From: an uncultured Erysipelotrichaceae bacterium
GTDB taxonomy: Bacteria; Bacillota_I; Bacilli_A; RF39; UBA660
Assembly: GCA_902791625.1 (NCBI GenBank)
Contig: CADAWN010000017.1
Span: 1-64,000 of the forward strand
DNA: 64,000 bases
Direction of reading: 5' to 3'
Below are positions 1-64,000 of this stretch, piece after piece. How positions within the stretch are numbered: the first letter of the stretch is position 1; every line of letters begins with the position of its first letter. The notes under the pieces were generated by a model that saw only the letters and a program-made list of their open reading frames with translations, was not told the origin of the DNA and did not search any database. The position numbers were made by a program, and so were the translations under genes.

Positions 1-369
1 GAGTTGATAGAGAAATATAAATATTTAATAATGTTAGATTTAAAACCAAATGAGTTAAATATTTTATCAAAGAAAGATAAGGTGATAAATAAATATATGG
101 AAGAAGTAGAAAGAATAAATGAAGATCCAGAGTTTTATGAATATATAAGTGCAGAAGAAGACAATAGAAAAATAGAGAATTCCTTAAAGAGTCAGTATAA
201 AAGAGAAGGACTTGAAGAAGGTATAGAAAAGGGTATAGAACAAGGAATAGAGCAAGGAACTCGTTTAGCAAAGCTAGAAGCTGCTAAAAAGATGAAAGAA
301 AAAGGAATTGATAATTCTGTAATTAGCGAAGTAACCGGTCTTATAATAGAAGAGATAGAAAACTTATAA
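1..369 (+). CDS. Rpn-family nuclease/transposase-like protein, C-terminal part
   Basis: The reading frame is open at the window edge, so only the last ~122 residues are seen. They contain the highly charged tail with a repeated EGIEKGIEQGIEQG pattern, followed by a short helical end with 'KGIDNSVISEVTGL'. This layout is typical of the C-terminus of the Rpn (recombination-promoting nuclease, PD-(D/E)XK) proteins often annotated as putative transposases. The catalytic domain would lie upstream, outside the window. It could also be a degenerate copy. A good hairpin terminator overlaps its stop codon. Confidence 0.65.
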   Translation, partial: ELIEKYKYLIMLDLKPNELNILSKKDKVINKYMEEVERINEDPEFYEYISAEEDNRKIENSLKSQYKREGLEEGIEKGIEQGIEQGTRLAKLEAAKKMKEKGIDNSVISEVTGLIIEEIENL

Positions 370-388
370 GTTTTTCTATCCTTTTTTT
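354..388 (+). terminator. Intrinsic terminator after Rpn-like gene
   Basis: A GATAGAAAAC stem pairs with GTTTTTCTATC (one bulge) around the stop codon and is followed by a CTTTTTTTG tract. It separates the Rpn-like gene from murE. Confidence 0.7.
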
Positions 389-436
389 GTTATCTTTTTT
401 AAAATGTGTTATGATGATATAGAGAGGTAAAAAAAT

Positions 437-1882
437 ATGAAGAAACTAAGTGAATTATATAATATAGATAGTGATGTAGAAATTAAAAGAATAAGTATTA
501 ATTCTAAACAAATAGAAAAAGGGGATATATTTGTTTGTACAATGGGAGTCAAAGCTGATAGACATGACTTTATAGATGAAGCAATTAAAAATGGAGCAAG
601 TGCGATAGTAGTTAGTCGTGATGTTGGAGAAAAAAGTGTACCTGTTATTAAAGTAGATGATACTAATAAAGAACTTCCTAAATTATGTCAAAAGTTTTAT
701 GATTATCCTGATAAAAAACTTACTATGATAGGTATTACTGGAACAGATGGTAAAACTACAACTACAACTGTTATTCAAGCTTTAATTGGTAAACAAACTT
801 GTGGATATATTGGTACTAATGGATATAGTTATAAAGATGTTAAAGGAGATACTGAAAATACTACACCAGATGCACATAACTTATATAGATACTTTAATGA
901 ATTTGTAGAAAATGATTGTAAGTATTGTGCAATGGAAGCAAGTAGTGAAGCATATTTTAGAAAAAGATTAGAAGAGATTGAATATGATGTTTCAGGTATT
1001 ACTAATATAACAAGAGAACATTTAAATATACATGGTAGTTATGAAAACTATGTAGAGTGTAAATGTGAAGTTTTTAGACATACTAAAAAGGATGGTTATT
1101 GTGTATTAAATCATGATGATAGTGAATTTGAAACATGTAAAAAAGCTTGTAATGGTAAAGTTGTAACTTATGGTAAGGGTGATGATAATACTTTACAAAT
1201 AGTAGATTATAAAGTATATCCAGATCATACTGATATAACTTATAAATATGAAGGAAAAGAGTATAAAATAAAAAGTCCATTACTTGCTGAATTTAATGTA
1301 TATAATTTAGCTTGTGCACTTCTTACATGCCTATCTTTAGGATTTAAGTTTGAAGACTTAGTTAAGAATTTTAAAGATATATATGTAGATGGTCGTCTTG
1401 AGATGTTAGATACGAACACACCATACTATGTTATGGTAGATTACGCACATACTCCTAATGGTATAAGTAATTTACTTAAATTTGTTCATACACTTGATAT
1501 TAATAGATCAATTGTAGTAATTGGTTCAGCTGGTGAAAGAGATTATTTAAAAAGACCTATTATGGGTGAAACTGTACTTAATAATGCTAGTTATGCAGTA
1601 TTTTGTTATGAAGATCCTAGAAGTGAAGATCCAAGAGATATAATTGATCAATTAGTATCAACTGCTAAAGAAACACATGATAATTATGAAATAGTTGTAG
1701 ATAGACATGATGCTATTCAAAGAGCAGTTGATTTAGCAAAAGATAAAGATATAGTTTTAGTGCTAGGTAAAGGTAATGAAACATATCAAAAATTAAAGAA
1801 TGAAACAATCTATTTTAATGATGTAGAAGAAGCTTATAAGGCAGTAGAAAATAGAAAAAAACGCGAAAAAGTAACAAATTAA
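437..1882 (+). CDS. murE: UDP-N-acetylmuramoyl-tripeptide synthetase MurE
   Basis: Cytoplasmic ATP-dependent ligase that adds the third amino acid to UDP-MurNAc-L-Ala-D-Glu during peptidoglycan precursor synthesis. The 481-residue protein has the MurE length and the Mur-ligase P-loop GITGTDGKTTTT at about residues 99-110. The substrate-specificity motif near residue 392 reads EDPRSEDP. The Arg resembles the DNPR motif of diaminopimelate-adding enzymes, but DDPR occurs in the lysine-adding Thermotoga enzyme, so the amino acid added cannot be assigned. It starts at ATG after GAGAGG. The gene stands apart from the mraZ division cluster at 28 kb. Confidence 0.93.
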   Translation: MKKLSELYNIDSDVEIKRISINSKQIEKGDIFVCTMGVKADRHDFIDEAIKNGASAIVVSRDVGEKSVPVIKVDDTNKELPKLCQKFYDYPDKKLTMIGITGTDGKTTTTTVIQALIGKQTCGYIGTNGYSYKDVKGDTENTTPDAHNLYRYFNEFVENDCKYCAMEASSEAYFRKRLEEIEYDVSGITNITREHLNIHGSYENYVECKCEVFRHTKKDGYCVLNHDDSEFETCKKACNGKVVTYGKGDDNTLQIVDYKVYPDHTDITYKYEGKEYKIKSPLLAEFNVYNLACALLTCLSLGFKFEDLVKNFKDIYVDGRLEMLDTNTPYYVMVDYAHTPNGISNLLKFVHTLDINRSIVVIGSAGERDYLKRPIMGETVLNNASYAVFCYEDPRSEDPRDIIDQLVSTAKETHDNYEIVVDRHDAIQRAVDLAKDKDIVLVLGKGNETYQKLKNETIYFNDVEEAYKAVENRKKREKVTN

Positions 1883-1912
1883 GGGCTAGATATTACTAGC
1901 TCTTTAATTTAA
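1883..1912 (+). terminator. Possible weak terminator after murE
   Basis: GGGCTAG and CTAGCTC form a 6-7 bp stem directly after the murE stop and are followed by TTTAATTT. The T-tract is imperfect and the GH25 gene starts only a few bases on, so some read-through is likely. Confidence 0.4.
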
Positions 1913-1922
1913 GGAGAAGTAT

Positions 1923-3116
1923 ATGAAGAAGAAAGTATTATTAATTGTTATTCCCCTGATTTTAATAATATCAAGTATAGTTGGATACATTTTATATAAA
2001 GATTATAGGGTAAAGCATGCGATTAAAAAAGTAGTATTAAAAACTAATGAAGTAGAAGTTTTTGATAAAGTATATGTAAGTGATGTAATAGGAAGTATTA
2101 ATGGAAAACTTGTTAAAGATAAAAGAATTGATACTACTAAAACAGGTAAAAAGAAGATTACTTTTGAGTTTATTAATAATGAAGATATTAAAGTAGATTA
2201 TACAATTAAAATAAATGTAGTTGATAAAACTCCACCAGTAATAAAAAGTATTACAAGATATGGAATAGAAGTGGGAAATAAAGACTTTTATAAAAAATTC
2301 TTTTGTGGAGATAATTATGATGATAAGCCTAAATGTAGTATAGAAGGAAAATATGATGTTAATACTCCTGGTGAATATAATATAGCTTTTAAAGCAGTAG
2401 ATTCATCAAGAAATGAGACAGTTAATAAATTTACTTTAATAGTTAGAGAAAAGTCTAAAATTAGTACTAAACCATCTGAAGAAAAGAAAGTATATACTAA
2501 TTTTAAAGATGTATTAAAAAAATACAAAAAGAAAGATAATAAAATAGGACTTGATGTATCAGAATTTCAAGGTGATATTGATTTTGATAGAGTTAAAAAA
2601 GCAGGGGTAGAGTTTGTATATATTAGAGTAGGACGTGGTGGAGGAGTAGGAAAAACACCAGTAATTGATAAGAAATTTAAGAAGAATATTGAAGGCTTTA
2701 ATAAAGCAGGTATTAAAGTAGGAGTTTATTTCTTCTCATATTCTGTTAGTAAAAAAGAAATACTTAGGGATGCTAAATGGGTAGTAAAACAATTAAAAAA
2801 ATATAAAGTAGATTTAGAAGTAGCATATGACTTTGAAGATTGGACTGATTATCATGAGTATAATTTAAGTTTTTATCACTTAACAGAAATAGCTAATACA
2901 TTTAATGATTATATGAAGAAAAATGGTTATAATGGAATGCTTTATAGCTCAAAATATTACTTAGAGAATATTTGGTTTGAACAAAATTATCCAGTATGGT
3001 TAGCTCATTATACTGATAAAACTGATTACAAAGGTAAATATAAAGTATGGCAAATATGTGAGAATGGTAAAATAGATGGTATCAAAAATCAAGTTGATAT
3101 TAATATAAGGTATTAA
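1923..3116 (+). CDS. Membrane-anchored GH25 lysozyme-type muramidase with Ig-like domain
   Basis: Predicted cell-surface peptidoglycan hydrolase. Residues ~5-25 form a hydrophobic signal anchor. Residues ~35-180 contain Ig-like beta repeats including a 'DKTPPVI' segment typical of DUF5011-type domains. Residues ~205-397 are a GH25 catalytic domain beginning 'IGLDVSEFQG'. The expected acidic residues are visible: Asp211 in LDVS and the DFE pair at 303-305 in 'YDFEDW'. A good ribosome site (AAGGAGAAG) precedes the ATG. It follows murE by 40 bases and may be partly co-transcribed. Role in growth or daughter-cell separation is inferred from the family. Confidence 0.88.
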   Translation: MKKKVLLIVIPLILIISSIVGYILYKDYRVKHAIKKVVLKTNEVEVFDKVYVSDVIGSINGKLVKDKRIDTTKTGKKKITFEFINNEDIKVDYTIKINVVDKTPPVIKSITRYGIEVGNKDFYKKFFCGDNYDDKPKCSIEGKYDVNTPGEYNIAFKAVDSSRNETVNKFTLIVREKSKISTKPSEEKKVYTNFKDVLKKYKKKDNKIGLDVSEFQGDIDFDRVKKAGVEFVYIRVGRGGGVGKTPVIDKKFKKNIEGFNKAGIKVGVYFFSYSVSKKEILRDAKWVVKQLKKYKVDLEVAYDFEDWTDYHEYNLSFYHLTEIANTFNDYMKKNGYNGMLYSSKYYLENIWFEQNYPVWLAHYTDKTDYKGKYKVWQICENGKIDGIKNQVDINIRY

Positions 3117-3278
3117 AAAAATATTGATTTGAAAAAGAAATTTATTGAGATGATTTGATATAATATTTAATAAATTGTTTGTAATATATTTTAATGTTAT
3201 TTATAATGATAATTGTATCGGTATATATAGTAAATACTATTTGTCTACAATTAGTAAAAAAGAAAGGATGTATAAAAT

Positions 3279-3749
3279 ATGATAAAAGTATTATTTGTAT
3301 GTTTTGGAAATATTTGTAGATCTCCAATGGCTGAATTTATTTTCAAAGATATTGTAAAAAATAGAAAGTTACAAGATAAGTTTCTAATTGATTCAGCTGC
3401 AACTAGTGAACAAAATGAAAAAAATAAAATTTCAATATATTGTGAAGCAAAGTATATTTTGGAAAAGAATAATATACCATTTTACAATCGGATATCAAAA
3501 CAAATCAAAAAAGATGATTATTGCAGATATGATTATATTTTAGCAATGGAAGATGAAAATATTAAAAATATTATGAAAATAATAGAAGTTGATGACAAGA
3601 AAAAAGTTTATAGATTGCTTGATTTTACAGAAAATCCAAGAGATATTATAGACCCTTGGTATTATGGAAATTTTGATGCAACTTATGATGATATTAAATT
3701 TGGTTGTGAGAAATTTCTAGAATATGTATTAAATAATGATATTGATTAA
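3279..3749 (+). CDS. Low-molecular-weight protein-tyrosine phosphatase family protein
   Basis: Cytoplasmic phosphatase of the LMW-PTP/arsenate-reductase fold. The P-loop C(X)5R is intact at Cys8-Arg14 within VLFVCFGNICRS, followed by SPMAE. The general-acid Asp lies in 'IDPWYYG' at about residue 125, and length (156) is normal. It is preceded by a 160-base spacer with a TATAAT-like box near 3158 and an AAGGATG ribosome site. No tyrosine-kinase or capsule genes are near, so the substrate is unknown. The gene opens the accessory stretch running to about 14 kb. Confidence 0.88.
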   Translation: MIKVLFVCFGNICRSPMAEFIFKDIVKNRKLQDKFLIDSAATSEQNEKNKISIYCEAKYILEKNNIPFYNRISKQIKKDDYCRYDYILAMEDENIKNIMKIIEVDDKKKVYRLLDFTENPRDIIDPWYYGNFDATYDDIKFGCEKFLEYVLNNDID

Positions 3750-3774
3750 TTATGTTTAGGAGGAATACAGTTTT

Positions 3775-4704
3775 ATGTGTGATACAGTAGGTAAAATAGG
3801 AAATAAAAAGCATTATTCAATGTTTGCAAAGAATAGTGATAGACAATATGATGAGCCACAAGTAATGGTCTTTATTGATTCTAAAAAACATGAGAATAAA
3901 AAACTATATACTACTTATATAGAAATAGATCAAGTAGAGTATACACATGCTATATTAATATCAAAGCCTATTTGGATGTGGGGAGCAGAAATGGGAGTTA
4001 ATGATTGTGGAGTATGTATAGGAAACGAAGCTATTAGTACTAAAACCTCAAAAGATAACAAAAAGGCTTTAATTGGCATGGATTTAGTAAGATTAGGCCT
4101 TGAAAGATCCTCATCTGCAAAAGAAGCAGTAAATGTAATAATTGAATTATTACAAAAATATGGTCAAGGAGGAAACTGCGGTTATAAAAAAGAATCATAC
4201 TATGATAATTCATTTCTAGTTATGGATAAACAAGAATTATATGTTCTAGAAACTGTTGGGAAAAATTATGCAATTAAAAAGAAAAAAATGGCAACCATAT
4301 CAAATTGTTTATCAATTTCAAATGCTGATATTTATAATGATGTTAAAAATTTCAAAAAAAAGTATACAGATATTCCTAAAGAAAATGCAAATTTTAGAAA
4401 AAAAACAACATATAAAAAACTTTTATTTGCAAAAAATGAAAATGACTTATTTAAAATTATGAGAACTCATTCTAAGAAAAATGGATGTAGTGTTTGTATG
4501 CATGGTGAATATGAAAGTACAAATTCAATGGTAGTAATACTAGAAGATAAACCAATTATTTATTTTACAGGTTGTCCAAATCCATGTGAGTCAGAATATA
4601 TCAAATATGTATTTGGAAATGATTTAATTTATCCTATAGTATATGAAAAAAATCAGGATGATTGTCGTTTTTGGAAAGAGAAAAGATATAAAACCAATTT
4701 ATAA
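3775..4704 (+). CDS. C69-family (secernin/dipeptidase-like) N-terminal-nucleophile hydrolase
   Basis: The protein starts Met-Cys-Asp-Thr, so removal of Met would expose Cys2 as an N-terminal nucleophile. 'CDTVGKIG...FAKNSDR' in the first 25 residues is the characteristic peptidase-family C69/secernin signature. At 309 residues it is shorter than classic C69 dipeptidases (~470) and closer to secernin-like or acyl-coenzyme A:6-aminopenicillanic-acid-acyl-transferase-like proteins. There is no signal peptide, so it is probably intracellular. An AGGAGG site precedes the start at a rather long spacing. Amide-bond hydrolysis is the family activity; the substrate is unknown. Confidence 0.75.
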   Translation: MCDTVGKIGNKKHYSMFAKNSDRQYDEPQVMVFIDSKKHENKKLYTTYIEIDQVEYTHAILISKPIWMWGAEMGVNDCGVCIGNEAISTKTSKDNKKALIGMDLVRLGLERSSSAKEAVNVIIELLQKYGQGGNCGYKKESYYDNSFLVMDKQELYVLETVGKNYAIKKKKMATISNCLSISNADIYNDVKNFKKKYTDIPKENANFRKKTTYKKLLFAKNENDLFKIMRTHSKKNGCSVCMHGEYESTNSMVVILEDKPIIYFTGCPNPCESEYIKYVFGNDLIYPIVYEKNQDDCRFWKEKRYKTNL

Positions 4705-4783
4705 TATATATAGTATAATTAATAGATGGAGAGATTAAAATGAAAGAGTATTTTTATAAAAAAATAATATAGGAGGTGATATA

Positions 4784-5647
4784 GTGAATAAAAGATTACC
4801 AGCTATTATATCTACAGTTTCAAATAGTTTTTGTGATTTTACATTAGACATAGCTGTTAATAAATATAGTATGTATTTTATATTATTTGGAACTGCATTA
4901 GGGTCATTTTTATTCCAATTAATTTATGGAATCATTAATGGAGTAACAGTCACTTATTCATCACTGATTTTTATTTTTATAAATGGATTTTGTATGTTAT
5001 TAGGTTATATTTTTTATGTGCAAGCATTAAAAAGACTTCCAGTAGCACTTACTGGTTTAATAGAGTCAGGTAGTTTATTTGCATATTTATTTATAGATTT
5101 TATTTGTGGATACTTATCAATAAATTTATGGTTCCTTTTCTTATTCCTTATGTTTATAGTATCTATATTTATATTTTCATATGACACATATAAAGAAAAA
5201 GATAAAAATCAAATTAAAAAAATTAAAATGTCAGGTATTTTAATATTACTTTGTTCAATGTTTTTTTATGGACTTGAACCATATTTGATTAAATTTGCAA
5301 GTAATAGAGGGGCTAATGAAATAGGTATTAATTTTGGATATTATTTTTTTGCACTTCCTTTCTTTTTCATTATGATGTTAAAGAATAAAAATAAACAAAC
5401 AAAAAATGGTAATAATAAAGCTATTAAATTAATTATATTAATATCATTTTTTGAAGCAATATATTATTTATTTGGAACAATAGGGTATGTAAACGAAGTG
5501 GCTGTTATAAATGCAATAATACAAGAAATAAGAGTATTCTTATTATTTATGTTATCAATAGCTTTTGGAACTGATAAATTATCTTTAAACAAAGTAATAG
5601 CTATAATAATTGGATTTTTATCAATTATAGGTATTTACTTATATTAA
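4784..5647 (+). CDS. EamA/DMT-superfamily membrane transporter
   Basis: Integral membrane protein of 287 residues with about ten hydrophobic segments in two halves split by a charged loop near residue 135-150 (KEKDKNQIKKIK). This is the usual EamA (drug/metabolite transporter) architecture. The start is GTG, chosen because a strong AGGAGGTGAT site sits just upstream. A second transporter of identical length lies at 11773-12636. The exported or imported solute cannot be inferred. Confidence 0.8.
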   Translation: MNKRLPAIISTVSNSFCDFTLDIAVNKYSMYFILFGTALGSFLFQLIYGIINGVTVTYSSLIFIFINGFCMLLGYIFYVQALKRLPVALTGLIESGSLFAYLFIDFICGYLSINLWFLFLFLMFIVSIFIFSYDTYKEKDKNQIKKIKMSGILILLCSMFFYGLEPYLIKFASNRGANEIGINFGYYFFALPFFFIMMLKNKNKQTKNGNNKAIKLIILISFFEAIYYLFGTIGYVNEVAVINAIIQEIRVFLLFMLSIAFGTDKLSLNKVIAIIIGFLSIIGIYLY

Positions 5648-5732
5648 ATATATATTATATAAAATAATAGTTTATTATGTATCTTTATAGATAATGATAG
5701 CTATTTAGTATGTATAGTTGAGGTGATAATAA

Positions 5733-6440
5733 ATGGATAATTATACTAAACAAATTCAAGACAATAAAATAATATTTAAAGATATATTAAATAAAAAAGA
5801 ATTAGTTGTTAATCATTATGATGAAGATTATCATTTTGATACAGTGTTTATAGATGAAAGTATGAATACAAACTTTATTCTATATGTTATTAAAGAATTA
5901 AAGAAAACTAGTGATTTGAGTATTGTAACTTCTTTATGTGATTCACCAATTATAGATGATGTTTTAATTAATAATGGTCTTAGAGTATTAAACTATCAAT
6001 ACACTATAGATAATAAAGAGTACTTGATGAATAATAATTATGATATTTCAAATGTTTTAGATGATGAGAGTAAAAATTTCTATTTAGAAAAAGTTAATGA
6101 AATTAGTAGAGCTAATAGCAAATATCTTAATTTAGATAATGAATTAACAAAATATAATGATAAAATATTTGAAATTGAAGAATTTTATTATAGAGTATAT
6201 AGAGAAGATAAAAATATAGTAGGAATAGTAGATTATAAAGTGATAGATAACAAATTATTTATTAGAAGTTTATTATGTATAAATGAACAAGTAATAGAAG
6301 ATATAATTAAAGATTTACTTAATGTATATAAAAAAGATCTTATTATAAGTATTACATATTCAGAAAATAATATAAGAGAAATTATAAAAAAACTAAATGG
6401 TAAGTTTAACTATTGTATGTATAAGTTGATAGATGAATAA
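5733..6440 (+). CDS. Hypothetical protein, possibly a divergent GNAT-like protein
   Basis: A 235-residue soluble protein with no motif I can firmly recognise. Its C-terminal half has a beta-strand/helix pattern (VGIVDYKVIDNKLFIRSLL... then a helix and ...ITYSENN) that recalls the second half of GNAT acetyltransferases, but no clear acetyl-CoA loop is visible. The start has a GAGGTGATAA ribosome site. It ends with a strong terminator. Function not assigned. Confidence 0.6.
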   Translation: MDNYTKQIQDNKIIFKDILNKKELVVNHYDEDYHFDTVFIDESMNTNFILYVIKELKKTSDLSIVTSLCDSPIIDDVLINNGLRVLNYQYTIDNKEYLMNNNYDISNVLDDESKNFYLEKVNEISRANSKYLNLDNELTKYNDKIFEIEEFYYRVYREDKNIVGIVDYKVIDNKLFIRSLLCINEQVIEDIIKDLLNVYKKDLIISITYSENNIREIIKKLNGKFNYCMYKLIDE

Positions 6441-6441
6441 T

Positions 6442-6466
6442 AAGATGGATTTCATCCATCTTTTCT
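6442..6466 (+). terminator. Intrinsic terminator
   Basis: AAGATGGAT and ATCCATCTT form a perfect 9-bp stem with a TTC loop and a short T-tract. Confidence 0.75.
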
Positions 6467-6534
6467 AGTGTAAAAAACTGTCATTTTAAAGAAAGAATAA
6501 CAGTTATATGTTAAAATTATAATAGGTGGTATAT

Positions 6535-7260
6535 ATGTCATTAGAAAGTAAATTAATTGTAAAGAGAGTTTATTTAGAAAGAGATAGAATTGAGACATTT
6601 GATTTCTATCCATTTGATATAGAATGTATTAAAAATTTTCATGAATTAAACTTTAAATCACCAGTTACTTTCTTAGTGGGCGAGAATGGAGTTGGTAAAT
6701 CAACCTTCATTGAAGCTTTAGCAGTATCACTAGGATTACCAGCTGAAGGTGGTACAGAAAACTTTAGATATGAAACAAAAAATACTACTTCAGAGTTATC
6801 TAATTATTTAGGAGTAGAAATCTATAATAAGCCAAAAACAAAATTCTTTTTAAGAGCAGAAAGCTTTTATAACTTTTCTACTGAAGTGGATAAAATAGGA
6901 GCAGAAGGTTACTATGGAGGGAGTTTACATGAATGTTCTCATGGAGAAGCATTTATTCAGTTAGTACAAAATAGATTTTCTGATCATGGCTTATATATTT
7001 TAGATGAACCAGAAGCAGCTTTGTCACCACAAAGACAATTATCACTTCTTTGTTTAATTGATGAACTAGTAAAAGAAGGAAGTCAGTTTATTATCGCAAC
7101 TCATTCTCCAATTCTAATAAGTTATAGAGATGGTATTATTCTAGATTTAGATAATAATTTTAAAGAAATAGAATATGAAGATACAGATATTTATTCTTTA
7201 TATAAAATGTATTTAGATGATAGAGAAGCTATGCAACATAAATTGTTTGATAATAAATAG
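6535..7260 (+). CDS. Stand-alone ABC-type ATPase (AAA_21/RecF-like)
   Basis: Soluble ATPase of about 241 residues. Walker A is GENGVGKS (about 49-56), a signature-like 'SHGEAFIQL' follows, Walker B is 'LYILDEPEAA' (~152-161), and the H-loop is 'ATHSP' (~189). No coiled-coil arm or transmembrane part is present, so it belongs with the small RecF/OLD-like ATPases rather than transporters. ATG at 6535 is preferred over an in-frame GTG at 6526 because AGGTGG then lies at proper spacing. It runs directly into the histidine phosphatase gene 9 bases downstream. Its role is unknown. Confidence 0.82.
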   Translation: MSLESKLIVKRVYLERDRIETFDFYPFDIECIKNFHELNFKSPVTFLVGENGVGKSTFIEALAVSLGLPAEGGTENFRYETKNTTSELSNYLGVEIYNKPKTKFFLRAESFYNFSTEVDKIGAEGYYGGSLHECSHGEAFIQLVQNRFSDHGLYILDEPEAALSPQRQLSLLCLIDELVKEGSQFIIATHSPILISYRDGIILDLDNNFKEIEYEDTDIYSLYKMYLDDREAMQHKLFDNK

Positions 7261-7269
7261 GAGGATAAA

Positions 7270-7797
7270 ATGAAGGTATATATAGTAAGACATGGACAAG
7301 TTCCACATAATGCTTTAAAAGAATATAACTCACAAGACGAAGATTTAACAGAATTGGGAATAAAACAGGCAGAACAGTTAAGAGAAAAAATAAAAGATAT
7401 GCATTTTGATATAGTTATTTCATCACCACTTTTAAGAGCTACACATACTGAATACATATTAACTAATTATGATGATAGTATTATTACAGATGAAAGATTA
7501 AGAGAAAGAGGTTGTGGTACATTAAGTGGACAACCAAATTCTGTAACAGATAGAGAAGAATATTGGAATTATTATAGTAAAATTCAGTATGGAATAAATG
7601 AGAATATACAAGATTTCTTCAAAAGAGTTTATAATTTTCTAGATGAACTTAAAACTAAAGATTACAATAGTGTTTTAATAGTTGCTCATAGTGGAGTATC
7701 AAAAGCTTTTAGTGGTTATTTTGAAGGAATACAAGATGGTAAGTTCTTAAATAGAGGATTAAAAAACTGTGAGATGAAGGAGTATGAATTAAATTAA
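7270..7797 (+). CDS. Histidine phosphatase family protein (first copy)
   Basis: A 175-residue phosphoglycerate-mutase-like phosphatase. It begins MKVYIVRHGQ, with the catalytic RHG at residues 7-9. A second conserved Arg lies in 'SSPLLRA' and the second catalytic His in 'VAHSGV'. It overlaps the next gene by one base (TAATG) and resembles the paralogue at 9157-9699, sharing a CG(T/S)L and a YWNYYS segment. The neighbours suggest a nucleotide or sugar phosphate as substrate; this is inference. Confidence 0.87.
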   Translation: MKVYIVRHGQVPHNALKEYNSQDEDLTELGIKQAEQLREKIKDMHFDIVISSPLLRATHTEYILTNYDDSIITDERLRERGCGTLSGQPNSVTDREEYWNYYSKIQYGINENIQDFFKRVYNFLDELKTKDYNSVLIVAHSGVSKAFSGYFEGIQDGKFLNRGLKNCEMKEYELN

Positions 7798-8726
7798 TGA
7801 AAATTGGTATTGATATAGATAATGTTATTAGTAATTTTAATGAAGTATTATTAAATGATTATTTAGAACATGATAAAACTTTAAATAATAGTGGTATTAT
7901 ACATAAAGATGAGTATATAAGAAAAATGTTTGATTGGGATATTAATTATGAACAAGAGTATTATAAAAATAATATTGAAAGACTTGCTTCATTATTTAAA
8001 CCAATTAAAGATTCTTCTAAATATATTAATAAATTAAAAGAAGATGGTAATGAAATATATATTATTACTGGTAGAGATAATGGAGAATATTCTGATCCAT
8101 ATAATATGACTATAAATTGGTTAAAATATAATAATATAGCTTATGATAAACTTATACTAACTAATGCATATAAACATCATGAAAAAGCAGATATTTGTAA
8201 GAAATACGGCATTGATATTATGATAGATGATTCTATTAGGGTATGTATGAAATGTAAAGATAATAATATAGACTCTATTTTATTTGAAACTCCATATAAC
8301 AAAAATGAGAATAGATTTAATAGATTAGGTAGTTGGGAAGAAATATATAAGTACATAACTAATAAAAAGATAAATATTATATTAGATACAGATACATATA
8401 ATGAGTGTGATGATCAATTTGCTTTATCTTATTTAATAAAGAATCAAGATAAATTTAATATAGAAGCAATTACTGTTGCACCTTATTCTCACAAAACAAG
8501 AAATGTGTCCGTTCCTGAAGGACAAGAATTAAGTTATAATGAAATATTTAAAATATGTAAATGGCTTAATTTTGATACTACTGATAAAGTGTTTAAAGGT
8601 TCAATCGATTATATTTGTAATGGTTATGATGAAGATAATGATGCCGTAAATAAAATAATAGAAGTAGCTTTAAAAAATGACAAAACTTATATATTAGGAA
8701 TTAGAAGTAATATGGTTAGGTGGTAA
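7797..8726 (+). CDS. HAD-type 5'-nucleotidase fused to the start of a nucleoside hydrolase domain (truncated by frameshift)
   Basis: Residues 1-~187 form a HAD phosphatase related to 5'(3')-deoxyribonucleotidases: DxD at residues 6 and 8 (IDIDNV), 'IITGRD' as motif II, and 'IDDS' as the acidic motif. From about residue 190 a nucleoside-hydrolase domain begins with the calcium-binding 'DTDTYNECDD'. The frame then runs out shortly after 'YILGIR', in the middle of that domain, and homologous sequence resumes in the +1 frame downstream. The HAD part may still work alone. A fused enzyme would dephosphorylate a nucleotide and cleave its glycosidic bond (salvage). Confidence 0.75.
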   Translation: MKIGIDIDNVISNFNEVLLNDYLEHDKTLNNSGIIHKDEYIRKMFDWDINYEQEYYKNNIERLASLFKPIKDSSKYINKLKEDGNEIYIITGRDNGEYSDPYNMTINWLKYNNIAYDKLILTNAYKHHEKADICKKYGIDIMIDDSIRVCMKCKDNNIDSILFETPYNKNENRFNRLGSWEEIYKYITNKKINIILDTDTYNECDDQFALSYLIKNQDKFNIEAITVAPYSHKTRNVSVPEGQELSYNEIFKICKWLNFDTTDKVFKGSIDYICNGYDEDNDAVNKIIEVALKNDKTYILGIRSNMVRW

Positions 8727-9153
8727 TGATTTAAGTCATAAGGATAACTTAGAATATAATTTCAGACAAGATATTAATGCTGTTAGAATAGTTTTTGATT
8801 CTAAAGTAAGATTAACTATATTGCCATGTAAAGATGTTATTTCTAAATTAAGAATAGATATAAATACATTAAAGGAAAGTATTGGTAATAAATCAGAACT
8901 ATGCAATTATCTAATAGATAGATTTTATAATGATGGTTATCATGGAATACAAGAAGAAAGAGTTATTTGGGATATATCTGTTATTGCTTATATGATAAAT
9001 AAAAATTGGTTTAAAAAAGAAATAATAAGTTGTCCTAATGTAAATGATGATACATCTTATGAATTAATTAAAGATAGACATAAGATTGCTATGATTACAG
9101 ATATAGATAGAGATAAAATATATGAAGATTTATTTAAGAAATTAGGTGAATAA
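8705..9153 (+). pseudogene. Frameshifted C-terminal part of the nucleoside hydrolase domain
   Basis: Translation in the frame of nt 8707 gives 'VIWLGGNDLSH', the conserved (M/L)GG block of nucleoside hydrolases. It continues through 'ILPCKDVISKL' and 'ERVIWDISVIAYM' to a normal C-terminus. The block that normally lies between 'YILGI' and 'VIWLGGN' (the 'GPLTNIA...' helix, roughly 20 residues) is missing. The break therefore looks like a small out-of-frame deletion rather than a simple one-base slip. No ribosome site precedes an internal start, so independent translation is doubtful. Confidence 0.7.
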
Positions 9154-9156
9154 ATT

Positions 9157-9699
9157 ATGAAAATATATGTAATAAGACATGGTTTAACACAATTAAATAA
9201 AGAAGGAAAGTATAATGGAACATTTGATGAAGATATTGTTGAAGAAGGCATAAAACAAGCACAAGAAGCAAGCAATATAATTAAAGATTTAAATATAGAT
9301 TTAATAATATGTTCACCATTATTAAGAACAAAACACACCTGTGACATTATAAATATTAATAATATACCTGTTATTTATGATGATAGGATTAAAGAAAGGA
9401 AATGTGGTAGTCTTACATGTAAAGAGTTAGGTGATTTTTATTATACAGATTATTGGAATTATTATTCTAATGTAGATGTTGAAGGTTTAGAAAGTGTACC
9501 ACATCTATTCGATAGAGTAAGGAGTTTTTTAGATGAAATTAAGATTAAATATAAAGATAAAAATATATTACTTGTAACACATGGTGGAGTAGCTAGAGCA
9601 ATATATTTTTATTTTAATGAAATACCAAAAGATGGAATGATAGAAAAATTTGGATCAGATAATTGTGGCATAAAGGAATATGAGATATATGGAGAATAG
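9157..9699 (+). CDS. Histidine phosphatase family protein (second copy)
   Basis: A 180-residue paralogue of the protein at 7270-7797. It has MKIYVIRHGLTQ (RHG at 7-9), 'CSPLLRTKHT' and 'VTHGGVARA' with the second catalytic His. It sits 3 bases after the broken hydrolase reading frame and 2 bases before the HD-domain gene, so it is in the same operon. The two paralogues flanking a nucleotide-salvage fusion suggest related phosphate-ester substrates. Confidence 0.87.
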   Translation: MKIYVIRHGLTQLNKEGKYNGTFDEDIVEEGIKQAQEASNIIKDLNIDLIICSPLLRTKHTCDIININNIPVIYDDRIKERKCGSLTCKELGDFYYTDYWNYYSNVDVEGLESVPHLFDRVRSFLDEIKIKYKDKNILLVTHGGVARAIYFYFNEIPKDGMIEKFGSDNCGIKEYEIYGE

Positions 9700-9701
9700 T
9701 T

Positions 9702-10322
9702 ATGAAGATAAATAGTAAAGAAGCACGAGAACTTTTAGAAAAAGAAAGAAAAAATCAAACTGATGATAGATGGATAAATCACTCTATCTGTGTTGGTAAT
9801 ACTGCTGGTAGAATTGCAAAAGCATTACAGGATAAAGGAATAGATGTAGATGTTGATAAAGCAATTACTTTAGGATACATTCATGATATTGGTAAAAAAT
9901 TTAATGAACATGGTGGTGTTTTTCCTCATGCAATAAATGGATATAATTATATTAAAGAATTGGAATATGATGAGGAATATGCAGGTATTTGTATTAAACA
10001 TTCTTTCTTGAATAATGATATTGATTGCATATCAAATGATAGAGATGAAACTGATAAAACAAATCCTAATTATAATTTTGTAAAAGATTATATAAGCAGT
10101 AAATATACAATAGAAGAAAAAATTATTAATTTATGTGATTTGATGTGTACAACAAAGATATTAACTGTAGAAAAAAGAATGATAGATTTATTATTAAGAC
10201 ATGGAGTGTTTGAAAAGACTCATTATCATATAGAAGAAACTATGAAACTTAAAGAATATTTTGATAATTTACTTGGATTTAATTTATATGATTTATTTCC
10301 TGAAATAAAAGAGAATTTATAA
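9702..10322 (+). CDS. HD-domain hydrolase
   Basis: A 206-residue metal-dependent phosphohydrolase-like protein. The first His lies in 'WINHSICVG' (~27), the paired HD in 'GYIHDIGKK' (~61-62), further His in 'FPHAINGY' and 'IKHSF', and a late Asp in 'NLCDLM'. This is the canonical H...HD...D arrangement. It probably acts on nucleotides or other phosphate monoesters, consistent with the flanking genes. Start ATG follows the previous stop by two bases. Confidence 0.8.
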   Translation: MKINSKEARELLEKERKNQTDDRWINHSICVGNTAGRIAKALQDKGIDVDVDKAITLGYIHDIGKKFNEHGGVFPHAINGYNYIKELEYDEEYAGICIKHSFLNNDIDCISNDRDETDKTNPNYNFVKDYISSKYTIEEKIINLCDLMCTTKILTVEKRMIDLLLRHGVFEKTHYHIEETMKLKEYFDNLLGFNLYDLFPEIKENL

Positions 10323-10342
10323 ATTTTAAAGTAGGTGAGATT

Positions 10343-10792
10343 ATGAAAATAGCAACTAAAGATGATATAGATAAAATATCAATAATTAGAGTTAAACAAC
10401 AAAAAGATGATTGGCAAGATAAATATGAAGATAAATATGATTTACTAAATACAACTAAATCTTATTTAGAAAAACATTTAAATAATGATTTTTTTGCTTT
10501 TGTTGAGGAAAAAGATAATGATATAATTGCTATTTGTTGTTTACAAATTATAGAGTTTTTACCTCAATGTAATGATAATGGTAGACAGGGATATATATGT
10601 AATGTATATACTGAAAAAGAATATAGAAATAAAGGTATACAGACAAGACTGTTAAAGGAAGTAATAGACTATTCTATTAAAAATGACTTATGTGAATTAG
10701 ATTTATCAACTAATACTGATAATGCTATTTCACTATATAAAAAATTTGGATTTGTTTTTGATAGTTGGGCAATGAAAAAAGAAATTAAATAA
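10343..10792 (+). CDS. GNAT-family N-acetyltransferase
   Basis: A 149-residue GNAT protein. Motif A with the acetyl-CoA pyrophosphate loop is visible as 'VYTEKEYRNKGIQTRLLKEVI' broken at R-N-K-G-I (Q/RxxGxG/A type). The end 'NAISLYKKFGFV' is the usual motif B region. The AGGTGAG ribosome site is good. The substrate is unknown. It ends the phosphatase/HD gene group. Confidence 0.85.
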   Translation: MKIATKDDIDKISIIRVKQQKDDWQDKYEDKYDLLNTTKSYLEKHLNNDFFAFVEEKDNDIIAICCLQIIEFLPQCNDNGRQGYICNVYTEKEYRNKGIQTRLLKEVIDYSIKNDLCELDLSTNTDNAISLYKKFGFVFDSWAMKKEIK

Positions 10793-10969
10793 GAATTATT
10801 AAAGGTGTCATATGAGGTATAAAGATAGAAAATAAAGAATTTGGTAAATTAGAAACTATCTCAAAATCAGAAGTATACATTTACGAAAAAATATTATAAT
10901 TATTATAACTACTCTTTACAATAATAGATATAATAATTACAATAACTATTGATTTGAAGGAGATAAATT
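10793..10969 (+). other. Spacer with probable gene remnant
   Basis: This 177-base gap carries no intact gene. After GGTG, ATG at about 10812 opens a 7-codon frame, and a neighbouring frame carries about 20 codons of protein-like sequence (EFGKLETISKSEVYIYEKIL) with no start. This looks like the decayed end of a lost gene. The last part is A/T-rich with ATAATA repeats and a GAAGGAGA ribosome site for the following gene. Confidence 0.3.
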
Positions 10970-11734
10970 ATGTTTAGTGATAAGAATATTTCAGGTAAAA
11001 ATATTGATACTATAGAAATAGTAGATAGCTTTTCTATAAGTTTTTTACTGGAAAAAAATGGCAATAATAATATTAAGTTTTGTTTTCCTTTTTCACTTGA
11101 TATAGGTAAATTAAATAAAATAGAAGAGTTTGATAGATCTGAATTAAAAGAATATCTTAAACTTGATTTAAATTATGATTTTAAAGATTTATTTAATAAG
11201 TTAAGCGAATATGTAAGTAAGTCAAATAAAATTAGAGTTTGGTCAAGCATATATGATACAGAAGAATACTTATTATTGTTATTTATTTGTCATCATTTTA
11301 AAGATAAGAATATAAGTGTAATATTTTCAAATGAAATAAGAGATGCTAATAGAATTAATTGTTTAGATAAAGATGAAATAAAAGAAATATATAATAAAGA
11401 ACATATTTTAAGTGATTTAGAAAAAGAAAAATATAATAAAGAATGGATTAAAATTATAAATTCAAATAAAGAATTACGATTTATGAATAATGGAGTAGTA
11501 CAATCAGTAGATATTAATTATTTTGATAATGTTATTTTAGAAAGATTAAATAAACTTGGAAAAGTAGAAAAAAGAAAACTTATTATGGATTTAATTAGTA
11601 ATCCTATAGTGGATAAATGTCAATATGCAGATTTTATACTTGAGTATTTAATAGATAATCTAATAAAAAAAGGTTTAATAAATAGTACTATAGAAGATAA
11701 TATAGAGATTAAAGAAATATTTAATGTTAAATGA
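10970..11734 (+). CDS. DUF1835/DUF3658-like protein
   Basis: A 254-residue soluble protein. The central segment 'IRVWSSIYDTEEYLLLLFICHHF' resembles the DUF1835 core. The C-terminal 'ADFILEYLIDNLIKKGLI' helix resembles the DUF3658 domain usually found with it. No catalytic residues are obvious and the family has no assigned activity. GAAGGAG precedes the ATG. Assignment is by pattern only. Confidence 0.5.
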   Translation: MFSDKNISGKNIDTIEIVDSFSISFLLEKNGNNNIKFCFPFSLDIGKLNKIEEFDRSELKEYLKLDLNYDFKDLFNKLSEYVSKSNKIRVWSSIYDTEEYLLLLFICHHFKDKNISVIFSNEIRDANRINCLDKDEIKEIYNKEHILSDLEKEKYNKEWIKIINSNKELRFMNNGVVQSVDINYFDNVILERLNKLGKVEKRKLIMDLISNPIVDKCQYADFILEYLIDNLIKKGLINSTIEDNIEIKEIFNVK

Positions 11735-11772
11735 TACAATAAAATTACTAATTAATATTAGGAGGTTATAAA

Positions 11773-12636
11773 ATGTGGATTTTTTTGTGTTTGATTTCTG
11801 CAATAACTTCAGGATTTGCATCTATTATTATGAAAAAATGTTCAAAGAATAATGATGTAAAATCTATAGCCTTAATTGGATTAATGATAAGTCATACATC
11901 ATATATAATATTATCAATTATATTTTCTAATGTTTTATCAAATTTTAATATAAACAACTTATTAAAAATTGCACCACTTACAATTTGTCAAATGATAGGT
12001 TATATATGTGGAATATTATCTGTTAAGTATGCTAGTGTATCAACAGTAATACCAATAAGAAAATGTAATGCAATAGTTACGTTGATTTTGGGTATCTTAA
12101 TATTACATGAATCAATACCTATTTTAAAACTAATTATATCTGTTATTCTAATTTTATTGACAATATTTATAGTAAAAGAAGATAAAATAACTAATGATAT
12201 AGATGGTAGAAAAGGTATCTTTTTTGCATGGCTTTTTGTACTATTTAATGGTATATCTTCAATGTTAAATAAATACTACATAAATACGTATATTAATCCA
12301 TTTATTGTAACATTTTATTATAGTTTAGTTGGTGTTATTATAGTTAGTATTTATTGTACTTTTACAAGAAATTGGAAACATTTTAAAATGGGAAAAATAA
12401 ATAAATTATATTTATTATTTTCATATATATTGTTTGATTTAATAGCTAATTTATCTTTTAGATTATGTTTAGTAGATGGACCAGTAGCTATCGCACAACC
12501 TATACATTCTAGTTCTATAATTATTACGATTATAGGATCATATTTTATACTAAAAGAAACCATTTCTAAAAAGAAATGGTTTATGATATTAGGTGTAATT
12601 GTCTGTGTAATATTATTATCCATTAAATCTTTATAG
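11773..12636 (+). CDS. EamA/DMT-superfamily membrane transporter (second)
   Basis: A 287-residue protein with about ten transmembrane segments in two EamA repeats. The first ends with 'VSTVIPIRKCNAIVTLILGILILHE' and the second with 'VAIAQPIHSSSIIITIIGSYFILKE'; both show the ILxE motif typical of the family. AGGAGG precedes the ATG at proper distance. Substrate unknown; sequence differs clearly from the transporter at 4784. Confidence 0.85.
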   Translation: MWIFLCLISAITSGFASIIMKKCSKNNDVKSIALIGLMISHTSYIILSIIFSNVLSNFNINNLLKIAPLTICQMIGYICGILSVKYASVSTVIPIRKCNAIVTLILGILILHESIPILKLIISVILILLTIFIVKEDKITNDIDGRKGIFFAWLFVLFNGISSMLNKYYINTYINPFIVTFYYSLVGVIIVSIYCTFTRNWKHFKMGKINKLYLLFSYILFDLIANLSFRLCLVDGPVAIAQPIHSSSIIITIIGSYFILKETISKKKWFMILGVIVCVILLSIKSL

Positions 12637-12653
12637 TAGGATAACTTAAAAAT

Positions 12654-12680
12654 TAGTTAACTCTTTAACTGGCTTTTTTA
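12654..12680 (+). terminator. Probable intrinsic terminator
   Basis: AGTTAA pairs with TTAACT across a short CTCT loop and is followed by GGCTTTTTTA. The stem is short and AT-rich. Confidence 0.5.
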
Positions 12681-12733
12681 TGAGAATAATGTTAATATAA
12701 GTAACTAGTTATTATGAAAAAGGGTGAAAATAC

Positions 12734-13558
12734 ATGGAAAATTATCAAGAATATGAATTGTTTGAAATGTTTAATAAGATTAAACGTAAATATGGTGAAC
12801 AAAAAGTTTTAGATTTATATGAAGATAAAATCTTAAAATTAAAAAATGCTAAACTATCTTATATTATTTCAGTTGTATGTAAGAAAGCAAAAGTAAAAAA
12901 ACATGAAAAAATAATATTAGAGTGTAAAAATCCTGAATATAGTTATAAATTTTCTTCTAATATTAAGGGTGCAGATATAAAAGCACATGAAGAAGTAATA
13001 TTTAATAGTGAGAATTTGAATTTTATTTATCTTTTTGTACTTCATATAAAAGGTGCTGATGTAAAGAAAGCAGAAGAAATAATATTAAATAGTAATTCTG
13101 CAGAGTATTGTACTTTATTTGCACTTAATATAGAAGGTGTAGATGTAGGAGAACTTGAACAGGTAGTATTAGAAAGAAAAATTGCATGTTATTGTTATAT
13201 GTTTGCAAAAGGTGTAGAAAATGCAGATATAAAAGCACATGAACAAATAGTAATAGAAAGTAAAAATCCAGAGTACTGTTATTTATTTGCAAAAGATATA
13301 GAAGATGCTGATATAGAAGCATTACAAGAAGTAGTAATTAGAAGTAAAAATCCAAAATATTGTTATCTTTTTGCTCTCTATGTAAAAGGTGCAGATATAG
13401 TAAGATTAAGAAAAATAGTTATGAAGAAAGATAAAGGTTATAAGGCTCTATTTATAGAAAATATAGACAATAAATCTGAAAGAATTAAAGAAGAAGAACT
13501 TAAACAAGAATCAGCTAATGACAGTATAAAAAGATTAAATAAGATGTTAAAAAGATAA
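12734..13558 (+). CDS. 28-residue tandem repeat protein, function unknown
   Basis: A 274-residue protein made mostly of about seven 28-residue repeats. The unit reads roughly H/LExxVxxSKNPxYCYLFAxxIxGADIxA, so the DNA has an 84-base period. Repeat copies differ by many substitutions, which argues for old divergence rather than recent slippage. The predicted structure is an alpha-helical solenoid suited to protein binding. The C-terminus is charged and repeat-free. No transmembrane segment or signal is present. I do not recognise a family with a known function. Confidence 0.6.
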   Translation: MENYQEYELFEMFNKIKRKYGEQKVLDLYEDKILKLKNAKLSYIISVVCKKAKVKKHEKIILECKNPEYSYKFSSNIKGADIKAHEEVIFNSENLNFIYLFVLHIKGADVKKAEEIILNSNSAEYCTLFALNIEGVDVGELEQVVLERKIACYCYMFAKGVENADIKAHEQIVIESKNPEYCYLFAKDIEDADIEALQEVVIRSKNPKYCYLFALYVKGADIVRLRKIVMKKDKGYKALFIENIDNKSERIKEEELKQESANDSIKRLNKMLKR

Positions 13559-13612
13559 TTGACTATTATTAAGGTTTATGCTATATTAATAACTATATTT
13601 TGGAGGCCTATT

Positions 13613-14278
13613 ATGAATAAATTAAAAATAGAAAAATTATTAGAAAAATCAAATGATTCTACGTTACACTATTCTATAAGAGAAAATATTCTAAATCAGA
13701 TACAAAATGAGTTAATATCTGATACTGAATATGTGGAATGGCTTGATGAATTCACTAAGAAAAGAAAACCTGTTTATCAAAAGTGGTCTTGTGAACCTTA
13801 TGAAGAAGCAATGAATGGAAATGATAAAACTAATAGAAAAATGCTTTATTTATTCTTTGATTCTATTGACAAATATGCTAAAAGTAATTTCATACCACAA
13901 TTAGAAACAAATCACATGCAAGCAAATTTTCCACATCCTATTTATTGTGATACTTTAATTTATTATTATAATGTTAAATTTAATGATTTTTGTTTTTCAA
14001 TAAGAAAAGAATACGGTAGTAGAGTAGATTACAGTTGTATTAGAATAAAAGAAAATCAAGAAGAAAAGTATATAGATTTTAATGATGTTTTGACCAATAA
14101 AAAGCAAGAAAATGTTGATGAAATAAGTAATGATCTAGCAACATTATCTAATATGATTTTGCATTTTTGTGATAAAGATATTCCTGTTAAATTTATTAAG
14201 AATATTTTAGATGAAACATTAGTTGAATTATCCAATAAAGAAAAAAGTAAAAAATTAACTAAAAAGATAACTAAATAG
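13613..14278 (+). CDS. Hypothetical protein
   Basis: A 221-residue soluble protein with no motif I can identify. The frame is open from a TTG right after the previous stop, but ATG at 13613 is chosen because TGGAGG lies just upstream of it. The middle has a Trp/Tyr/Phe-rich beta-like segment (DTLIYYYNVKFNDFCFSIRKEYG) and the C-terminus is lysine-rich. It may share a transcript with the repeat protein upstream. Function not assigned. Confidence 0.55.
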   Translation: MNKLKIEKLLEKSNDSTLHYSIRENILNQIQNELISDTEYVEWLDEFTKKRKPVYQKWSCEPYEEAMNGNDKTNRKMLYLFFDSIDKYAKSNFIPQLETNHMQANFPHPIYCDTLIYYYNVKFNDFCFSIRKEYGSRVDYSCIRIKENQEEKYIDFNDVLTNKKQENVDEISNDLATLSNMILHFCDKDIPVKFIKNILDETLVELSNKEKSKKLTKKITK

Positions 14279-14287
14279 TATTATTTT

Positions 14288-14296
14288 TGGTATAAT
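14288..14296 (+). promoter_or_regulatory. Extended -10 promoter for the leader RNA
   Basis: TTGGTATAAT contains TG-N-TATAAT, an extended -10 element. Transcription would start near 14303, about 140 bases upstream of the Bro-N gene. Confidence 0.6.
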
Positions 14297-14302
14297 ATAA
14301 AT

Positions 14303-14426
14303 ATATCAATTGACTTGCCATGTGTTGATGACAATTTGGTCGACTAGGGTTTTCTTTCTAAGGCAAGTAGAAAGACTGCATGCATGCGAGTGTATTTTCC
14401 GAAAGGAAAATATGCTCTTTTTTGTT
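14303..14426 (+). ncRNA. Structured leader RNA ending in a strong terminator (possible attenuator or small RNA)
   Basis: Three structural elements are visible. A hairpin CTTTCTA/TAGAAAG (14354-14360 with 14368-14374) has a loop containing GGCAAG. An upstream ACTTGCC (14313-14319) is complementary to GGCAAGT (14362-14368), so a pseudoknot can form. A 13-bp terminator stem, GAGTGTATTTTCC with GGAAAATATGCTC around a GAAA tetraloop, is followed by TTTTTT. The downstream gene has its own AAAGGAGG site just after the terminator. It does not match a riboswitch consensus I know. Confidence 0.6.
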
Positions 14427-14442
14427 TAAAGGAGGAGAAAAT

Positions 14443-15288
14443 ATGAAAAACAAAATAGACATGATTACAAATTTATTTGAAGAAAAAGAAATAAGAAGTA
14501 TATGGGATAGTGAAAAAGAAGATTATTATTTCAGTGTGGTTGATGTTATTTATGCATTAACAAACAGTAGTAATCCAAGAAATTATTGGAATATGTTAAA
14601 AAGCAGATTAAATAATGAAGGAAGTGAACTGTACACAATATGTGTACAGTTGAAAATGATGGCAAAAGATGGAAAGATGAGAGAGACTGATACATTAGAT
14701 ACTGAGGGTATATTTAGACTTATTGAATCAATTCCATCACCTAAAGCTGAACCTTTTAAATTATGGCTTGCAAAACTAGGTAGAGAAAAAGTAGATGAAG
14801 TATTTGATCCATCAAAAGGAATTGACGAGATGATAGATTTTTATTTAAAGAAGGGTTATGATTTAGAATGGATAGAAAAAAGAATAAAAGCTATTATTAA
14901 TCGTAAGAAATTAACTAATGTTTGGAAAGAAAATGGAATTAGTGAAGGAGTGGAGTATGCAATATTAACTAATGATATTTATAAAGAATATTCAGGTATG
15001 ACAGCAAGTGAATATAAAAAGTATAAAGGTATTAGAAAAGAGAGTTTAAGGGATAATATGACAGATATAGAAATGGCACTTATTGATATTGGTGAACTAA
15101 CTACTAGGGATATTGCTAAAAATGAGAAACCCCATGGCTTAGAACAGAATAGACAAGTAGCTAAAAGAGGAGGAAGTGTAGCTAAGAAAACAAAAGACTT
15201 TTATGAAGAAGTAACTGGACTTAATGCGATAACTAATGCAAATTCATTAAAATATCAATATATAGATAATTTAGATAAATTAGAATAA
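14443..15288 (+). CDS. Bro-N/DinD-like protein
   Basis: A 281-residue protein with an N-terminal BRO-type DNA-binding domain ('SVVDVIYALTNSSNPRNYWNMLKSRL... LDTEGIFRLIESIPSPKAEPFKLWLAKLG', about residues 25-110). The C-terminal part matches the DNA-damage-inducible protein D style ('SLRDNMTDIEMALIDIGELTTRDIAK' and 'GLEQNRQVAKRGG'). ATG at 14443 follows AAAGGAGGAG; an upstream in-frame ATG would overlap the terminator and is rejected. Such genes are frequent in phage remnants and gut bacteria. It is expressed only if the leader terminator is read through, or from a promoter I do not see. Confidence 0.8.
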   Translation: MKNKIDMITNLFEEKEIRSIWDSEKEDYYFSVVDVIYALTNSSNPRNYWNMLKSRLNNEGSELYTICVQLKMMAKDGKMRETDTLDTEGIFRLIESIPSPKAEPFKLWLAKLGREKVDEVFDPSKGIDEMIDFYLKKGYDLEWIEKRIKAIINRKKLTNVWKENGISEGVEYAILTNDIYKEYSGMTASEYKKYKGIRKESLRDNMTDIEMALIDIGELTTRDIAKNEKPHGLEQNRQVAKRGGSVAKKTKDFYEEVTGLNAITNANSLKYQYIDNLDKLE

Positions 15289-15344
15289 AAGTATTATATA
15301 CTTGTAAAATTTTAATAATTGAATTACAATGTATATGTACTTAT

Positions 15345-15419
15345 TGCTCCATAGCCAAGTGGTAAGGCAGTGCGCTCTGACCGCACGATGCGTTAGTTCG
15401 AATCTAACTGGAGCAGCCA
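15345..15419 (+). tRNA. tRNA-Gln (anticodon CTG)
   Basis: The acceptor stem TGCTCCA pairs with TGGAGCA, followed by G and an encoded CCA. The D-arm contains AGCCAAGTGGTAAGGC. The anticodon stem GTGCG/CGCAC encloses loop CTCTGAC with anticodon CTG. The T-arm is TTAGTTCGAATCTAA. The 'TAGCCAAG' and 'GGTTCGAATC'-like pattern fits bacterial tRNA-Gln. It lies between the Bro-N gene and the HipA-like gene. Confidence 0.92.
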
Positions 15420-15429
15420 AAGAAAAATT

Positions 15430-15453
15430 AGAGTAATTATTTACTCTTTTTTA
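15430..15453 (+). terminator. Terminator after tRNA-Gln
   Basis: AGAGTAA and TTACTCT form a 7-bp stem with a TTAT loop and a run of T. Confidence 0.75.
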
Positions 15454-15462
15454 TTTTTATGA

Positions 15463-15468
15463 TATAAT
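15463..15468 (+). promoter_or_regulatory. -10 box for HipA-like gene
   Basis: TATAAT within ATGATATAAT (extended -10 form TG-A-TATAAT) lies 25 bases before the GTG-A-GGGG region and ATG of the HipA-like gene. Confidence 0.5.
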
Positions 15469-15492
15469 ACTACGAGTTGTGAGGGGATTATA

Positions 15493-16302
15493 ATGTATAG
15501 AGATAAAGGTTTTGTACGTTGTGATAGTTATTATCACCGTGAAAACAAAATATATCTTGAATGTGAGTTATATTATTTTAAATATGTAAGTAATATTAGT
15601 AATATTTATAATGAATTAATCGCAGAAGAAATAGCTAAAGAATTTGGAGTAAAGAATGCAGTTACTGATATTGGTACTATTGATAATAATATAGTTATTC
15701 TAAGTAAAGATTTTGTTAAAAATAAAAAGTTTATAAAGATGGAAGATATTTTAAAAGAAGTATATCAAGTAAGTGATACTGATTTATATAATAATATAGA
15801 AGATGTAAGTTTTGCCTTGAAACAAAAATATGGAAAAGATTTTAAAGATGATATTACTAAAATGTTTTTATTTGATGTATTAATTGGTAATGGAGATAGA
15901 CATTCTCAAAATTATGGTGTTTTAGAAACTGATAAAACAGTAAGACTTGCTCCTATTTACGATAATGAAGAAATGCTAGGAAGTGACTATCTATTTGAAA
16001 ACATTTATTCATTTGGGGTTAATCGTCAAGACTATTATGCATCAAGTCTTGGAACTTACCATATCTTTGAGAAATTTTTAGATAATAATGATGATTATAC
16101 TTTCTTTATAAATAAAAGAAAAGAGATAATAAATAGAGATAATGTAGAAAAAATATTAACTAATGTAGAAAAGAGATTAGATGGTAATAGAATACCATCA
16201 AGATTAAGAAAGAATATTGAAGAAAGATTTGATTTTAATTATAAAACAATTTCAAGAATAATAAATGAAAGAAAGCAAATAAAAAAACTTGTAAATAAGT
16301 AA
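15493..16302 (+). CDS. HipA-like kinase domain protein
   Basis: A 269-residue protein resembling the C-terminal kinase domain of HipA/CtkA serine-threonine kinases. 'YNELIAEEIAKEFGV' matches the helix after the ATP site. 'LFDVLIGNGDRHSQNYGVL' (about 130-148) carries the catalytic Asp-Arg-His...Asn. 'APIYDNEEML' is the metal-binding segment. It is much shorter than HipA (~440) and no HipB-like antitoxin gene lies beside it, so a persistence toxin role is not supported; a signalling kinase is equally possible. Confidence 0.75.
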   Translation: MYRDKGFVRCDSYYHRENKIYLECELYYFKYVSNISNIYNELIAEEIAKEFGVKNAVTDIGTIDNNIVILSKDFVKNKKFIKMEDILKEVYQVSDTDLYNNIEDVSFALKQKYGKDFKDDITKMFLFDVLIGNGDRHSQNYGVLETDKTVRLAPIYDNEEMLGSDYLFENIYSFGVNRQDYYASSLGTYHIFEKFLDNNDDYTFFINKRKEIINRDNVEKILTNVEKRLDGNRIPSRLRKNIEERFDFNYKTISRIINERKQIKKLVNK

Positions 16303-16318
16303 TATTTATTTGCTTTTT
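16273..16318 (+). terminator. Terminator overlapping the HipA-like gene end
   Basis: AAGCAAATAAA inside the last codons pairs with TTTATTTGCTT after the stop (11 bp) and runs into TTTTT. Confidence 0.7.
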
Positions 16319-16366
16319 AATACCTAAATATGTTATATTATGTATGTTTAGAAAAGAGGGATAAAT

Positions 16367-17869
16367 ATGAATGAAGAGGAAAGAGTTGAACTTGCAGAAA
16401 TATTATTTCCTAGTATTAAAACTACACGTGATGAAATAGAGGAAAAGTATCCTGAAAGAAGTTTGGAAGAAGGAGCTAAAGTTACTCGTTTTGCGCCATC
16501 TCCAACTGGATTTATGCATGTTGGTAACTTAGAAAGTGCTTTCTTAGATTATATTTTTGCAAATCAAAGTAAAGGTATATTTTATTTAAGATTTGAAGAT
16601 ACAGATCAAGAAAGATATGTAGAAGGAGCAACTGACTTAATTAAATCTTCACTTGAAACATTTGATATACTTCCAACAGAAGGAGCATTAAATGGTGGAG
16701 TTTATGGACCATACGTTCAAAGTGAAAGAAAAGAAATATATCAAACTTATATTAAAGATTTAATTATTAAAGGACTTGCTTATCCTTGTTTTATGACTAA
16801 AGAAGAACTTCAAGAAATAAGAGAAGGACAAGAACTAAGAAAAGAAGCAATAGGTGTATATGGACCATATGCAGCTGATCGTGATTTATCTCTTCATGAA
16901 ATTAAAAAACATTTAGATAATGGTGATGAATATGTAATTAGAATTAAATCTCCAGGAGAAGTAAATAACACAGTTACACTTCATGACTTAATTAAAGGTG
17001 ATATTACTATGCCAGAAAATATGATAGATGAAGTTATTATGAAAAAAGATGGACTTCCTACATATCACTTCGCACATGTAATAGATGATCACTTAATGCA
17101 TACAACTGTTGTAATTAGAGGAGATGAATGGGTACCAAGTTATCCTAAACATTTACAACTTTGTCAAATACTTGGATTTAAAGTACCTAAGTATGCACAT
17201 TATGCACCACTTACTAAGAAAGATGAAGAAACAGGTAATGTTAGAAAATTAAGTAAAAGAAAAGATCCAGAATTCTCAGTAGAATATTATGAGAAACAAG
17301 GTATTCCTGCTGAAGGAGTAAAACTATTCTTATCAACTATTGTTAATACTAACTTTGAAGAATGGTATTTACAAAATACTGATAAAAGTTATTTAGACTT
17401 TAATTTCAGTTTTAAGAAAATGCCTACTGGTGGAACACTATTTGATGTGGAAAAATTAAATAATATTTGTCGTACATATTTCTCAAGAGAAAGTGCTGAA
17501 AAGATATATGATGATAGTCTTCCTTACTTCAAAAAGTATGATGAAGAGTTTTATAGAGTAATGACTGATAATAAAGATAGATTAATTAGTTTCTTAGATA
17601 TAGAAAGAAATGGTAAAAGACCTCGTAAAGATATTGCTACATATAAAGATGTAAAAACAGAATCTATTTATATGTTTGATGAATATTTCTTTGGAGATAA
17701 AGAAAAAACATATTCTGAAATAGATAAAGAAAATGTTGATATAGAATTATTAAAGAAATACTTAAATGTATTTGATGAAAATGATGATAATGAAACATGG
17801 TATTCTAAAATACAAGTTTTAGCAGAAGAAAATAATTATGCAGACATATTGGAGATATATGTGAAATGA
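16367..17869 (+). CDS. gltX: Glutamate--tRNA ligase
   Basis: Class I aminoacyl-tRNA synthetase that charges tRNA-Glu (and possibly tRNA-Gln before amidation). 'RFAPSPTGFMHVGN' at ~41-54 is the HIGH region, here HVGN, and 'KLSKRKDPE' is the KMSKS motif. A ~38-residue N-terminal extension ('LFPSIKTTRDEIEEKYPERSLEEGAK') marks the sub-type seen in some Firmicutes with ~500-550 residues. A tRNA-Gln gene lies 950 bases upstream; no glnS is in view. The stop overlaps a small downstream frame by ATGA. Confidence 0.95.
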   Translation: MNEEERVELAEILFPSIKTTRDEIEEKYPERSLEEGAKVTRFAPSPTGFMHVGNLESAFLDYIFANQSKGIFYLRFEDTDQERYVEGATDLIKSSLETFDILPTEGALNGGVYGPYVQSERKEIYQTYIKDLIIKGLAYPCFMTKEELQEIREGQELRKEAIGVYGPYAADRDLSLHEIKKHLDNGDEYVIRIKSPGEVNNTVTLHDLIKGDITMPENMIDEVIMKKDGLPTYHFAHVIDDHLMHTTVVIRGDEWVPSYPKHLQLCQILGFKVPKYAHYAPLTKKDEETGNVRKLSKRKDPEFSVEYYEKQGIPAEGVKLFLSTIVNTNFEEWYLQNTDKSYLDFNFSFKKMPTGGTLFDVEKLNNICRTYFSRESAEKIYDDSLPYFKKYDEEFYRVMTDNKDRLISFLDIERNGKRPRKDIATYKDVKTESIYMFDEYFFGDKEKTYSEIDKENVDIELLKKYLNVFDENDDNETWYSKIQVLAEENNYADILEIYVK

Positions 17870-17976
17870 TTAGACATGTAGTAACTGGTAAAAATCAAAC
17901 TCCTAATCTTTCTAATATATTAAGTATTTTAGGAAAAGAGAATATTGAAAAAAGAATATTATTCTTTGAAAAATAA
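17866..17976 (+). CDS. Possible 36-residue small protein coupled to gltX
   Basis: ATGA overlap with the gltX stop codon begins a 36-codon frame (MIRHVVTGKNQTPNLSNILS..., ending ILFFEK). The overlap is the arrangement expected for translational coupling. No family is recognised and the frame could be chance. It ends just before the promoter of the first antisense RNA. Confidence 0.35.
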   Translation: MIRHVVTGKNQTPNLSNILSILGKENIEKRILFFEK

Positions 17977-17993
17977 CATATTTATGATATAAT
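17966..17993 (+). promoter_or_regulatory. Promoter of antisense RNA 1
   Basis: TTGAAA (17966-17971) and TATAAT (17988-17993) are separated by 16 bases, with TGATATAAT giving an extended -10. The same layout (TTGAAAAA...TATGATAATATGTATTTAG) recurs at locus 2. Confidence 0.7.
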
Positions 17994-17999
17994 GTATTT

Positions 18000-18110
18000 A
18001 GTGAAGGAAACTTCATAAAATAAAAAAGGAACACTTAATATTGCAGTGTTGAGTGTTGCCAATTAGATTGGGTTCACCTAATTCATTGCTGAGTTAGGTG
18101 ATTTTCTTTT
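18000..18110 (+). ncRNA. Putative antitoxin antisense RNA 1
   Basis: The predicted transcript starts GTGAAGGAAACTTCAT, a hairpin with a GAAA tetraloop. A second hairpin follows (AACACTTAAT with GTTGAGTGTT), then a terminator stem TCACCTAA/TTAGGTGA and TTTTCTTTTC. It is complementary to the 3' end of the convergent minus-strand peptide mRNA. The first ~70 bases, promoter included, are nearly identical to locus 2 at 18308-18375. Confidence 0.6.
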
Positions 18111-18193
18111 CATATCAATACTACGAATAGTAATAATATTAATAGGAAGATGAGTATGATTAATGAAAAGATTAGTAAATCTTTCTTAAACAT
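18110..18193 (-). CDS. Putative type I toxin peptide 1 (27 residues)
   Basis: A 27-residue peptide on the minus strand starts MFKKDLLIF and continues as an almost unbroken Leu/Ile/Val/Phe helix to ...FVVLI. A strong AAAGGAGGCGATAAT ribosome site precedes the ATG. Upstream, TGATATAAT (minus strand, 18259-18267) is an extended -10. On the minus strand the mRNA would end at the hairpin near 18030-18060, followed by CCTTTTTTATTTT, so its 3' UTR is antisense to the plus-strand RNA. Membrane insertion and toxicity are inferred from the arrangement; the peptide matches no family I can name. Confidence 0.6.
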   Translation of the reverse strand: MFKKDLLIFSLIILIFLLILLLFVVLI

Positions 18194-18258
18194 ATTATCG
18201 CCTCCTTTCCTTTTTGGAAAATAGGCAATCACCCAACTTATTAAATGTTCCAGTATTT

Positions 18259-18267
18259 ATTATATCA
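18259..18267 (-). promoter_or_regulatory. Extended -10 promoter of toxin mRNA 1
   Basis: On the minus strand, TTTGATATAAT followed 7 bases later by GGAACATTTAAT, the probable start of the toxin mRNA. The -35 element is not clear. Confidence 0.5.
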
Positions 18268-18340
18268 AATATTTGTTCTATAAAGTACTGGCAATTTATG
18301 GTAAAACTTGAAAAAATAAGTATTTTATGATAATATGTAT

Positions 18341-18456
18341 TTAGTGAAGGAAACTTCATAAAATAAAAAAGGGAACATTCAGTTTCGCATACTGAATGTC
18401 TACCTATTTGTTGGTAAGACATTTAATATCTTATGATATTAAGTGTCATTTTTTTA
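18341..18456 (+). ncRNA. Putative antitoxin antisense RNA 2
   Basis: The same 5' hairpin as RNA 1 (GTGAAGGAAACTTCAT) is followed by hairpin ACATTCAGT/ACTGAATGT. A 13-bp terminator, GACATTTAATATC with GATATTAAGTGTC, ends in TTTTTTT. The terminator overlaps the stop codon of the convergent minus-strand peptide gene. The promoter is TTGAAA (18308) with GATAAT (18329). Confidence 0.6.
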
Positions 18457-18538
18457 TTACGATAATCATAATGATTAGGAGCAACAAAATGATAGAAAGA
18501 TATCTAAGAATTTTTATTACAAAAACTCTTTTCGTCAT
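18446..18538 (-). CDS. Putative type I toxin peptide 2 (30 residues)
   Basis: A 30-residue minus-strand peptide starts MTKRVFVIKILRYL, continues as a Leu/Ile-rich membrane helix and ends IVIKK. It has a basic N-terminus, one transmembrane helix and a basic end, the usual form of type I toxins. AGAAAGGAGG precedes the ATG at normal spacing; the longer open frame upstream has no ribosome site and is rejected. Its mRNA 3' UTR is antisense to RNA 2. The expected minus-strand promoter region is occupied by the pepC ribosome site and start, and I see no good -10 there. Confidence 0.55.
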   Translation of the reverse strand: MTKRVFVIKILRYLSIILLLLIIMIIVIKK

Positions 18539-18618
18539 TTTATCAAACCTCCTTTCTTCTAGAAGATTAGAGGTAGACACCCAGTAACTAAATGTTCCAA
18601 ATAATGGGAGGATTTTAG

Positions 18619-19944
18619 ATGAAAGAATTAACAAAAGAATACTTAAATGAAATAGATAATGAGTATAAAGATAATAAGATTTATAAACTTAGTAGACTAG
18701 CTTTAAATAAAACAAAGATAAGTGATTTGGTAAGAGTAGGAGAAGAAAGTAGTAATTTAGTAAATAACTTTTCTGTTGATATTAAAACTATGAAAGTAGC
18801 TAATCAAAAGAAAAGTGGTAGATGTTGGATTTTTGCAGGACTTAATATTTTAAGAGAAGAAGTAGCTAAAAAATATGATATAGAAGACTTTGAACTTTCT
18901 CAAAACTATATTGCTTTTTATGACAAATTAGAAAAGTGTAATTACTTTTTAAACTCTGTTATTGAACTTAGTGGTAGAGATATAGATGATAGACTTTTAT
19001 CATTCATTTTAATGCGTGGTATTGAAGATGGTGGACAATGGGATATGTTTGTAAATGTTGTTAAAAAATATGGAGTAGTGCCAAAAAATACATATCCAGA
19101 AACTTTTCAAAGTGAAAATACAAAAGAAATAGATAATATTCTAAATAGATATTTAAGAAAAACTACATATATGATAAGAAGACTTTATAAAAATAATAAA
19201 GAAGATGAAATAGAAAAATTAAAAGATAAAGTTATGAAAGAAATATATGAGATACTTTGTAGTGCTTTTGGAATTCCACCTAAAGAGTTTTCTTTTGAAT
19301 ATGTAGATAAAAAAGAAAAATATCATCTTATAAAAGATATTACTCCTTTAAAATTCTTAGAAGAGTTTGTAGACTTTAATTTAGATAATTATGTTAGTAT
19401 CATTAACAGTCCAACTATAGATAAACCATTTAATAAAACATATACAATTAAATATCTTGGTAATGTAATTGAAGGGGATAAGATACTTCATTTAAATGTT
19501 TCTATGGATAGATTTCGTGATTTAATAGTTACCCAATTAACTGATAAAAAACTTGTTTGGTTTGGTAGTGACTGTAGTAAATATGGAGATCGTGATGAAG
19601 GTATTTGGGATGATAATAGTTATGATGAAGGAAGTCTTTTACAAATAGATTTAAAAATGAGTAAAGAAGAGATGCTTGATATGAGAGAAAGTGCGATGAA
19701 TCATGCAATGGTCTTTACTGGTGTAAATATAGATAATGGTATTCCTACTAAATGGAAAATCGAAAATAGTTGGGGAGATGAGGTTGCTGATAAAGGTTAT
19801 TATGTTGCAACAACTAGTTGGTTTAATAACTATGTTTATCAAGCTGTAATAGATAAAAAATACTTAACTAAAGAAGAATTGAAACTATTAGATGAATCTC
19901 CAAAAGAACTAGATCCTTGGGATCCAATGGGAACACTTGCTTAG
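18619..19944 (+). CDS. pepC: Aminopeptidase C (peptidase C1B, bleomycin hydrolase family)
   Basis: Cytoplasmic papain-fold aminopeptidase, 441 residues. The catalytic Cys is Cys69 in 'NQKKSGRCWIFAG'. The His lies in 'MNHAMVFTGVN' (~361) and the Asn in 'WKIENSWGDE' (~383). Length and motif order match PepC/Bleomycin hydrolase. GGGAGG precedes the ATG. No clear promoter is visible between the upstream small-RNA terminator and the start. Confidence 0.95.
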   Translation: MKELTKEYLNEIDNEYKDNKIYKLSRLALNKTKISDLVRVGEESSNLVNNFSVDIKTMKVANQKKSGRCWIFAGLNILREEVAKKYDIEDFELSQNYIAFYDKLEKCNYFLNSVIELSGRDIDDRLLSFILMRGIEDGGQWDMFVNVVKKYGVVPKNTYPETFQSENTKEIDNILNRYLRKTTYMIRRLYKNNKEDEIEKLKDKVMKEIYEILCSAFGIPPKEFSFEYVDKKEKYHLIKDITPLKFLEEFVDFNLDNYVSIINSPTIDKPFNKTYTIKYLGNVIEGDKILHLNVSMDRFRDLIVTQLTDKKLVWFGSDCSKYGDRDEGIWDDNSYDEGSLLQIDLKMSKEEMLDMRESAMNHAMVFTGVNIDNGIPTKWKIENSWGDEVADKGYYVATTSWFNNYVYQAVIDKKYLTKEELKLLDESPKELDPWDPMGTLA

Positions 19945-20027
19945 TCATAATTTTAGAAAAATTTATATAATATATTATAGGAAATTATAAAAAGTATGAT
20001 ATAATTTTTCTTGTAAGGTGGTGTGTT

Positions 20028-21113
20028 ATGGCTAAAAAAACAACAGTATTAGATAACAGATGCCCTAACTGTGGGGCTAAAGCTGTTTTTAATCCTAAAA
20101 CTGGTAAATGGTCTTGTAAACATTGTGGTAGTGAATTAACTCTAGAAGAAATGAAAAAACACAAGAATGCCAGTAATGAAGAAAATAATAAAAGTGTAGC
20201 TGAAGAAAATGTAGATACATATGATGAATATATATCATATAACTGTCCAGATTGTGGTGCTGAAATCATAACAGATGCTCAAACAAGTGCAACTTTCTGT
20301 GTATATTGTGGTAATACAGCAATACTTAAAAATAAATTATCAGGTAAGTTCGCTCCAAGTGAAATTATTCCTTTTAAGAAAACAGAAGATGATGCTAAAG
20401 AAGCATTTAGAAATATAGCAAAAGGAAGACCTCTTGTACCCAAATCTTTTAATGCTGAAGAAAATATCGAAAAGATTAGAGGTATTTATATACCTTTCTG
20501 GTTTCATGACTATAATATAGATGGACAATTAGTATTTAGTGGTAAGACATTTGATCACTGGAGAAGTGGTGATACTAGTTATACTAGAACTAATATATAT
20601 GAAATAACAAGAGAAGGTAGCTTAAAATTTGATAAAGTACCAATAGATGGATCAACTAGATTTGATAATGATTTAATGAATACTATTCAACCATATGATT
20701 ATAAAGAATTAGTTCCATATAATCATGCATATTTATCAGGTTTCTTAGCTGAAAGATATGATGTTGAAGAAAAAGATACAGAAGAAGAAATGGAAAAGAA
20801 TGTAATGGATGTAACTAAAAATACATTCTTAAATAGTGCACCTGCATATAGTGCTAAAGTAATTAAAACTAATACTTTAGCTGTTAAAGAACATACTTTT
20901 GAATATGTGCTTCTTCCAGTATATATGGTTAATGTTAAATATATGGGTAAGATGTATACATTTGCAATGAATGGTCAAACAGGAGAGTTTATAGGAAATA
21001 TTCCTGTAAATAAGAAAAAGGCAGTAATTATAGGCTTAATTATGTTTGTTTCTCTATTTGCTCTTTTCTTAGTAGCTTTCTATATTATTTATAAGACTGG
21101 AGGTAGAGTATAA
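20028..21113 (+). CDS. Zinc-ribbon membrane protein
   Basis: A 361-residue protein. Two CxxC...CxxC zinc ribbons lie at the N-terminus ('CPNCGAK...CKHCGSE' ~14-36 and 'CPDCGAE...CVYCGNT' ~73-100). A central beta-rich domain of about 200 residues follows ('IRGIYIPFWFHDYNIDG...'), with one or two hydrophobic helices at the C-terminus (~335-355). It overlaps the following TPM-domain gene by one base, so the two are probably one membrane-associated unit. The catalytic role, if any, is unknown. Confidence 0.75.
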   Translation: MAKKTTVLDNRCPNCGAKAVFNPKTGKWSCKHCGSELTLEEMKKHKNASNEENNKSVAEENVDTYDEYISYNCPDCGAEIITDAQTSATFCVYCGNTAILKNKLSGKFAPSEIIPFKKTEDDAKEAFRNIAKGRPLVPKSFNAEENIEKIRGIYIPFWFHDYNIDGQLVFSGKTFDHWRSGDTSYTRTNIYEITREGSLKFDKVPIDGSTRFDNDLMNTIQPYDYKELVPYNHAYLSGFLAERYDVEEKDTEEEMEKNVMDVTKNTFLNSAPAYSAKVIKTNTLAVKEHTFEYVLLPVYMVNVKYMGKMYTFAMNGQTGEFIGNIPVNKKKAVIIGLIMFVSLFALFLVAFYIIYKTGGRV

Positions 21114-22063
21114 TGAAAAAGACTAAATTATTCTTATTAGTTTTTGCATTACTTTTATTTCCGTTAAATGTTTTCGCAAGTACTAATACACAAGATAGAT
21201 ACTCACTTTCTAATTATGGAGTTAATAAGAAATGGGAAATAACTGATAGTAATAAACAAAATGTATTAAGAACTAAAAAAGTAGATGCCAGTGAAAAAGT
21301 ATATGACTTTGCTGAGATATTTTCAGAAGAAGATGAAGAATGGCTATATGAAGATATAAAAGAATTTATAGAAAAATATAATATGGATTTAGTAGTTGTA
21401 ACTGATAAATTTAATTATTCTAATGATAAAGAAAATGAAGATTATGCTGCTGACTTCTATGATTATAATGATTTTGGATTAGATTTTGATAAATATAATG
21501 GTATTATTATCTTTATTAATATGAATCCAACTGATAGATATTTTAATTTCTATATGTTTGGTGATTCTCAATTATATTTCGATAATAAAAGAAAACAAGA
21601 ACCAATTGATAAAGCTATGGGGGATATGAAATTAGGTAGCTATTATACTGCTGTAAAAAGTATGATTATATCTTTTAAAGAGTATTTGAATGATGGAGTC
21701 CCATATGATTTAGAAGGTTATTATGTTGATGATATGGGATATTTACAAAAAAATCCAAACTTTAAAAGACCTTTTAGACCTCCTTGGTTTGCAATAATCA
21801 TATCTGATTTAATAATTATATTAATTACTATGATTATATTAGTTAAGAAAAATAAAATGGTTAAGAAAAAATTAGAAATGAATGCATATTTTAATAAAAA
21901 TGGAGCTGACTATAGAGTAAAAACTGATCAATTTATAAGATCGTATGTTACAAGTCATACAGTTTCATCATCTTCTGGAGGACACGGAGGTGGCGGAGGA
22001 TTCTCATCTTCTGGAGGTTCTTCAGGTGGAGGTCACTCTTCAGGTGGCGGAGGCCATTTCTAA
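21113..22063 (+). CDS. TPM-domain (YgcG/Psb32-like) membrane protein
   Basis: A 316-residue protein. A signal peptide (KLFLLVFALLLFPLNVFAS, ~4-23) leads into a TPM domain at about 60-210 ('VYDFAEIFSEEDEEWLYEDIKEF...VVVTDKFNYS...NGIIIFINMNPTDRYFNFYMFG'). A transmembrane helix lies near 225-245, and the tail is rich in Gly, Ser and His ('GGHGGGGGFSSSGGSSGGG'). This is the classic layout of exported TPM proteins. It is co-transcribed with the zinc-ribbon gene. Possible roles in photosystem-like repair or phosphatase activity known from distant relatives should not be transferred. Confidence 0.85.
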   Translation: MKKTKLFLLVFALLLFPLNVFASTNTQDRYSLSNYGVNKKWEITDSNKQNVLRTKKVDASEKVYDFAEIFSEEDEEWLYEDIKEFIEKYNMDLVVVTDKFNYSNDKENEDYAADFYDYNDFGLDFDKYNGIIIFINMNPTDRYFNFYMFGDSQLYFDNKRKQEPIDKAMGDMKLGSYYTAVKSMIISFKEYLNDGVPYDLEGYYVDDMGYLQKNPNFKRPFRPPWFAIIISDLIIILITMIILVKKNKMVKKKLEMNAYFNKNGADYRVKTDQFIRSYVTSHTVSSSSGGHGGGGGFSSSGGSSGGGHSSGGGGHF

Positions 22064-22075
22064 AAAAAATTAATA

Positions 22076-22101
22076 AAAACTACTTAAATAGTAGTTTTTT
22101 T
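22076..22101 (+). terminator. Intrinsic terminator
   Basis: AAAAACTACT pairs with AGTAGTTTTT followed by further T residues. Confidence 0.8.
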
Positions 22102-22139
22102 TATTATCTTTTGTTAAAATTTATTTAGAGGTGTTCTTT

Positions 22140-23030
22140 ATGGAAAATGTTAAAGACTTAGTAAAAGTTTCATATAAGAATAATTTAGAAAAAAATTATC
22201 ATAAAGCATGTAGTGATAAAGACTTTTCTAATTATGTTAAAACATTACCAATAGAAGAAAAAGAACTAGTAAAATATACTTCTTCTTTAAAAGAATGTGT
22301 AGAAATGAGAAAAATATGTCGTGCTTGTCCTGGAATAAAAGAATGTCCATTTGATGTTAAAGGATATGTTTTAACACCAGAAAAGAAAGAGAAACGTATA
22401 ATATTTTCTATGATCGCTTGCAGTCGTAAAAAAGAAGAATTATATAAAGATAACATAACTTACTTTGAAATTAGTAAAGATGTAAGAGATGCAAGTATAA
22501 AAAATATTTATAAAGATGATAAAGGAAGACTTCCTATTATAAAATATATAAGTGATTTTATTAAGAATTATGGTAAAGAAGATGTTAAAGGTCTTTATTT
22601 AACTGGATCATTTGGTTCAGGTAAAACATATTTAGTATCTGCTCTTATAAATGAAATGGCTAAACGTGGAGTTAAGAGTGTAGTTGTATACTATCCAGAA
22701 TTTTTAAGAAGTCTTAAATCTTCTTTTGGAGATGATTTTAATGAAAAGTATGAAAGTGCTAAAAGAAGTGAAATACTATTTATTGATGATATAGGTGCAG
22801 AAAACTGTAGTAGTTGGTCTAGAGATGAAATACTAGGTTCTATTCTACAATATCGTATGGAACAACACTTAACTACATTCTTCACATCAAACTTAACCAT
22901 AGAAGAGTTAGAAAAACATTTAGCTACTACTTCAAGTGGAGTAGAAAAAGTTAAATCAAGAAGAATAATTGAACGTATTAAACAACTAACTATACAAGTA
23001 GAATTAGTAAGTGAAAATAGGAGAGTATAG
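22140..23030 (+). CDS. dnaI: Primosomal protein DnaI (helicase loader)
   Basis: AAA+ ATPase that loads the replicative helicase in Firmicutes. The N-terminal ~60-130 region has a cysteine cluster ('CRACPGIKECPF' and 'IACSRKK') like the DnaI zinc-binding helicase-interaction domain. Walker A is GSFGSGKT (~156-163) and Walker B 'ILFIDDIG' (~213). ATG 22140 is preferred over in-frame GTG 22131 because GAGGTG then fits as ribosome site. It sits before an RNB nuclease gene and thrS, a neighbourhood like Bacillus dnaB-dnaI-thrS. Confidence 0.9.
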   Translation: MENVKDLVKVSYKNNLEKNYHKACSDKDFSNYVKTLPIEEKELVKYTSSLKECVEMRKICRACPGIKECPFDVKGYVLTPEKKEKRIIFSMIACSRKKEELYKDNITYFEISKDVRDASIKNIYKDDKGRLPIIKYISDFIKNYGKEDVKGLYLTGSFGSGKTYLVSALINEMAKRGVKSVVVYYPEFLRSLKSSFGDDFNEKYESAKRSEILFIDDIGAENCSSWSRDEILGSILQYRMEQHLTTFFTSNLTIEELEKHLATTSSGVEKVKSRRIIERIKQLTIQVELVSENRRV

Positions 23031-23033
23031 ACT

Positions 23034-24890
23034 ATGAATATTTCATCTAAAAATAGAGATAAATTACTATCAGTATTTGATAATTATCATGAAAAAAATG
23101 ATAAAATTTTATCATGTCTTGATTGTGAAATGGATGAAATAGTACCAATATTATTAGATGTTATTAATAATGTGATTAAAGAAGAAATGGTATTTGATAA
23201 TAAAAATGCTGTTTACAATATGTTAGAATTAATAGAAAAAGAGTTATCTAAGAATAGAAGAATTGACGTTGATAAATGTATTCATATAACTAAGAAAATA
23301 CTCGAATCTATTAGTTCTTTTTTACTTGAAGAAAAATATACTAAACATACACGCAAAGAATATAAAACATTTTTCTATCACTTCACTAGAAAAATAATGA
23401 GATTACCACTTAATAAATATGAGAATAATGAACACCTAGAAATAGTTTTAAAAATAATTAAAGATTTAAAAAAATTAGAATTTATTGAAACATCACTAGA
23501 AATATTTGATATTAGTAATTCTGTTTTAGATAATAATAATACTTTGATAATGGAAGTAGTTGAATTATATATAGATAATGTTAAAAAGTTAGATAGAAAT
23601 TTAGATGATGCAAAATACTATAATGCAGTTATAAAACTATTACTTGAAAATGAACATGTTCTAATTAGTCAAAAAGAAAAAGAAATATGTATTTCTAAGT
23701 TAAAAGATGCGAAAAAATTTTTTTATGAAGATACTATATATGGTGAAAAGAAAAAGTGTTTTTTAAATGATATAATTGATGTATATAATAATGCATTAAG
23801 AATTGATTCATTATCTATACTATATGATGTACCGGTTGATGAGGTTGATAATATTTTGGTACCGGAAATAATTATAGACAAATATTCTTTGGATAATAGA
23901 AAAAGATTATTAACAAAAGATTATATTATCTCTATAGATGGAGAAAATACCAGCGAAGTTGATGATGCTCTTTCTTGTAAAAAGTTAGATAATGGTAATT
24001 ATCTATTAGGTATACATATTGCTGATGTTTTTGGAGAATTATCTATAAATGATTCTGTTATATATGAAGCTATGAATAGAGCAATGGCTATACATTTACC
24101 AGGCTTACTTATTCCAATGTTTCCTAGTCAGTTAGCAAAAAATGATTTATCACTATTAGAAAACAAACCTAGATATGCAGATTCACATTATTTTGAAATA
24201 ACACCGAATGGTGAAATTGTTTTTGAAAAAATGATGGAAACTATTACTTATAATGATAAAAGAGTAACATATGATTTTGTTAATTCAAGGTTAGAAAATA
24301 TGAATAGTGATCCAACTTCAGATAAATCAGAACTTGATAGAACTATTAGAGCTTTACAAAAAGTAGCTAATATTTTAGAAAATAAAGTTTTTTCAAATAT
24401 TGATGCAAGCAGTCTAAATGTAAATACAGACGCTGCAAAAATAGTATTATATACTATGCTTCTTGAAAATACATATCAAGCTATGTATGCAAGTAGTAAT
24501 GGATATCCATTAATTTATAGAACTCAAACATTAAGTAATAAAGAAATTGTTAAGGAGGCTAGTAGTATGTTAAAAGATGTAGAAGACGATGATATTTGTA
24601 AATTGTGTTTGGAATTTGAGAAAACTAGTACTCCTGCAATATACAGTAATAATGGAATTCATGAAGGATTAGGAATTAAACATTATTGTCATTTTACAAG
24701 TCCTATCAGGAGATTTGCTGATTTATGGAATAGGTACTTAAATAAAAAATATCGCTTTGAAAAAGCAAGTGATAAAGAAATAAAAGAATTATTTAAAAAA
24801 ACAGATGTTGTTATAGATAACATTAATCATCAAATGAAAAATGTAGAATATTTTACAAATGATTATAATAAATACTTAATTAAGAAATAG
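23034..24890 (+). CDS. RNB-domain ribonuclease (RNase II/R superfamily), divergent
   Basis: The catalytic RNB domain occupies about residues 290-580. 'ISIDGENTSEVDDALS' (~300) aligns with the IDxxDAxDxDDA metal site, but one of the four acidic positions is Glu instead of Asp. 'HYCHFTSPIRRFADLWNRYL' is the conserved HFTSPIRRY block. The ~290-residue N-terminal half is helical and lacks recognisable cold-shock/OB folds, and no S1 domain follows. It is therefore not an ordinary rnr. Start ATG is 3 bases after dnaI, so the genes are co-transcribed. Confidence 0.82.
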   Translation: MNISSKNRDKLLSVFDNYHEKNDKILSCLDCEMDEIVPILLDVINNVIKEEMVFDNKNAVYNMLELIEKELSKNRRIDVDKCIHITKKILESISSFLLEEKYTKHTRKEYKTFFYHFTRKIMRLPLNKYENNEHLEIVLKIIKDLKKLEFIETSLEIFDISNSVLDNNNTLIMEVVELYIDNVKKLDRNLDDAKYYNAVIKLLLENEHVLISQKEKEICISKLKDAKKFFYEDTIYGEKKKCFLNDIIDVYNNALRIDSLSILYDVPVDEVDNILVPEIIIDKYSLDNRKRLLTKDYIISIDGENTSEVDDALSCKKLDNGNYLLGIHIADVFGELSINDSVIYEAMNRAMAIHLPGLLIPMFPSQLAKNDLSLLENKPRYADSHYFEITPNGEIVFEKMMETITYNDKRVTYDFVNSRLENMNSDPTSDKSELDRTIRALQKVANILENKVFSNIDASSLNVNTDAAKIVLYTMLLENTYQAMYASSNGYPLIYRTQTLSNKEIVKEASSMLKDVEDDDICKLCLEFEKTSTPAIYSNNGIHEGLGIKHYCHFTSPIRRFADLWNRYLNKKYRFEKASDKEIKELFKKTDVVIDNINHQMKNVEYFTNDYNKYLIKK

Positions 24891-24893
24891 AAT

Positions 24894-24922
24894 TTGCAAA
24901 ATCTTAAAAAATGTGTTATAAG
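24894..24922 (+). promoter_or_regulatory. Promoter of the thrS T-box transcript
   Basis: TTGCAA (24894-24899) and TATAAG (24917-24922) are 17 bases apart, directly after the RNB gene. Confidence 0.6.
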
Positions 24923-24924
24923 TT

Positions 24925-25145
24925 ATATGTAGTCTTTAAATACATTGATGAAGGACATGATAAGTAAATTTATTATTAAAGAGAGTTCATGGTTGGTGAG
25001 AATGAATATAATTGTTACTTGTTACTACCTTTTTAGTAGAATTATGAAAAGTAATTCCGGTAATTTCCGTTAAAATAAATTAAGATAAACCAGGGATGGT
25101 ACCGTCATTTTGACTCCTATATGAATATTATAGGAGTTTTTATTT
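24925..25145 (+). promoter_or_regulatory. T-box leader (thrS)
   Basis: The leader contains 'GATGAAGGACATGATAAGTAA' in two parts at its 5' end, GAGAG...GGTTGGTGAGAA for Stem I, and the T-box core AGGGATGGTACCGTC (25092-25106), which pairs with the tRNA acceptor. The terminator ACTCCTATA/TATAGGAGT plus TTTTATTTT (25113-25145) follows. By the downstream gene it senses uncharged tRNA-Thr. I could not fix the specifier codon by eye. Confidence 0.88.
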
Positions 25146-25155
25146 TGGAGGGATT

Positions 25156-25314
25156 ATGACTAAAGAAGAGTATAGAGAACAAGAAGAAAAATTGTTGATG
25201 GATGAACTAAATGAAAAAGATTTAGAAAAAAGAAAAGAAATTCATAATAAAATAGAAGAATTGAGAAGAAAGTTTAAGAAAAGTTTAATAGAACAAAGAA
25301 AGAAGGTAAAATAA
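25156..25314 (+). CDS. 52-residue charged coiled-coil protein upstream of thrS
   Basis: A 52-codon frame between the T-box terminator and thrS, starting MTKEEYREQEEKLL with a GGAGGG ribosome site. It is almost entirely Glu/Lys/Arg helix with coiled-coil spacing. Its TAA overlaps the thrS ATG by one base (TAATG), so thrS translation is probably coupled to it. It would be induced by threonine starvation together with thrS. No known family is recognised; it might be a regulatory leader or a real small protein. Confidence 0.6.
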   Translation: MTKEEYREQEEKLLMDELNEKDLEKRKEIHNKIEELRRKFKKSLIEQRKKVK

Positions 25315-27071
25315 TGATAAATATTAAAGAAGATGAAAAATTAAATGTTCTAAATCACTCATGTGCACATTTACTTGCTCAAGCAGTAAAACATTTATAT
25401 CCAGAAGCTAAGTTTTGGGTAGGGCCAGCTATTGAAGAAGGATTCTATTATGATATAGATTTAGGTGATGTAACTATTACTGAAGAAGATCTAGCTAATA
25501 TCGAAAAAGAAATGAAGAAGTGTAGTAAGAGTGCTAAAAATATAGTAAGACGTGAATTAAGTAAAAAAGAAGCACTTGAACTATTTAAAGACAATCCATA
25601 TAAAATAGAATTAATTGAAAACTTAGGTGATGATGAAGTAATTAGTTGTTATACTCAAGGAGATTTTACTGATCTTTGTCGTGGACCACATGTTGAAAAT
25701 ACAAAATTAATTAAGTATTTTAAACTACTTAAAGTAAGTGGTGCATACTATAAGGGTGACTCTAAAAATAAAGTGTTACAAAGAATATATGGTATATGTT
25801 TTGAAAATGAAGAAGATTTAAATAAACATCTTGAATACTTAGAAGAATGTAAACAAAGAGATCATCGTAAGATAGGAAAAGATTTAGGAATATTTATGTT
25901 TGCTGATTTAGTAGGTAGAGGACTTCCTATGTGGCTTCCTAATGGATTTATGGTAAGACGTAGTTTAGCTGATTATATTATGAATAAAGAGTTAGAACTT
26001 GGTTATAAACATGTTTTAACACCATCACTAGGTAATGTTGATTTATATAAAACTAGTGGACACTGGGATCACTATAAAGAAGATATGTTCCCAGCTATGG
26101 AGTTAGATGATGAAGCATATGTTTTAAGACCAATGAACTGTCCACATCATATGATGATGTTTAAAAATAGTCTTCATTCATATCGTGATTTACCATTAAG
26201 AATTGCAGAAATAGCAAGTGACTTTAGATATGAATCAAGTGGATCTTTATGTGGTATTGAAAGAACACGTGCATTTACTCAAAATGATTCACATATCTTC
26301 TGTACACCAGACCAAATAAAAGATGAATTCCAAGGTGTTGTTAAGTTAATACTTGATGTTTATAAAGACTTTGGATTTAAAGATTATGAATTTAGACTTT
26401 CTTTAAGAGATAAGAATGATAAAGAAAAATATTTTGATAATGATGAAATGTGGGATAAAGCAGAAAATGAATTAAGAAAAGTTCTTAAAGAATTAGATAT
26501 TCCATTCTATGAAGCTGAAGGAGAAGCAGCATTCTATGGACCTAAACTAGATGTTCAAGTAAAGAGTGCAATTGGTCATGATGTAACACTTTCTACTTGT
26601 CAGTTAGACTTCTTACTTCCAGAAAGATTTGAGCTTACTTATGTTGATGAAGCTGGTAATAAAGTAAGACCTGTAGTAATTCATAGAGCTATTCTTGGAA
26701 GTTTAGATCGTTTCATTGCTTTCCTACTTGAAGAGACTAAAGGTAACTTACCACTATGGCTTGCTCCAACTCAAGTAATGTTAATACCAGTATCAGGTGA
26801 ACATCAAGGAGAATATTCTTATGAATTAAAAGAATTATTTACTAAGAATGGTATTAGAGTAGAAGTAGATGATAGAAATGAAAAACTAGGATATAGAATG
26901 AGAGAAGCTCAAATTAAGAAAATACCATACTCACTAGTAATTGGAGATAATGAAAAAGATAATAAAACAGTAACTTATAGAAGACATGGTAGTGAAGAAA
27001 AAGTAACTGTTACAAATGAAGAATTTATTAAACTTCTAAAAGAAGAAGTAGAAAATAAAGTAAGACAATAA
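25314..27071 (+). CDS. thrS: Threonine--tRNA ligase lacking the TGS domain
   Basis: Class II synthetase of 585 residues. The SAD editing domain is at the N-terminus ('HSCAHLLAQAV' with HxxxH at 15-19, and 'CRGPH'). The catalytic core has 'MNCPHHMMM', 'FRYESSGSLCGIERTRAFTQND' in parts as motif 2, and 'HRAILGSLDRFIAFLLE' as motif 3. A C-terminal anticodon domain follows. Bacterial ThrRS is usually ~640 residues with a TGS domain first; here the protein starts right at the editing domain. The T-box above controls it. Confidence 0.95.
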   Translation: MINIKEDEKLNVLNHSCAHLLAQAVKHLYPEAKFWVGPAIEEGFYYDIDLGDVTITEEDLANIEKEMKKCSKSAKNIVRRELSKKEALELFKDNPYKIELIENLGDDEVISCYTQGDFTDLCRGPHVENTKLIKYFKLLKVSGAYYKGDSKNKVLQRIYGICFENEEDLNKHLEYLEECKQRDHRKIGKDLGIFMFADLVGRGLPMWLPNGFMVRRSLADYIMNKELELGYKHVLTPSLGNVDLYKTSGHWDHYKEDMFPAMELDDEAYVLRPMNCPHHMMMFKNSLHSYRDLPLRIAEIASDFRYESSGSLCGIERTRAFTQNDSHIFCTPDQIKDEFQGVVKLILDVYKDFGFKDYEFRLSLRDKNDKEKYFDNDEMWDKAENELRKVLKELDIPFYEAEGEAAFYGPKLDVQVKSAIGHDVTLSTCQLDFLLPERFELTYVDEAGNKVRPVVIHRAILGSLDRFIAFLLEETKGNLPLWLAPTQVMLIPVSGEHQGEYSYELKELFTKNGIRVEVDDRNEKLGYRMREAQIKKIPYSLVIGDNEKDNKTVTYRRHGSEEKVTVTNEEFIKLLKEEVENKVRQ

Positions 27072-27076
27072 CAAAA

Positions 27077-27105
27077 AAAGAAATCTCAAATGAGGTTTCT
27101 TTATT
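27077..27105 (+). terminator. Terminator after thrS
   Basis: AAAGAAATCTCA pairs with TGAGGTTTCTTT (one G-T pair), followed by ATTATTTG. Confidence 0.75.
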
Positions 27106-27176
27106 ATTTGACAAACATTTTAATTACATAGTAAACTTATATTAAGTAGAATGATGCTAAAAGAAAGGGTTATGTT

Positions 27177-27869
27177 ATGACAAGAGATGAATGTGCTGGT
27201 AAAGTAAAAAATATAATGATTAATAAGAATCCATACGGACAATACCATAAACAAAATTTTGACTTGTATGAAAGATTATATGGCGAAAATACACCAATTA
27301 ATTCTAGCATTATAAATAATATGCCAAATGCCTCAGTAGTACTTAGTGAAGAAGTTTATGAAAGCCTTTTAGCTATACATGATGTAACAAATGACTCAAA
27401 ACAAGAATTTCCATTTTTCTTATATGGTAAAGAAGTAGGCAATAATGTTATATTATTTGATGAATTTGTATCATCAAGTAGTAATAGACAAAATGCTCAA
27501 GCTCACTTTGATCAAAATATGATAAATAACTTAGAAAATAAAATTAATAATAATACAAGTGGTAATCTTGTCGTATGTCATGGACATTCACATCCACCAC
27601 TTGGTGACTTTAATGAAAACTTTTCATATGGTGATTTTATATCTTATGTAGAAATGAATCAAAATAATCAAGTATTTAGAAGCAAACAAGCTGAACTTAC
27701 AAGTTGTTTAGTTACCCCAAGTGGAGATATAAACTTTGTTTTTTATGATAATGTAAATGATAATTTTTTTAGATTTACCAATGTATATGTAAAAGATATG
27801 TATAACAATGTTAAACCAGTAAAGTGTTACGGAATGAATCAAGAAAGACAATATAATAGTAGTTTATAA
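27177..27869 (+). CDS. Possible JAMM/MPN-like metal-dependent isopeptidase
   Basis: A 230-residue soluble protein. 'VVCHGHSHPPLGDFNENFSYGD' in two parts resembles the JAB/MPN metal site H-x-H-P...S-x2-D, with a spacer of 10 rather than 7 residues. An upstream Glu in 'EFPFFLYGKE' could be the catalytic acid. No ubiquitin-like or E1 partner is adjacent, although a ThiF/E1-fold gene (tcdA) lies at 61.8 kb. Some JAB proteins are phage or peptidase related. The fold call is tentative. Confidence 0.5.
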   Translation: MTRDECAGKVKNIMINKNPYGQYHKQNFDLYERLYGENTPINSSIINNMPNASVVLSEEVYESLLAIHDVTNDSKQEFPFFLYGKEVGNNVILFDEFVSSSSNRQNAQAHFDQNMINNLENKINNNTSGNLVVCHGHSHPPLGDFNENFSYGDFISYVEMNQNNQVFRSKQAELTSCLVTPSGDINFVFYDNVNDNFFRFTNVYVKDMYNNVKPVKCYGMNQERQYNSSL

Positions 27870-27876
27870 TAAGACA

Positions 27877-27904
27877 AAAGAAGCGATAAATCACTTCTTT
27901 TTTA
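27877..27904 (+). terminator. Intrinsic terminator
   Basis: AAAAGAAG-C-GAT and ATC-A-CTTCTTTT form a stem with one mismatch and a T-rich end. Confidence 0.65.
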
Positions 27905-27988
27905 TTTGTCTGTAAACTATGTAAAGTATTATAAATTTTTTTTATTTTGTTTACAAATAATAGATTTTGATGTATATTTATAGTAAGC

Positions 27989-28018
27989 AGTGGCAAATAG
28001 TGGGGAAAAGTGGTGAAT
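27989..28018 (+). promoter_or_regulatory. MraZ operator (three direct repeats)
   Basis: Three AGTGG units occur at exact 10-base spacing just before mraZ: AGTGGCAAAT, AGTGGGGAAA, AGTGGTGAAT. Direct GTGG repeats at 10-base spacing in front of mraZ are the known binding site of MraZ, so the division operon is probably autoregulated. Confidence 0.8.
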
Positions 28019-28022
28019 AATT

Positions 28023-28460
28023 ATGTTAATGGGAGAGTATCATCATAATATTGATGACAAAGGAAGACTAACAATTCCTTCTAAATTTAGATTTGATTTA
28101 GGGGATAAATTCGTAATTACTCGTGGACTTGAAAATTGTTTATTTGCATACTCTGAAGATGATTTTAAAAAAATCGTTGAAAGACTTGAACAAATCCCAT
28201 TTACTAAAAAAGATGCACGACAATTTATGAGATTTTTCTTATCTGGTGCCACGCTAGTAGAATTTGATAAACAAGGACGTATCAATATCACAGCACCTTT
28301 AATTAGTTATGCGAATCTTGAAAAAGAATGCATAATAATCGGAACAGGCGATAGACTTGAAATTTGGTCTAGTGATAATTGGAATAACTTTATGGATTCT
28401 ACAAAAGATAGTATGTCTGATATAGCTGAAGGTTTATTTAATACCGATATTAATTTGTAG
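28023..28460 (+). CDS. mraZ: Transcriptional regulator MraZ
   Basis: A 145-residue AbrB-fold protein with two MraZ repeats. It starts MLMGEYHHNIDDKGRLTIPSKFR (split here), nearly the family consensus, and has the second DxxGR motif in 'FDKQGRINI'. It is the first gene of the division and cell-wall cluster and binds its own promoter region, where three AGTGG repeats are visible. The next gene, rsmH, starts 8 bases downstream. Confidence 0.96.
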   Translation: MLMGEYHHNIDDKGRLTIPSKFRFDLGDKFVITRGLENCLFAYSEDDFKKIVERLEQIPFTKKDARQFMRFFLSGATLVEFDKQGRINITAPLISYANLEKECIIIGTGDRLEIWSSDNWNNFMDSTKDSMSDIAEGLFNTDINL

Positions 28461-28468
28461 GTGATAAT

Positions 28469-29392
28469 ATGCATATTAGTGTTTTAAAAGATGAATTAAT
28501 AGATAATTTAAACCTTAAAGAAAATAGTATTATAGTAGACGGAACCTTAGGCTATGCGGGAGACAGTAGTATCATTTTAGAAAGAATAAAAAAGGGGTTT
28601 TTATTCGCCTTTGACCAAGATAGTGAAGCAATTGAATATAGTAGAAAAAAATTAGAAAGTATTGGTGATAACTTCACTATCATTAAAAGTAACTTTGTTA
28701 ATTTAAAAGAAGAACTTAATAAGAGGGGAATAAAACAAATTGATGGGGCTATATTTGATCTAGGAGTATCAAGTCCTCAACTTGATAATAAAGAAAGAGG
28801 ATTTAGTTATCATGAAGATGCAAGACTTGATATGAGAATGGATAAAGATAATAAGTTAGATGCTTATTATGTAGTTAATAACTATTCACTTAATGATTTA
28901 ACAAGAATATTTAGAGATTATGGTGAAGATAAATTTGCTTATCAAATAGCTAAAAAAATAGTAAAAGAAAGAGAATCTAAACCGATTGAAACAACTCTAG
29001 AGTTAGTTGAAATAATTAAAAGTGCAGTACCAGAAAAAGAAAAAAGAAAAAAACATCCTGCTAAACAAATATTTCAAGCTATAAGAATAGAAGTTAATCA
29101 TGAATTAGATGTTATTAAACCAGCACTTGAACAAGCATTAAGTATGCTTACAGTTGGTGGAAGAGTTGAAGTTATTACATTTCATTCACTAGAAGATAAA
29201 ATAGTAAAAAAGTATTTTAAAGAACTAACTGAAGTTGATGAAAAAATTAAAGGAATGCCTAATATTGATCCTAAATATTTACCAGATTTCAAATTAGTAG
29301 TAAATAAAGCAATAATTCCAAGTGAAGAAGAACTTGAAAATAATAATAGATCAAGAAGTGCTAAACTTCGTATAATAGAAAAAATAAAATAA
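28469..29392 (+). CDS. rsmH: 16S rRNA (cytosine1402-N4)-methyltransferase RsmH
   Basis: SAM-dependent methyltransferase of 307 residues, second in the mraZ operon. It starts MHISVLKDELIDNL, has the SAM-binding 'VDGTLGYAGDSSIIL' (~25-38), 'GAIFDLGVSSPQLD' and the C-terminal 'RSRSAKLRIIEKIK'. It modifies the ribosomal P site. Gene order and length are canonical. Confidence 0.96.
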   Translation: MHISVLKDELIDNLNLKENSIIVDGTLGYAGDSSIILERIKKGFLFAFDQDSEAIEYSRKKLESIGDNFTIIKSNFVNLKEELNKRGIKQIDGAIFDLGVSSPQLDNKERGFSYHEDARLDMRMDKDNKLDAYYVVNNYSLNDLTRIFRDYGEDKFAYQIAKKIVKERESKPIETTLELVEIIKSAVPEKEKRKKHPAKQIFQAIRIEVNHELDVIKPALEQALSMLTVGGRVEVITFHSLEDKIVKKYFKELTEVDEKIKGMPNIDPKYLPDFKLVVNKAIIPSEEELENNNRSRSAKLRIIEKIK

Positions 29393-29406
29393 GGAAAGTG
29401 ATTATT

Positions 29407-29703
29407 ATGAAAAAGAAAAAATATAAGAAAGTAGTAAAAATGTCAAAGACTGAAAGATTATTGTATACACTTGCGATAACTTTACTTTTACTTGCACCTA
29501 TTTCTGTTGTTTTTTCTAAGGCTACACTTTCAAAACTTAACTTCGAAGTAGAAGAAAAGAAAAGAGAAATTGAAAAACAACAAAAAGAAAATGATAGTCT
29601 TGCTATGGCTATTGATGAATTAGCAAGCTTAACTACAGTTCAACAAGTTGCACAAAGTGAAGGATTGAGTTATAATAATGCTAACATAAAGGTTGTAAGA
29701 TAA
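29407..29703 (+). CDS. ftsL: Cell division protein FtsL
   Basis: A 98-residue bitopic membrane protein: basic cytoplasmic N-terminus (KKKKYKK), one transmembrane helix at about 21-42, then a leucine-zipper-like coiled coil ('LNFEVEEKKREIEKQQKEND'). This is the FtsL/FtsLB pattern and position (between rsmH and pbpB). ATG 29407 is chosen over GTG 29398 because the AAGGAAAG site is then better spaced. It would act in the FtsLB/DivIC division complex. Confidence 0.85.
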   Translation: MKKKKYKKVVKMSKTERLLYTLAITLLLLAPISVVFSKATLSKLNFEVEEKKREIEKQQKENDSLAMAIDELASLTTVQQVAQSEGLSYNNANIKVVR

Positions 29704-29725
29704 CTAACTGAAGGACGTGAGTTAA

Positions 29726-31894
29726 TTGAAAAATAAAAAGAGAAGAAATAATATTAAATATAGTAAATCTTTAATTATTGCTTCTCTTTTTTTAGTTGGA
29801 GTAATGATTATAAGATTAGTACAACTTTCTACAGCTAAAGAAATAGATGGTACAAATTTACAAAAACTTGCCAATAGTAGAACAACTAAAACTGTTAAAC
29901 TAGAAGCTAATCGTGGTACTATTTATAGTGCTAATAAAGATGTACTAGCTCAAAATGTTACTTCATATAAATTAATTGCTTATCTTGATTCAAAGAGAAC
30001 AACAAATAAAAATAAACCACAACATGTAGTAGATAAAGATTTAACTGCTGAAAAACTCGCACCTATTCTTGGTATGGAAAAACAAGATGTATTAAAATAC
30101 TTAAATAAAGAAAATCTTTATCAAACTGAGTTTGGTAATAAAGGAAAAGGCCTAACAGAAATACAAAAAATTGAAATAGAAAATTTAAAATTACCAGGTC
30201 TTGACTTTATAGAAAGTTATAAAAGATACTATCCTAAAGGTAATTTCCTGTCATATACTTTAGGATACGCAACACCAGATGAAGATAAAAATGGTGATAC
30301 AGTTATTAATGGTAAGATGGGTCTTGAACAATACTATAATAATATTTTAAAAGGTGAAGATGGATATGTTACTTATCAAAAAGATTTAAAAGGATATAAA
30401 ATATCTGGTACTAATGAGATAAGAAAAGATGCAGTTCAAGGAAAAGATATTTATTTAACGATTGATAGTAACGTTCAATTTTTTATTGAACAAGCTCTAG
30501 CTAACTCTAAAGCTAATTATGGTTATGAATGGTTTACAATAGTTATATTAGATGCTAAAACTGGTAAAGTTTTAGGACTTTCTTCTAATCCTAATTTTGA
30601 TCTTAATACAAGAAATGATATAGAAAGTTATTTAGATTTAACTATATCTGTTCCATATGAACCAGGAAGTACAATGAAGACTTATACTTATATGGCTGCG
30701 ATGGAAAATAATGTTTATAATGGGGATGCTACATATAAATCTGGTACATATGTAACAAGTGATGGTACTGAAATAGGTGACTGGAATAGAGCTGGTTGGG
30801 GTTATATTTCATATGACAGAGGATATGCTTTATCTAGTAACGTAGGTGTTATTAATTTAATTCAAAATAACATGAATAGTACTATGTTAAGACAATATTA
30901 TAAAAGACTTGGTTTTGGTAAGAAAACAGGTATAACTCTTCCAAATGAACAAGCAGGTAAAATTAATTTTAAATATGAAACAGAAATACTTAATGCAGGA
31001 TTTGGACAAGGTATTACAACAACTCCAATGCAAAATGTTCAAGCTATGACACCACTTACTAATGATGGTATGTTATTAAAACCATATATAGTCGAAAAAA
31101 TAGTAGATCATGATACAGGTGAAGTAGTATTTAGTGGAGCAAGAAAAGAAAAAGAAAGACTTGCATCAACTCAGACAGTTGAAAAAATGTTAAAACTAAT
31201 GGATGATACAGTAAATGGTATAGGTAACACCGGTTCACTTTATAGACTTGAAAGTGGGGAATTAATTGGTAAAACAGGTACAGCTCAAATAGCAGGAGAT
31301 AATGGACGAGGTTATTTATCTGGTAAGTCTGATATAATTTCATCATTTTCTGGAGTATATCCAAAAAGTGATCCTCAATTTATAATTTACGCATCAGTAA
31401 AAAGACCTGGTAATGGTAATCAAAGAGCAGTATCTACTGCAGTATTAGAAATAGTAAGTAATATATCTAAATATTATGGTACTGAAGTATCAGATACAGA
31501 AGGAGAAAAGATTACATCATATAAAATGCCATCATTTAAAAATAAAAGCCTAGAAAGTGTTCAAAAAACACTTAAAGATAATAACATTAATAATGTTGTA
31601 GTAATAGGTAGTGGTAATAAAGTTGTAAATCAATATCCAGTTAAAAATACAACTATAGTAAATAAAGATAGAGTATTCTTACTTACAAATGATAATAATG
31701 TTAAAGTTCCAGATGTAAAAGGATATTCAAGTAAAGAGGCAAAAGAATTATTAAAACTATGTAATATTAAGTCTACTCTTAATGGAAATGGATATGTAGT
31801 AAGTCAAAGTATAGAACCAGGAGTGGATGTAGTAAATAATATGAAAATAGAATTACAGTTAAGTCCAAAATTTGATGCAGATGTCACAACATGA
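29726..31894 (+). CDS. pbpB: Penicillin-binding protein 2B-type transpeptidase (FtsI) with PASTA domains
   Basis: Septal class B PBP of 722 residues. A membrane anchor (~15-32) leads to the dimerisation domain ('LEANRGTIYSANKDVLA') and the transpeptidase domain, with active-site Ser in 'EPGSTMK' (~314), 'SSNVG' and 'KTGTAQ' (~515). Two C-terminal PASTA domains (~590-720) end with 'VPDVKGYSSKEAKELL...'. The start codon is TTG, set by the AAGGACG site; the neighbouring GTG frame is closed. It belongs to the mraZ operon. SpoVD is a close relative and cannot be fully excluded. Confidence 0.92.
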   Translation: MKNKKRRNNIKYSKSLIIASLFLVGVMIIRLVQLSTAKEIDGTNLQKLANSRTTKTVKLEANRGTIYSANKDVLAQNVTSYKLIAYLDSKRTTNKNKPQHVVDKDLTAEKLAPILGMEKQDVLKYLNKENLYQTEFGNKGKGLTEIQKIEIENLKLPGLDFIESYKRYYPKGNFLSYTLGYATPDEDKNGDTVINGKMGLEQYYNNILKGEDGYVTYQKDLKGYKISGTNEIRKDAVQGKDIYLTIDSNVQFFIEQALANSKANYGYEWFTIVILDAKTGKVLGLSSNPNFDLNTRNDIESYLDLTISVPYEPGSTMKTYTYMAAMENNVYNGDATYKSGTYVTSDGTEIGDWNRAGWGYISYDRGYALSSNVGVINLIQNNMNSTMLRQYYKRLGFGKKTGITLPNEQAGKINFKYETEILNAGFGQGITTTPMQNVQAMTPLTNDGMLLKPYIVEKIVDHDTGEVVFSGARKEKERLASTQTVEKMLKLMDDTVNGIGNTGSLYRLESGELIGKTGTAQIAGDNGRGYLSGKSDIISSFSGVYPKSDPQFIIYASVKRPGNGNQRAVSTAVLEIVSNISKYYGTEVSDTEGEKITSYKMPSFKNKSLESVQKTLKDNNINNVVVIGSGNKVVNQYPVKNTTIVNKDRVFLLTNDNNVKVPDVKGYSSKEAKELLKLCNIKSTLNGNGYVVSQSIEPGVDVVNNMKIELQLSPKFDADVTT

Positions 31895-31917
31895 TATAAT
31901 ACATTTGGAGGTTTTGT

Positions 31918-32409
31918 ATGAAAAAAATAAGTATTAGTTTGTTTTTAATATTTACAATTATCTTAATAAGTGGTTGTGGTAAAGAAACAATAGAAGATAA
32001 AATGAAACAAGAAGATAATGAGAAAGTACTTCATTGTGTACGAAATGTAACTACTCAAGATAATATAGATGCAGATATAAAATATAGTATCTATTATGAT
32101 GGCGATTATGTTACAAAAACAGTTTCAATAGAAAAAGTAACATCTAAAGATAAAGATATATTAAATCAATATAAAGAGGCATATGAAAAAGTATTTTCTA
32201 GTTATAAAGGGATTGACTACTATGATAATAAAGTAGAAAAAAATGGTAATACAGTTTCAAGTATTACAGTCATCAATTATCAAAAAGTAGATACAAACAA
32301 AATAATTGAAATAGAAGGAAAAGAAGATAATATATTTGAAGAAGATGGAAAAGTAAAAAAAGATACTTTAGTAAATTTTTATAAAAAGTATGGTATTACT
32401 TGTAAATAA
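31918..32409 (+). CDS. Lipoprotein, DUF1307-like
   Basis: A 163-residue lipoprotein with a signal peptide and lipobox 'ISGC' (Cys ~20). The mature part has 'YYDGDYVTKTVSIEKV', a helix and 'SSYKGIDYYDNKVEKNGNTVSSITVINYQKVD', which resembles the DUF1307/YehR lipoproteins. GGAGG precedes the ATG, and it follows pbpB closely. Function unknown. Confidence 0.65.
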   Translation: MKKISISLFLIFTIILISGCGKETIEDKMKQEDNEKVLHCVRNVTTQDNIDADIKYSIYYDGDYVTKTVSIEKVTSKDKDILNQYKEAYEKVFSSYKGIDYYDNKVEKNGNTVSSITVINYQKVDTNKIIEIEGKEDNIFEEDGKVKKDTLVNFYKKYGITCK

Positions 32410-32422
32410 TATCTTCTTTTTT

Positions 32423-32474
32423 GTTCAAATAGTTTAATGGATAAAATACTTTCCTCCGACGAAAGAGATATAGG
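32423..32474 (+). other. tRNA-Arg(CCG)-like 5' half (no T-arm)
   Basis: The sequence has tRNA features in order: GTTCAAA as acceptor 5' strand, TA, D-arm GTTTAATGGATAAAAT, and anticodon arm CTTTC-CTCCGAC-GAAAG with anticodon CCG. AGAT and the T-stem start ATAGG then follow. The T-loop and 3' acceptor are missing; at 32475 it runs into the D-arm of a second tRNA-like sequence. Confidence 0.5.
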
Positions 32475-32475
32475 A

Positions 32476-32542
32476 TAGTTTAGTGGTAAAACAGATCCTT
32501 GGTAAGGATCAGCGGAGAGTTCAATTCTCTCTTTCGGCACCA
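32476..32542 (+). tRNA. tRNA-Thr(GGT)-like sequence lacking its own 5' acceptor strand
   Basis: The D-arm GTTTAGTGGTAAAAC, anticodon arm GATCC-TTGGTAA-GGATC (anticodon GGT) and T-arm GAGAG-TTCAATT-CTCTC are well formed. The acceptor 3' strand TTTCGGC and an encoded ACCA follow. The matching 5' strand (GCCGAAA) is not where it should be. GTTCAAA at 32423 can pair with it in 6 of 7 positions including two G-T pairs, so the whole 120-base unit could share one acceptor stem with two anticodon arms. Confidence 0.5.
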
Positions 32543-32559
32543 TTTTATATAAATAACTC

Positions 32560-32594
32560 AAAACTATCAATAAAAATATTATTGATAGTTTTAT
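32560..32594 (+). terminator. Intrinsic terminator after tRNA-like locus
   Basis: A 14-bp stem, AAAACTATCAATAA with TTATTGATAGTTTT, has a 5-base loop and a T-rich end. Confidence 0.75.
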
Positions 32595-32634
32595 ATTGCG
32601 GTGTTATAATAATTAACTATAAATGGAGGTTTTT

Positions 32635-33648
32635 ATGAAATTGTGTCCAAGTGATGAACGTGTAAGTCAAATGGAAATTTATGATTTGCTTTTTATATGT
32701 TCTAATCTTGATAGTTTTTCTGAATTTAATAATAATGTAATTGAATTTATGTCAAATAAGAAAAATGCAAAAAATAGATTTTATTTATTAGATATTGCTA
32801 ATAAAAAACATATTATTGGATTAAGAAAAGTAAAAAAGTTTTATCAACAAAATAAGCGTGTTATTGATGAAATAAACAGAACTTGTTATACAATAAATAA
32901 TTTTATTGGTTCTAATTATGATTATAATGGTAATTGTAAAATGAATTCTTCTTTAGAAACTTTTTATAAGTATTTAGTTAAACATAAAGACGAAAAAAAA
33001 CAAATAATCACTTTATTAAAGAAACTTAGAGATTTAGGATTTAAAGATATATATTTTAATGAAGATGATGAGTTCACTGATTCAATATATTCTATTTCTT
33101 GTAATAGTTATGGTTGTTCATATATGGAAAATATGGAAGCATTACCTAATTATTCTAGTGATTGTGTTTATTATAAAACAACAGGTTCAAACTATAAAAT
33201 TGATATTGGAGGATTATTCATTAGATTAACTCATCATTATGATATTTATATAACTGTTAACAATTTACTATTTGATCCTAGTTTATTACCAAATAGTATA
33301 ACTAAAGAGACTACATATAATAAGATTTTGAGTCTTAGAGACAATCAAAAAGATAGTTGTCGAGCTATTCAAAATTCAGTTGATTTAAGTCTAAGTGTTG
33401 ATGATTTATATGACATATTCAATTCAACTACTAAAGTTGTTGATGGCTTTGAAAGTGTAAAAGATAAAAAACAATTAAAGAAAAAATTATCAAAGATTAA
33501 AGAGTATTTAGATGATATAAAAGAGATTAGTGAACAATATGATAATAGTATTTGTAAGAATACTTCAAAAATAACAAAAGAACAATTGAAATTAGAAAAA
33601 ACTAGATGTCTTAATAGAAGACAATGGAGTAGTATAGATATAGATTAG
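32635..33648 (+). CDS. Hypothetical protein, 337 residues
   Basis: A soluble protein without recognised motifs. ATG at 32635 is chosen because GGAGG precedes it; the upstream in-frame ATG overlaps that site. The central part is rich in Cys, Tyr and Ser ('SISCNSYGCSYMENMEALPNYSSDCVYY'). The C-terminus is a charged helix ('KKQLKKKLSKIKEYLDDIKEISEQYD'). A TATAAT box near 32605 is 30 bases upstream. No function assigned. Confidence 0.6.
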   Translation: MKLCPSDERVSQMEIYDLLFICSNLDSFSEFNNNVIEFMSNKKNAKNRFYLLDIANKKHIIGLRKVKKFYQQNKRVIDEINRTCYTINNFIGSNYDYNGNCKMNSSLETFYKYLVKHKDEKKQIITLLKKLRDLGFKDIYFNEDDEFTDSIYSISCNSYGCSYMENMEALPNYSSDCVYYKTTGSNYKIDIGGLFIRLTHHYDIYITVNNLLFDPSLLPNSITKETTYNKILSLRDNQKDSCRAIQNSVDLSLSVDDLYDIFNSTTKVVDGFESVKDKKQLKKKLSKIKEYLDDIKEISEQYDNSICKNTSKITKEQLKLEKTRCLNRRQWSSIDID

Positions 33649-33685
33649 TATAATATTATAAATTAATTAAAAAAATAGTGGTAAA

Positions 33686-33721
33686 AGTAGAGTAAAGGTA
33701 CTGTAAACTACTGTTTTTTTT
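33686..33721 (+). terminator. Intrinsic terminator
   Basis: AGTAG pairs with CTACT around an inner AGTA/TACT stem, followed by GTTTTTTTT. Confidence 0.6.
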
Positions 33722-33777
33722 ATTTACAACAATTATTTCTAAAATATATAATTAAATTAATAATAGGAGGAGTATAT

Positions 33778-34095
33778 ATGTTTAAAAATATTGGTTCAAA
33801 AATTAAAGGGTTAGCTAAAGTTTTATTCTGGATAATGACTATAGGATGTATGGTTGGAGCATTTTTCTTCATTGCAGCAGGTTTTGCAAATAATCGTGAT
33901 AATTCAATTCTATATATTTTGATAGGAATTCTAATAGTTTTACTAGGTGTTATACTTGCATGGATTAATAATTTCTTACTTTATGGATTTGGTGAATTAA
34001 TTGATTCTAATCAAAAAATGTTAAAAATTATGGAGGAAAAAAATAAACCACAACCAACTAATACTAATAAATCAAATGATATAGAAAGTATCTAA
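33778..34095 (+). CDS. Small two-helix membrane protein
   Basis: A 105-residue protein with two transmembrane helices ('VLFWIMTIGCMVGAFFFIAAG' in part, ~15-37, and 'ILYILIGILIVLLGVILAWI', ~45-65) and a charged cytoplasmic tail ending 'KPQPTNTNKSND'. The GGAGGAG site is strong. The two helices with a short loop recall small DUF-type membrane proteins next to unknown genes; no function can be given. Confidence 0.65.
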   Translation: MFKNIGSKIKGLAKVLFWIMTIGCMVGAFFFIAAGFANNRDNSILYILIGILIVLLGVILAWINNFLLYGFGELIDSNQKMLKIMEEKNKPQPTNTNKSNDIESI

Positions 34096-34108
34096 GAGAT
34101 ACTTTTTT
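34085..34108 (+). terminator. Terminator overlapping stop codon
   Basis: AAAGTATCT and AGATACTTT form a perfect 9-bp stem with an AAG loop and TTTTTT. Confidence 0.8.
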
Positions 34109-34168
34109 CTTTACAAAAATTTATACTACATTATATACTTTATATAGTATTATTAATAGGAGAAAGTT

Positions 34169-34831
34169 ATGAAAAAATATTTAATTTTAATTATTTGTTT
34201 ATTATTATTTACTGGATGTACTACTAAAAAGGTAGAGAAAAAAGTAAAAAAAGTTAAAGAAGAACCAAAAGAAGAAAAAATAGTTTATAAAGATGAAAAT
34301 ATGATGCCTATTTCTTTTTATGAAAATAATAAAAAAATAACTACACAAAGTGTAATTCAAAAAGTAGGTTATGATTTAGGTGTATTTCAAATATTTCCAT
34401 CTAATGAAGATACATTACAATTAAATAAATCACATTGGGATAGTTTTTATGAAGAATGGAATAAATATGATACCAATCATACTACTAAAATAGGTTATAA
34501 TGTATCATTTACTACAACAGATGGTAAAAATATTTCTTATAATATTCTAAGTCCAACATATCCAAAAGAATATGATTCATATATGATGCCATTTCTATAT
34601 GATGATTATAATAATAGAGGAAAGTCTTGGTATTCACATGTAGAGGAAAATGAGTATAATGAAAATACATTTCTAACATCTATTAAACTATTTGCAAATG
34701 GAGATATTTCTAATATTAGTTCAAATATCAATTTAACAGTATTTACTTATGATACTGAAGATGATTTTGATCCGGATACAAAAGAGTATAGAGGAAATAG
34801 TAAAGCAACACTTGTATTAACTAAGAAATAA
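34169..34831 (+). CDS. Hypothetical lipoprotein
   Basis: A 220-residue protein with signal peptide and lipobox 'LFTGC' (Cys ~17). A lysine/glutamate-rich linker ('KKVEKKVKKVKEEPKEEK') leads to a globular domain from ~45 with beta-strand patterns. Surface location is expected. The last 11 bases overlap the end of the convergent uvsE gene. No family recognised. Confidence 0.65.
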   Translation: MKKYLILIICLLLFTGCTTKKVEKKVKKVKEEPKEEKIVYKDENMMPISFYENNKKITTQSVIQKVGYDLGVFQIFPSNEDTLQLNKSHWDSFYEEWNKYDTNHTTKIGYNVSFTTTDGKNISYNILSPTYPKEYDSYMMPFLYDDYNNRGKSWYSHVEENEYNENTFLTSIKLFANGDISNISSNINLTVFTYDTEDDFDPDTKEYRGNSKATLVLTKK

Positions 34832-35762
34832 AAGAAGTTTCATCTATAAATTTATAATTAGTTTTATATTTTAATTCTCTAATTAGTTTAAACATAGCTT
34901 CATCTGTTTTCTTAGCTTCAATCATAATATCTATGTCTTTATTATAATTAATTATTTTATCTATAAAATATATAAAACTATTTGAATCAATATAATCATT
35001 ATGACTTCTAAATTCTTTTTTTAATTTACTTTTAGGTGATGAAAAATGAATTTTAGGAGTTTTATTTTTCCATGAATTTAATACATCAGAAAAAAAATTC
35101 TCAATTTTTTCACCATTATTATTACAAATATAATGATGATAATCAAATATAATAGGACATTTTATTTCTTTACTTATATTAATACAGTCTATTATATTAA
35201 AAACTTTATCATCATTTTCTATTGCTATTACATCTTTCAAATAATTAGGTAATTTTTTAAAATTATTTATAAATCTTTTCATAGAATTATTCTTACCAAA
35301 TGCACTACTACCTATATGTAAAACTAATAATTTGTTATTAATTTTAAAATATCTTAATAAATTATAGTGATATTTTAAAATTTTAATAGAAGAATTAACT
35401 ACATCTTGTTTAGTACTATTTAAGACACAAAATTCATCTGGATGAAAATCTATTCTAAGATTATTGTTACTAATTATTTGAGCTATTTCATTATAATATT
35501 TTTGATACTTTGCATAATAATTAAATATTACATCTTCTTTAGTAGCTAGAGGTATTAATTTTGATGATACTCTAAAAAAATGAATATTATTTTTAACATT
35601 GTATATTAGTATTCTTTTTAAATCAATTAGATTAGAAATAATTATTTTATCTAATTTTATATAATTTTTATTTTTTAAAAATTCTGTATAAGTAAAAGGA
35701 GAAGAAGTAGTAATATTATTTAATGTTTTAGAGATACATGCATATCCAAGTCTTATCTTCAT
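34821..35762 (-). CDS. uvsE: UV damage endonuclease UvsE/UvdE
   Basis: TIM-barrel apurinic/UV-lesion endonuclease that nicks 5' of photoproducts. The sequence starts MKIRLGYACIS, the family hallmark, and carries 'FFRVSSKLIPLAT', 'RIDFHPDEFCVLNS', 'LVLHIGSSAFGKN', 'IENDDKVF', 'IIFDYHHYICN' and 'HFSSPK', the metal-binding His/Asp/Glu blocks in order. The ATG at 35762 follows GGTGATAAT; an upstream in-frame ATG lacks a ribosome site. The gene is monocistronic and bounded by terminators. Together with uvrC and lexA it adds to DNA repair here. Confidence 0.9.
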   Translation of the reverse strand: MKIRLGYACISKTLNNITTSSPFTYTEFLKNKNYIKLDKIIISNLIDLKRILIYNVKNNIHFFRVSSKLIPLATKEDVIFNYYAKYQKYYNEIAQIISNNNLRIDFHPDEFCVLNSTKQDVVNSSIKILKYHYNLLRYFKINNKLLVLHIGSSAFGKNNSMKRFINNFKKLPNYLKDVIAIENDDKVFNIIDCINISKEIKCPIIFDYHHYICNNNGEKIENFFSDVLNSWKNKTPKIHFSSPKSKLKKEFRSHNDYIDSNSFIYFIDKIINYNKDIDIMIEAKKTDEAMFKLIRELKYKTNYKFIDETSFIS

Positions 35763-35805
35763 ATTATCACCATAATTATTTTTTACAATAATTATATATT
35801 CATAC

Positions 35806-35838
35806 AAAAAGAATTAGCTTATTTTAAAGCTAATTCTT
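35806..35838 (-). terminator. Terminator of the transglutaminase-like gene (minus strand)
   Basis: AAGAATTAGCTT and AAGCTAATTCTT form a 12-bp stem overlapping the stop codon; on the minus strand it is followed by TTTTTG. Confidence 0.8.
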
Positions 35839-36733
35839 TATATATATTAGTATTAAAATTATGTTGTGTTTGTTCATTTTCTAATAATTGTTTAGTATTA
35901 ATAAGTAAGAATTTATGATCTATTATATTACTACCATCATTTGTTATTGGATCATCCCAAGTTAAATCAAGATGTAACCAATTACCATTTATTAATGCTA
36001 CATTCCATACATGTTTATCTGTAGATACTTTATAATTTTTTATTTTTAAATTGGTTAAGAAGATAGCCATTAAATCAGAATAACCACCACATATTGCATA
36101 ACCTTCAAATAAAGGACCGTAAGCAATATCAGATTTATACTTTGTAATATTTAAATCACTTCTATCAGAATCATAAACCGTATTATTTATAATATAATCA
36201 TGAATTAAATTAATTTTTTCAACATCGGATAACTTTTTATCTTTAAATAACTCGTTTTCTATTTCTTTTACTTTAGTATTTATTTCATTTATTTGATTTT
36301 TAGAATATGTATGTTTAAGTTTAATAGTAACTTTACCATAACTATTATATTCAGTTTCTATATTACTAAATGAGTTATATGGATGAACAAAGTTATTAAT
36401 ATTAGAAAGAAGAACTCTATCAGCTGCTAACTCTTTAATATCATTAACACAATTTTCATATTTAGTACTACAATAGAATGAAAACTTTTTCATTCCAGAA
36501 TTTATAACTGTATAATATATATCATATAATTCTTCTTTTGACTTAGGTCTAAAATTATCTGTATTTTTAACAAATTTATAATTATCTTTTTTATAATATT
36601 CATTCTTAACTAATTCTTCTTGAGAACTAAATTTAACTAATATAATATTATATAATTCCACTATATCATCTTTATACATTATTATAAGACCGAGTAGAAT
36701 TGCAAATATTCCTATTTTCGCTAATGTCTTCAT
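35819..36733 (-). CDS. Membrane-anchored transglutaminase-like protein
   Basis: A 304-residue protein with an N-terminal signal anchor ('IGIFAILLGLIIMYK') and a C-terminal transglutaminase/protease-like domain. The candidate Cys is in 'EGYAICGGYSDLM', the His in 'DKHVWNVALINGNWLHLDLTWDDP' (split), and the Asp in the DLTWDD segment. Such proteins often cleave or cross-link wall or surface peptides, but the substrate is unknown. It is on the minus strand between uvsE and rpsT. Confidence 0.82.
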   Translation of the reverse strand: MKTLAKIGIFAILLGLIIMYKDDIVELYNIILVKFSSQEELVKNEYYKKDNYKFVKNTDNFRPKSKEELYDIYYTVINSGMKKFSFYCSTKYENCVNDIKELAADRVLLSNINNFVHPYNSFSNIETEYNSYGKVTIKLKHTYSKNQINEINTKVKEIENELFKDKKLSDVEKINLIHDYIINNTVYDSDRSDLNITKYKSDIAYGPLFEGYAICGGYSDLMAIFLTNLKIKNYKVSTDKHVWNVALINGNWLHLDLTWDDPITNDGSNIIDHKFLLINTKQLLENEQTQHNFNTNIYKELALK

Positions 36734-36811
36734 TCTTTCACATCCTAAAATTATTATAAATTATTTTACAGACATAAAAAATAAAATAATAAAAAAAATA
36801 AAAAAGTTTAC

Positions 36812-36835
36812 AAAAAAAGAGTAAATAAATTACTC
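36812..36835 (-). terminator. Terminator of rpsT (minus strand)
   Basis: GAGTAA and TTACTC form a short stem around the rpsT stop; on the minus strand TTTTTTT follows. Confidence 0.65.
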
Positions 36836-37093
36836 CATTTCGTTCTTAGCTTTAGTTAATCTTGATTTTAAGCGAGCTGCCTTATTTAAATGTATTAAAC
36901 CAGCTGATCTTGCTTTATCTATTCTTTGAATAGCTATATTTAAATTATTACTAGCTTGATCCTTATCATTAGCTTTTACACTTTTTTCAAAATTTTTGAT
37001 TGCAGTTTTCATGCTTGCAGAAATATTATTATTTACAACTTCCTTTTTAGCAGAACCACGAACACGCTTTTTAGCACTTTTAATATTTGGCAC
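36830..37093 (-). CDS. rpsT: 30S ribosomal protein S20
   Basis: An 87-residue basic protein starting (V/M)PNIKSAKKR, the S20 signature, with 'SASMKTAIKNFEKSV' and 'KAARLKSRLTKAKN'. The start codon is GTG, set by GAGGTGAAAAAG just upstream; the longer frame to 37135 is not used. It is divergent from gpr; rpsT beside gpr and spoIIP is the arrangement known in Bacillus. Confidence 0.93.
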   Translation of the reverse strand: MPNIKSAKKRVRGSAKKEVVNNNISASMKTAIKNFEKSVKANDKDQASNNLNIAIQRIDKARSAGLIHLNKAARLKSRLTKAKNEME

Positions 37094-37196
37094 CTTTTTC
37101 ACCTCACTTTTTGTTAAACATATTAATTTTACCAAAAAAATAAGAAAATTGCAAATAAAATTGAAAATTTTGGTAAAAGTATTATTAGGTGATTAT

Positions 37197-38237
37197 ATGC
37201 ATACAATAGATATTTCTAAATTTTCGTTAAGAACAGATCTTGCAATTGATAAAATTGATATAGAAAAAAGTACTAATTATAATAAAAGAATAATAAGTAA
37301 AAACGTATATATAGAAGATATAAATATAGATAATAAAGAACTATCAGAAGAATTAGAAAAAGATATAGGATTATATAAAACTATTACTTTTAAAGATATT
37401 ACAGATTCATCTAATTTTAATGAAGTATTAAAAATATTTAGTGATGAATTTATAAGTGTTTTAAAAGAAAATAATATAAAAGAAGATGATAAAGTATTAA
37501 TAATAGGCCTTGGTAATAGAAAATCAACACCTGATAGCTTAGGACCTAAAGTATTGTCAAATATTTTAGTAACCAGGCATTTATTTAAGTATGGAGAAGT
37601 GGAAAGTGGGTATCGAGATGTTTCTATATTTTCACCAGGTGTAACAGGAGAAACAGGAATAGAGACAAGTGATTCTATAAATGCAATAGTAAAAGAAATA
37701 AAACCAGATTTTATAATAGTAATAGATTCTTTAGCTACTAATTCAATAGATAGACTTAATAAAACAATTCAAATTACTAATAGTGGAATAATACCTGGAA
37801 GTGGAGTAGATAATAGAAGAGTAAAAATATCAAAAGAAGTAGTAAATATACCAACTATTGCAATAGGTATTCCTACAATCATTGATAGTACAGTTATAGT
37901 AAGTGATACAATAAAATACTTAATTAAGAAATTTAGTTATGATAAAAATAATATAAATAATAAAGTGGATAAATTTAAAACTAAAATAGATTATACAAAA
38001 AATACTGAAGAATTAAATAAAGAAGATAAAAAAGAATTATTAGGTATTATAGGTACACTAACTGAAGAGGAATTATTACAACTTGTATTTGAAGTATTAA
38101 GCCCAATAGACTATGATTATATGGTTACTCCTAAAGAAATAGATTTTTTAATAGATAAGTTTTCACTTTTAATAGGTAAAGGACTTAATAATTCTCTTCA
38201 TAGTAATAAAACAATTTACATGAGTGATAATATTTGA
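37197..38237 (+). CDS. gpr: Germination protease GPR
   Basis: Aspartic-type (A25) protease that degrades small acid-soluble spore proteins at germination. It carries 'LRTDLAID' near the N-terminus (the propeptide/cleavage region), 'VLIIGLGNRKSTPDSLGPKV' and 'FSPGVTGETGIETSD', all family blocks, and 'DFIIVIDSLATNSIDRL'. ATG 37197 follows AGGTGATT; the upstream frame overlaps rpsT antisense and is rejected. Its presence implies an endospore-forming ancestry. It precedes a VTT protein gene and spoIIP. Confidence 0.92.
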   Translation: MHTIDISKFSLRTDLAIDKIDIEKSTNYNKRIISKNVYIEDINIDNKELSEELEKDIGLYKTITFKDITDSSNFNEVLKIFSDEFISVLKENNIKEDDKVLIIGLGNRKSTPDSLGPKVLSNILVTRHLFKYGEVESGYRDVSIFSPGVTGETGIETSDSINAIVKEIKPDFIIVIDSLATNSIDRLNKTIQITNSGIIPGSGVDNRRVKISKEVVNIPTIAIGIPTIIDSTVIVSDTIKYLIKKFSYDKNNINNKVDKFKTKIDYTKNTEELNKEDKKELLGIIGTLTEEELLQLVFEVLSPIDYDYMVTPKEIDFLIDKFSLLIGKGLNNSLHSNKTIYMSDNI

Positions 38238-38260
38238 TATTATTTAAAATAGAGGTAGTT

Positions 38261-38851
38261 ATGAAGAAAAGCAGTAATAAAAAATTAAAAACTTTCTTTA
38301 AGATAGCAACTATTATTATAACAATAGCAATTATTTTTTTTCTTTTATTATGTTTAAAAAAAGGGTTCTTTTCTTCACCACAAGTAATTGTAAAGAAAGT
38401 AGAAAAATTTGGAGTTTTTGGTCCAATAATATTTATATTATTACAAATAGTTCAAGTAGTTTTACCTATTATTCCAGGAGGAGCAAGTTGTCTTGCTGGA
38501 GTACTACTTTTTGGTAGTGTATATGGCTTTATTTATAACTATATAGGAATGATAATAGGTTCAACAATAGTTTTCTTACTAGCTCGTAAATATGGAATTA
38601 GATTTGTTAAAAAGATATGTAATGAAGAAAAAGTAGATAAATATGTAGGTTATATTCGTAAGAAGAAATTTGAAAAAATATTTATTATATGTATATTACT
38701 ACCTGGTTTTCCAGATGATTTACTTTGTTATGTAGCGGGAGTAAGTAAATTAACTTTAAAGAGATTTTTAATAATTTTATTACTTGCTAAACCACTTGCT
38801 TTATTATCTTATAGTATCTTTATAGATGTCTTTCCTAAAATATTTAGTTAA
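38261..38851 (+). CDS. VTT/TVP38-TMEM64-family membrane protein
   Basis: A 196-residue integral membrane protein of the DedA/VTT superfamily. It has an N-terminal helix, then 'FGPIIFILLQIVQVVLPIIPGG' (split) and 'GSVYGFIYNYIGMIIGSTIVFLLARKYG', the conserved reentrant-loop and F-x-x-x-R region, and 'LLPGFPDDLLCYVAGVSKL'. These proteins act in lipid scrambling or transport by analogy. ATG 38261 follows GAGG and overlaps nothing; it sits between gpr and spoIIP, unlike Bacillus. Confidence 0.85.
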   Translation: MKKSSNKKLKTFFKIATIIITIAIIFFLLLCLKKGFFSSPQVIVKKVEKFGVFGPIIFILLQIVQVVLPIIPGGASCLAGVLLFGSVYGFIYNYIGMIIGSTIVFLLARKYGIRFVKKICNEEKVDKYVGYIRKKKFEKIFIICILLPGFPDDLLCYVAGVSKLTLKRFLIILLLAKPLALLSYSIFIDVFPKIFS

Positions 38852-38873
38852 CATGCATAGGCATGTTTTTTTA
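38849..38873 (+). terminator. Terminator before spoIIP
   Basis: AACATGC and GCATGTT form a stem with an ATAG loop followed by TTTTTT. spoIIP therefore needs its own promoter. Confidence 0.75.
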
Positions 38874-38880
38874 TTCGACA
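38874..38880 (+). promoter_or_regulatory. Possible Spo0A box before spoIIP
   Basis: TTCGACA matches the reverse complement of the Spo0A core TGTCGAA. It lies 44 bases before the spoIIP ATG and is followed by AAAAT. It could equally be a degenerate -35 element. Confidence 0.35.
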
Positions 38881-38923
38881 AAATTAATACTATAAATCTA
38901 TTAATATATAATTGGTGATATAG

Positions 38924-39853
38924 ATGGGACGTATGAAATTAAAAAGTAAAAAGAAAAAAACTATATTTAGATTTTTAATACTATTTATAGTATTTATAAT
39001 TACTTTATATTTTTCACTTAAATTTATAACAAGTATGAATATAAAACTTAAAAGTCAAGATATTGTTAACTATTTATTATATGATTATAAAAGTGAAGAT
39101 ATAGTAAATGATAATATGAATAAAAGAATAAAAAGTGTTTTTAAATTAGATAATTTACTTGGAATGAAAACAGTTAAAACAAGTAAAGTAAAAAAGATGA
39201 ATAATAAGATTACAACTAATAGTAAACCAATAGTATATATTTACAATACTCATCAAACAGAAGAGTATGCCCAAACTACATTAGCAGAATATTCAGTAAG
39301 ACCTAATATATCTATAACAAATTATATAATGCAAGATATTTTTAATAAAAATGGTATTAATACAGTAGTTGAAGAAGGTAGTATTACTGAAATTAGAAAG
39401 ATTAATAATTGGAATTATGCAGGTTGCTATAAAGCAAGTAGAGTACTTATGGAAGAAGCAAAAAGAAAGAATGATAGCTTAAAATATTTTATTGATCTTC
39501 ATAGAGATTCACTACCACATGATAAAACAACTATTACAATTAATAATGAAAATTATGCAAAAATTATCTTTTTAATAGGATTAGAAAATCCTAAATATGA
39601 AGAAAATCTTAAATTTACTGAATATATTAATTTAAAAATAAATGAGAAGTATCCAGGATTAAGTAAAGGAATATATAAAAAAGGTGGACCTGGAGTAAAC
39701 GGAGTATATAATCAAGATTTTTCTCCTTATACAATTCTTATTGAAATAGGAGGTGAAGAGAATAATACAACAGAAGTTATGAATACAACAGTAGTAGTAA
39801 GTGAAATATTAAAAGAGGTGATACTAGAATATGAACAAAAAGAATATAATTAG
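38924..39853 (+). CDS. spoIIP: Stage II sporulation protein P (SpoIIP)
   Basis: Membrane-anchored amidase/endopeptidase of the SpoIIDMP engulfment machine. A signal anchor (~15-35) is followed by an Amidase_3-like domain: 'IVYIYNTHQTEEY' (His ~110), 'VEEGSITE', 'FIDLHRDSLP' and 'ILIEIGGEENNTTEV', which hold the zinc-binding His and Glu. 'PNISITNYIMQDIF' is typical of SpoIIP. At 309 residues it is shorter than the Bacillus protein. It overlaps the next gene by 23 bases. Confidence 0.9.
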   Translation: MGRMKLKSKKKKTIFRFLILFIVFIITLYFSLKFITSMNIKLKSQDIVNYLLYDYKSEDIVNDNMNKRIKSVFKLDNLLGMKTVKTSKVKKMNNKITTNSKPIVYIYNTHQTEEYAQTTLAEYSVRPNISITNYIMQDIFNKNGINTVVEEGSITEIRKINNWNYAGCYKASRVLMEEAKRKNDSLKYFIDLHRDSLPHDKTTITINNENYAKIIFLIGLENPKYEENLKFTEYINLKINEKYPGLSKGIYKKGGPGVNGVYNQDFSPYTILIEIGGEENNTTEVMNTTVVVSEILKEVILEYEQKEYN

Positions 39854-40154
39854 ATTTAGTTTTTTAGCTGTTTTCTTCTTTTTTTTATGTCTATATTTTT
39901 ATCAAGCAAGTAATTATTATGAATATATTAATTATAAAAGAGCAAAAATTAATTACGAGAAAATAGAAGAATTTGAAAAAGATTTAAAAGATGGTAAAAA
40001 TGTTTCAAAGAAAGACTATTTAGTAAAAGAAAAATCATATTCAAATAAAATATATGAGTTAGGAATAGAAACATCTAATTTAATTGAAAAATCATTTAAT
40101 AAAGTTATGAGATATTTATTTAGTGAAGCAAGCGAGGTCGTTAATAAAAAGTAG
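39831..40154 (+). CDS. Small membrane protein in YqxA position (possible YqxA/DUF3679 analogue)
   Basis: A 107-residue protein with one N-terminal transmembrane helix ('FSFLAVFFFFLCLYFY') and a charged helical extracytoplasmic part. In Bacillus the gene after spoIIP is yqxA, a protein of similar size with one helix, so position supports a homologous role in sporulation; sequence similarity is not evident to me. Its start lies inside the end of spoIIP, suggesting coupled translation. Confidence 0.45.
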   Translation: MNKKNIIRFSFLAVFFFFLCLYFYQASNYYEYINYKRAKINYEKIEEFEKDLKDGKNVSKKDYLVKEKSYSNKIYELGIETSNLIEKSFNKVMRYLFSEASEVVNKK

Positions 40155-40197
40155 TTGTAAAATAATGTAATTTTAATAAAAAATTCATTTACATCAC

Positions 40198-40293
40198 TTG
40201 ATTAAAATGGTATATTTATAATGTAAGAGTATAGGAGGAAGGTACGAATATATTCTTATTGAGAGATAAGAAGATAATAGTGGAGGTGAAAGA
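40198..40293 (+). promoter_or_regulatory. Leader and -10 box of the WXG100 operon
   Basis: TATAAT at 40217-40222 is the best promoter element; no -35 at normal spacing is convincing. The ~65-base leader has an AGGAGG not followed by a start codon, and hairpin TTCTTAT/ATAAGAA (40253-40272) directly before the GGAGGTGA site of the first gene. Confidence 0.45.
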
Positions 40294-40581
40294 ATGGGAA
40301 AAATTATTATCGATAGTGCTGGATTAGCAGCAAATGCTCAAAGCTTAGCAACTAATGCTGATACATATGATAGTGAATTAGCAAAAATCAAAAGTGCAGT
40401 TGAAGAATTAAGACCATATTGGACTGATGCTGCAGGACAACAATTCTTTGAATTATTTAATCAAAAATATGAAATTATTGTTGGAATGGGACAAGCAATT
40501 AGAGATTTAGGAATTGCTGTAGAAAAAACAAATAATGCTCTAGGAAATGCTATGGATGAAAGCATGAGCGCATTCAATTAA
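40294..40581 (+). CDS. WXG100-family type VII secretion protein (first)
   Basis: A 95-residue helical-hairpin protein. The turn reads 'LRPYWTDAAGQQFFELF' near residues 45-60, a W-x-x form close to the canonical WxG motif. No signal peptide is present. Such proteins are exported by the ESX/type VII machine as dimers. It is the first gene of a six-gene run (this, a paralogue, three unknowns and a DUF4176-like protein). The machine ATPase EssC is not in this window. Confidence 0.85.
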   Translation: MGKIIIDSAGLAANAQSLATNADTYDSELAKIKSAVEELRPYWTDAAGQQFFELFNQKYEIIVGMGQAIRDLGIAVEKTNNALGNAMDESMSAFN

Positions 40582-40597
40582 TATAAGGAGGAAAAAA

Positions 40598-40918
40598 ATG
40601 TCAACAGTTTTTAGTTATGATCAAGGTGCAGATACAGTAAGCCGCATCAAAAATTCAAGAAATGCAATTAATGAAGTTTTTGCTGATTGTGATAAAGTTG
40701 CTGGACAATTACAAGAAAATGTTCAAACTACTGGTGTAAGTGGAAATCAAGATATTTCACAAGCTGCATTAAATGCATATAACAGTCTAAAAAAACATTA
40801 TGAAGAATTTATTACATTAATTCAAAATAATGAGCAAAATATTACTTTACATAGTCAAAATATGGAAGCAGCACAACAAGAAGCTACAAGTGCAATGGAA
40901 TCTGCAAATATTCAGTAA
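40598..40918 (+). CDS. WXG100/LXG-like helical protein (second)
   Basis: A 106-residue helical protein of WXG100 size without a clear WxG turn; 'TTGVSGNQDISQAAL' occupies the turn position. The C-terminal helix is Gln/Glu/Ala-rich ('MEAAQQEATSAMESA'). Its start is 17 bases after the first WXG100 gene, and it is likely the heterodimer partner, as in EsxA/EsxB-type pairs. GGAGG precedes the ATG. Confidence 0.65.
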   Translation: MSTVFSYDQGADTVSRIKNSRNAINEVFADCDKVAGQLQENVQTTGVSGNQDISQAALNAYNSLKKHYEEFITLIQNNEQNITLHSQNMEAAQQEATSAMESANIQ

Positions 40919-40926
40919 TAATAAAA

Positions 40927-40986
40927 ATAGCATACTTTGTAGTATGCTATAAGTATAGGATGGCTTATATTTATAGCATACTACAA
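40927..40986 (+). promoter_or_regulatory. Competing mRNA hairpins within the WXG100 operon
   Basis: TAGCATACT pairs with AGTATGCTA (40928-40949, loop TTTG). The second arm extended (TTGTAGTATGCTATAA, 40937-40952) is a perfect 16-base match to TTATAGCATACTACAA (40971-40986). Both structures cannot form together. There is no T-tract, so this is not an ordinary terminator. Confidence 0.6.
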
Positions 40987-41005
40987 TTAAGAAGGGAGAA
41001 TAAAT

Positions 41006-41521
41006 ATGGCAAAAAGCGTTCAAAATATGAGTTATGCCAAAAAATATAATGTTAATAACTACACATATAAATATACTAGTCAAGAAATGAATAATAGTTT
41101 TAATAAAGTACAATTAAACAATAATTATTTTAAAACAGCAAAAATATTAAATGTTAAACATATAACAGAAATGGCTGAAATTATAGATGATGTAGTTGGG
41201 GCATATAAAGAAAATATAAGTAAACTTAGAGAGATAAGAAACAATATTGCACAAAATCCACCTATTAAAAACAAAGGTAATAATGTAGCACTAAAAAAGA
41301 TGGATGAGTTAATGGCAAAACTAGATAAACTTAATAGCGATTTAAATTTAATTCCAAATTCTGCAGTTATCATCAGCGATGCTTATGTAGAAAGAAATAA
41401 AAACATAGATAGTACAATTAAAGAATTAGAAACACGTATTGAATATGAAAAAACAGATAAAGAAGTTAATGAAGATGCTGCTAATAAAGGATTTTTGGAT
41501 TACTTTTTAGGTAATGTATAA
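41006..41521 (+). CDS. Helical protein of the WXG100 island, function unknown
   Basis: A 171-residue soluble protein, mostly helical, with a coiled-coil centre ('NNVALKKMDELMAKLDKLNSDL' in part) and a C-terminal 'ELETRIEYEKTDKEV'. No signal peptide. It may be a secreted partner or chaperone by position. GAAGGGAG precedes the ATG. Not a recognised family. Confidence 0.55.
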   Translation: MAKSVQNMSYAKKYNVNNYTYKYTSQEMNNSFNKVQLNNNYFKTAKILNVKHITEMAEIIDDVVGAYKENISKLREIRNNIAQNPPIKNKGNNVALKKMDELMAKLDKLNSDLNLIPNSAVIISDAYVERNKNIDSTIKELETRIEYEKTDKEVNEDAANKGFLDYFLGNV

Positions 41522-41554
41522 TTTTAAGAGAATAAATTACGGAGGTGAAATATA

Positions 41555-42385
41555 ATGGGCATACGACAAGTAGTTCAAGGAGCAGCGCAAACTGGTGTTG
41601 TAATATATGGGGGTAAGAAAGTTGTTCAAAAAGTAGGTGGGACTGCGGCAGGACAAGTTATAAAAACTGGAGCAGCTAAAGTAACAGCTAAAGTTGTTAA
41701 TTCTAAAGTTGTTCAAACTATAAGTAAAAAAGCTGCGGAAACTACTGCTAAAAGAATAATTAATAAAGCCACAACTAATGCAGCAAAAGAGGCAATACAA
41801 CAAGGATTAGGTAAAAAAGCAGCACAATCAGCGATAAAACAAGCTGCAGATAAAGCAAGTGAAGAAGCATTATCAAAAGTAGGAGGAAAACTAACCAAAA
41901 CAGCTATTAACGGACATACTAAGGATAGTATTGCAGCTGTTGCAAAAAAGAAAGCTAATGAAAAAGTTGCAACTGAGTTAGCTAAAACTGGTGGAAAGGA
42001 AGCTGCAAAAACTACAATGCAACAGTCAGTTAAAACTGGCTTAAAAGCAAAACTTAAAAGTGCTGGAGGAAAAGTTGTACAAGCAGCAAAAAGTACTTGG
42101 ACTAAATTTACAGGTACTAAAGTAGGTGGTGCTGTATCAAAAGTTGGTAGTACTGTAGGAAAAGCAGTTAAAGGAGTAGCAAAATTAGCAATGGCTCACC
42201 CAGTTGTAACTGCTGTTGTTATAGTAGGTGCTATAGCTACTAAATGGGTAAGAGGAAAAATTGATGCTCAAACAGCAGAATATAAAGCAGATGCTGCACA
42301 AAATGATGCTAATATTGAACAATTAAAAGCAGATATTGCTTTCTTACAAAAAATCAAATATAATGCGGATGGTGATAATGCATGA
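41555..42385 (+). CDS. Ala/Lys-rich membrane-associated protein of the WXG100 island
   Basis: A 276-residue low-complexity protein rich in Ala, Lys, Thr and Val, with an internal repetitive 'KAAxxxAKxxxxKA' texture. A hydrophobic segment near residues 215-235 ('LAMAHPVVTAVVIVGAIATKW') could span the membrane, and a short coiled coil ends it. GGAGGTGA precedes the ATG. It overlaps the next gene by four bases (ATGA). Base composition is less AT-rich than its neighbours, as expected from the amino acid content. Function unknown. Confidence 0.55.
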   Translation: MGIRQVVQGAAQTGVVIYGGKKVVQKVGGTAAGQVIKTGAAKVTAKVVNSKVVQTISKKAAETTAKRIINKATTNAAKEAIQQGLGKKAAQSAIKQAADKASEEALSKVGGKLTKTAINGHTKDSIAAVAKKKANEKVATELAKTGGKEAAKTTMQQSVKTGLKAKLKSAGGKVVQAAKSTWTKFTGTKVGGAVSKVGSTVGKAVKGVAKLAMAHPVVTAVVIVGAIATKWVRGKIDAQTAEYKADAAQNDANIEQLKADIAFLQKIKYNADGDNA

Positions 42386-43818
42386 GTAATGATTTAACAT
42401 ATTTTGATCAAGAAGCATATGAAAATATTGCTACTAGTTTGGTTTCATTTATTGAACAATTTGCAATTCCAACTCCAAATGGAGATAATCCTTTCTTTTA
42501 TTGTCTTGATTATTTAGGATACGTTAATGATCATTTTGATAATTGCCTTCATACAGATTTTCGTTCAATAAGATCAAAAATTAATCAAGATTTCTTAGAT
42601 ATAATAACTGAATTAGATGAAATTATAAAAGCATTTGATACAGTAGCAGAAAATCTTTCTGGCGCTACTACAAAAAGTGTTAGTGCATTTGATATAGCAT
42701 CATCTGGAAACGCTTCAACTAAAACAACTACTAAATCTTCAACTAAAACAACTACTAAATCTTCTAATGCGACTACTACTAAGAAAACTACAACAACAAA
42801 TACCACAACTAGTTCTAGTGGAACAGGTACAAGAACAACTACTACTACTTCAACAGGAGCTAAACCATCAACTGGAGGAGTTGTTAGTCCTGTAGTTAAG
42901 ACAACAAAAGATATAGAAGTTACTAAAGAAGAACTTTCTGAAATAGAAAAGAAAAAATTACAAGCACAAATTGAAGAGTTAAAAGATGAACAAAATAAAT
43001 CGAAAGCTCAAATTGAAGAAAACGAAAGAGAAAAAAGAATATTAGAACATAAAATTGAAGAACTTGAAAATAAAGATTCAGAAGAAGTACAAAAAGTACG
43101 AGATGAATTAAATGAGAAAATTGATAAATTAGATAAAGATAATACTGAACTTCAAAATAGAACTAATAATTTAGAAAATGAAAAAGCTAATTTACAAGAA
43201 CAATTAAATGCTAAACAACATGAAATAGATGAATTAAAAAATAGTAAGCCTAGTCAAACAGTAGTAGTTCAACCAAGCAGTGGTGGAGGTAACTCTACAC
43301 CAAGTGCTCAACAACCTAGTCCAGCTCCTTCTGCAATTGCACCAGAAGAACCTGCACCAACACAACAAACAATAGAAGAACATAATATAACAGAAACCCC
43401 AGTAGAAGAAAGTATAAGTTTAGATAATCCGACAGAAGAAACAATTGATACAACAGAACCATTACCAAATCCAAATACTGATTCTACTACAAGTAAAGCT
43501 AAGAGTAGTAGTGGATTTAATCCAATTCCACTTGGTATAGGTTTAGGAGCAGCAGTTGCTGGAGGAATAGGTATAAAAGCTTATGCAGATCATAAAAAGA
43601 ATTCTAAATTTGATGATGAAAATGAAGATAGTGTTACAAATGGAAATAGATTTTGGACAGATGAAGATCCTAACGTAATTAATAGTGAACAGAACGATGG
43701 TAATGATTTGTTTGAAAATAATTATCAAGCTGTAGAGAATAATAATAATGATACATGGAATGTAGATCAAGAAGCTATTGCAGATGATAATACATTTGAT
43801 TTATTAAGTGAAAGTTAG
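42382..43818 (+). CDS. Large Thr-rich coiled-coil membrane protein of the WXG100 island
   Basis: A 478-residue protein of four parts. A ~110-residue N-terminal helical domain comes first. A Thr/Ser-rich linker follows (~112-165, runs of TTTKSS). Then comes a coiled coil (~180-300, 'IEELKDEQNKSKAQIEENE') and a Pro/Ser-rich linker. A glycine-rich transmembrane helix (~380-400, 'LGIGLGAAVAGGIGIKAY') leads to an acidic Asn/Asp tail. Such a layout suggests a surface-spanning protein linked to the secreted WXG100 pair. It overlaps the upstream gene by four bases and is followed 10 bases later by the DUF4176-like gene. Confidence 0.6.
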   Translation: MSNDLTYFDQEAYENIATSLVSFIEQFAIPTPNGDNPFFYCLDYLGYVNDHFDNCLHTDFRSIRSKINQDFLDIITELDEIIKAFDTVAENLSGATTKSVSAFDIASSGNASTKTTTKSSTKTTTKSSNATTTKKTTTTNTTTSSSGTGTRTTTTTSTGAKPSTGGVVSPVVKTTKDIEVTKEELSEIEKKKLQAQIEELKDEQNKSKAQIEENEREKRILEHKIEELENKDSEEVQKVRDELNEKIDKLDKDNTELQNRTNNLENEKANLQEQLNAKQHEIDELKNSKPSQTVVVQPSSGGGNSTPSAQQPSPAPSAIAPEEPAPTQQTIEEHNITETPVEESISLDNPTEETIDTTEPLPNPNTDSTTSKAKSSSGFNPIPLGIGLGAAVAGGIGIKAYADHKKNSKFDDENEDSVTNGNRFWTDEDPNVINSEQNDGNDLFENNYQAVENNNNDTWNVDQEAIADDNTFDLLSES

Positions 43819-43828
43819 GAGCTAAAAT

Positions 43829-44122
43829 ATGAAAAAAGAATTTTTACCGGTTGGTTCAGTAGTACTATTAAAAGGTGGAACAAAACGTGTTATGATTACA
43901 GGATTTTGTTCTATTGATAAAGATGATACAGAAAAAATTTATGACTATACTGGATGTTTATATCCAGAAGGTATTATTAATTCAAGTGAATTGAACTTAT
44001 TTGATGATGAACAAATAGACAAAGTTTATTTTAGAGGGTTTGAGGATCAAGAAGAGATAGAATTTAAAAAACAACTTGGAACAGCAATAGAAGAATATTT
44101 AAATAATAACATAGAAGAGTAG
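43829..44122 (+). CDS. DUF4176-like protein
   Basis: A 97-residue soluble protein: 'LPVGSVVLLKGGTKRVMITGF...DYTGCLYPEGIINSSELNLFD', then 'VYFRGFEDQEEIEF'. This is the typical DUF4176 form, a family repeatedly found in Firmicutes type VII secretion loci. Its place at the end of the WXG100 island agrees. Role unknown. Confidence 0.7.
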   Translation: MKKEFLPVGSVVLLKGGTKRVMITGFCSIDKDDTEKIYDYTGCLYPEGIINSSELNLFDDEQIDKVYFRGFEDQEEIEFKKQLGTAIEEYLNNNIEE

Positions 44123-44139
44123 GTTAAATCCTACTTTTT
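44118..44139 (+). terminator. Terminator of the WXG100 operon
   Basis: AGTAGG and CCTACT around TTAAAT, overlapping the stop codon, followed by TTTTTA; a TATAAT for uvrC follows at once (44144-44149). Confidence 0.65.
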
Positions 44140-44172
44140 ATGTTATAATATATTTGATTTTGAGGGATTATT

Positions 44173-45936
44173 ATGAAAAATTTTAAAGAAAAACTAGCTC
44201 TTGTTCCAAATAAACCGGGTAGTTATCAAATGAGAGATAAAGATGGAGTTATTATTTATGTTGGAAAAGCTAAAAATTTAAAGAATAGATTAAAAAGTTA
44301 TTTTACTGGTACTCATACTGGTAAAACTTTATCACTTGTAGAAAATATTGATGATTTTGAATATATTGTTACATCTTCTGAACTTGAATCATTAATACTT
44401 GAAATAACTCTAATAAAAAAATATAATCCTAAATATAATATCTTACTTAAAGATGATAAAAGCTATCCTTATATAGAACTTACTAATGAGAAGTATCCTA
44501 GACTTAAAATAGTAAGAAATGTTAAGAGAAAAAAGAATAAGAACCATTTATATGGTCCTTATCCTAATGTCACTGCTGCTCGTAAAACAGTAAACATTAT
44601 TAATAGAATTTATCCTCTTAGAAAATGTGAAAATCTAAAGAAAGATTTATGCCTTTACTATCATATTAATCTTTGCCTTGGTTATTGTAAATATGATATA
44701 GAAGAGAATAAAATAAATAATATGAAAGAAGAGATTATTTCATTCTTAAAAGGAGATTCAGCTAGTATTGAAAAAAGAATATTAGAAGAAATGGAAAAGG
44801 CTAGTGAGTCATTAAATTATGAAAGAGCACTTGAACTTAAGAATATGTTGGATGATATTAAAATCACTTTAAGAAAACAAAAAATAGATTTAAATAAAAA
44901 TAGTAATTTTGATGTTATCAATTATTATAAAGATAATAATTATCTATCAATTCAAATATTCTTTATTAGAGATGGGCTTTTATCGGGAAGACATCAAGAC
45001 ATTATTCAAACAGTTGGAGAAGTATCTGAAGATTTAGAAGAATTTATTATAAAGTTTTATGATAAAAATGGTATTCTTCCTAAAGAATTATATGTTCCAG
45101 ATGTAGTTGACGTTAATCTTCTTTCAGAATATTTAGATATAAATGTAAACACACCTTATCGTGGTAAGGTTAAAAGCCTATTTGATTTAGCAAGTGAAAA
45201 TGCAAAAGAGAATCTAGAAAATGAAGAAGAAATAATTAGTAAGGATGAGAAAAAAAGAAAATCTGCTCTTAAATTATTAGGAGAACTACTTAATGTGTCT
45301 AATATTTATAGAATAGAGTCTTTTGATAATTCGCATTTATTTGGTACATATTATGTAGGTGGAATGGTAGTATTTGAAGACTTACTACCTAATAAAAATG
45401 AATATCGTAAATATAAAATTTCTACTGATGCGAAAGATGATTTAAAAGCTATGCATGAAGTATTATATAGAAGATACTATAGAATGATTATGGAAGAGAG
45501 TGTTAAACCAGATTTAATACTAGTAGATGGTGGTAAAACACAAATATCAGTTTGTAAAGAAGTTATTTCATCATTAAATTTAGATATTAAAATAGCTGGT
45601 CTTGTTAAGAATAGTCATCATAGAACTAATTGTTTAATGGATGAAGATTATAATATTATAGATATTCCAGAAGATAGTGATTTATTTTTATATTTATCTA
45701 GGATACAAGAGGAAGTACATAGATTTGCGATTACATATCACAGAAATATCAAATCCAAAGGAGCTCTTTCTAGTGTTTTAGATATGGTAACTGGAATAGG
45801 AGAAAAAAGGAAAAAAGAATTACTTAAGAGTTTTGGCTCTTTAAAACAAATGAAAAATGCTTCATTAGATGAGTTTAAGGAAATACTTCCAGAAGAAGTT
45901 GCAATACAATTATATAATTATTTAAAAACTTTATAG
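44173..45936 (+). CDS. uvrC: Excinuclease ABC subunit C
   Basis: Nucleotide-excision-repair endonuclease, 587 residues, normal length. A GIY-YIG nuclease domain is N-terminal ('GSYQMRDKDGVIIYVGKAKNLKNRL'; split), a Cys cluster ('CENLKKDLCLYYHINLCLGYC' in part) and a UVR helix pair follow at ~200. The C-terminal RNase H-like nuclease ('IESFDNSHLFGTYYVGGMVV', 'LILVDGGKTQ') and helix-hairpin-helix ('VTGIGEKRKKELLKSFGSL') complete it. It acts with UvrAB, not in this window. Confidence 0.96.
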   Translation: MKNFKEKLALVPNKPGSYQMRDKDGVIIYVGKAKNLKNRLKSYFTGTHTGKTLSLVENIDDFEYIVTSSELESLILEITLIKKYNPKYNILLKDDKSYPYIELTNEKYPRLKIVRNVKRKKNKNHLYGPYPNVTAARKTVNIINRIYPLRKCENLKKDLCLYYHINLCLGYCKYDIEENKINNMKEEIISFLKGDSASIEKRILEEMEKASESLNYERALELKNMLDDIKITLRKQKIDLNKNSNFDVINYYKDNNYLSIQIFFIRDGLLSGRHQDIIQTVGEVSEDLEEFIIKFYDKNGILPKELYVPDVVDVNLLSEYLDINVNTPYRGKVKSLFDLASENAKENLENEEEIISKDEKKRKSALKLLGELLNVSNIYRIESFDNSHLFGTYYVGGMVVFEDLLPNKNEYRKYKISTDAKDDLKAMHEVLYRRYYRMIMEESVKPDLILVDGGKTQISVCKEVISSLNLDIKIAGLVKNSHHRTNCLMDEDYNIIDIPEDSDLFLYLSRIQEEVHRFAITYHRNIKSKGALSSVLDMVTGIGEKRKKELLKSFGSLKQMKNASLDEFKEILPEEVAIQLYNYLKTL

Positions 45937-45969
45937 AGTGTGATATAATCATATAAGATAGGTGATGTT

Positions 45970-46431
45970 ATGTTAAATAAAAAAGGTTTTACATTAGTGG
46001 AGGTACTTGCAACTATTGCAATTGTTGGTATATTAAGTGGTTTAGTAGTTATGGCTGTAACAAAATATCAAATAAAAACAAGAAATAAGGTATATGAGAA
46101 TTATTTGAAACAATTAAGAGAAGCTTCTGTAAATTATTATACCGTAAATACTGGAAGTATTCCTTCTAGCAGTACTAATTTAAGTTTTGATACTTTGCTT
46201 AGTGAGAATCTTATTGAGACACTTACTGATCCCGCTGATAATAGTAAAACTTGTACAGCTACTATAACAGTTACAAATGTTAATGGCATTGTACCTGGTG
46301 GACAATCATCAGATATGGGGCAGGGACTTGATGAAAATGGCAACATTATAGAAAGTAATACTAAAAATATAAGCCTAAAGTATAATATTTGTTTAACATG
46401 TAGTGATTATTCGAAATGTAAAGAGTTTTAA
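45970..46431 (+). CDS. Type IV prepilin-like protein
   Basis: A 153-residue protein with the prepilin processing motif 'KKGFTLVEVLATIAIVGIL' at residues 4-22: Gly before Phe(+1), Glu at +5, and a hydrophobic helix. The globular part is Ser/Thr/Asn-rich with Cys pairs at the C-terminus ('CLTCSDYSKCKEF'). No pilin peptidase, ATPase or other pilin gene is adjacent. It may serve a competence or other type IV filament encoded elsewhere. Confidence 0.8.
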   Translation: MLNKKGFTLVEVLATIAIVGILSGLVVMAVTKYQIKTRNKVYENYLKQLREASVNYYTVNTGSIPSSSTNLSFDTLLSENLIETLTDPADNSKTCTATITVTNVNGIVPGGQSSDMGQGLDENGNIIESNTKNISLKYNICLTCSDYSKCKEF

Positions 46432-46447
46432 ACTCTTCTTTTTTTTG
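46421..46447 (+). terminator. Terminator after prepilin-like gene
   Basis: AAGAGTTT pairs with AAACTCTT and is followed by CTTTTTTTTG. Confidence 0.75.
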
Positions 46448-46471
46448 TTATAATATTTCTAGGTGGTAAAA

Positions 46472-48229
46472 ATGAGTAAAATTAAAGTAATGGATGAAGT
46501 TTTAGCTAATAAGATTGCAGCTGGTGAAGTCATTGAAAAAATGATGAATGTTGTAAAAGAATTAGTTGAAAATAGTATAGATGCTAAAAGTACAATTATT
46601 AAAATAGAGTTAACTGATTCTGGTACTAAAATGGTTAAAGTATCTGACAATGGTATTGGAATGGATAAAGAAGATGCTAGCCTTTGTTTTTCAAGACATG
46701 CTACTAGTAAATGTCATGACTTACATGATTTATTTAATATAAATTCACTTGGTTTTAGAGGTGAAGCATTACCTTCAATTGCAGCAATTTCTAAAGTTAC
46801 TTTAAAAACATCAAATGGAAAAGTAGGAACGCTTGTAAAAATAGAAGGTGGAGAGATTAAAAAAATAGAATCATCTGACTTACAAGAAGGAACTACTATT
46901 ACTATAAAAGATATATTTTATAACACTCCAGTAAGACTAAAATATATTAAGAATTTATATAGTGAACTTGCTTTAATAGTTGAATATGTAAATAAGATGG
47001 CTTTATCTTATCCTAATATTAAATTTACTTTAATTAATAATGAAAAAACTCTTTTAGATACAGATGGAAGTGGTAATTTATATAAAGTAATATATGAAAT
47101 ATATGGTGGAACTATTGCTAAAAAGATGGTAGAAATAGATAGTAGTAATGATGATTATCATATTAGCGGATTTATTTCTTATCCAGAGAATGCTAAGAGT
47201 AGTAGAAATAATATAACAACTCTTGTAAATGGAAGAGTAATTAAGAATAATGAATTAGTTAAAATAATAACAGATAGTTATCATGCTTATATTCCTAAAG
47301 ATAAGTTTCCAATAGTTATACTTAATATAGAAGTAGATCCAATACTAGTTGATGTTAATGTTCATCCTACTAAAATGGATGTTAAATTTTCTAAAATAGA
47401 TACATTAAAAGATTTAATATATGAAACTATTACTAGTGAATTAAAAAGACTTCTTTTAATACCTAATGCAGTTGTAAGAGAAAGTGATGAAATTAAAAAA
47501 GAAGAGAAAAAGAAAGAAGAAGAGACTTTTGAACTTAGTTATCAAGAAGTAGTACTTAATTTTGATGTTGAAGAGGAAGAAAAAAGTGAAGAATATAAAC
47601 CAAGTACTATACAAACTACTATTGAAGAAGAAATAGAAGAAGAATATAAAATAAAAGAAATGATACCTAGAGGTATAGTATATAAAACATATATAATTGC
47701 TGAAAACTCTGATGGTATGTATATAATTGATCAACATGCTGCAGCTGAAAGAGTTAATTATGAGAAATGTTTTGATAAAGTACTAAGTAATAATGTAGAA
47801 CCAATTACTTTACTTGTACCTATTTCTGTTGAAGTTACTAAGAATGAGTTTTTGGTAATTAGAGAACATTTAGATTTACTTAAAGAAATAGGATTTGATA
47901 CTGAAGAATTTAGTGATAACTCATTTATAGTAAGAACTCATCCATCTTGGCTTCATGATGGAATAGAAAAAAGTGATATAGAAAAGATATTTGAAATAAT
48001 TGCGCATAATGAATCTTTCTCTAAAGAAAAATTCTTAGATCATATGGTTGCTACTATGGCATGTCGTATGTCTATTAAAGCAAATGACTATATTACTTTA
48101 GATGAAGCTACATTCTTACTTAATGAACTTAGAAAATGTCGTAATCCATTTAATTGTCCACATGGAAGACCAACAATTATTTCATATACAAAATATGATT
48201 TAGAAAAAATGTTTAAAAGAGTAGAATAA
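46472..48229 (+). CDS. mutL: DNA mismatch repair protein MutL (nuclease-type)
   Basis: A 585-residue mismatch repair protein. GHKL ATPase motifs are in order: 'IAAGEVIEKMMNVVKELVENSIDA', 'SDNGIGM' and 'LGFRGEALPSIAA'. The C-terminal endonuclease motif DQHA-x2-E-x4-E is intact at ~419 ('DQHAAAERVNYE'), and 'CPHGRPT' completes the metal site. An acidic Lys/Glu linker separates the domains. ATG 46472 with AGGTGG upstream is preferred over the GTG at 46463. mutS is not beside it. Confidence 0.95.
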   Translation: MSKIKVMDEVLANKIAAGEVIEKMMNVVKELVENSIDAKSTIIKIELTDSGTKMVKVSDNGIGMDKEDASLCFSRHATSKCHDLHDLFNINSLGFRGEALPSIAAISKVTLKTSNGKVGTLVKIEGGEIKKIESSDLQEGTTITIKDIFYNTPVRLKYIKNLYSELALIVEYVNKMALSYPNIKFTLINNEKTLLDTDGSGNLYKVIYEIYGGTIAKKMVEIDSSNDDYHISGFISYPENAKSSRNNITTLVNGRVIKNNELVKIITDSYHAYIPKDKFPIVILNIEVDPILVDVNVHPTKMDVKFSKIDTLKDLIYETITSELKRLLLIPNAVVRESDEIKKEEKKKEEETFELSYQEVVLNFDVEEEEKSEEYKPSTIQTTIEEEIEEEYKIKEMIPRGIVYKTYIIAENSDGMYIIDQHAAAERVNYEKCFDKVLSNNVEPITLLVPISVEVTKNEFLVIREHLDLLKEIGFDTEEFSDNSFIVRTHPSWLHDGIEKSDIEKIFEIIAHNESFSKEKFLDHMVATMACRMSIKANDYITLDEATFLLNELRKCRNPFNCPHGRPTIISYTKYDLEKMFKRVE

Positions 48230-48279
48230 TTATAAAAAATATGTTATAATAATTCTACTTTTTTTGGGGGAATGGTAGT

Positions 48280-49326
48280 ATGGATAATTGTTCTTGTTCA
48301 GATACAATGAATTATATAATTGAAAAAGTAAAAGAATTAACTAATAATGATTGTTCTTTTTTAAGAATTGACGAACTTTATGAAAATAATAATAGGGTAT
48401 TTGATGAGTTGTTTGATGAATTCAATTATGATCATGAATTAAAAGAATCAGTTAAAAATTTATTTAATGTTTTATATTCTGATATGCCATATTTCTATAA
48501 AAAATTAAAATTATATGAGTCTTTAAATAAAGACTTAACTAATTATTTATCAGCTTATATAATTAGTTATTATTGTACTGGAACAAGTGATGCTTATTAT
48601 GATTTTACTAAATTGTTTTATTCAATAATAAAAAAATATGATATATATCCATATTCTAATTATCCATATGAAGAAATAGAAAAAGAGTTATGTTATTATT
48701 TTGATTATAAAAAATCATTAAATACTGGTAAAATAGGAATAAGTGAAAAGATTATTGATGGATATAATGTATATAGAAACTATCCTAAATATCCTGAATT
48801 AGGAAAATATAAATTTAATTATGAAGATTTAACTGATTTATTTGTTTATTCTGAATTTGCTACTTGTCGTTTATTAAATTGTAGAGGTATTAAAGAAAAT
48901 AACAAAGATTCAACTATATGGGTTTCTCGTGATAGAGGAGATGGATATGGTTTTGATGTTATTTATTATGATAAAAATAATAATAGAGAAGAATTAATAG
49001 AAGTAAAAAGTAGTAGTAGAGGTGAATTTGCTTTAACACAAAATGAATACGAAGTAGCACTTTCTACTTGTTTATATGATAATACAGACTATTATATTTA
49101 TTTTTATGATTATAATATTAAAACTAAAATGCTAAATATAAAGACTTATAAATATGATAAAGATAGAAATTTATTTGTAGAGTTAGAAACTGGATATGAG
49201 TATTTCTGTGAAGAGAATATAAAAATAGATGAAGAAGGAAGAGAAAAAACTGTATTTACAATGAAAGAAACAGAAGAAACTCGTCATAAATGGTTTGAAG
49301 GAAGTAAAAAATTAATAAAAGAATAG
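48280..49326 (+). CDS. DUF3883-like PD-(D/E)XK nuclease-fold protein
   Basis: A 348-residue soluble protein. The C-terminal half has 'GYGFDVIYYDK...EELIEVKSSSRGEFALTQNEYEVAL', with Asp and E-x-K spaced as in a PD-(D/E)XK nuclease of the DUF3883 type; the preceding 'DRGDG' supplies a candidate acidic turn. The N-terminal ~200 residues are helical and unrecognised. It lies between mutL and miaA; its start is preceded by GGGGGAATGGTAGT and a TATAAT at 48243, so it may have its own promoter. Restriction, repair or phage defence are possible. Confidence 0.65.
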   Translation: MDNCSCSDTMNYIIEKVKELTNNDCSFLRIDELYENNNRVFDELFDEFNYDHELKESVKNLFNVLYSDMPYFYKKLKLYESLNKDLTNYLSAYIISYYCTGTSDAYYDFTKLFYSIIKKYDIYPYSNYPYEEIEKELCYYFDYKKSLNTGKIGISEKIIDGYNVYRNYPKYPELGKYKFNYEDLTDLFVYSEFATCRLLNCRGIKENNKDSTIWVSRDRGDGYGFDVIYYDKNNNREELIEVKSSSRGEFALTQNEYEVALSTCLYDNTDYYIYFYDYNIKTKMLNIKTYKYDKDRNLFVELETGYEYFCEENIKIDEEGREKTVFTMKETEETRHKWFEGSKKLIKE

Positions 49327-49336
49327 AGGTGAATTT

Positions 49337-50227
49337 ATGATTATAGTTATAGTAGGACCAACTGCTGTTGGAAAAACTAAAATGAGTGTAGAACTTGCTA
49401 AAAAGTTTAATGCAGAGATTATTAATGGAGATTCTATGCAAGTTTACAAAGAACTTGATATTGGTACAGCTAAACCAACAGAAGAAGAAAAAGAAGGTAT
49501 TTTTCATCATCTTTTTGATAATGTTGATGTTAAGACTAACTATACAGTTTTTGAATACCAAAAAGATTGTAGAAGTAAAATAGATGAAATACTTTCTAGA
49601 GGTAAAAATGTTATTATTGTTGGTGGAACTGGATTATATATAAAAGCAGCTCTATATGATTATAAATTTACTGAAGGAACAACTTATAATACTTATGATG
49701 ATTTAACAAATGAAGAAATATTAGAAAAAATAAAAGAATATGATAATGAAATTGATATTCATGTTAATAATAGAAAAAGATTGATAAGAACATTAAATAA
49801 ACTAGAAAATAACGAAGAGTTAACTAATAATAAAAATGATTTATTATATCCGGATACTATCTTTATTGGACTTACTACTGATAGAACAATTTTATACGAT
49901 AGAATTAATTTAAGAGTAGATAAGATGTTTAATGAAGGACTATTAGATGAAATATTAAAACAAAAAGAAAACTATAAAGATAGTAAAGCACTTAATTCTG
50001 GAATTGGTTATAAAGAGTTTTATGATTATTTATTTAATAATAAAAGTTTAGAAGAAGTTAGGGAAAAAATAAAACATAATTCAAGAAGATATGCAAAAAG
50101 ACAATATACATTCTTTAATAATCAATTTAATGTAAAATGGTTTGATGTTAACTTTAATAAATTTGATTTAACAGTAAAAGATGTAGTAGAATATATTATT
50201 GGAAAAGAGGAAACAGATTATGAATAA
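49337..50227 (+). CDS. miaA: tRNA dimethylallyltransferase MiaA
   Basis: Transfers a dimethylallyl group to A37 of tRNAs reading U-starting codons. The P-loop is GPTAVGKT at 7-14; 'INGDSMQVYKELDIGTAKPT' and 'HHLFD' are family blocks; 'GSGIGYKEFYDYL' is near the end; 'AKRQYTFFNNQF' is the C-terminal signature. At 296 residues it has normal length. Ten bases after the nuclease gene, so co-transcribed. Confidence 0.95.
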   Translation: MIIVIVGPTAVGKTKMSVELAKKFNAEIINGDSMQVYKELDIGTAKPTEEEKEGIFHHLFDNVDVKTNYTVFEYQKDCRSKIDEILSRGKNVIIVGGTGLYIKAALYDYKFTEGTTYNTYDDLTNEEILEKIKEYDNEIDIHVNNRKRLIRTLNKLENNEELTNNKNDLLYPDTIFIGLTTDRTILYDRINLRVDKMFNEGLLDEILKQKENYKDSKALNSGIGYKEFYDYLFNNKSLEEVREKIKHNSRRYAKRQYTFFNNQFNVKWFDVNFNKFDLTVKDVVEYIIGKEETDYE

Positions 50228-51884
50228 AGAACAACTAAAAATACTTACTAATAATATTAGTGATATTGATTTAATTAAATTAATAAACGAACAAGATGAT
50301 TATACTATTTCATCTATTTTAAGATTATTTAGTGACTATAACAAAGAATTATTTAGAAAGAATAATATAAGTTATGATGAAATAAATAAATTTTTAAATA
50401 GTGTATTAGTTAGTAATAATATAAAATCAAAAAGAGAAGTTATTTCAGCTTTAAGTAATGAAGATTTAATTGCTCATAGAAGTTTTGATGAAATTATTAG
50501 TTTATTTAATATTATTATGAATACTGATAAAGATATAGATTTTGAAATCAGACAATATGCATTAACAAATAAAACAATACTAAATAATACAAGCTTTAGG
50601 ATGCAATATGAATTAATGAATGAAACATCTATTAATATGAGAAATAAAATAACTCTTATAAATATTGCTTGTATTAATTGTTACGATTTTAAAACAAGTG
50701 AATATAAAAATAAATTAATAAATTTAGTTTTTAAGATGAATGATACTGAATGCTTAAATTATTTGACTACATCATTTGATTCTAGCTTTAAACATGATAC
50801 ATTAACTTATTGTAAAAGAATTCTTTATCTCATTGATGAATATAATAAAACAAAACATGAAGAACACGAGATACATGAGGAAAAAAAGACAGAAGTACAA
50901 AAACATCAATTAAAAGAATTAGAAAATAATATTATTAAAGTATTTGGAAGAGAAAAAAATCCTAGTGAAGAAAAAATTAGTAGAGCAAGAAGTATTATTG
51001 AGAATATAAAAGATTTAGATATCGTTTGGGATATTTATCATCTTTTAATAAATGAAAAATTCATGTCTAAAGTAAATGAAGATGAAATTATACAAATGAT
51101 AAGTTTATTAGGAAGTTGTGAAGATAGAAGTATAGAAAAAGAACTTTCAAAAATATTCCTTAATAAAGATGTTTTAGAATATAGAAGTTTTCCTGAAATA
51201 TTATTAATAATTAATGAAAAGAATAATAATAACTTATTAAAGAATAATATTATAGCTTCAAATATATTATTATCAAAAAAACTTCTTGAAAAAAGAAATA
51301 ATGAAGAATCATTAATTCTTTTTAGAGAATTAAAAGATTATGAAAAAGATAATAATATAGTTTTATCTAATTTAATATCTAGTCATGAAGTATTAGATCA
51401 TGTTAGTTTTAGTAATCAAATGAAAGAAATAGAAGATTTTAAAAGTGCAGATTCAATTATTAAAGGAGATTCTCTTGGACACTTTTATTTAAATTCACTT
51501 GTTATAAGAAATTTTTCTGAAGAAGAAAAAAGAAAATTTGGTAAAAGAATATTAACAGTACCATCTGATAGTAAAGCTAGAGCTTTATCAACATTATTAT
51601 GTAGTTCCTCTTTTTATAGTAGTGATAATCTAAATGAGAGATTACTTTTAATGAGTAGAATAGAAAGTGAACCATCAGATAAAGTTGCTGATTATACAGT
51701 TGAACTTATTAATGAGTTATCAAGATATGGATTTACTTATAATAAAATGTTAGATTTTATAGATGAATATAAAAAGACAAATATAGAACGTATTGATGAA
51801 TTAAAAGAAAAACTAGATGTTGCAAGATTAGTAAGTGAGAGTAAAAGTATTGGTGATTTAAAAGATAGATTCACTATTAAATAG
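50220..51884 (+). CDS. Hypothetical large helical protein
   Basis: A 554-residue soluble protein with a strongly alpha-helical Leu/Ile/Asn pattern and loosely repeating ~35-residue units (e.g. 'VLEYRSFPEILLIINE' and 'VLDHVSFSNQMKEIE'), suggesting a solenoid. A Glu/Lys/His-rich hinge lies near residue 215-240. It starts within the miaA stop (8-base overlap), after GAGGAAA, so it is translationally coupled to miaA. No motif or signal recognised. Confidence 0.6.
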   Translation: MNKEQLKILTNNISDIDLIKLINEQDDYTISSILRLFSDYNKELFRKNNISYDEINKFLNSVLVSNNIKSKREVISALSNEDLIAHRSFDEIISLFNIIMNTDKDIDFEIRQYALTNKTILNNTSFRMQYELMNETSINMRNKITLINIACINCYDFKTSEYKNKLINLVFKMNDTECLNYLTTSFDSSFKHDTLTYCKRILYLIDEYNKTKHEEHEIHEEKKTEVQKHQLKELENNIIKVFGREKNPSEEKISRARSIIENIKDLDIVWDIYHLLINEKFMSKVNEDEIIQMISLLGSCEDRSIEKELSKIFLNKDVLEYRSFPEILLIINEKNNNNLLKNNIIASNILLSKKLLEKRNNEESLILFRELKDYEKDNNIVLSNLISSHEVLDHVSFSNQMKEIEDFKSADSIIKGDSLGHFYLNSLVIRNFSEEEKRKFGKRILTVPSDSKARALSTLLCSSSFYSSDNLNERLLLMSRIESEPSDKVADYTVELINELSRYGFTYNKMLDFIDEYKKTNIERIDELKEKLDVARLVSESKSIGDLKDRFTIK

Positions 51885-51908
51885 TGAGTTTATTTTTTTT
51901 AATCTTTT

Positions 51909-51935
51909 TTAGCACTCTCACTTGACAAGTGCTAA
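51909..51935 (+). promoter_or_regulatory. CIRCE operator (HrcA site)
   Basis: TTAGCACTC-N9-AAGTGCTAA matches the CIRCE inverted repeat TTAGCACTC-N9-GAGTGCTAA with one mismatch. It overlaps the -35 of the clpB promoter, so heat-shock control by HrcA is expected. Confidence 0.9.
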
Positions 51936-51949
51936 AATTGGAGTATAAT
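51922..51949 (+). promoter_or_regulatory. clpB promoter
   Basis: TTGACA (51922-51927) and TATAAT (51944-51949) are 16 bases apart, and the -35 falls inside the CIRCE element. Confidence 0.85.
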
Positions 51950-51970
51950 TTATATTCGAGGGGTGATATT

Positions 51971-54049
51971 ATGTTTAATAATAATCAAGAAGAAGAGAAT
52001 GCTGAAAGATGTAAAACTGGTAATATAGATCCAGTTATAGGAAGAGATGAAGAAATACGTAATATTACAAGAGTATTATCTAGAAAGACAAAGAATAATC
52101 CAGTTTTAATAGGTGAAGCTGGTGTAGGAAAAACAGCTATAGTAGAAGGACTTGCTATGAGAATAGTAAAAGGAGATGTACCTAATAGCTTAAAGAATAA
52201 AACTATTTGGGAGTTAGATATGGCGTCACTAATTGCGGGTGCTAAATATCGAGGAGAATTTGAAGAAAGACTTAAAAAAGTATTAAATAAAATTAAAGAG
52301 TCAGAAGGCGAAATAATCATGTTTATTGATGAAATACACATGATTGTTGGAGCAGGTAATTCTGAAGGTGGAATGGATACATCTAATATCTTAAAACCAA
52401 TGCTTGCTCGTGGTGAAATACATGTAATTGGAGCAACTACTTTAAATGAATATCGAAAGTATATTGAAAAAGATGGCGCACTAGAAAGACGTTTTCAAAA
52501 AATTATAGTTAAAGAACCAAGTGTTATTGATACTATTACAATACTACGTGGATTAAAAGAAAGATATGAAATACATCATGGAGTAAATATTGAAGATAAA
52601 GCACTAGTCGCAGCTGCTAATCTTTCTAATAGATATATAACTGATAGATTCTTACCAGATAAAGCAATTGACTTAATAGATGAAGCATGTGCTACTATTA
52701 GAGTTCAACTTGATAGTGTTCCAGAAGAACTTGATAATTTACAAAGAGAAATAATGAGATTAGAAGTAGAACGTGAAGCACTAAAGAAAGAAAAAGATGA
52801 ACTAAGTAAAAATAGAGTTTTATCACTTGATGAGACATTAGAAAACTTAAAAGCTAGTGAAAAAGAATTAAGAGATAAATGGAATAAAGAAAAAGAAGTA
52901 ATTGATTCTATTAAAGAAAAGAAAAGTGAATTAGAAGAAGCTAAATTTAATTTATCTAAAGCAGAAAATGAATATGATTTAGAAACTGCTGCTAGACTAA
53001 AACATGGAGATATTCCTACTTTGGAAAAAGAATTAAATGAACTTAGAAATTCAACTAAAAATCAAATACTAAGTGATGTAGTAACACCTGAAGATATAGC
53101 ACTTGTTATATCACGTACTACAAATATTCCTATTTCTAAATTAGTAAGTAGTGAAAAAGAAAAACTATTAAATCTTGAAGAAAATTTAAAACATAGAGTT
53201 AAAGGTCAGGATGAAGCTTTAAGACTTGTAAGTGATGCAATTATAAAGAGTCGTAGTGGAATAAAAGATCCCAATAGACCAATTGGTTCATTTATGTTTT
53301 TAGGACCAACAGGAGTAGGTAAAACAGAAGTAGCAAGATCTCTTGCTTATGAACTTTTTGATGATGAACGTCACATGGTAAGAATTGATATGAGTGAATA
53401 TATGGAAAAGTTTAGTGTAAGTAGATTAATAGGATCTCCTCCAGGATATGTTGGATATGATGAAGGTGGAGAATTAACTGAAGCTGTAAGACGTAATCCA
53501 TATAGTATTGTATTATTTGATGAAATAGAAAAAGCTCATCCAGAAGTATTAAATTTACTTCTTCAAATACTAGATGATGGTAGACTTACTGATTCAAATG
53601 GAAGAACAGTTGATTTTAAAAATACAATTATTATTATGACATCTAACTTAGGTAGTGAACATATACTAGAAGGTAATAAAGAACTTGTTACAAAAGAAAT
53701 ACAAGAATATTTTAGACCAGAGTTTATTAATAGAATTGATGAAATAGTAGTGTTTAATGAGTTAGATAAAACTTCTATTAGACAAATACTTGATAAAATT
53801 ATTAATGGCATTGAAGATAGATTAAAAGATAGTGATATTAAGATAAAACTTACTGAGAGATGTAAAGATTACTTAGTAGATACTGGATATGATGTTAATT
53901 ATGGAGCAAGACCTTTAAAAAGACTTGTTAGTCGTACACTTGAAGTATTATTATCTAAGAAAATTATTAATAATGAAATAACTCCATCATCAATTGTTAA
54001 TATAGATTATATAGATAATCATTTTGAGATTAGTTGTATAAGAAAATAG
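51971..54049 (+). CDS. clpB: ClpB-type disaggregase lacking the N-terminal domain
   Basis: Hsp100 AAA+ chaperone with two ATPase modules: Walker A1 'GEAGVGKT' (~49) and Walker A2 'GPTGVGKT' (~445). The middle domain between them carries '[21 protein letters not shown]', the ClpB-type M-domain ending. No (I/L/V)GF ClpP-binding loop is seen after '[11 protein letters not shown]', so it is ClpB, not ClpC. The protein begins almost directly at the first AAA+ module ('[12 protein letters not shown]' at residue 16), so the substrate-binding N-domain of ClpB (~860 residues total) is absent. CIRCE and a strong promoter precede it. ATG follows GAGGGGTGA. Confidence 0.9.
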
Positions 54050-54072
54050 TATTTTACTATTTTCTTTTTTTT
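54043..54072 (+). terminator. Terminator after clpB
   Basis: AAAATAGTA pairs with TACTATTTT (3-base loop) and is followed by CTTTTTTTT. Confidence 0.8.
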
Positions 54073-54086
54073 GCTTTACAGTTTGG

Positions 54087-54115
54087 TTGAAATATCTTTA
54101 ATTTACAAGTATAAT
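54087..54115 (+). promoter_or_regulatory. tkt promoter
   Basis: TTGAAA and TATAAT separated by 17 bases, 21 bases before the ATG of tkt. Confidence 0.7.
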
Positions 54116-54135
54116 ATACTAAGAGGAGTGGTTTT

Positions 54136-56112
54136 ATGGAAATCTTTAGAGAAGGTAATGAACCAATTAATGAAAGGAAAATAATAGATAGTATTAGATT
54201 ACTAGCTATAGATATGATTAATGAAGCTAAAAGTGGTCATCCAGGTATAGCTCTTGATTTAGCACCTACTATTTATACTGTATATGCAAATCATTTAAGA
54301 TTTGATCAAGAAAGTCCTAATTTTTATAATCGTGATAGATTTGTTTTAAGTTGTGGTCATGCGTCTAGCGTTTTATATGCAACACTTTATATGGCTGGAT
54401 TTGATTTAACACTTGATGATTTAAAAAGCTTTAGACAAATAGATTCTAAAACACCAGGTCATCCAGAATATGGAGTAACACCAGGAGTAGATATTTCAAC
54501 AGGTCCACTAGGAGAAGGTTTTGCTAGTGCAGTTGGTATGGCTATGGCTGGAAAACATACTAATGCATTACTTGAGACAAAAGATGATGTAATTGATTAT
54601 AACGTATATGTAGTATGTAGTGATGGAGATTTAATGGAAGGAGTAAGTTATGAAGCAGCATCTCTTGCAGGTAACTTACAACTTGATAATTTAATTGTTT
54701 TATATGATTCTAATAGAGTAACTCTTGATGGAAAAATAAAGCTTTCATCAAATAATAATATAAGAGCAATCTATGAAGGTATTGGTTGGAATACATTAGA
54801 AGTATCAAATGGAGAAGATAGTGATGCTATTAGTCTTGCAATAGATGAAGCTAAGAAAAGTAATAGACCAACTTTAATAGAAATTAAAACTAATATAGGA
54901 CAGTATTCTAAGTTAGAAGGAAGTAACCTTTGTCATGGAAAACCACTTGATACAGAAGATATAACTGCTATAAAAGATAAACTAGGAATACGTGATATAC
55001 CATTTGCAGTAGCAAGTGATGCTTTAGAAGATTTTAGATATATTATAGGCTCAAGAAATATTAATTTAATTGAAGAATTTAGTGATAAATTTGAAAAATT
55101 ATCAAGTGCTGATAAAGAATTTATTGAATCACTTAATAATAGAAATAAAGATATACCTCTAGGAGATTTTGATTTAGATCCAGCTATGCAAGATGAAATA
55201 AGAACAGTTGGTGGTAAAGTATTAAATGCCTATAGTTCTTCTAAATTAATATTTGGAGGAAGTGCCGATTTATTCTCTTCTTGTAAAAATTATATAGAAG
55301 ATGGAGGAGTATTCTCTAAAGATAATTATGCTGGTAAAAATATATATTTTGGTGTTAGAGAACATGCTATGGGTTCAATTTTAAATGGACTTAGTTTATG
55401 TGGTTATAAAGCATATGGATCTACATTCTTAAGCTTTAGTGATTACTTAAAACCAGCAATTCGTATGGCAGCTTTACAAAATTTAGGAGTATTCTATATC
55501 TTTACACACGATTCAATTAGTGTAGGAGAAGATGGACCAACACATGAACCAGTTGAACAACTTAATAATTTAAGAACAATAATTAATCTTAAAACATATA
55601 GACCATGTGACGGTAATGAAGTAATAGGTTCTTTTAAAGATATAATGGAAAATGATGATTGTCCAAGTGCTTTAGTCTTATCAAAAAATTCAGTTAAACC
55701 ACTAGAAGAAACATCAGTTAACAGTGTAAGATTAGGTGGTTATATTGTAAGACATGAACAAAGAAGTTTTGATGGAATACTTATTTCTTCAGGTGAAGAA
55801 GTAAGTACTTCAGTAGAAATAGCTGAACGACTTGCAGTAAAAGGATTCGATCTTAGAGTAGTAAGTATGCCTTCACTTGGAATATTCTTACAACAAACTC
55901 CAGAATATATAGATGAAATATTACCAGTAGAAAAGAAAAAGATAGTTATAGAAAAAGCACCTGGTGTAATTTGGAATAAGCTAATCTTTAATGATAAATA
56001 CATTATTTCACAAGAAGAATATGGTGTAAGTGGTAAAAAAGAAGATGTACTTAAAAAATTTGGTTTTGATATAGATACATTAGAAGAAAAAGTAGAAGAG
56101 TTAATAAAATAA
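54136..56112 (+). CDS. tkt: Transketolase
   Basis: Thiamine-diphosphate enzyme of the pentose phosphate pathway, 658 residues. It has 'SGHPGIALDLAP', 'GPLGEGFASAVGMA', the ThDP motif 'CSDGDLMEGVSYEAASLAGNLQLDNLIVLYDSN' (split; GDG...N), 'GVREHAMG' and 'DSISVGEDGPTHEPVEQL' in order. It precedes a sirA-like gene as in Bacillus. Its own terminator-bounded promoter suggests independent control from clpB. Confidence 0.96.
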   Translation: MEIFREGNEPINERKIIDSIRLLAIDMINEAKSGHPGIALDLAPTIYTVYANHLRFDQESPNFYNRDRFVLSCGHASSVLYATLYMAGFDLTLDDLKSFRQIDSKTPGHPEYGVTPGVDISTGPLGEGFASAVGMAMAGKHTNALLETKDDVIDYNVYVVCSDGDLMEGVSYEAASLAGNLQLDNLIVLYDSNRVTLDGKIKLSSNNNIRAIYEGIGWNTLEVSNGEDSDAISLAIDEAKKSNRPTLIEIKTNIGQYSKLEGSNLCHGKPLDTEDITAIKDKLGIRDIPFAVASDALEDFRYIIGSRNINLIEEFSDKFEKLSSADKEFIESLNNRNKDIPLGDFDLDPAMQDEIRTVGGKVLNAYSSSKLIFGGSADLFSSCKNYIEDGGVFSKDNYAGKNIYFGVREHAMGSILNGLSLCGYKAYGSTFLSFSDYLKPAIRMAALQNLGVFYIFTHDSISVGEDGPTHEPVEQLNNLRTIINLKTYRPCDGNEVIGSFKDIMENDDCPSALVLSKNSVKPLEETSVNSVRLGGYIVRHEQRSFDGILISSGEEVSTSVEIAERLAVKGFDLRVVSMPSLGIFLQQTPEYIDEILPVEKKKIVIEKAPGVIWNKLIFNDKYIISQEEYGVSGKKEDVLKKFGFDIDTLEEKVEELIK

Positions 56113-56119
56113 TTCGACA
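56113..56119 (+). promoter_or_regulatory. Possible Spo0A box before sirA-like gene
   Basis: TTCGACA, followed by AAAAT, 45 bases before the sirA-like ATG; the same heptamer plus AAAAT stands before spoIIP. In Bacillus, sirA is a direct Spo0A target. A -35 role (TCGACA) is the alternative. Confidence 0.4.
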
Positions 56120-56163
56120 AAATATTTAGTTCTCATTATTTAAACTAGTAATTGGTGATGATA

Positions 56164-56589
56164 ATGAGGACTTTTTTAGTGTTTGATATTAATGATAGTT
56201 ATTATAGTTTATATAAAGATTATCCATATTCTATATATAATTTATTAAGTCAGATATATAGACTTAAAGATAATAACTTAATGTTTGCTAAAAACTTACT
56301 TATACAACTAGTAAATAAAATAGATAAAGAAAATATTGATAAAGATTTGTTTTTAAAACTACATAAAGATTTGCCATATAGTAAAAGAGGAGAAAAACAT
56401 CTTTTTAATAATTTTTATTATGGTGAAATTACATCTATGGTAGTACACAATTATCATATAAAAATAAAAAGTAGTAAAGATGAAAGTTATTTCTTAAAAA
56501 GTTTAAGTTATTATAACAAACACTTTTTTGTATGTGATTTTGAGTCTGGAGACTATTTCTTCTTAGAAAATATAATGGTAAATGTTTAA
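56164..56589 (+). CDS. sirA: SirA-like sporulation inhibitor of replication
   Basis: A 141-residue soluble protein. In Bacillus subtilis tkt is followed by sirA (yneE) and yneF; here tkt, this gene and yneF occur in the same order with one extra gene between the last two. The C-terminus 'FFVCDFESGDYFFLENI' recalls the SirA end 'FLAFDFNSKRYGWLNP'. SirA binds DnaA domain I to block replication during sporulation. ATG 56164 follows GGTGAT; two earlier in-frame starts lack spacing. The call rests mainly on synteny, size and the tail. Confidence 0.6.
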   Translation: MRTFLVFDINDSYYSLYKDYPYSIYNLLSQIYRLKDNNLMFAKNLLIQLVNKIDKENIDKDLFLKLHKDLPYSKRGEKHLFNNFYYGEITSMVVHNYHIKIKSSKDESYFLKSLSYYNKHFFVCDFESGDYFFLENIMVNV

Positions 56590-56637
56590 AACTTTAGTAT
56601 TATGTGGTAAAATTGTGTAGGGAGAGGTGTAGCAGTA

Positions 56638-58125
56638 ATGAAGAACTTTAAACTCACAAAAAAAGCCAAGAAAAAACTTATTAAAAACTTTGTTATTGCT
56701 GGTACTATTGCAGCCATTGCAGTAGATTATTTTACTGTGGCTAATAAAACTAATACTAAATCACATAAACATGAATTATATAATCATGTAAGTAATGTAA
56801 ATGTAGTTACAATAAATAAAAAGTATTACGATAATGATACTGTTATGTTTTATTTTGATGATGGTAGTCTAGCTACTTGTGTCAATGAAAAAGAAAAAGA
56901 AGCATCAACTTCAATACCAGTAGACACTAAATATATTTCAACAACTGCACTTAATAAAGAACATGATGTTATTTGTGAATTGCCAGAACTAAAAGAAGAT
57001 AAAACATATAATTTTGTAATTGATTGTGAGAATAAAGAAGTAAAGACTGTAAATGATGAAGATTATAAAGAATATAAAGAAAAAGCTATAAATCAAATAG
57101 AAAAAAATATTAAATTACCTGAATATGGTTATGGAATGGCTCAAGCTGGATTTTCATATAGTCATTTAGATGTTTCAGATATATGTGAAGATCATTTTAG
57201 AGCTCAAGGAGCATGTAGAATAGATAATAAGCTTTATATAAGTGCCCATTTTGATACAAAATTATATCCATTTGAAAAAGAAAAAAATTCACGTATTTAT
57301 ATATATGATATAACTACATCTAATCTAATTAATTTTCTTTCTTTAGATAATAAAGATCATTTAGGAGGATTAATTTTTGATTTTCAAAACAATAGATTAT
57401 TAGTATCATCATCTCATGGTAAAGCAAATGCATATGACTTAATTATACTAGGTAGTATAATTAATAATTTTAATAGTGTAAATGCCAAGTTAGGTACTCA
57501 TCAAAAAGAAATAGATTTTGATACTGATCAATCACCTATAAAAAGTGTATTAGTTGATAACGATATGGATGTATCAGATATTACAGTAGCAGGTCGTAAT
57601 TCTACTATGTGTTATTGTGATAATTCTATATATGTTGCAACATATGATAATACTTCTGGAGGAGAAATAATTAAATATAATGATGCGAATAACCTAAAAA
57701 AATATGAAAAGTATGATACAGATATTTGTTATATACAAGGTATTGCTGCTACATATTATGAAGGAAAAGAGTACATAATTACTTCTAGTTCACTTCCTAT
57801 GGGAGGAACAGATTTTGTGGTACAAAAAGTAGTAGAAGATAGATTTGGCTATAAGTCTCTTCAAAAAGTTTCATATCATCATATTGGTAAAAATGGGGGA
57901 GAAGGTATATTTATAGATAATAATAAAAATGTAGTATGTGTCTTTGAAGGAGGAGTATTTGGAGGTAATTCAGGAGATGTTTATTCAATTAACTTTAAAA
58001 AATTATTAGATAAAGGAATTGGTGATTATCAACCAACAAATCTGTTAAGAGAAATGGCAGATTACTTTAATGCAGATCTTGGTCCTAGTGTTGATGAACA
58101 AGTTGAAAATATTAAGAAGTTATAA
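56638..58125 (+). CDS. Exported protein with beta-propeller-like repeats
   Basis: A 495-residue protein with a lysine-rich start and one hydrophobic helix (~18-36, 'NFVIAGTIAAIAVDYF'). A small beta domain lies at ~50-135, and from ~170 a repeating pattern of 'xxLYISAHFDTKL', 'NRLLVSSSHGK', 'NSIYVATYDNTSGGEIIKY' and 'KEYIITSSSLPMGGTDFVVQK' is typical of beta-propeller blades. It is probably anchored outside the membrane. It interrupts the sirA-yneF neighbour pair. No enzyme motif seen. Confidence 0.65.
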   Translation: MKNFKLTKKAKKKLIKNFVIAGTIAAIAVDYFTVANKTNTKSHKHELYNHVSNVNVVTINKKYYDNDTVMFYFDDGSLATCVNEKEKEASTSIPVDTKYISTTALNKEHDVICELPELKEDKTYNFVIDCENKEVKTVNDEDYKEYKEKAINQIEKNIKLPEYGYGMAQAGFSYSHLDVSDICEDHFRAQGACRIDNKLYISAHFDTKLYPFEKEKNSRIYIYDITTSNLINFLSLDNKDHLGGLIFDFQNNRLLVSSSHGKANAYDLIILGSIINNFNSVNAKLGTHQKEIDFDTDQSPIKSVLVDNDMDVSDITVAGRNSTMCYCDNSIYVATYDNTSGGEIIKYNDANNLKKYEKYDTDICYIQGIAATYYEGKEYIITSSSLPMGGTDFVVQKVVEDRFGYKSLQKVSYHHIGKNGGEGIFIDNNKNVVCVFEGGVFGGNSGDVYSINFKKLLDKGIGDYQPTNLLREMADYFNADLGPSVDEQVENIKKL

Positions 58126-58184
58126 TAAAAATTCTTTACGAATTAGTTATTTTTTAGTAAAATAGAGAAGAAGGAGATGAATAT

Positions 58185-58394
58185 ATGTTAGGTGATATAT
58201 TATTAATATTACTTGGGTTAGTAATTGGAGCAGTAATTGGATTTGTAGTTGCTCGTAAAGTTATGAAAAGTTATTTAAAGAAGAATCCGCCTATTAATGA
58301 GGCTATGATAAAAGATTTAATGATGCAGATGGGAAGAAAACCAAATCAAAAACAAATAAATCAAATGATGAAATCAATGAGTAAATATATGTAA
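58185..58394 (+). CDS. yneF: UPF0154 membrane protein YneF
   Basis: A 69-residue protein: one transmembrane helix ('[21 protein letters not shown]') and the tail '[30 protein letters not shown]' (split), the UPF0154 signature. Found next to tkt/sirA in Bacillus. Essential small protein of unknown role; AGGAGATG precedes the ATG. Confidence 0.92.
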
Positions 58395-58428
58395 TATTTA
58401 CTCTAGTTTTTTAAGAGAGGTAATAAGT

Positions 58429-59859
58429 ATGGAGAAAGATAATAAAAAAATTACATCAAGAGATGTAGATTTTGCTAAATGGTATACAGATGTAGTAAGA
58501 GCAGCAAGACTTGCTGATTATACTTCAGTAAAAGGTTGTATTACTATTGAACCTAATGGGTATGCTATATGGGAAAAGATGCAAAGTATTCTTGATAAAA
58601 AATTTAAAGAGTTAGGACATGTAAATTGTCAAATGCCTTTATTAATTCCTGAATCTATGCTTAATAAAGAAAAAGAATTAGTAGAAGGGTTCGCACCAGA
58701 AGTTGCTTGGGTAACAGAAGGTGGTAGTAAAAAGTTAGATGATAAACTATGTATTAGACCTACTAGTGAAACATTATTCTGTGATTACTATCATGAACAT
58801 GTAAAAAGTTATAGAGATCTTCCAATGCTTTATAATCAGTGGTGTAATGTATTTAGATGGGAAAAAGAAACAAGACCATTCTTAAGAAGTCGTGAATTCT
58901 TATGGCAAGAAGGACATACTGTACATGCAACAAGTGAAGAGGCAGAACATGAAACTAATCAAATGATGGATGTTTATAGATGGTTCTTCCATGATATACT
59001 TGCAATTCCATCAATAAATGGTAGAAAAACAGAAAAAGAAAAGTTTGCAGGTGCTGAATATACATTAACTAATGAAGCATTAATGTATAATGGTGTTGCT
59101 TTACAAGCAGGAACTTCACATTATTTTGGTCAAAAGTTTTCTCAAGCTTATGACGTTAAATTTACTAATAAAGAAAATAAAGAAGAATATGTATATCAAA
59201 CTTCTTGGGGGACAACAACTAGAATGATTGGTGGACTTATCATGGTTCATTCTGATGACTATGGTTTAGTTCTTCCACCTCGTATCGCACCACGTCAAGT
59301 AGTAATTATTCCAATAGGTAAAAGTGAAGAAGTAGAAAACTTAGTTAATAAATTTAATGATGAATTAGTTAAATCAGGTATTACTTCTTATATAGATAAT
59401 AGTGAGAAATCTCCAGGATTTAAATTTGCTGAAGCTGAAGTAAATGGAATTCCTGTAAGAATTGAAGTTGGAGAAAGAGATTTAAAAGAAGGTAAAATAG
59501 TTTTTGCTCGTCGTGATACAAGAGAAAAAATAGAGGAAAGTAAAGATATCGATGTAGTAAGTTATGTTAAAGATTTACTTGAAGTTATTCAAAAAGATAT
59601 GTACGAAAGAGCTGTAAAAAGAAGAGATAGTCTAACATTTGAAGCTCATAATATGAAAGATATGGAAAATATCCTAAATACTCAACCAGGTTTTATTCAT
59701 GCTATGTGGTGTGGAGATAAAGAATGTGAAGAAAAAATTAAAGAGATTAAAGGATGTAAATCTAGATGTATTCTAGAAGATGCTCCAAGAATAGATGAAA
59801 AGTGTGTTTGTTGTGGTAAAGATGCTAAACATCACGTTGTATGGGGAATTCAATATTAA
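58429..59859 (+). CDS. proS: Proline--tRNA ligase, type 3 (eukaryote/archaea-like)
   Basis: Class II synthetase of 476 residues without the bacterial insertion (editing) domain. 'DFAKWYTDVVRAARLADY' starts the catalytic part; 'CIRPTSETLFCDYY', 'WCNVFRWEKETRPFLRSREFLWQEGHT' (split) and 'RMIGGLIMVHSDDYGLVLPPRIAP' are motifs 1-3. The C-terminal zinc region has four cysteines ('CGDKECEEK...CKSRC...CVCCG'), as in ProS type 3. It is bounded by a bidirectional terminator. Confidence 0.95.
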   Translation: MEKDNKKITSRDVDFAKWYTDVVRAARLADYTSVKGCITIEPNGYAIWEKMQSILDKKFKELGHVNCQMPLLIPESMLNKEKELVEGFAPEVAWVTEGGSKKLDDKLCIRPTSETLFCDYYHEHVKSYRDLPMLYNQWCNVFRWEKETRPFLRSREFLWQEGHTVHATSEEAEHETNQMMDVYRWFFHDILAIPSINGRKTEKEKFAGAEYTLTNEALMYNGVALQAGTSHYFGQKFSQAYDVKFTNKENKEEYVYQTSWGTTTRMIGGLIMVHSDDYGLVLPPRIAPRQVVIIPIGKSEEVENLVNKFNDELVKSGITSYIDNSEKSPGFKFAEAEVNGIPVRIEVGERDLKEGKIVFARRDTREKIEESKDIDVVSYVKDLLEVIQKDMYERAVKRRDSLTFEAHNMKDMENILNTQPGFIHAMWCGDKECEEKIKEIKGCKSRCILEDAPRIDEKCVCCGKDAKHHVVWGIQY

Positions 59860-59882
59860 AACTGCAAATTTGCAGTTTTTTA
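59858..59882. terminator. Bidirectional terminator between proS and the hydrolase
   Basis: AAAACTGCAAATTTGCAGTTTT is a perfect palindromic stem with T-runs on both strands; it serves the two convergent genes. Confidence 0.85.
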
Positions 59883-60632
59883 GTTTGTTAAGAATTTTTT
59901 TATTTTTTTTTCTACATCTTTTTCTTCTAGGTATACAAAGTGTGATGCTTTATTATATATAATTAGTTTTGAATTTTTTATTTTCTTAAAGATGTAATAT
60001 CCATCTTTTATAGGAGTATCACTGTCTTGTCTACCCCAAATGATAAGTGTTTCTTCTTTTATTTCTTTTATATATTTTCTTAAGTCTTCGTTTATTATAT
60101 TTTTAAATGTTATATACATATTTTTATTTAGATTATTATAATCATTTGATGAATATTTCTTTCTTAAATCATTTAAATATTTTAACTTATTCTTTTTAAA
60201 TATTACTATTTTTTTCTTTAGTTTATAAATAATGGTTTTTAATCTTCTTTTTATACTTTTTCTTCTTATTCCTGCAATATCTATAAGAATTAATTTATCT
60301 ATTTTTATTTTGTACAAACCAGTTAAAATTATTGATATTCTTCCTCCAAATGAGTGGGCAATAATACTTGGTTTTTTTATGTTGTTATCCTTTATAAATT
60401 CATATATTAAATTAGAATAATCATATATATCTAAGTCTTTATTTGGAAATAGTGACTCTCCAAAACCTGGATAATCAAATATATATACTTTATAATTCTT
60501 TTTTAGAGTGTCTATTAAACTTTTAAAGGTCTTTCTTGTATTTCCCCATCCTGGAAGAATTAGTATTTCTTTTTTATTTTCTTTACCATAAATTTCATAG
60601 AATAATTTAATATTATTATTCATATAATACAT
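59880..60632 (-). CDS. Alpha/beta hydrolase
   Basis: A 250-residue soluble enzyme. The oxyanion region is 'ILPGWGNTRKTF', the nucleophile elbow 'IAHSFGGRIS' (Ser ~100), the acid in 'IIWGRQDSDTPI' and the His in 'KASHFVYLEE'. All belong to the alpha/beta-hydrolase fold; the substrate is unknown. ATG at 60632 follows AGGTGATT. It is divergent from the 6S-like RNA gene. Confidence 0.88.
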   Translation of the reverse strand: MYYMNNNIKLFYEIYGKENKKEILILPGWGNTRKTFKSLIDTLKKNYKVYIFDYPGFGESLFPNKDLDIYDYSNLIYEFIKDNNIKKPSIIAHSFGGRISIILTGLYKIKIDKLILIDIAGIRRKSIKRRLKTIIYKLKKKIVIFKKNKLKYLNDLRKKYSSNDYNNLNKNMYITFKNIINEDLRKYIKEIKEETLIIWGRQDSDTPIKDGYYIFKKIKNSKLIIYNKASHFVYLEEKDVEKKIKKFLTN

Positions 60633-60700
60633 ATAATCACCTAATGTAAGATATGCATTAAATAAATATATGTCAATTATAGTAAAATAATTACAAACTA

Positions 60701-60729
60701 TTGATATTTTTATAGGAATATGTTATATT
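60701..60729 (+). promoter_or_regulatory. Promoter of the 6S-like RNA
   Basis: TTGATA (60701-60706) and TATATT (60724-60729) are 17 bases apart, with the RNA expected to begin at about 60736. Confidence 0.6.
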
Positions 60730-60735
60730 ATAAGT

Positions 60736-60918
60736 GTCTAGAGGATGCGATTCTAGCAAATATAAAACCGACTAAATTAACGATAAGGGAATTCTGATTA
60801 GTTCTATCCGTGTTGAAAGCCTTTAAGTAGGAATCCTGAAGATAGAAATAAGAATACCCACCTGTACAAATAACAGGTTTTATCGTCGCAAAGACCGCTC
60901 CTTTGGCTTTTTTTTGAG
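60736..60918 (+). ncRNA. ssrS: 6S RNA (ssrS), probable
   Basis: The long gap between the hydrolase and the next gene holds a ~180-base structured RNA. Its ends can pair (GTCT with AGAC, TGCGA with TCGCA, CGATAA with TTATCG). The 3' half has 'GTTGAAAGCCTTTAAG' and 'AATACCCACCTGT...ACAGG', a pattern known from 6S RNAs. A CTTTGGC stem and eight T end it. It would bind sigma-A RNA polymerase in stationary phase. The assignment is by recall of pattern, not by covariance search. Confidence 0.7.
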
Positions 60919-60988
60919 ATTAAGTCTTTTTTTTTGCTTTTTTTTACATAATATGATATAATATATTTCCTTGAGGGAGATGAATTAA

Positions 60989-61780
60989 ATGATAGTTTTA
61001 CCGATAGTAAATAGAGGAAGAATATTAAATGTTGAAGTCACACTTAAAGATGTAAGTAAAGTTGGAAGTAAAACAACAGACTTCAATATTAATTCTAGTG
61101 ACATTATTATTCATAATAAAAAATACAATGATTCTTTTCATAGTAAAAATGTAGCTACTCCTAAATCAGTAATGGGATTCTTAAGAGAAAATGGAAAGAT
61201 TGGTAAGAGTAATATATTAGTTACTACTAAGAGTGATGAAAAAGGATTATTTGATATATATGACGTAAAGTATCCTAAAGATAAAGTGTCAGATGGTTTA
61301 GATAACTTAATTGGTACATTAATTCTAGATTTAAAAAATGAAAGTGCATCTCAAAAAGGTCGCTATCTAGATCTATATAAATTAGGTGTATTTGACATCA
61401 TTACAGATGATAGATTATCTGATTTAGAGTTTTTGTCTAAAAATATGGGTAAAATTAATATAGCTAAATATGTTGAAGAACATGATTTGAGATGTTTATT
61501 TAAACTTATACAAGCTATGGATATGTTTAACTTTAAAGTTATAAATAAATCAGTTATATCACTAGATAAGTTTGATTCATTTACAGAGTTTTTTGAACCA
61601 ACTAATTCTAAAGATTATAACAGTTTATTAAATTATTCTGATTTAGCTAAGAATAATAAAAATGAATATTCTAAACTATCATATATTTATAAAATAATTA
61701 ATAATAAACCATTAAATTTAATTCAAACTACTAAAGAAAAAGTAAAAGTATATACAGATCATAATGAAGAGGCTGCTTAA
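60989..61780 (+). CDS. Hypothetical protein
   Basis: A 263-residue soluble protein without recognised motifs. The N-terminus is beta-rich ('IVLPIVNRGRILNVEVTLKDVSKVG'), and the middle 'LYKLGVFDIITDDRLSDLEFL' and the C-terminus are helical. GGGAGATG precedes the ATG, and a TATAAT at 60956 lies upstream. It overlaps tcdA by one base, so it is in the same operon. No function assigned. Confidence 0.6.
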   Translation: MIVLPIVNRGRILNVEVTLKDVSKVGSKTTDFNINSSDIIIHNKKYNDSFHSKNVATPKSVMGFLRENGKIGKSNILVTTKSDEKGLFDIYDVKYPKDKVSDGLDNLIGTLILDLKNESASQKGRYLDLYKLGVFDIITDDRLSDLEFLSKNMGKINIAKYVEEHDLRCLFKLIQAMDMFNFKVINKSVISLDKFDSFTEFFEPTNSKDYNSLLNYSDLAKNNKNEYSKLSYIYKIINNKPLNLIQTTKEKVKVYTDHNEEAA

Positions 61781-62466
61781 TGGATAAGAGATTTTCTAGA
61801 TTAGAAGAATTATATGGATTAGATAAAGTAAAAAAGTTAGAAAATAGTAAAGTTTTAGTAATTGGTTTAGGTGGTGTAGGAGGTTATGTAGTAGAATCTC
61901 TTGCAAGAAGTAATATAGGTTCATTAATACTAGTTGATAGTGATTGTGTAGATATTACTAATATAAATAGGCAAATTATTGCGACTAATGATACTGTAGG
62001 AAAGCTTAAAACAGAATGTTTTAAAGAAAGAATTAAGAGTATTAATCCAGAATGTAAAGTAACTATTTATAGTGAATTTCTTGATGAAAGTAATTATTTA
62101 AATATTTTAAATCAAGATATTGACTTTATAGTTGATGCGATAGATAGTGTTAAATCTAAAGAATTAATAATTAAATATGCACTTGAAAATAATATTAAGA
62201 TTATTTCTTCTATGGGAACAGGAAATAGGGAAAATCCAAGAGATTTAGATATTATGGATATTTCTAAAACAAGTGGAGATCCAATAGCTAAAATAATAAG
62301 AAAGTATTTAAGAGATAATAATATTAATAAGAAGTTTAAAGTATTATGCAGTCATGAACTTCCAATGAATAAAATTAAAGATGTTATACCATCTAATTCA
62401 TTTGTACCTAGTAGTGCAGGACTATTAATATCAAGTTATGTAATAAAAGAACTAATTAAAGATTAG
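61780..62466 (+). CDS. tcdA: tRNA threonylcarbamoyladenosine dehydratase TcdA-like
   Basis: E1/ThiF-fold enzyme that cyclises t6A37 in tRNA. It starts 'RFSRLEELYGLDKVKKLENSKV', followed by the nucleotide-binding 'VIGLGGVGGYVVESLARSNIG' (split), 'DSDCVDITNINRQIIA', the Asp in 'DAIDSVKSKELI', and 'SSMGTGNRENPRDL' typical of TcdA. At 228 residues it is near normal length. The general E1-like MoeB/ThiF activity is the alternative. Confidence 0.88.
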   Translation: MDKRFSRLEELYGLDKVKKLENSKVLVIGLGGVGGYVVESLARSNIGSLILVDSDCVDITNINRQIIATNDTVGKLKTECFKERIKSINPECKVTIYSEFLDESNYLNILNQDIDFIVDAIDSVKSKELIIKYALENNIKIISSMGTGNRENPRDLDIMDISKTSGDPIAKIIRKYLRDNNINKKFKVLCSHELPMNKIKDVIPSNSFVPSSAGLLISSYVIKELIKD

Positions 62467-62537
62467 TTTTTTTGTTGTTATTTTTCTATTTTTTTGGTAT
62501 TATAACTGGTAAAGAACTTAACTGTTGGAGTGATGTT

Positions 62538-63515
62538 ATGGTTGAGATAAGTAAAGTTACAAATGCAGTAGATAAATATAGAGCTAAGTATTCAGAATTT
62601 TTTTCTGTTATACAAGACAATTATTTAGATGAAAAAAATGTAGTTGAATCTGAATATGGATATAATATAGTAGATGATGATACAGAAACATTTTATGTAG
62701 ATCAAGAAAAAATGGCTGAATTTGAAAAAGGATATACTAAAAAAATTGTAAATATTTTTGATAAGATAAAAGAGGAAAATTATAATAATTATAAATTCTT
62801 AATAACATTAATGTATCATGATTATATAATGTTACTTGAATATTATAGTGATGAATTTACTGAAGAGGAAATAGAACAGATAGAAGATATAGAATTTGAT
62901 GATGATATAAAACTAATTAATAGTTTTGAAGATTTAGATAGTTATTTAGAAGGAAATCCTGATTTCTATCTAGTGTTAATGAACTATATTATTCAATTTT
63001 ATGATTTAAATTATTATGATATAAGAGATTTATATTATAAAAATGATAAAAATGATAAATATTTAAGTAAAATATTTCCTTGCCATATAATCGATAAATT
63101 GTATTTTACTAAAATAATTACGACTAATGAATTGATAGAAGAATTTAAACATAGTGAACCTGTTGCTAAATCTGAAATTATAAAAAAACTTCAGACTTTA
63201 CAAGAATATGACATTAATAATTATGAAATGTTAGTATCAGAAATGTTAGAGAATTTTTATAAGAATGTATCATATAAACGTAGTATAGGTATGTGTGAGG
63301 AAGTTAATTATAATTTGTTAACATTATTAGAAACTGGCAATATTGATATTTTAAAGGGTGATATTACGTGCGAATTAAATTCGTTAAAATGCTTAATACA
63401 AGAATTATATAATGATAAAAAAGTATATGATGAAGAATTTAAAGAAAAGGCAAATAAATACTATCTTGAAAATGGTCAAAAAGTAAAAGAAAAAATATTA
63501 AGAAAGACAAAATAA
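62538..63515 (+). CDS. Hypothetical helical acidic protein
   Basis: A 325-residue soluble protein, rich in Glu, Asp, Tyr and Asn, predicted all-helical ('FTEEEIEQIEDIEFDDDIKL', 'FLITLMYHDYIMLLEYY'). No motif recognised. ATG 62538 is selected because GGAGTGATG precedes it; the longer frame to 62472 has no ribosome site and starts just after tcdA. It ends at a terminator shared with lexA. Confidence 0.6.
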   Translation: MVEISKVTNAVDKYRAKYSEFFSVIQDNYLDEKNVVESEYGYNIVDDDTETFYVDQEKMAEFEKGYTKKIVNIFDKIKEENYNNYKFLITLMYHDYIMLLEYYSDEFTEEEIEQIEDIEFDDDIKLINSFEDLDSYLEGNPDFYLVLMNYIIQFYDLNYYDIRDLYYKNDKNDKYLSKIFPCHIIDKLYFTKIITTNELIEEFKHSEPVAKSEIIKKLQTLQEYDINNYEMLVSEMLENFYKNVSYKRSIGMCEEVNYNLLTLLETGNIDILKGDITCELNSLKCLIQELYNDKKVYDEEFKEKANKYYLENGQKVKEKILRKTK

Positions 63516-63516
63516 A

Positions 63517-63543
63517 AACGAACTTAAAGTTCGCTTTTTTGTT
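63517..63543. terminator. Bidirectional terminator between unknown gene and lexA
   Basis: CGAACTT and AAGTTCG form a stem with a single-base loop and CTTTTTT on one side; the opposite strand has TTTTT too. Confidence 0.75.
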
Positions 63544-64000
63544 TAGAATTTTCTATATAGTCCTATTGCTTTACCTAATATTGTAACATTATCAAGTATG
63601 ATAGGAGCCATAGTATCATTTTCTGGTTGTAATCTAAAATGTCCATTTTCTTTATAGAATGTTTTTACTGTTACTTCATTATTATCATTCATTGCAACAA
63701 CAGTCTCACCATTGATCGCAGTATTTTTTCTTTCTACTATTAATATATCACCATCATAGATTCCGACATTAATCATACTATCTCCACTAACTTTTAATGT
63801 AAATACTTCTTTTTTACCAGCAATTAAATTTACAGGTAGTGGAAAATACTCATTAGGTGTTTCAATAGCTTCTATAGGATTACCAGCAGTAACTTTACCA
63901 AGTAGAGGTACATCAACTGTATTTTCATCTTTTACTTCATATTCATTATCAACTAATAATCTTAATGTTCTGTTTTTTCCGCCACCTTTTTCGATATATC
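63543..64000 (-). CDS. lexA: LexA repressor, C-terminal part
   Basis: The minus-strand frame is open to the window edge, giving about 151 residues. The autocleavage Ala-Gly lies in 'GKVTAGNP', the nucleophile Ser in 'SGDSM' and the Lys in 'VTVKTFY'. 'NEYFPLPVNLIAG' and the final 'ILGKAIGLYRKF' match LexA. The DNA-binding domain is beyond the window. Codon use is typical of the neighbours. It controls the SOS response; uvrC or the DinD-like gene would be natural targets, but no SOS box is visible here. Confidence 0.92.
   Translation of the reverse strand, partial: YIEKGGGKNRTLRLLVDNEYEVKDENTVDVPLLGKVTAGNPIEAIETPNEYFPLPVNLIAGKKEVFTLKVSGDSMINVGIYDGDILIVERKNTAINGETVVAMNDNNEVTVKTFYKENGHFRLQPENDTMAPIILDNVTILGKAIGLYRKF

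What the first reader, a model, noticed from the sequence alone, without database searches (positions are those of the whole stretch)
17966..18610. Two tandem homologous loci that look like an undescribed type I toxin-antitoxin family
Each locus has a minus-strand hydrophobic peptide (27 and 30 residues) with a strong ribosome site, and a convergent plus-strand RNA with its own promoter. Each RNA starts with the same GTGAAGGAAACTTCAT hairpin, followed by a variable hairpin and a terminator. On the minus strand the variable hairpin is followed by CCTTTTTTATTTT, so it also terminates the peptide mRNA, making the plus RNA a 3'-UTR antisense RNA (TxpA/RatA-like geometry). The mRNA 5' end (GGAACATTTAG.../GGAACATTTAAT...) can pair with its own 3' end, since the antisense RNA begins its variable hairpin with near-identical GGAACAYT sequence. 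Such 5'-3' pairing is typical of type I toxin mRNAs. The two loci keep these relations while the sequences diverge, which is covariation-like evidence.
Basis: partly seen in the sequence, partly recalled or inferred. Interest (0 to 1): 0.85.

Follow-up and report, generated by a model that had tools for sequence, protein, structure and literature searches.

The report
New family of RNA-controlled membrane peptides
Two neighbouring genes for tiny membrane peptides, each apparently silenced by its own antisense RNA, belong to a large and apparently undescribed family of likely type I toxin-antitoxin systems that is common, often in ten or more copies, in one family of uncultured gut bacteria.

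Summary
The window's two loci belong to a dispersed family. The host genome has 10 antitoxin copies, at least 6 of them complete loci. The family occurs in 173 of 241 genomes sampled from its order, all listed hits being in its own GTDB family, up to at least 15 per genome. It is almost absent outside that family and was not found in viral or plasmid collections. Each unit of about 340-390 bp has two parts. One is a plus-strand RNA with a near-invariant 5' hairpin, a variable hairpin H2 and a terminator hairpin H3. The other is a convergent mRNA for a 23-38 residue hydrophobic peptide with a hairpin-masked ribosome site. The antisense RNA covers the mRNA's 3' UTR. The mRNA 5' UTR is a diverged copy of H2, so it can pair with its own 3' end. 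That pairing covaries across 62 loci (-34.9 against -19.6 kcal/mol for swapped partners) and prefers G·U-keeping changes. Peptide dN/dS is 0.28. Pfam, NCBIfam and Rfam do not contain the family. [quoted passage not shown] Toxicity and transcription were not tested.

The parts
17966..17993 (+). Promoter of antisense RNA 1: TTGAAA, 16 nt, TATAAT
   Evidence: read; in 107 loci a -10 with at least 5/6 matches lies in place in 91% (52% in shuffles)
18001..18110 (+). Antisense (antitoxin) RNA 1: H1 18001-18016, A-rich linker 18017-18027, H2 18028-18060, H3 terminator 18074-18101 plus U-tract
   Evidence: fold z -5.66; covariance model hit 97.3 bits; alignment-wide covariation
18017..18251 (-). Toxin mRNA 1, about 235 nt, 5' end near 18251, ending at the U-tract read from the A-rich linker
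   Evidence: 5'-3' pairing present in the minimum-energy fold; ends inferred from sequence, not measured
18224..18251 (-). 5' UTR box of mRNA 1 (GGAACATTTAATAAGTTGGGTGATTGCC), a mimic of H2 that pairs with the mRNA's own 3' end
   Evidence: duplex -31.9 kcal/mol; swap test over 62 loci
18197..18229 (-). Hairpin masking the Shine-Dalgarno of peptide 1 (TTGCC...GGAGGC)
   Evidence: base following GGAGG covaries with its partner
18110..18193 (-). Hydrophobic peptide 1, 27 aa, MFKKDLLIFSLIILIFLLILLLFVVLI
   Evidence: family dN/dS 0.28
18259..18264 (-). -10 element (TATAAT) of mRNA 1, 7 nt before its 5' box
   Evidence: sequence
18308..18336 (+). Promoter of antisense RNA 2: TTGAAA, 17 nt, TAATAT
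   Evidence: sequence
18344..18455 (+). Antisense (antitoxin) RNA 2: H1 18344-18359, linker, H2 18375-18399, H3 terminator 18418-18447 plus U-tract
   Evidence: fold z -7.49; covariance model hit 93.9 bits
18360..18598 (-). Toxin mRNA 2, about 239 nt
   Evidence: minimum-energy fold holds a 28-bp 5'-3' pairing; ends inferred
18572..18598 (-). 5' UTR box of mRNA 2 (GGAACATTTAGTTACTGGGTGTCTACC), a mimic of H2
   Evidence: duplex with own 3' end -39.6 kcal/mol
18546..18578 (-). Hairpin masking the Shine-Dalgarno of peptide 2 (ACCTCT...GGAGGT)
18446..18538 (-). Hydrophobic peptide 2, 30 aa, MTKRVFVIKILRYLSIILLLLIIMIIVIKK

Best explanation
Each locus is a type I toxin-antitoxin module. The minus-strand mRNA encodes a one-helix membrane peptide that would damage or depolarise the cell membrane when made in excess. 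A constitutively made antisense RNA with a protective 5'-terminal hairpin (H1-H2-H3, about 110 nt) is fully complementary to the mRNA's 3' UTR (H3'-H2') and silences it. Silencing would be by duplex formation and RNase III cleavage, plus a fold switch. The mRNA 5' UTR is a copy of the antitoxin's H2 and competes with it for H2'. When the antitoxin takes H2', the released end of the 5' UTR (..UACC/..UGCC) can pair with the Shine-Dalgarno and close it more tightly. Shown by sequence and statistics: architecture, covarying antisense RNA fold, locus-specific 5'-3' pairing, Shine-Dalgarno hairpin, coding selection, family distribution. Inferred: transcription, antitoxin action, toxicity, the role of H1, and the direction of the switch.
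For: 147 hairpin instances had at least 400 nt downstream. 107 of them have a Shine-Dalgarno plus hydrophobic minus-strand ORF, against 0.6% in shuffled sequence. Of 46 further instances, 27 show both a hydrophobic frame and the 5' mimic. Peptide dN/dS is 0.28 over 27 disjoint pairs, with codon-position differences 117/63/159. The antisense RNA alignment has 94% of cells paired and 96 both-side changes against 27 in shuffles; slid controls drop to 43% or less. The 5' UTR pairs with its own 3' end at -34.85 against -19.6 kcal/mol for swapped partners (permutation sd 0.67), and its own partner is best in 40 of 62 loci. Differences between 5' UTR and H2 favour those that keep a G·U pair, 115 to 37, p=1e-5 against the cross-locus baseline. 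The Shine-Dalgarno hairpin covaries: T with A 20 times, C with G 13 times, T with G wobble 5 times, no T-C or C-A mismatch. In 34 of 42 loci the same 5' UTR bases serve the 5'-3' pairing and the Shine-Dalgarno mask, and predicted access is lower when the 3' UTR is taken than when the 5'-3' pairing is formed (0.15 against 0.26, p=0.004).
Against: No expression data and no toxicity test. Locus 2 lacks a clear toxin -10. Predicted change in Shine-Dalgarno access is small and goes the other way in 8 of 42 loci. No peptide matches a known toxin family.
Confidence: 0.8

Rival explanations
1. Type I toxin-antitoxin module in which the 5'-3' pairing is the silent state, as in hok and AapA: the full-length mRNA is inert, 3' trimming removes H2' and activates it, and the antitoxin degrades what remains.
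For: The pairing is strong and conserved. Full-length mRNAs have low predicted Shine-Dalgarno access (mean about 0.2). Inert primary transcripts are a hallmark of type I loci (PMC6733600).
Against: Removing the 3' UTR does not open the Shine-Dalgarno in silico; it stays in the local hairpin. The antitoxin targets the very 3' segment that trimming would remove.
Confidence: 0.35
2. The peptides are not toxins but small regulatory or antimicrobial membrane peptides (for example released to act on competitors) that happen to be under antisense control.
For: Toxicity untested; small membrane peptides have other roles; peptide sequences diverge widely.
Against: Multi-copy, sporadic, tightly double-locked expression with an orphaned antitoxin beside a toxin lacking a start codon (L001) fits toxins better. 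No leader or export features seen.
Confidence: 0.15
3. A non-autonomous mobile element whose inverted repeats (5' UTR box and H2) are transposase ends, with the RNA features incidental.
For: Dispersed and tandem copies; the syntenic gltX-pepC gap of a same-genus genome lacks it.
Against: The conserved antisense promoter and H1 lie outside the inverted repeats. The differences between the repeats are directional and keep G·U pairs, which a DNA-level repeat does not predict. The peptide is under coding selection.
Confidence: 0.04
4. Chance hairpins and chance hydrophobic ORFs in AT-rich DNA.
For: Low G+C raises chance ORFs and hairpins.
Against: Genome-wide copies with reversed-pattern control near zero, covariation, shuffled ORF control 0.6%.
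Confidence: 0.01

Closest known systems
bsrG/SR4 (Bacillus subtilis)
   Same: Antisense RNA overlaps the toxin mRNA at the 3' ends; SR4 binding at the 3' end lengthens the Shine-Dalgarno mask from 4 to 8 bp and promotes decay (review PMC6562991); small one-helix membrane toxin.
   Different: No sequence similarity was found to any curated toxin family. There, complementarity is 100-140 bp. The near-invariant 5' hairpin H1 and a 5' UTR that copies the antitoxin hairpin are defining here; I know of no such report for bsrG.
txpA/RatA (B. subtilis)
   Same: 3'-3' overlap and a membrane peptide; RNase III essential in RatA control (PMC6562991).
   Different: RatA was not seen to change the fold around the ribosome site (PMC6562991). 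No sequence match.
aapA/IsoA (Helicobacter pylori)
   Same: Multi-copy chromosomal family; 5'-3' long-distance pairing and Shine-Dalgarno hairpins in the toxin mRNA (PMC6733600).
   Different: From general knowledge IsoA is antisense to the mRNA 5' region, so the 3' end mimics the antitoxin; here the antisense RNA covers the 3' UTR and the 5' UTR is the mimic, a mirror image.
timP/TimR (enterobacteria)
   Same: Proposed switch in which antitoxin binding disrupts an mRNA conformation needed for translation (PMC11228461).
   Different: There it is a 5' UTR pseudoknot; here a 5'-3' pairing. The effect is only predicted here.
par/Fst (Enterococcus plasmid pAD1)
   Same: Convergent toxin and antitoxin RNAs, small membrane peptide.
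   Different: From general knowledge par uses direct repeats that make the two RNAs' 5' parts complementary; here the repeats are inverted, so the two RNAs share sequence and the mRNA pairs with itself.

Membership tests
Type I toxin-antitoxin systems (general) | Small hydrophobic or membrane peptide toxin | tested here: met
   23-38 aa, one hydrophobic stretch, basic N-terminus in 90% of loci; dN/dS 0.28
Type I toxin-antitoxin systems (general) | RNA antitoxin with long complementarity to the toxin mRNA, from its own promoter | tested here: met
   antisense RNA with promoter, covarying fold and terminator overlapping the 3' UTR; transcription itself not measured
Type I toxin-antitoxin systems (general) | Primary transcript with masked ribosome site | tested here: met
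   covarying Shine-Dalgarno hairpin, predicted access about 0.2
Type I toxin-antitoxin systems (general) | Peptide is toxic and the RNA neutralises it | not testable with these tools
   needs expression assays
bsrG/SR4 and txpA/RatA families | Sequence homology of toxin or RNA | tested here: not met
   no Pfam or NCBIfam toxin family for 28 peptides; no Rfam match
[quoted passage not shown]
aapA/IsoA family | 5'-3' long-distance pairing of the toxin mRNA | tested here: met
aapA/IsoA family | Antitoxin antisense to the mRNA 5' region | tested here: not met
   antisense RNA lies opposite the 3' UTR in every locus read
par/Fst family | Direct repeats making the 5' parts of the two RNAs complementary | tested here: not met
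   repeats are inverted; 5' UTR to antitoxin H2 pairing is only weakly locus-specific, -21.2 against -18.3 kcal/mol

The most novel reading that the evidence does not exclude
The antitoxin RNA and the toxin mRNA 5' UTR are molecular mimics that compete for one site, the mRNA's 3' terminator hairpin. The 5'-3' paired state is the translatable one, and the antitoxin switches the mRNA off by taking that site, so an antisense RNA that never touches the ribosome site controls translation by displacement. It is a family-wide core module of uncultured gut Bacilli.
Probability: 0.35. Interest if true: 0.85.

Novelty: new variant of a known kind. Interest (0 to 1): 0.72.

Why it matters
It adds a very large, unannotated type I toxin-antitoxin family to a lineage of uncultured gut bacteria with genomes of about 1-1.6 Mb, where ten or more copies per genome is a heavy investment. 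Because dozens of diverged copies keep the same pairings, the family is a ready-made evolutionary test of how 3'-end antisense RNAs and 5'-3' mRNA pairing control translation, an open question for txpA-, bsrG- and par-type systems. The peptides are also absent from the family databases searched, so annotation pipelines that rely on them will not name them.

Tried and rejected
Rfam at gathering and relaxed thresholds: nothing credible. Pfam and NCBIfam with 4 and 28 peptides: no family. IMG/VR exact pattern: zero. Phage and plasmid collections by blastn: only chance-level partial matches. Association with the pepC-like peptidase next to the window loci: not general, 0 of 95 loci. Simple model in which the 5'-3' pairing alone hides the Shine-Dalgarno: not supported, since the local hairpin hides it with or without the 3' UTR. 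In one search the 'box captured' column failed to apply its constraint and is ignored; one search kept only 5 loci and is replaced. Paper searches for the motif or for type I systems in this lineage found nothing relevant.

Full report
The observation. Both loci are exactly as described. Locus 1: antisense RNA 18001-18110 (+), peptide of 27 aa at 18110-18193 (-), mRNA 5' box at 18224-18251. Locus 2: antisense RNA 18344-18455 (+), peptide of 30 aa at 18446-18538 (-), mRNA 5' box at 18572-18598. Both antisense RNAs fold much better than shuffles (z -5.66 and -7.49). The conserved A-rich stretch after the first hairpin is, on the minus strand, the U-tract behind the complement of the variable hairpin. 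It would therefore end the peptide mRNA, which explains why a single-stranded linker is as conserved as the hairpin.

The family. The hairpin GTGAAGGAAACTTCAT occurs ten times in the host genome within two mismatches. A covariance model of the antisense RNA finds the same number of significant copies, ten at E of 3e-8 or better. At least six are complete loci, the two in the window plus L005, L006, L007 and L159. The model finds matches in 173 of 241 genomes sampled from the order, 71 of 92 genera, with up to 15 per genome, the number scored. Outside this GTDB family it found one of about 340 genomes in the class sample and one of about 370 in the phylum sample. IMG/VR, phage and plasmid searches gave nothing. 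In a same-genus genome the gltX-pepC gap where the window loci sit is without a locus, so the loci come and go. Tandem arrays with a repeat of 343-386 bp are common.

The peptides. Of 147 instances with at least 400 nt downstream, 107 have a Shine-Dalgarno site and a hydrophobic ORF on the opposite strand at a constrained distance; shuffled regions give 0.6%. Of 46 further instances, 27 have both a hydrophobic frame and the 5' mimic, and 7 have neither. The peptides fall into several types, for example those like MNKKDFLILALIIIILLLIVLLFVILK, MTKRESSQFIIIILLFIVIFIILFK and MKKRIFILKFLRYISIILFLLTLLVMVIKK, typically with two basic residues near the start and one hydrophobic helix. dN/dS over 27 disjoint pairs is 0.28. 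No Pfam or NCBIfam family fits.

The RNAs. In an alignment of 41 diverged antisense RNAs, 94% of cells in the three hairpins form standard pairs, with 96 both-side changes against 27 in shuffles and none of 500 shuffles as good. H1 is nearly invariant in sequence, so it gives no covariation of its own there. The one copy read from another family (L185) has a G-C to C-G swap in that stem. The mRNA 5' UTR is a shortened copy of H2. Its predicted duplex with its own 3' end averages -34.85 kcal/mol against -19.6 when partners are swapped among 62 non-redundant loci. This is more than 20 standard deviations of the permuted means, and the own partner is best in 40 of 62. Where the 5' UTR and H2 differ, transitions that keep a G·U pair with the mRNA 3' end outnumber those that break it 115 to 37, p=1e-5 against the cross-locus baseline. 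That asymmetry is expected of RNA pairing and not of DNA inverted repeats. The Shine-Dalgarno sits in a hairpin whose closing pair covaries.

Mechanism. The antisense RNA is complementary to the mRNA 3' UTR, as in the B. subtilis systems, where RNA antitoxins bind the toxin mRNA 3' end and promote decay. SR4 in addition lengthens the Shine-Dalgarno mask (PMC6562991). Here the 5' UTR competes with the antitoxin for the same 3' segment. In 34 of 42 loci the bases used in the 5'-3' pairing are also bases that mask the Shine-Dalgarno. Predicted Shine-Dalgarno access is 0.26 with the 5'-3' pairing formed and 0.15 with the 3' UTR taken (p=0.004; 24 loci up, 8 down). I therefore favour an SR4-like outcome by displacement plus RNase III decay. 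I hold the opposite, AapA-like reading of the 5'-3' pairing as the main rival, because the effect is modest and rests on energy models. The stated confidence of 0.8 is for the type I module as a whole, and 0.35 applies to each direction of the switch. Transcription and toxicity are inferred.

Novelty. It works like a 3'-overlapping type I toxin-antitoxin system. It is not a member of any curated family searched and fails defining features of aapA/IsoA (antitoxin at the 5' end) and par/Fst (direct repeats). The combination of a near-invariant 5' hairpin on the antitoxin and a 5' UTR that mimics the antitoxin is, as far as I could find, undescribed. The open-access library is not the whole literature.

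Noticed in passing
window 16367-17977: gltX is frameshifted near its C-terminus. The frame stops at 17869, and the remainder (GDICEMIRHVVTGKNQTPNLSNILSILGKENIEKRILFFEK) continues in another frame. A same-genus relative (L197) has an intact reading with about 17 extra codons there. Real deletion or assembly error.
   Followed up: partly
L008, L009, L010 (own genome contigs C31 and C41): Antisense RNA copies without a visible toxin (L009 and L010 run into contig ends). Their H2 and H3 are nearly identical to those of the complete locus L005, so they could silence it in trans.
   Followed up: partly
L001/L161 (own genome contig C13): Intact antisense RNA beside a hydrophobic frame that has lost its start codon, apparently a decayed toxin.
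   Followed up: partly
L185 from about 1495: The one copy read outside the host's GTDB family has a compensatory change in the otherwise invariant H1 stem (CAAG GAAA CUUG) and a peptide like window locus 2. Horizontal transfer or binning error.
   Followed up: partly
window 18619-19944 and G000:C31:19044-20330: Both pepC-like peptidase genes of the host genome have loci of this family directly beside them; the association did not hold in other genomes.
   Followed up: yes
window 60732-60913: 6S RNA (Rfam RF00013) on the plus strand.
   Followed up: no

Follow-up and report, generated by a model that had tools for sequence, protein, structure and literature searches.

Joined remnants of tRNA-Arg(CCG) and tRNA-Thr(GGT) genes, probably left by a single deletion, in an uncultured Bacilli genome

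The locus and its intact counterparts

The window (the whole 64,000-nucleotide stretch analysed here) is contig C17 of a metagenome-assembled genome of 1.53 Mb in 61 contigs, 93.5% complete with 6.3% contamination, whose closest relatives are uncultured Bacilli. At positions 32423-32542, two partial tRNAs in the same orientation together span 120 bases (Table 1). The first retains the 5' acceptor strand, the D-arm, the anticodon arm and the 5' strand of the T-stem of tRNA-Arg(CCG), ending in ATAGG; the T-loop, the 3' T-strand, the 3' acceptor strand and the CCA end, 23 nt in all, are missing. It reads GTTCAAA-TA-GTTTAATGGATAAAAT-A-CTTTC-CTCCGAC-GAAAG-AGAT-ATAGG. The second is a tRNA-Thr(GGT) that lacks positions 1-6 (GCCGAT in relatives), and hence an acceptor stem: A-TA-GTTTAGTGGTAAAAC-A-GATCC-TTGGTAA-GGATC-AGCG-GAGAG-TTCAATT-CTCTC-TTTCGGC-ACCA. 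A perfect A+T-rich hairpin followed by T residues lies downstream; judging from its sequence, it probably marks the end of the former tRNA transcript.

Table 1. Features of the locus and its intact counterparts in the same genus
Feature	Position	Strand	Description
Penicillin-binding protein gene, ftsI-like	29726..31894	+	Conserved neighbour; PBP_dimer, transpeptidase and PASTA domains
Lipoprotein-like gene	31918..32409	+	Upstream conserved neighbour anchoring synteny (alignment); no Pfam match
tRNA-Arg(CCG) remnant	32423..32474	+	5' 52 nt; homologues intact at G002:C47:9077-9151, G003:C35:5551-5625 and G001:C25
Putative deletion junction	32474..32475	+	Alignment: 32 extra bp in relatives (TTCGATTCCTATTTCAAGTACCANNTGCCGAT); at most 1 bp common to both ends
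tRNA-Thr(GGT) remnant	32475..32542	+	68 bases, position 7 to CCA
A+T-rich perfect hairpin, then T residues	32562..32590	+	Sequence reading
Intact Arg(CCG)-Thr(GGT) pair	G002:C47:9077-9228		UBA7476, DLOU01000056
Intact Arg(CCG)-Thr(GGT) pair	G003:C35:5551-5702		RGIG8845, JAGAWU010000057

Both genes are intact and in conserved order in two of the three other genomes of the genus (G002 and G003), where 3 bp separate them, and these homologues align over both halves of the fused sequence (E=4e-32 and 6e-31). On these alignments the tRNA identity of both halves is far beyond chance. The same rsmH-ftsI-lipoprotein block precedes the pair in the window, G002 and G003. In the third genome, G001, the Arg gene alone occupies the syntenic position, its Thr gene lying elsewhere, and a more distant genome (L148) carries the same pair with a spacer of 56 bp. 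Compared with G002 and G003, the window is missing exactly 32 bp: 23 from the Arg gene, the 3-bp spacer and 6 from the Thr gene, that is, TTCGATTCCTATTTCAAGTACCA-(3 bp)-GCCGAT. Because relatives have an intact pair in the same place, the fused state appears to be derived, through a deletion inside an ancestral pair.

Alignment with the relatives reveals one further change in the Thr part, a double substitution in the T-stem that preserves pairing (GACAG/CTGTC to GAGAG/CTCTC). The Arg part is otherwise close to its relatives. No decay is seen beyond the deletion itself, so the deletion is either recent or an artefact. These comparisons bear out what the first-pass annotation had described: an Arg(CCG)-like part joined to a Thr(GGT)-like part ending in ACCA, with the 3' end of the one and the 5' acceptor strand of the other lost. 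The intact syntenic pairs and the 32 missing base pairs also support its first suggestion, a deletion between neighbouring tRNA genes, whether real or a collapse in assembly. The intact Thr(GGT) genes of the genus and of some neighbouring genera have a U-U mismatch at acceptor position 6:67 (L020, L021, L022, L023, L024).

tRNA predictions and folding of the fused sequence

Can either half still act as a tRNA? The Rfam tRNA model matches the Thr part only (43.3 bits), and the match is confined to model positions 7-64 and so omits the acceptor stem; at this locus the other Rfam families give nothing but weak, chance-level matches. ARAGORN reports one tRNA-Thr, at 32469-32538, with a forced acceptor stem (TATAGGA/TTTCGGC) in which three of the seven positions do not pair. 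This is not a clean single tRNA, and the objection that such a prediction would have raised to a fused locus, foreseen in the first-pass annotation, falls away. A functional tRNA-Thr(GGT) should have a 7-bp acceptor stem ending at the discriminator base, of which three pairs are missing here; a functional tRNA-Arg(CCG) should have a full T-arm, a 3' acceptor strand and a CCA end, all of which are absent. What the locus does show are the marks of a tRNA pseudogene: homology to functional, syntenic tRNA genes in relatives, and loss of part of the cloverleaf.

There is another way to read the sequence. The fused RNA might function as a double-arm molecule, as the first-pass annotation had proposed in the alternative, or its Thr part might be rescued by an unusual acceptor stem, formed for example between TTTCGGC and either the Arg 5' strand or GACGAAA of the Arg anticodon arm, or else by editing of the 5' end. 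At the sequence level the two anticodon arms and the Thr T-arm are all complete, the double change in the T-stem maintains pairing, and GACGAAA and GTTCAAA can each form six of seven pairs with TTTCGGC. The predicted fold, however, is no more stable than those of shuffled sequences (z = 0.00). In the computed ensemble the Thr T-stem falls to a pairing probability of 0.11, compared with 0.99 in intact relatives, because its 3' strand pairs instead with the Arg anticodon arm; this alternative helix, whose probability is about 0.77, abolishes the Thr T-arm, and the Thr acceptor and T-arm are left mostly unformed. The outer pairing of GTTCAAA with TTTCGGC in six of seven positions, pointed out in the first-pass annotation, is correct as arithmetic. 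As evidence of function it carries no weight, since its mean ensemble probability is about 0.01 and the Arg strands of intact relatives, GCTTGAA and GTTCGAA, also pair with TTTCGGC at six of seven positions in genomes without the fusion.

Nor does the fused arrangement recur in other species. A search of 386 genomes of the family with the fused sequence, which reaches similar sequences only, gave no other Arg-Thr fusion among the matches listed. A pattern scan of the GTDB representatives (about 85,000 species, a collection that possibly leaves out the source genome) for Arg(CCG)-Thr with 5-35 bases between the arms likewise found no fusion. No Thg1-type enzyme for 5' editing or repair scored above cut-off in the genus. 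We regard a functional RNA with two anticodons as unlikely, and for functional readings as a whole, rescue included, the chance seems very slim. Slimmer still is the chance that the fused transcript matures into a working tRNA-Thr, either by taking its 5' acceptor strand from the Arg anticodon arm (GACGAAA) or by having it restored post-transcriptionally; processing of this kind would yield a bacterial tRNA built from the parts of two genes.

Dispensability of the two tRNAs

The tRNA set of the source genome was read from Rfam matches and from ARAGORN run on selected regions. Among the tRNAs found in the assembly there is no second Thr(GGT) or Arg(CCG), whereas the Thr(UGU) and Thr(CGU) genes are undamaged and their acceptor stems pair completely. 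Of 57,540 codons sampled from the source genome, a single one is CGG. For Val, Pro, Ser(UCN) and Leu(CUN), a single U34 tRNA was found both in the source genome and in G003, as was the case for the Ala box in G003, and the reading of four codons by one U34 tRNA therefore appears normal in this genus. On codon usage and gene content, both lost tRNAs look dispensable. Their loss would be tolerated because CGG is nearly absent and because Thr(UGU) and Thr(CGU) together should suffice for every ACN codon, just as other boxes in the genus must each be served by a single U34 tRNA.

Both losses have precedents. The Mollicutes have lost tRNA-Arg(CCG), and CGG is rare in them (PMC3711424). They resemble the source genome in being low in G+C and members of the same broad group, in nearly lacking CGG, in reading Arg codons through ACG and UCU tRNAs, and in still having tadA-like genes, although those found here fall below the curated cut-off and are of uncertain identity. 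The Mollicutes differ in having lost the gene altogether, whereas here it can still be recognised as a remnant joined to another tRNA. Tobacco plastids can do without trnT-GGU and trnL-CAA, both of which can be deleted as non-essential genes (PMC3499367). As in this plastid example of superwobbling, Thr(UGU) is kept and Thr(GGU) lost; the evidence in tobacco is a knock-out, while here dispensability is deduced from gene content. A different fate of CGG is known from uncultured low-G+C Bacilli in which CGG and AGG codons have been reassigned (PMC8629427). The source genome is likewise an A+T-rich Bacilli genome with CGG near zero, yet it gives no sign of reassignment, and the intact tRNA(CCG) of its relatives looks like a normal tRNA-Arg. 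On this sequence comparison, the tRNA(CCG) of the source genome is dying, not changing identity.

Some 20 tRNA genes, most of which do not encode CCA, form a phage-like array at G000:C1:98500-126400 (L002, L003; G000 is the source genome). It was considered as a source of replacements and rejected, as it contains neither Thr(GGU) nor Arg(CCG). One member of the array, a Phe(GAA)-like gene at C1:102598-102655, likewise has no 5' acceptor strand able to pair.

Deletion, misassembly or integration

The explanation we prefer, to which we give a probability of about 0.68, is that a tandem tRNA-Arg(CCG)-tRNA-Thr(GGT) pair was cut by one real deletion of about 32 bp and survives at this locus as a remnant. 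A single event would have removed the 3' part of the Arg gene together with the spacer and six bases from the start of the Thr gene. Neither tRNA would then be expected from any transcript, since the CCA-bearing 3' end of the Arg part is missing and RNase P and ThrRS would find no 5' acceptor strand on the Thr part. The deletion probably left a dead remnant that is expendable to the cell. Understood in this way, the feature is nothing out of the ordinary: a known kind of remnant, left by a small deletion.

The strongest competitor places the fault in the contig: the pair would be intact in the organism, and the assembly mis-joined or collapsed at tRNA sequence common to co-occurring species. 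The junction comes from a single metagenome assembly, and several observations fit such an error. Among the matches listed, the Thr(GGT) sequence shows 96-97% identity across 68 nt in several genera, which makes it a cross-species repeat, and at least seven of the Thr(GGT) matches are found no more than 170 bp from where a contig begins, compared with about 1.7 expected by our own estimate. Contig C34 of the source genome ends 4 bases past a tRNA. The fused genes show no decay other than the deletion. A tRNA-Phe(GAA) at G000:C5:38613-38673 (L001, minus strand), moreover, lacks 12 bp of its D-arm (ATAGAGC in place of ATAGCTCAGTCGGTAGAGC). It is the only tRNA-Phe found on a bacterial contig of the source genome; the gene is intact in G003 and G001, and contig C45 of G002 ends inside tRNA-Phe at GGTAGAGC, the same point, which suggests a place where assemblies break. 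The C5 gene is either an assembly fault or an extraordinary D-armless tRNA, and as the sole copy it can hardly be true. (The truncated tRNAs on C44 and C45 of G002 were rejected as damaged genes, as both are contig ends.)

Other evidence counts against misassembly. At most 1 bp is common to the two sides of the Arg-Thr junction, so a mis-join based on overlap is not obvious. Contigs built from de Bruijn graphs normally hold only k-mers that are present in the reads. Coding density is normal, at 0.85, which argues that the assembly is not generally ridden with deletions. Two other damaged tRNA genes of the source genome are redundant, a pattern explained by selection and not by random assembly error. 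A tRNA-Leu(CAA) (G000:C2, L009:9717-9801, minus strand) is missing one G in its 3' acceptor strand (CAGAGCACCA, where CAGAGGCACCA is expected). A tRNA-Glu(CTC) (G000:C12:68122-68182; L017, L203), intact in G003:C38, has lost its 3' T/acceptor part, which is replaced by sequence with GGAGG and an ATG that opens a reading frame of more than 300 residues. As both are redundant, they give the picture of a tRNA set being trimmed. On balance we favour a real deletion over an assembly collapse, which we consider unlikely though far from negligible.

A scar from the integration or excision of a mobile element that used either tRNA gene for attachment is scarcely probable. tRNA genes are common integration sites, and the literature on fused tRNA genes, mostly mitochondrial, includes one bacterial case, in Rickettsia, of a chimeric tRNA gene beside an integrated cluster (PMC2791219). 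Like the present locus, the Rickettsia peacockii gene is a hybrid in a reducing genome; unlike it, that gene borders an integrated tra cluster, whereas here a simple deletion between adjacent genes is enough. No integrase or element adjoins the locus, whose neighbours (rsmH, ftsI and the lipoprotein gene) are those of its relatives, and the 32 bp that are missing coincide exactly with host tRNA sequence, with no foreign sequence left behind.

If the deletion is real, the locus offers a snapshot of the loss of tRNA-Arg(CCG) after CGG had nearly vanished, a loss thought to precede both the reduced decoding set of Mollicutes and the reassignment of CGG in low-G+C Bacilli. Thr(GGU) would have gone in the same event, and Thr(UGU) would have to make up for it by superwobbling. 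An artefact, on the other hand, would mark tRNA genes common to co-occurring species as weak points of metagenome assemblies.

Some further RNA genes deserve mention. The source genome has two unlike tRNA-Trp(CCA) genes, one at G000:C26:14276-14346 (L011) with the acceptor ATAAGTT and one at C19:14572-14642 (L015) with AGGGGAT; the C26 gene has no counterpart among the G003 tRNAs read. Elsewhere in the window, a Bro-N domain protein and a HipA-like kinase gene (14380-16302) flank a tRNA-Gln(CTG) at 15345-15419, and a 6S RNA lies at 60732-60913 (Rfam RF00013, 51.3 bits).
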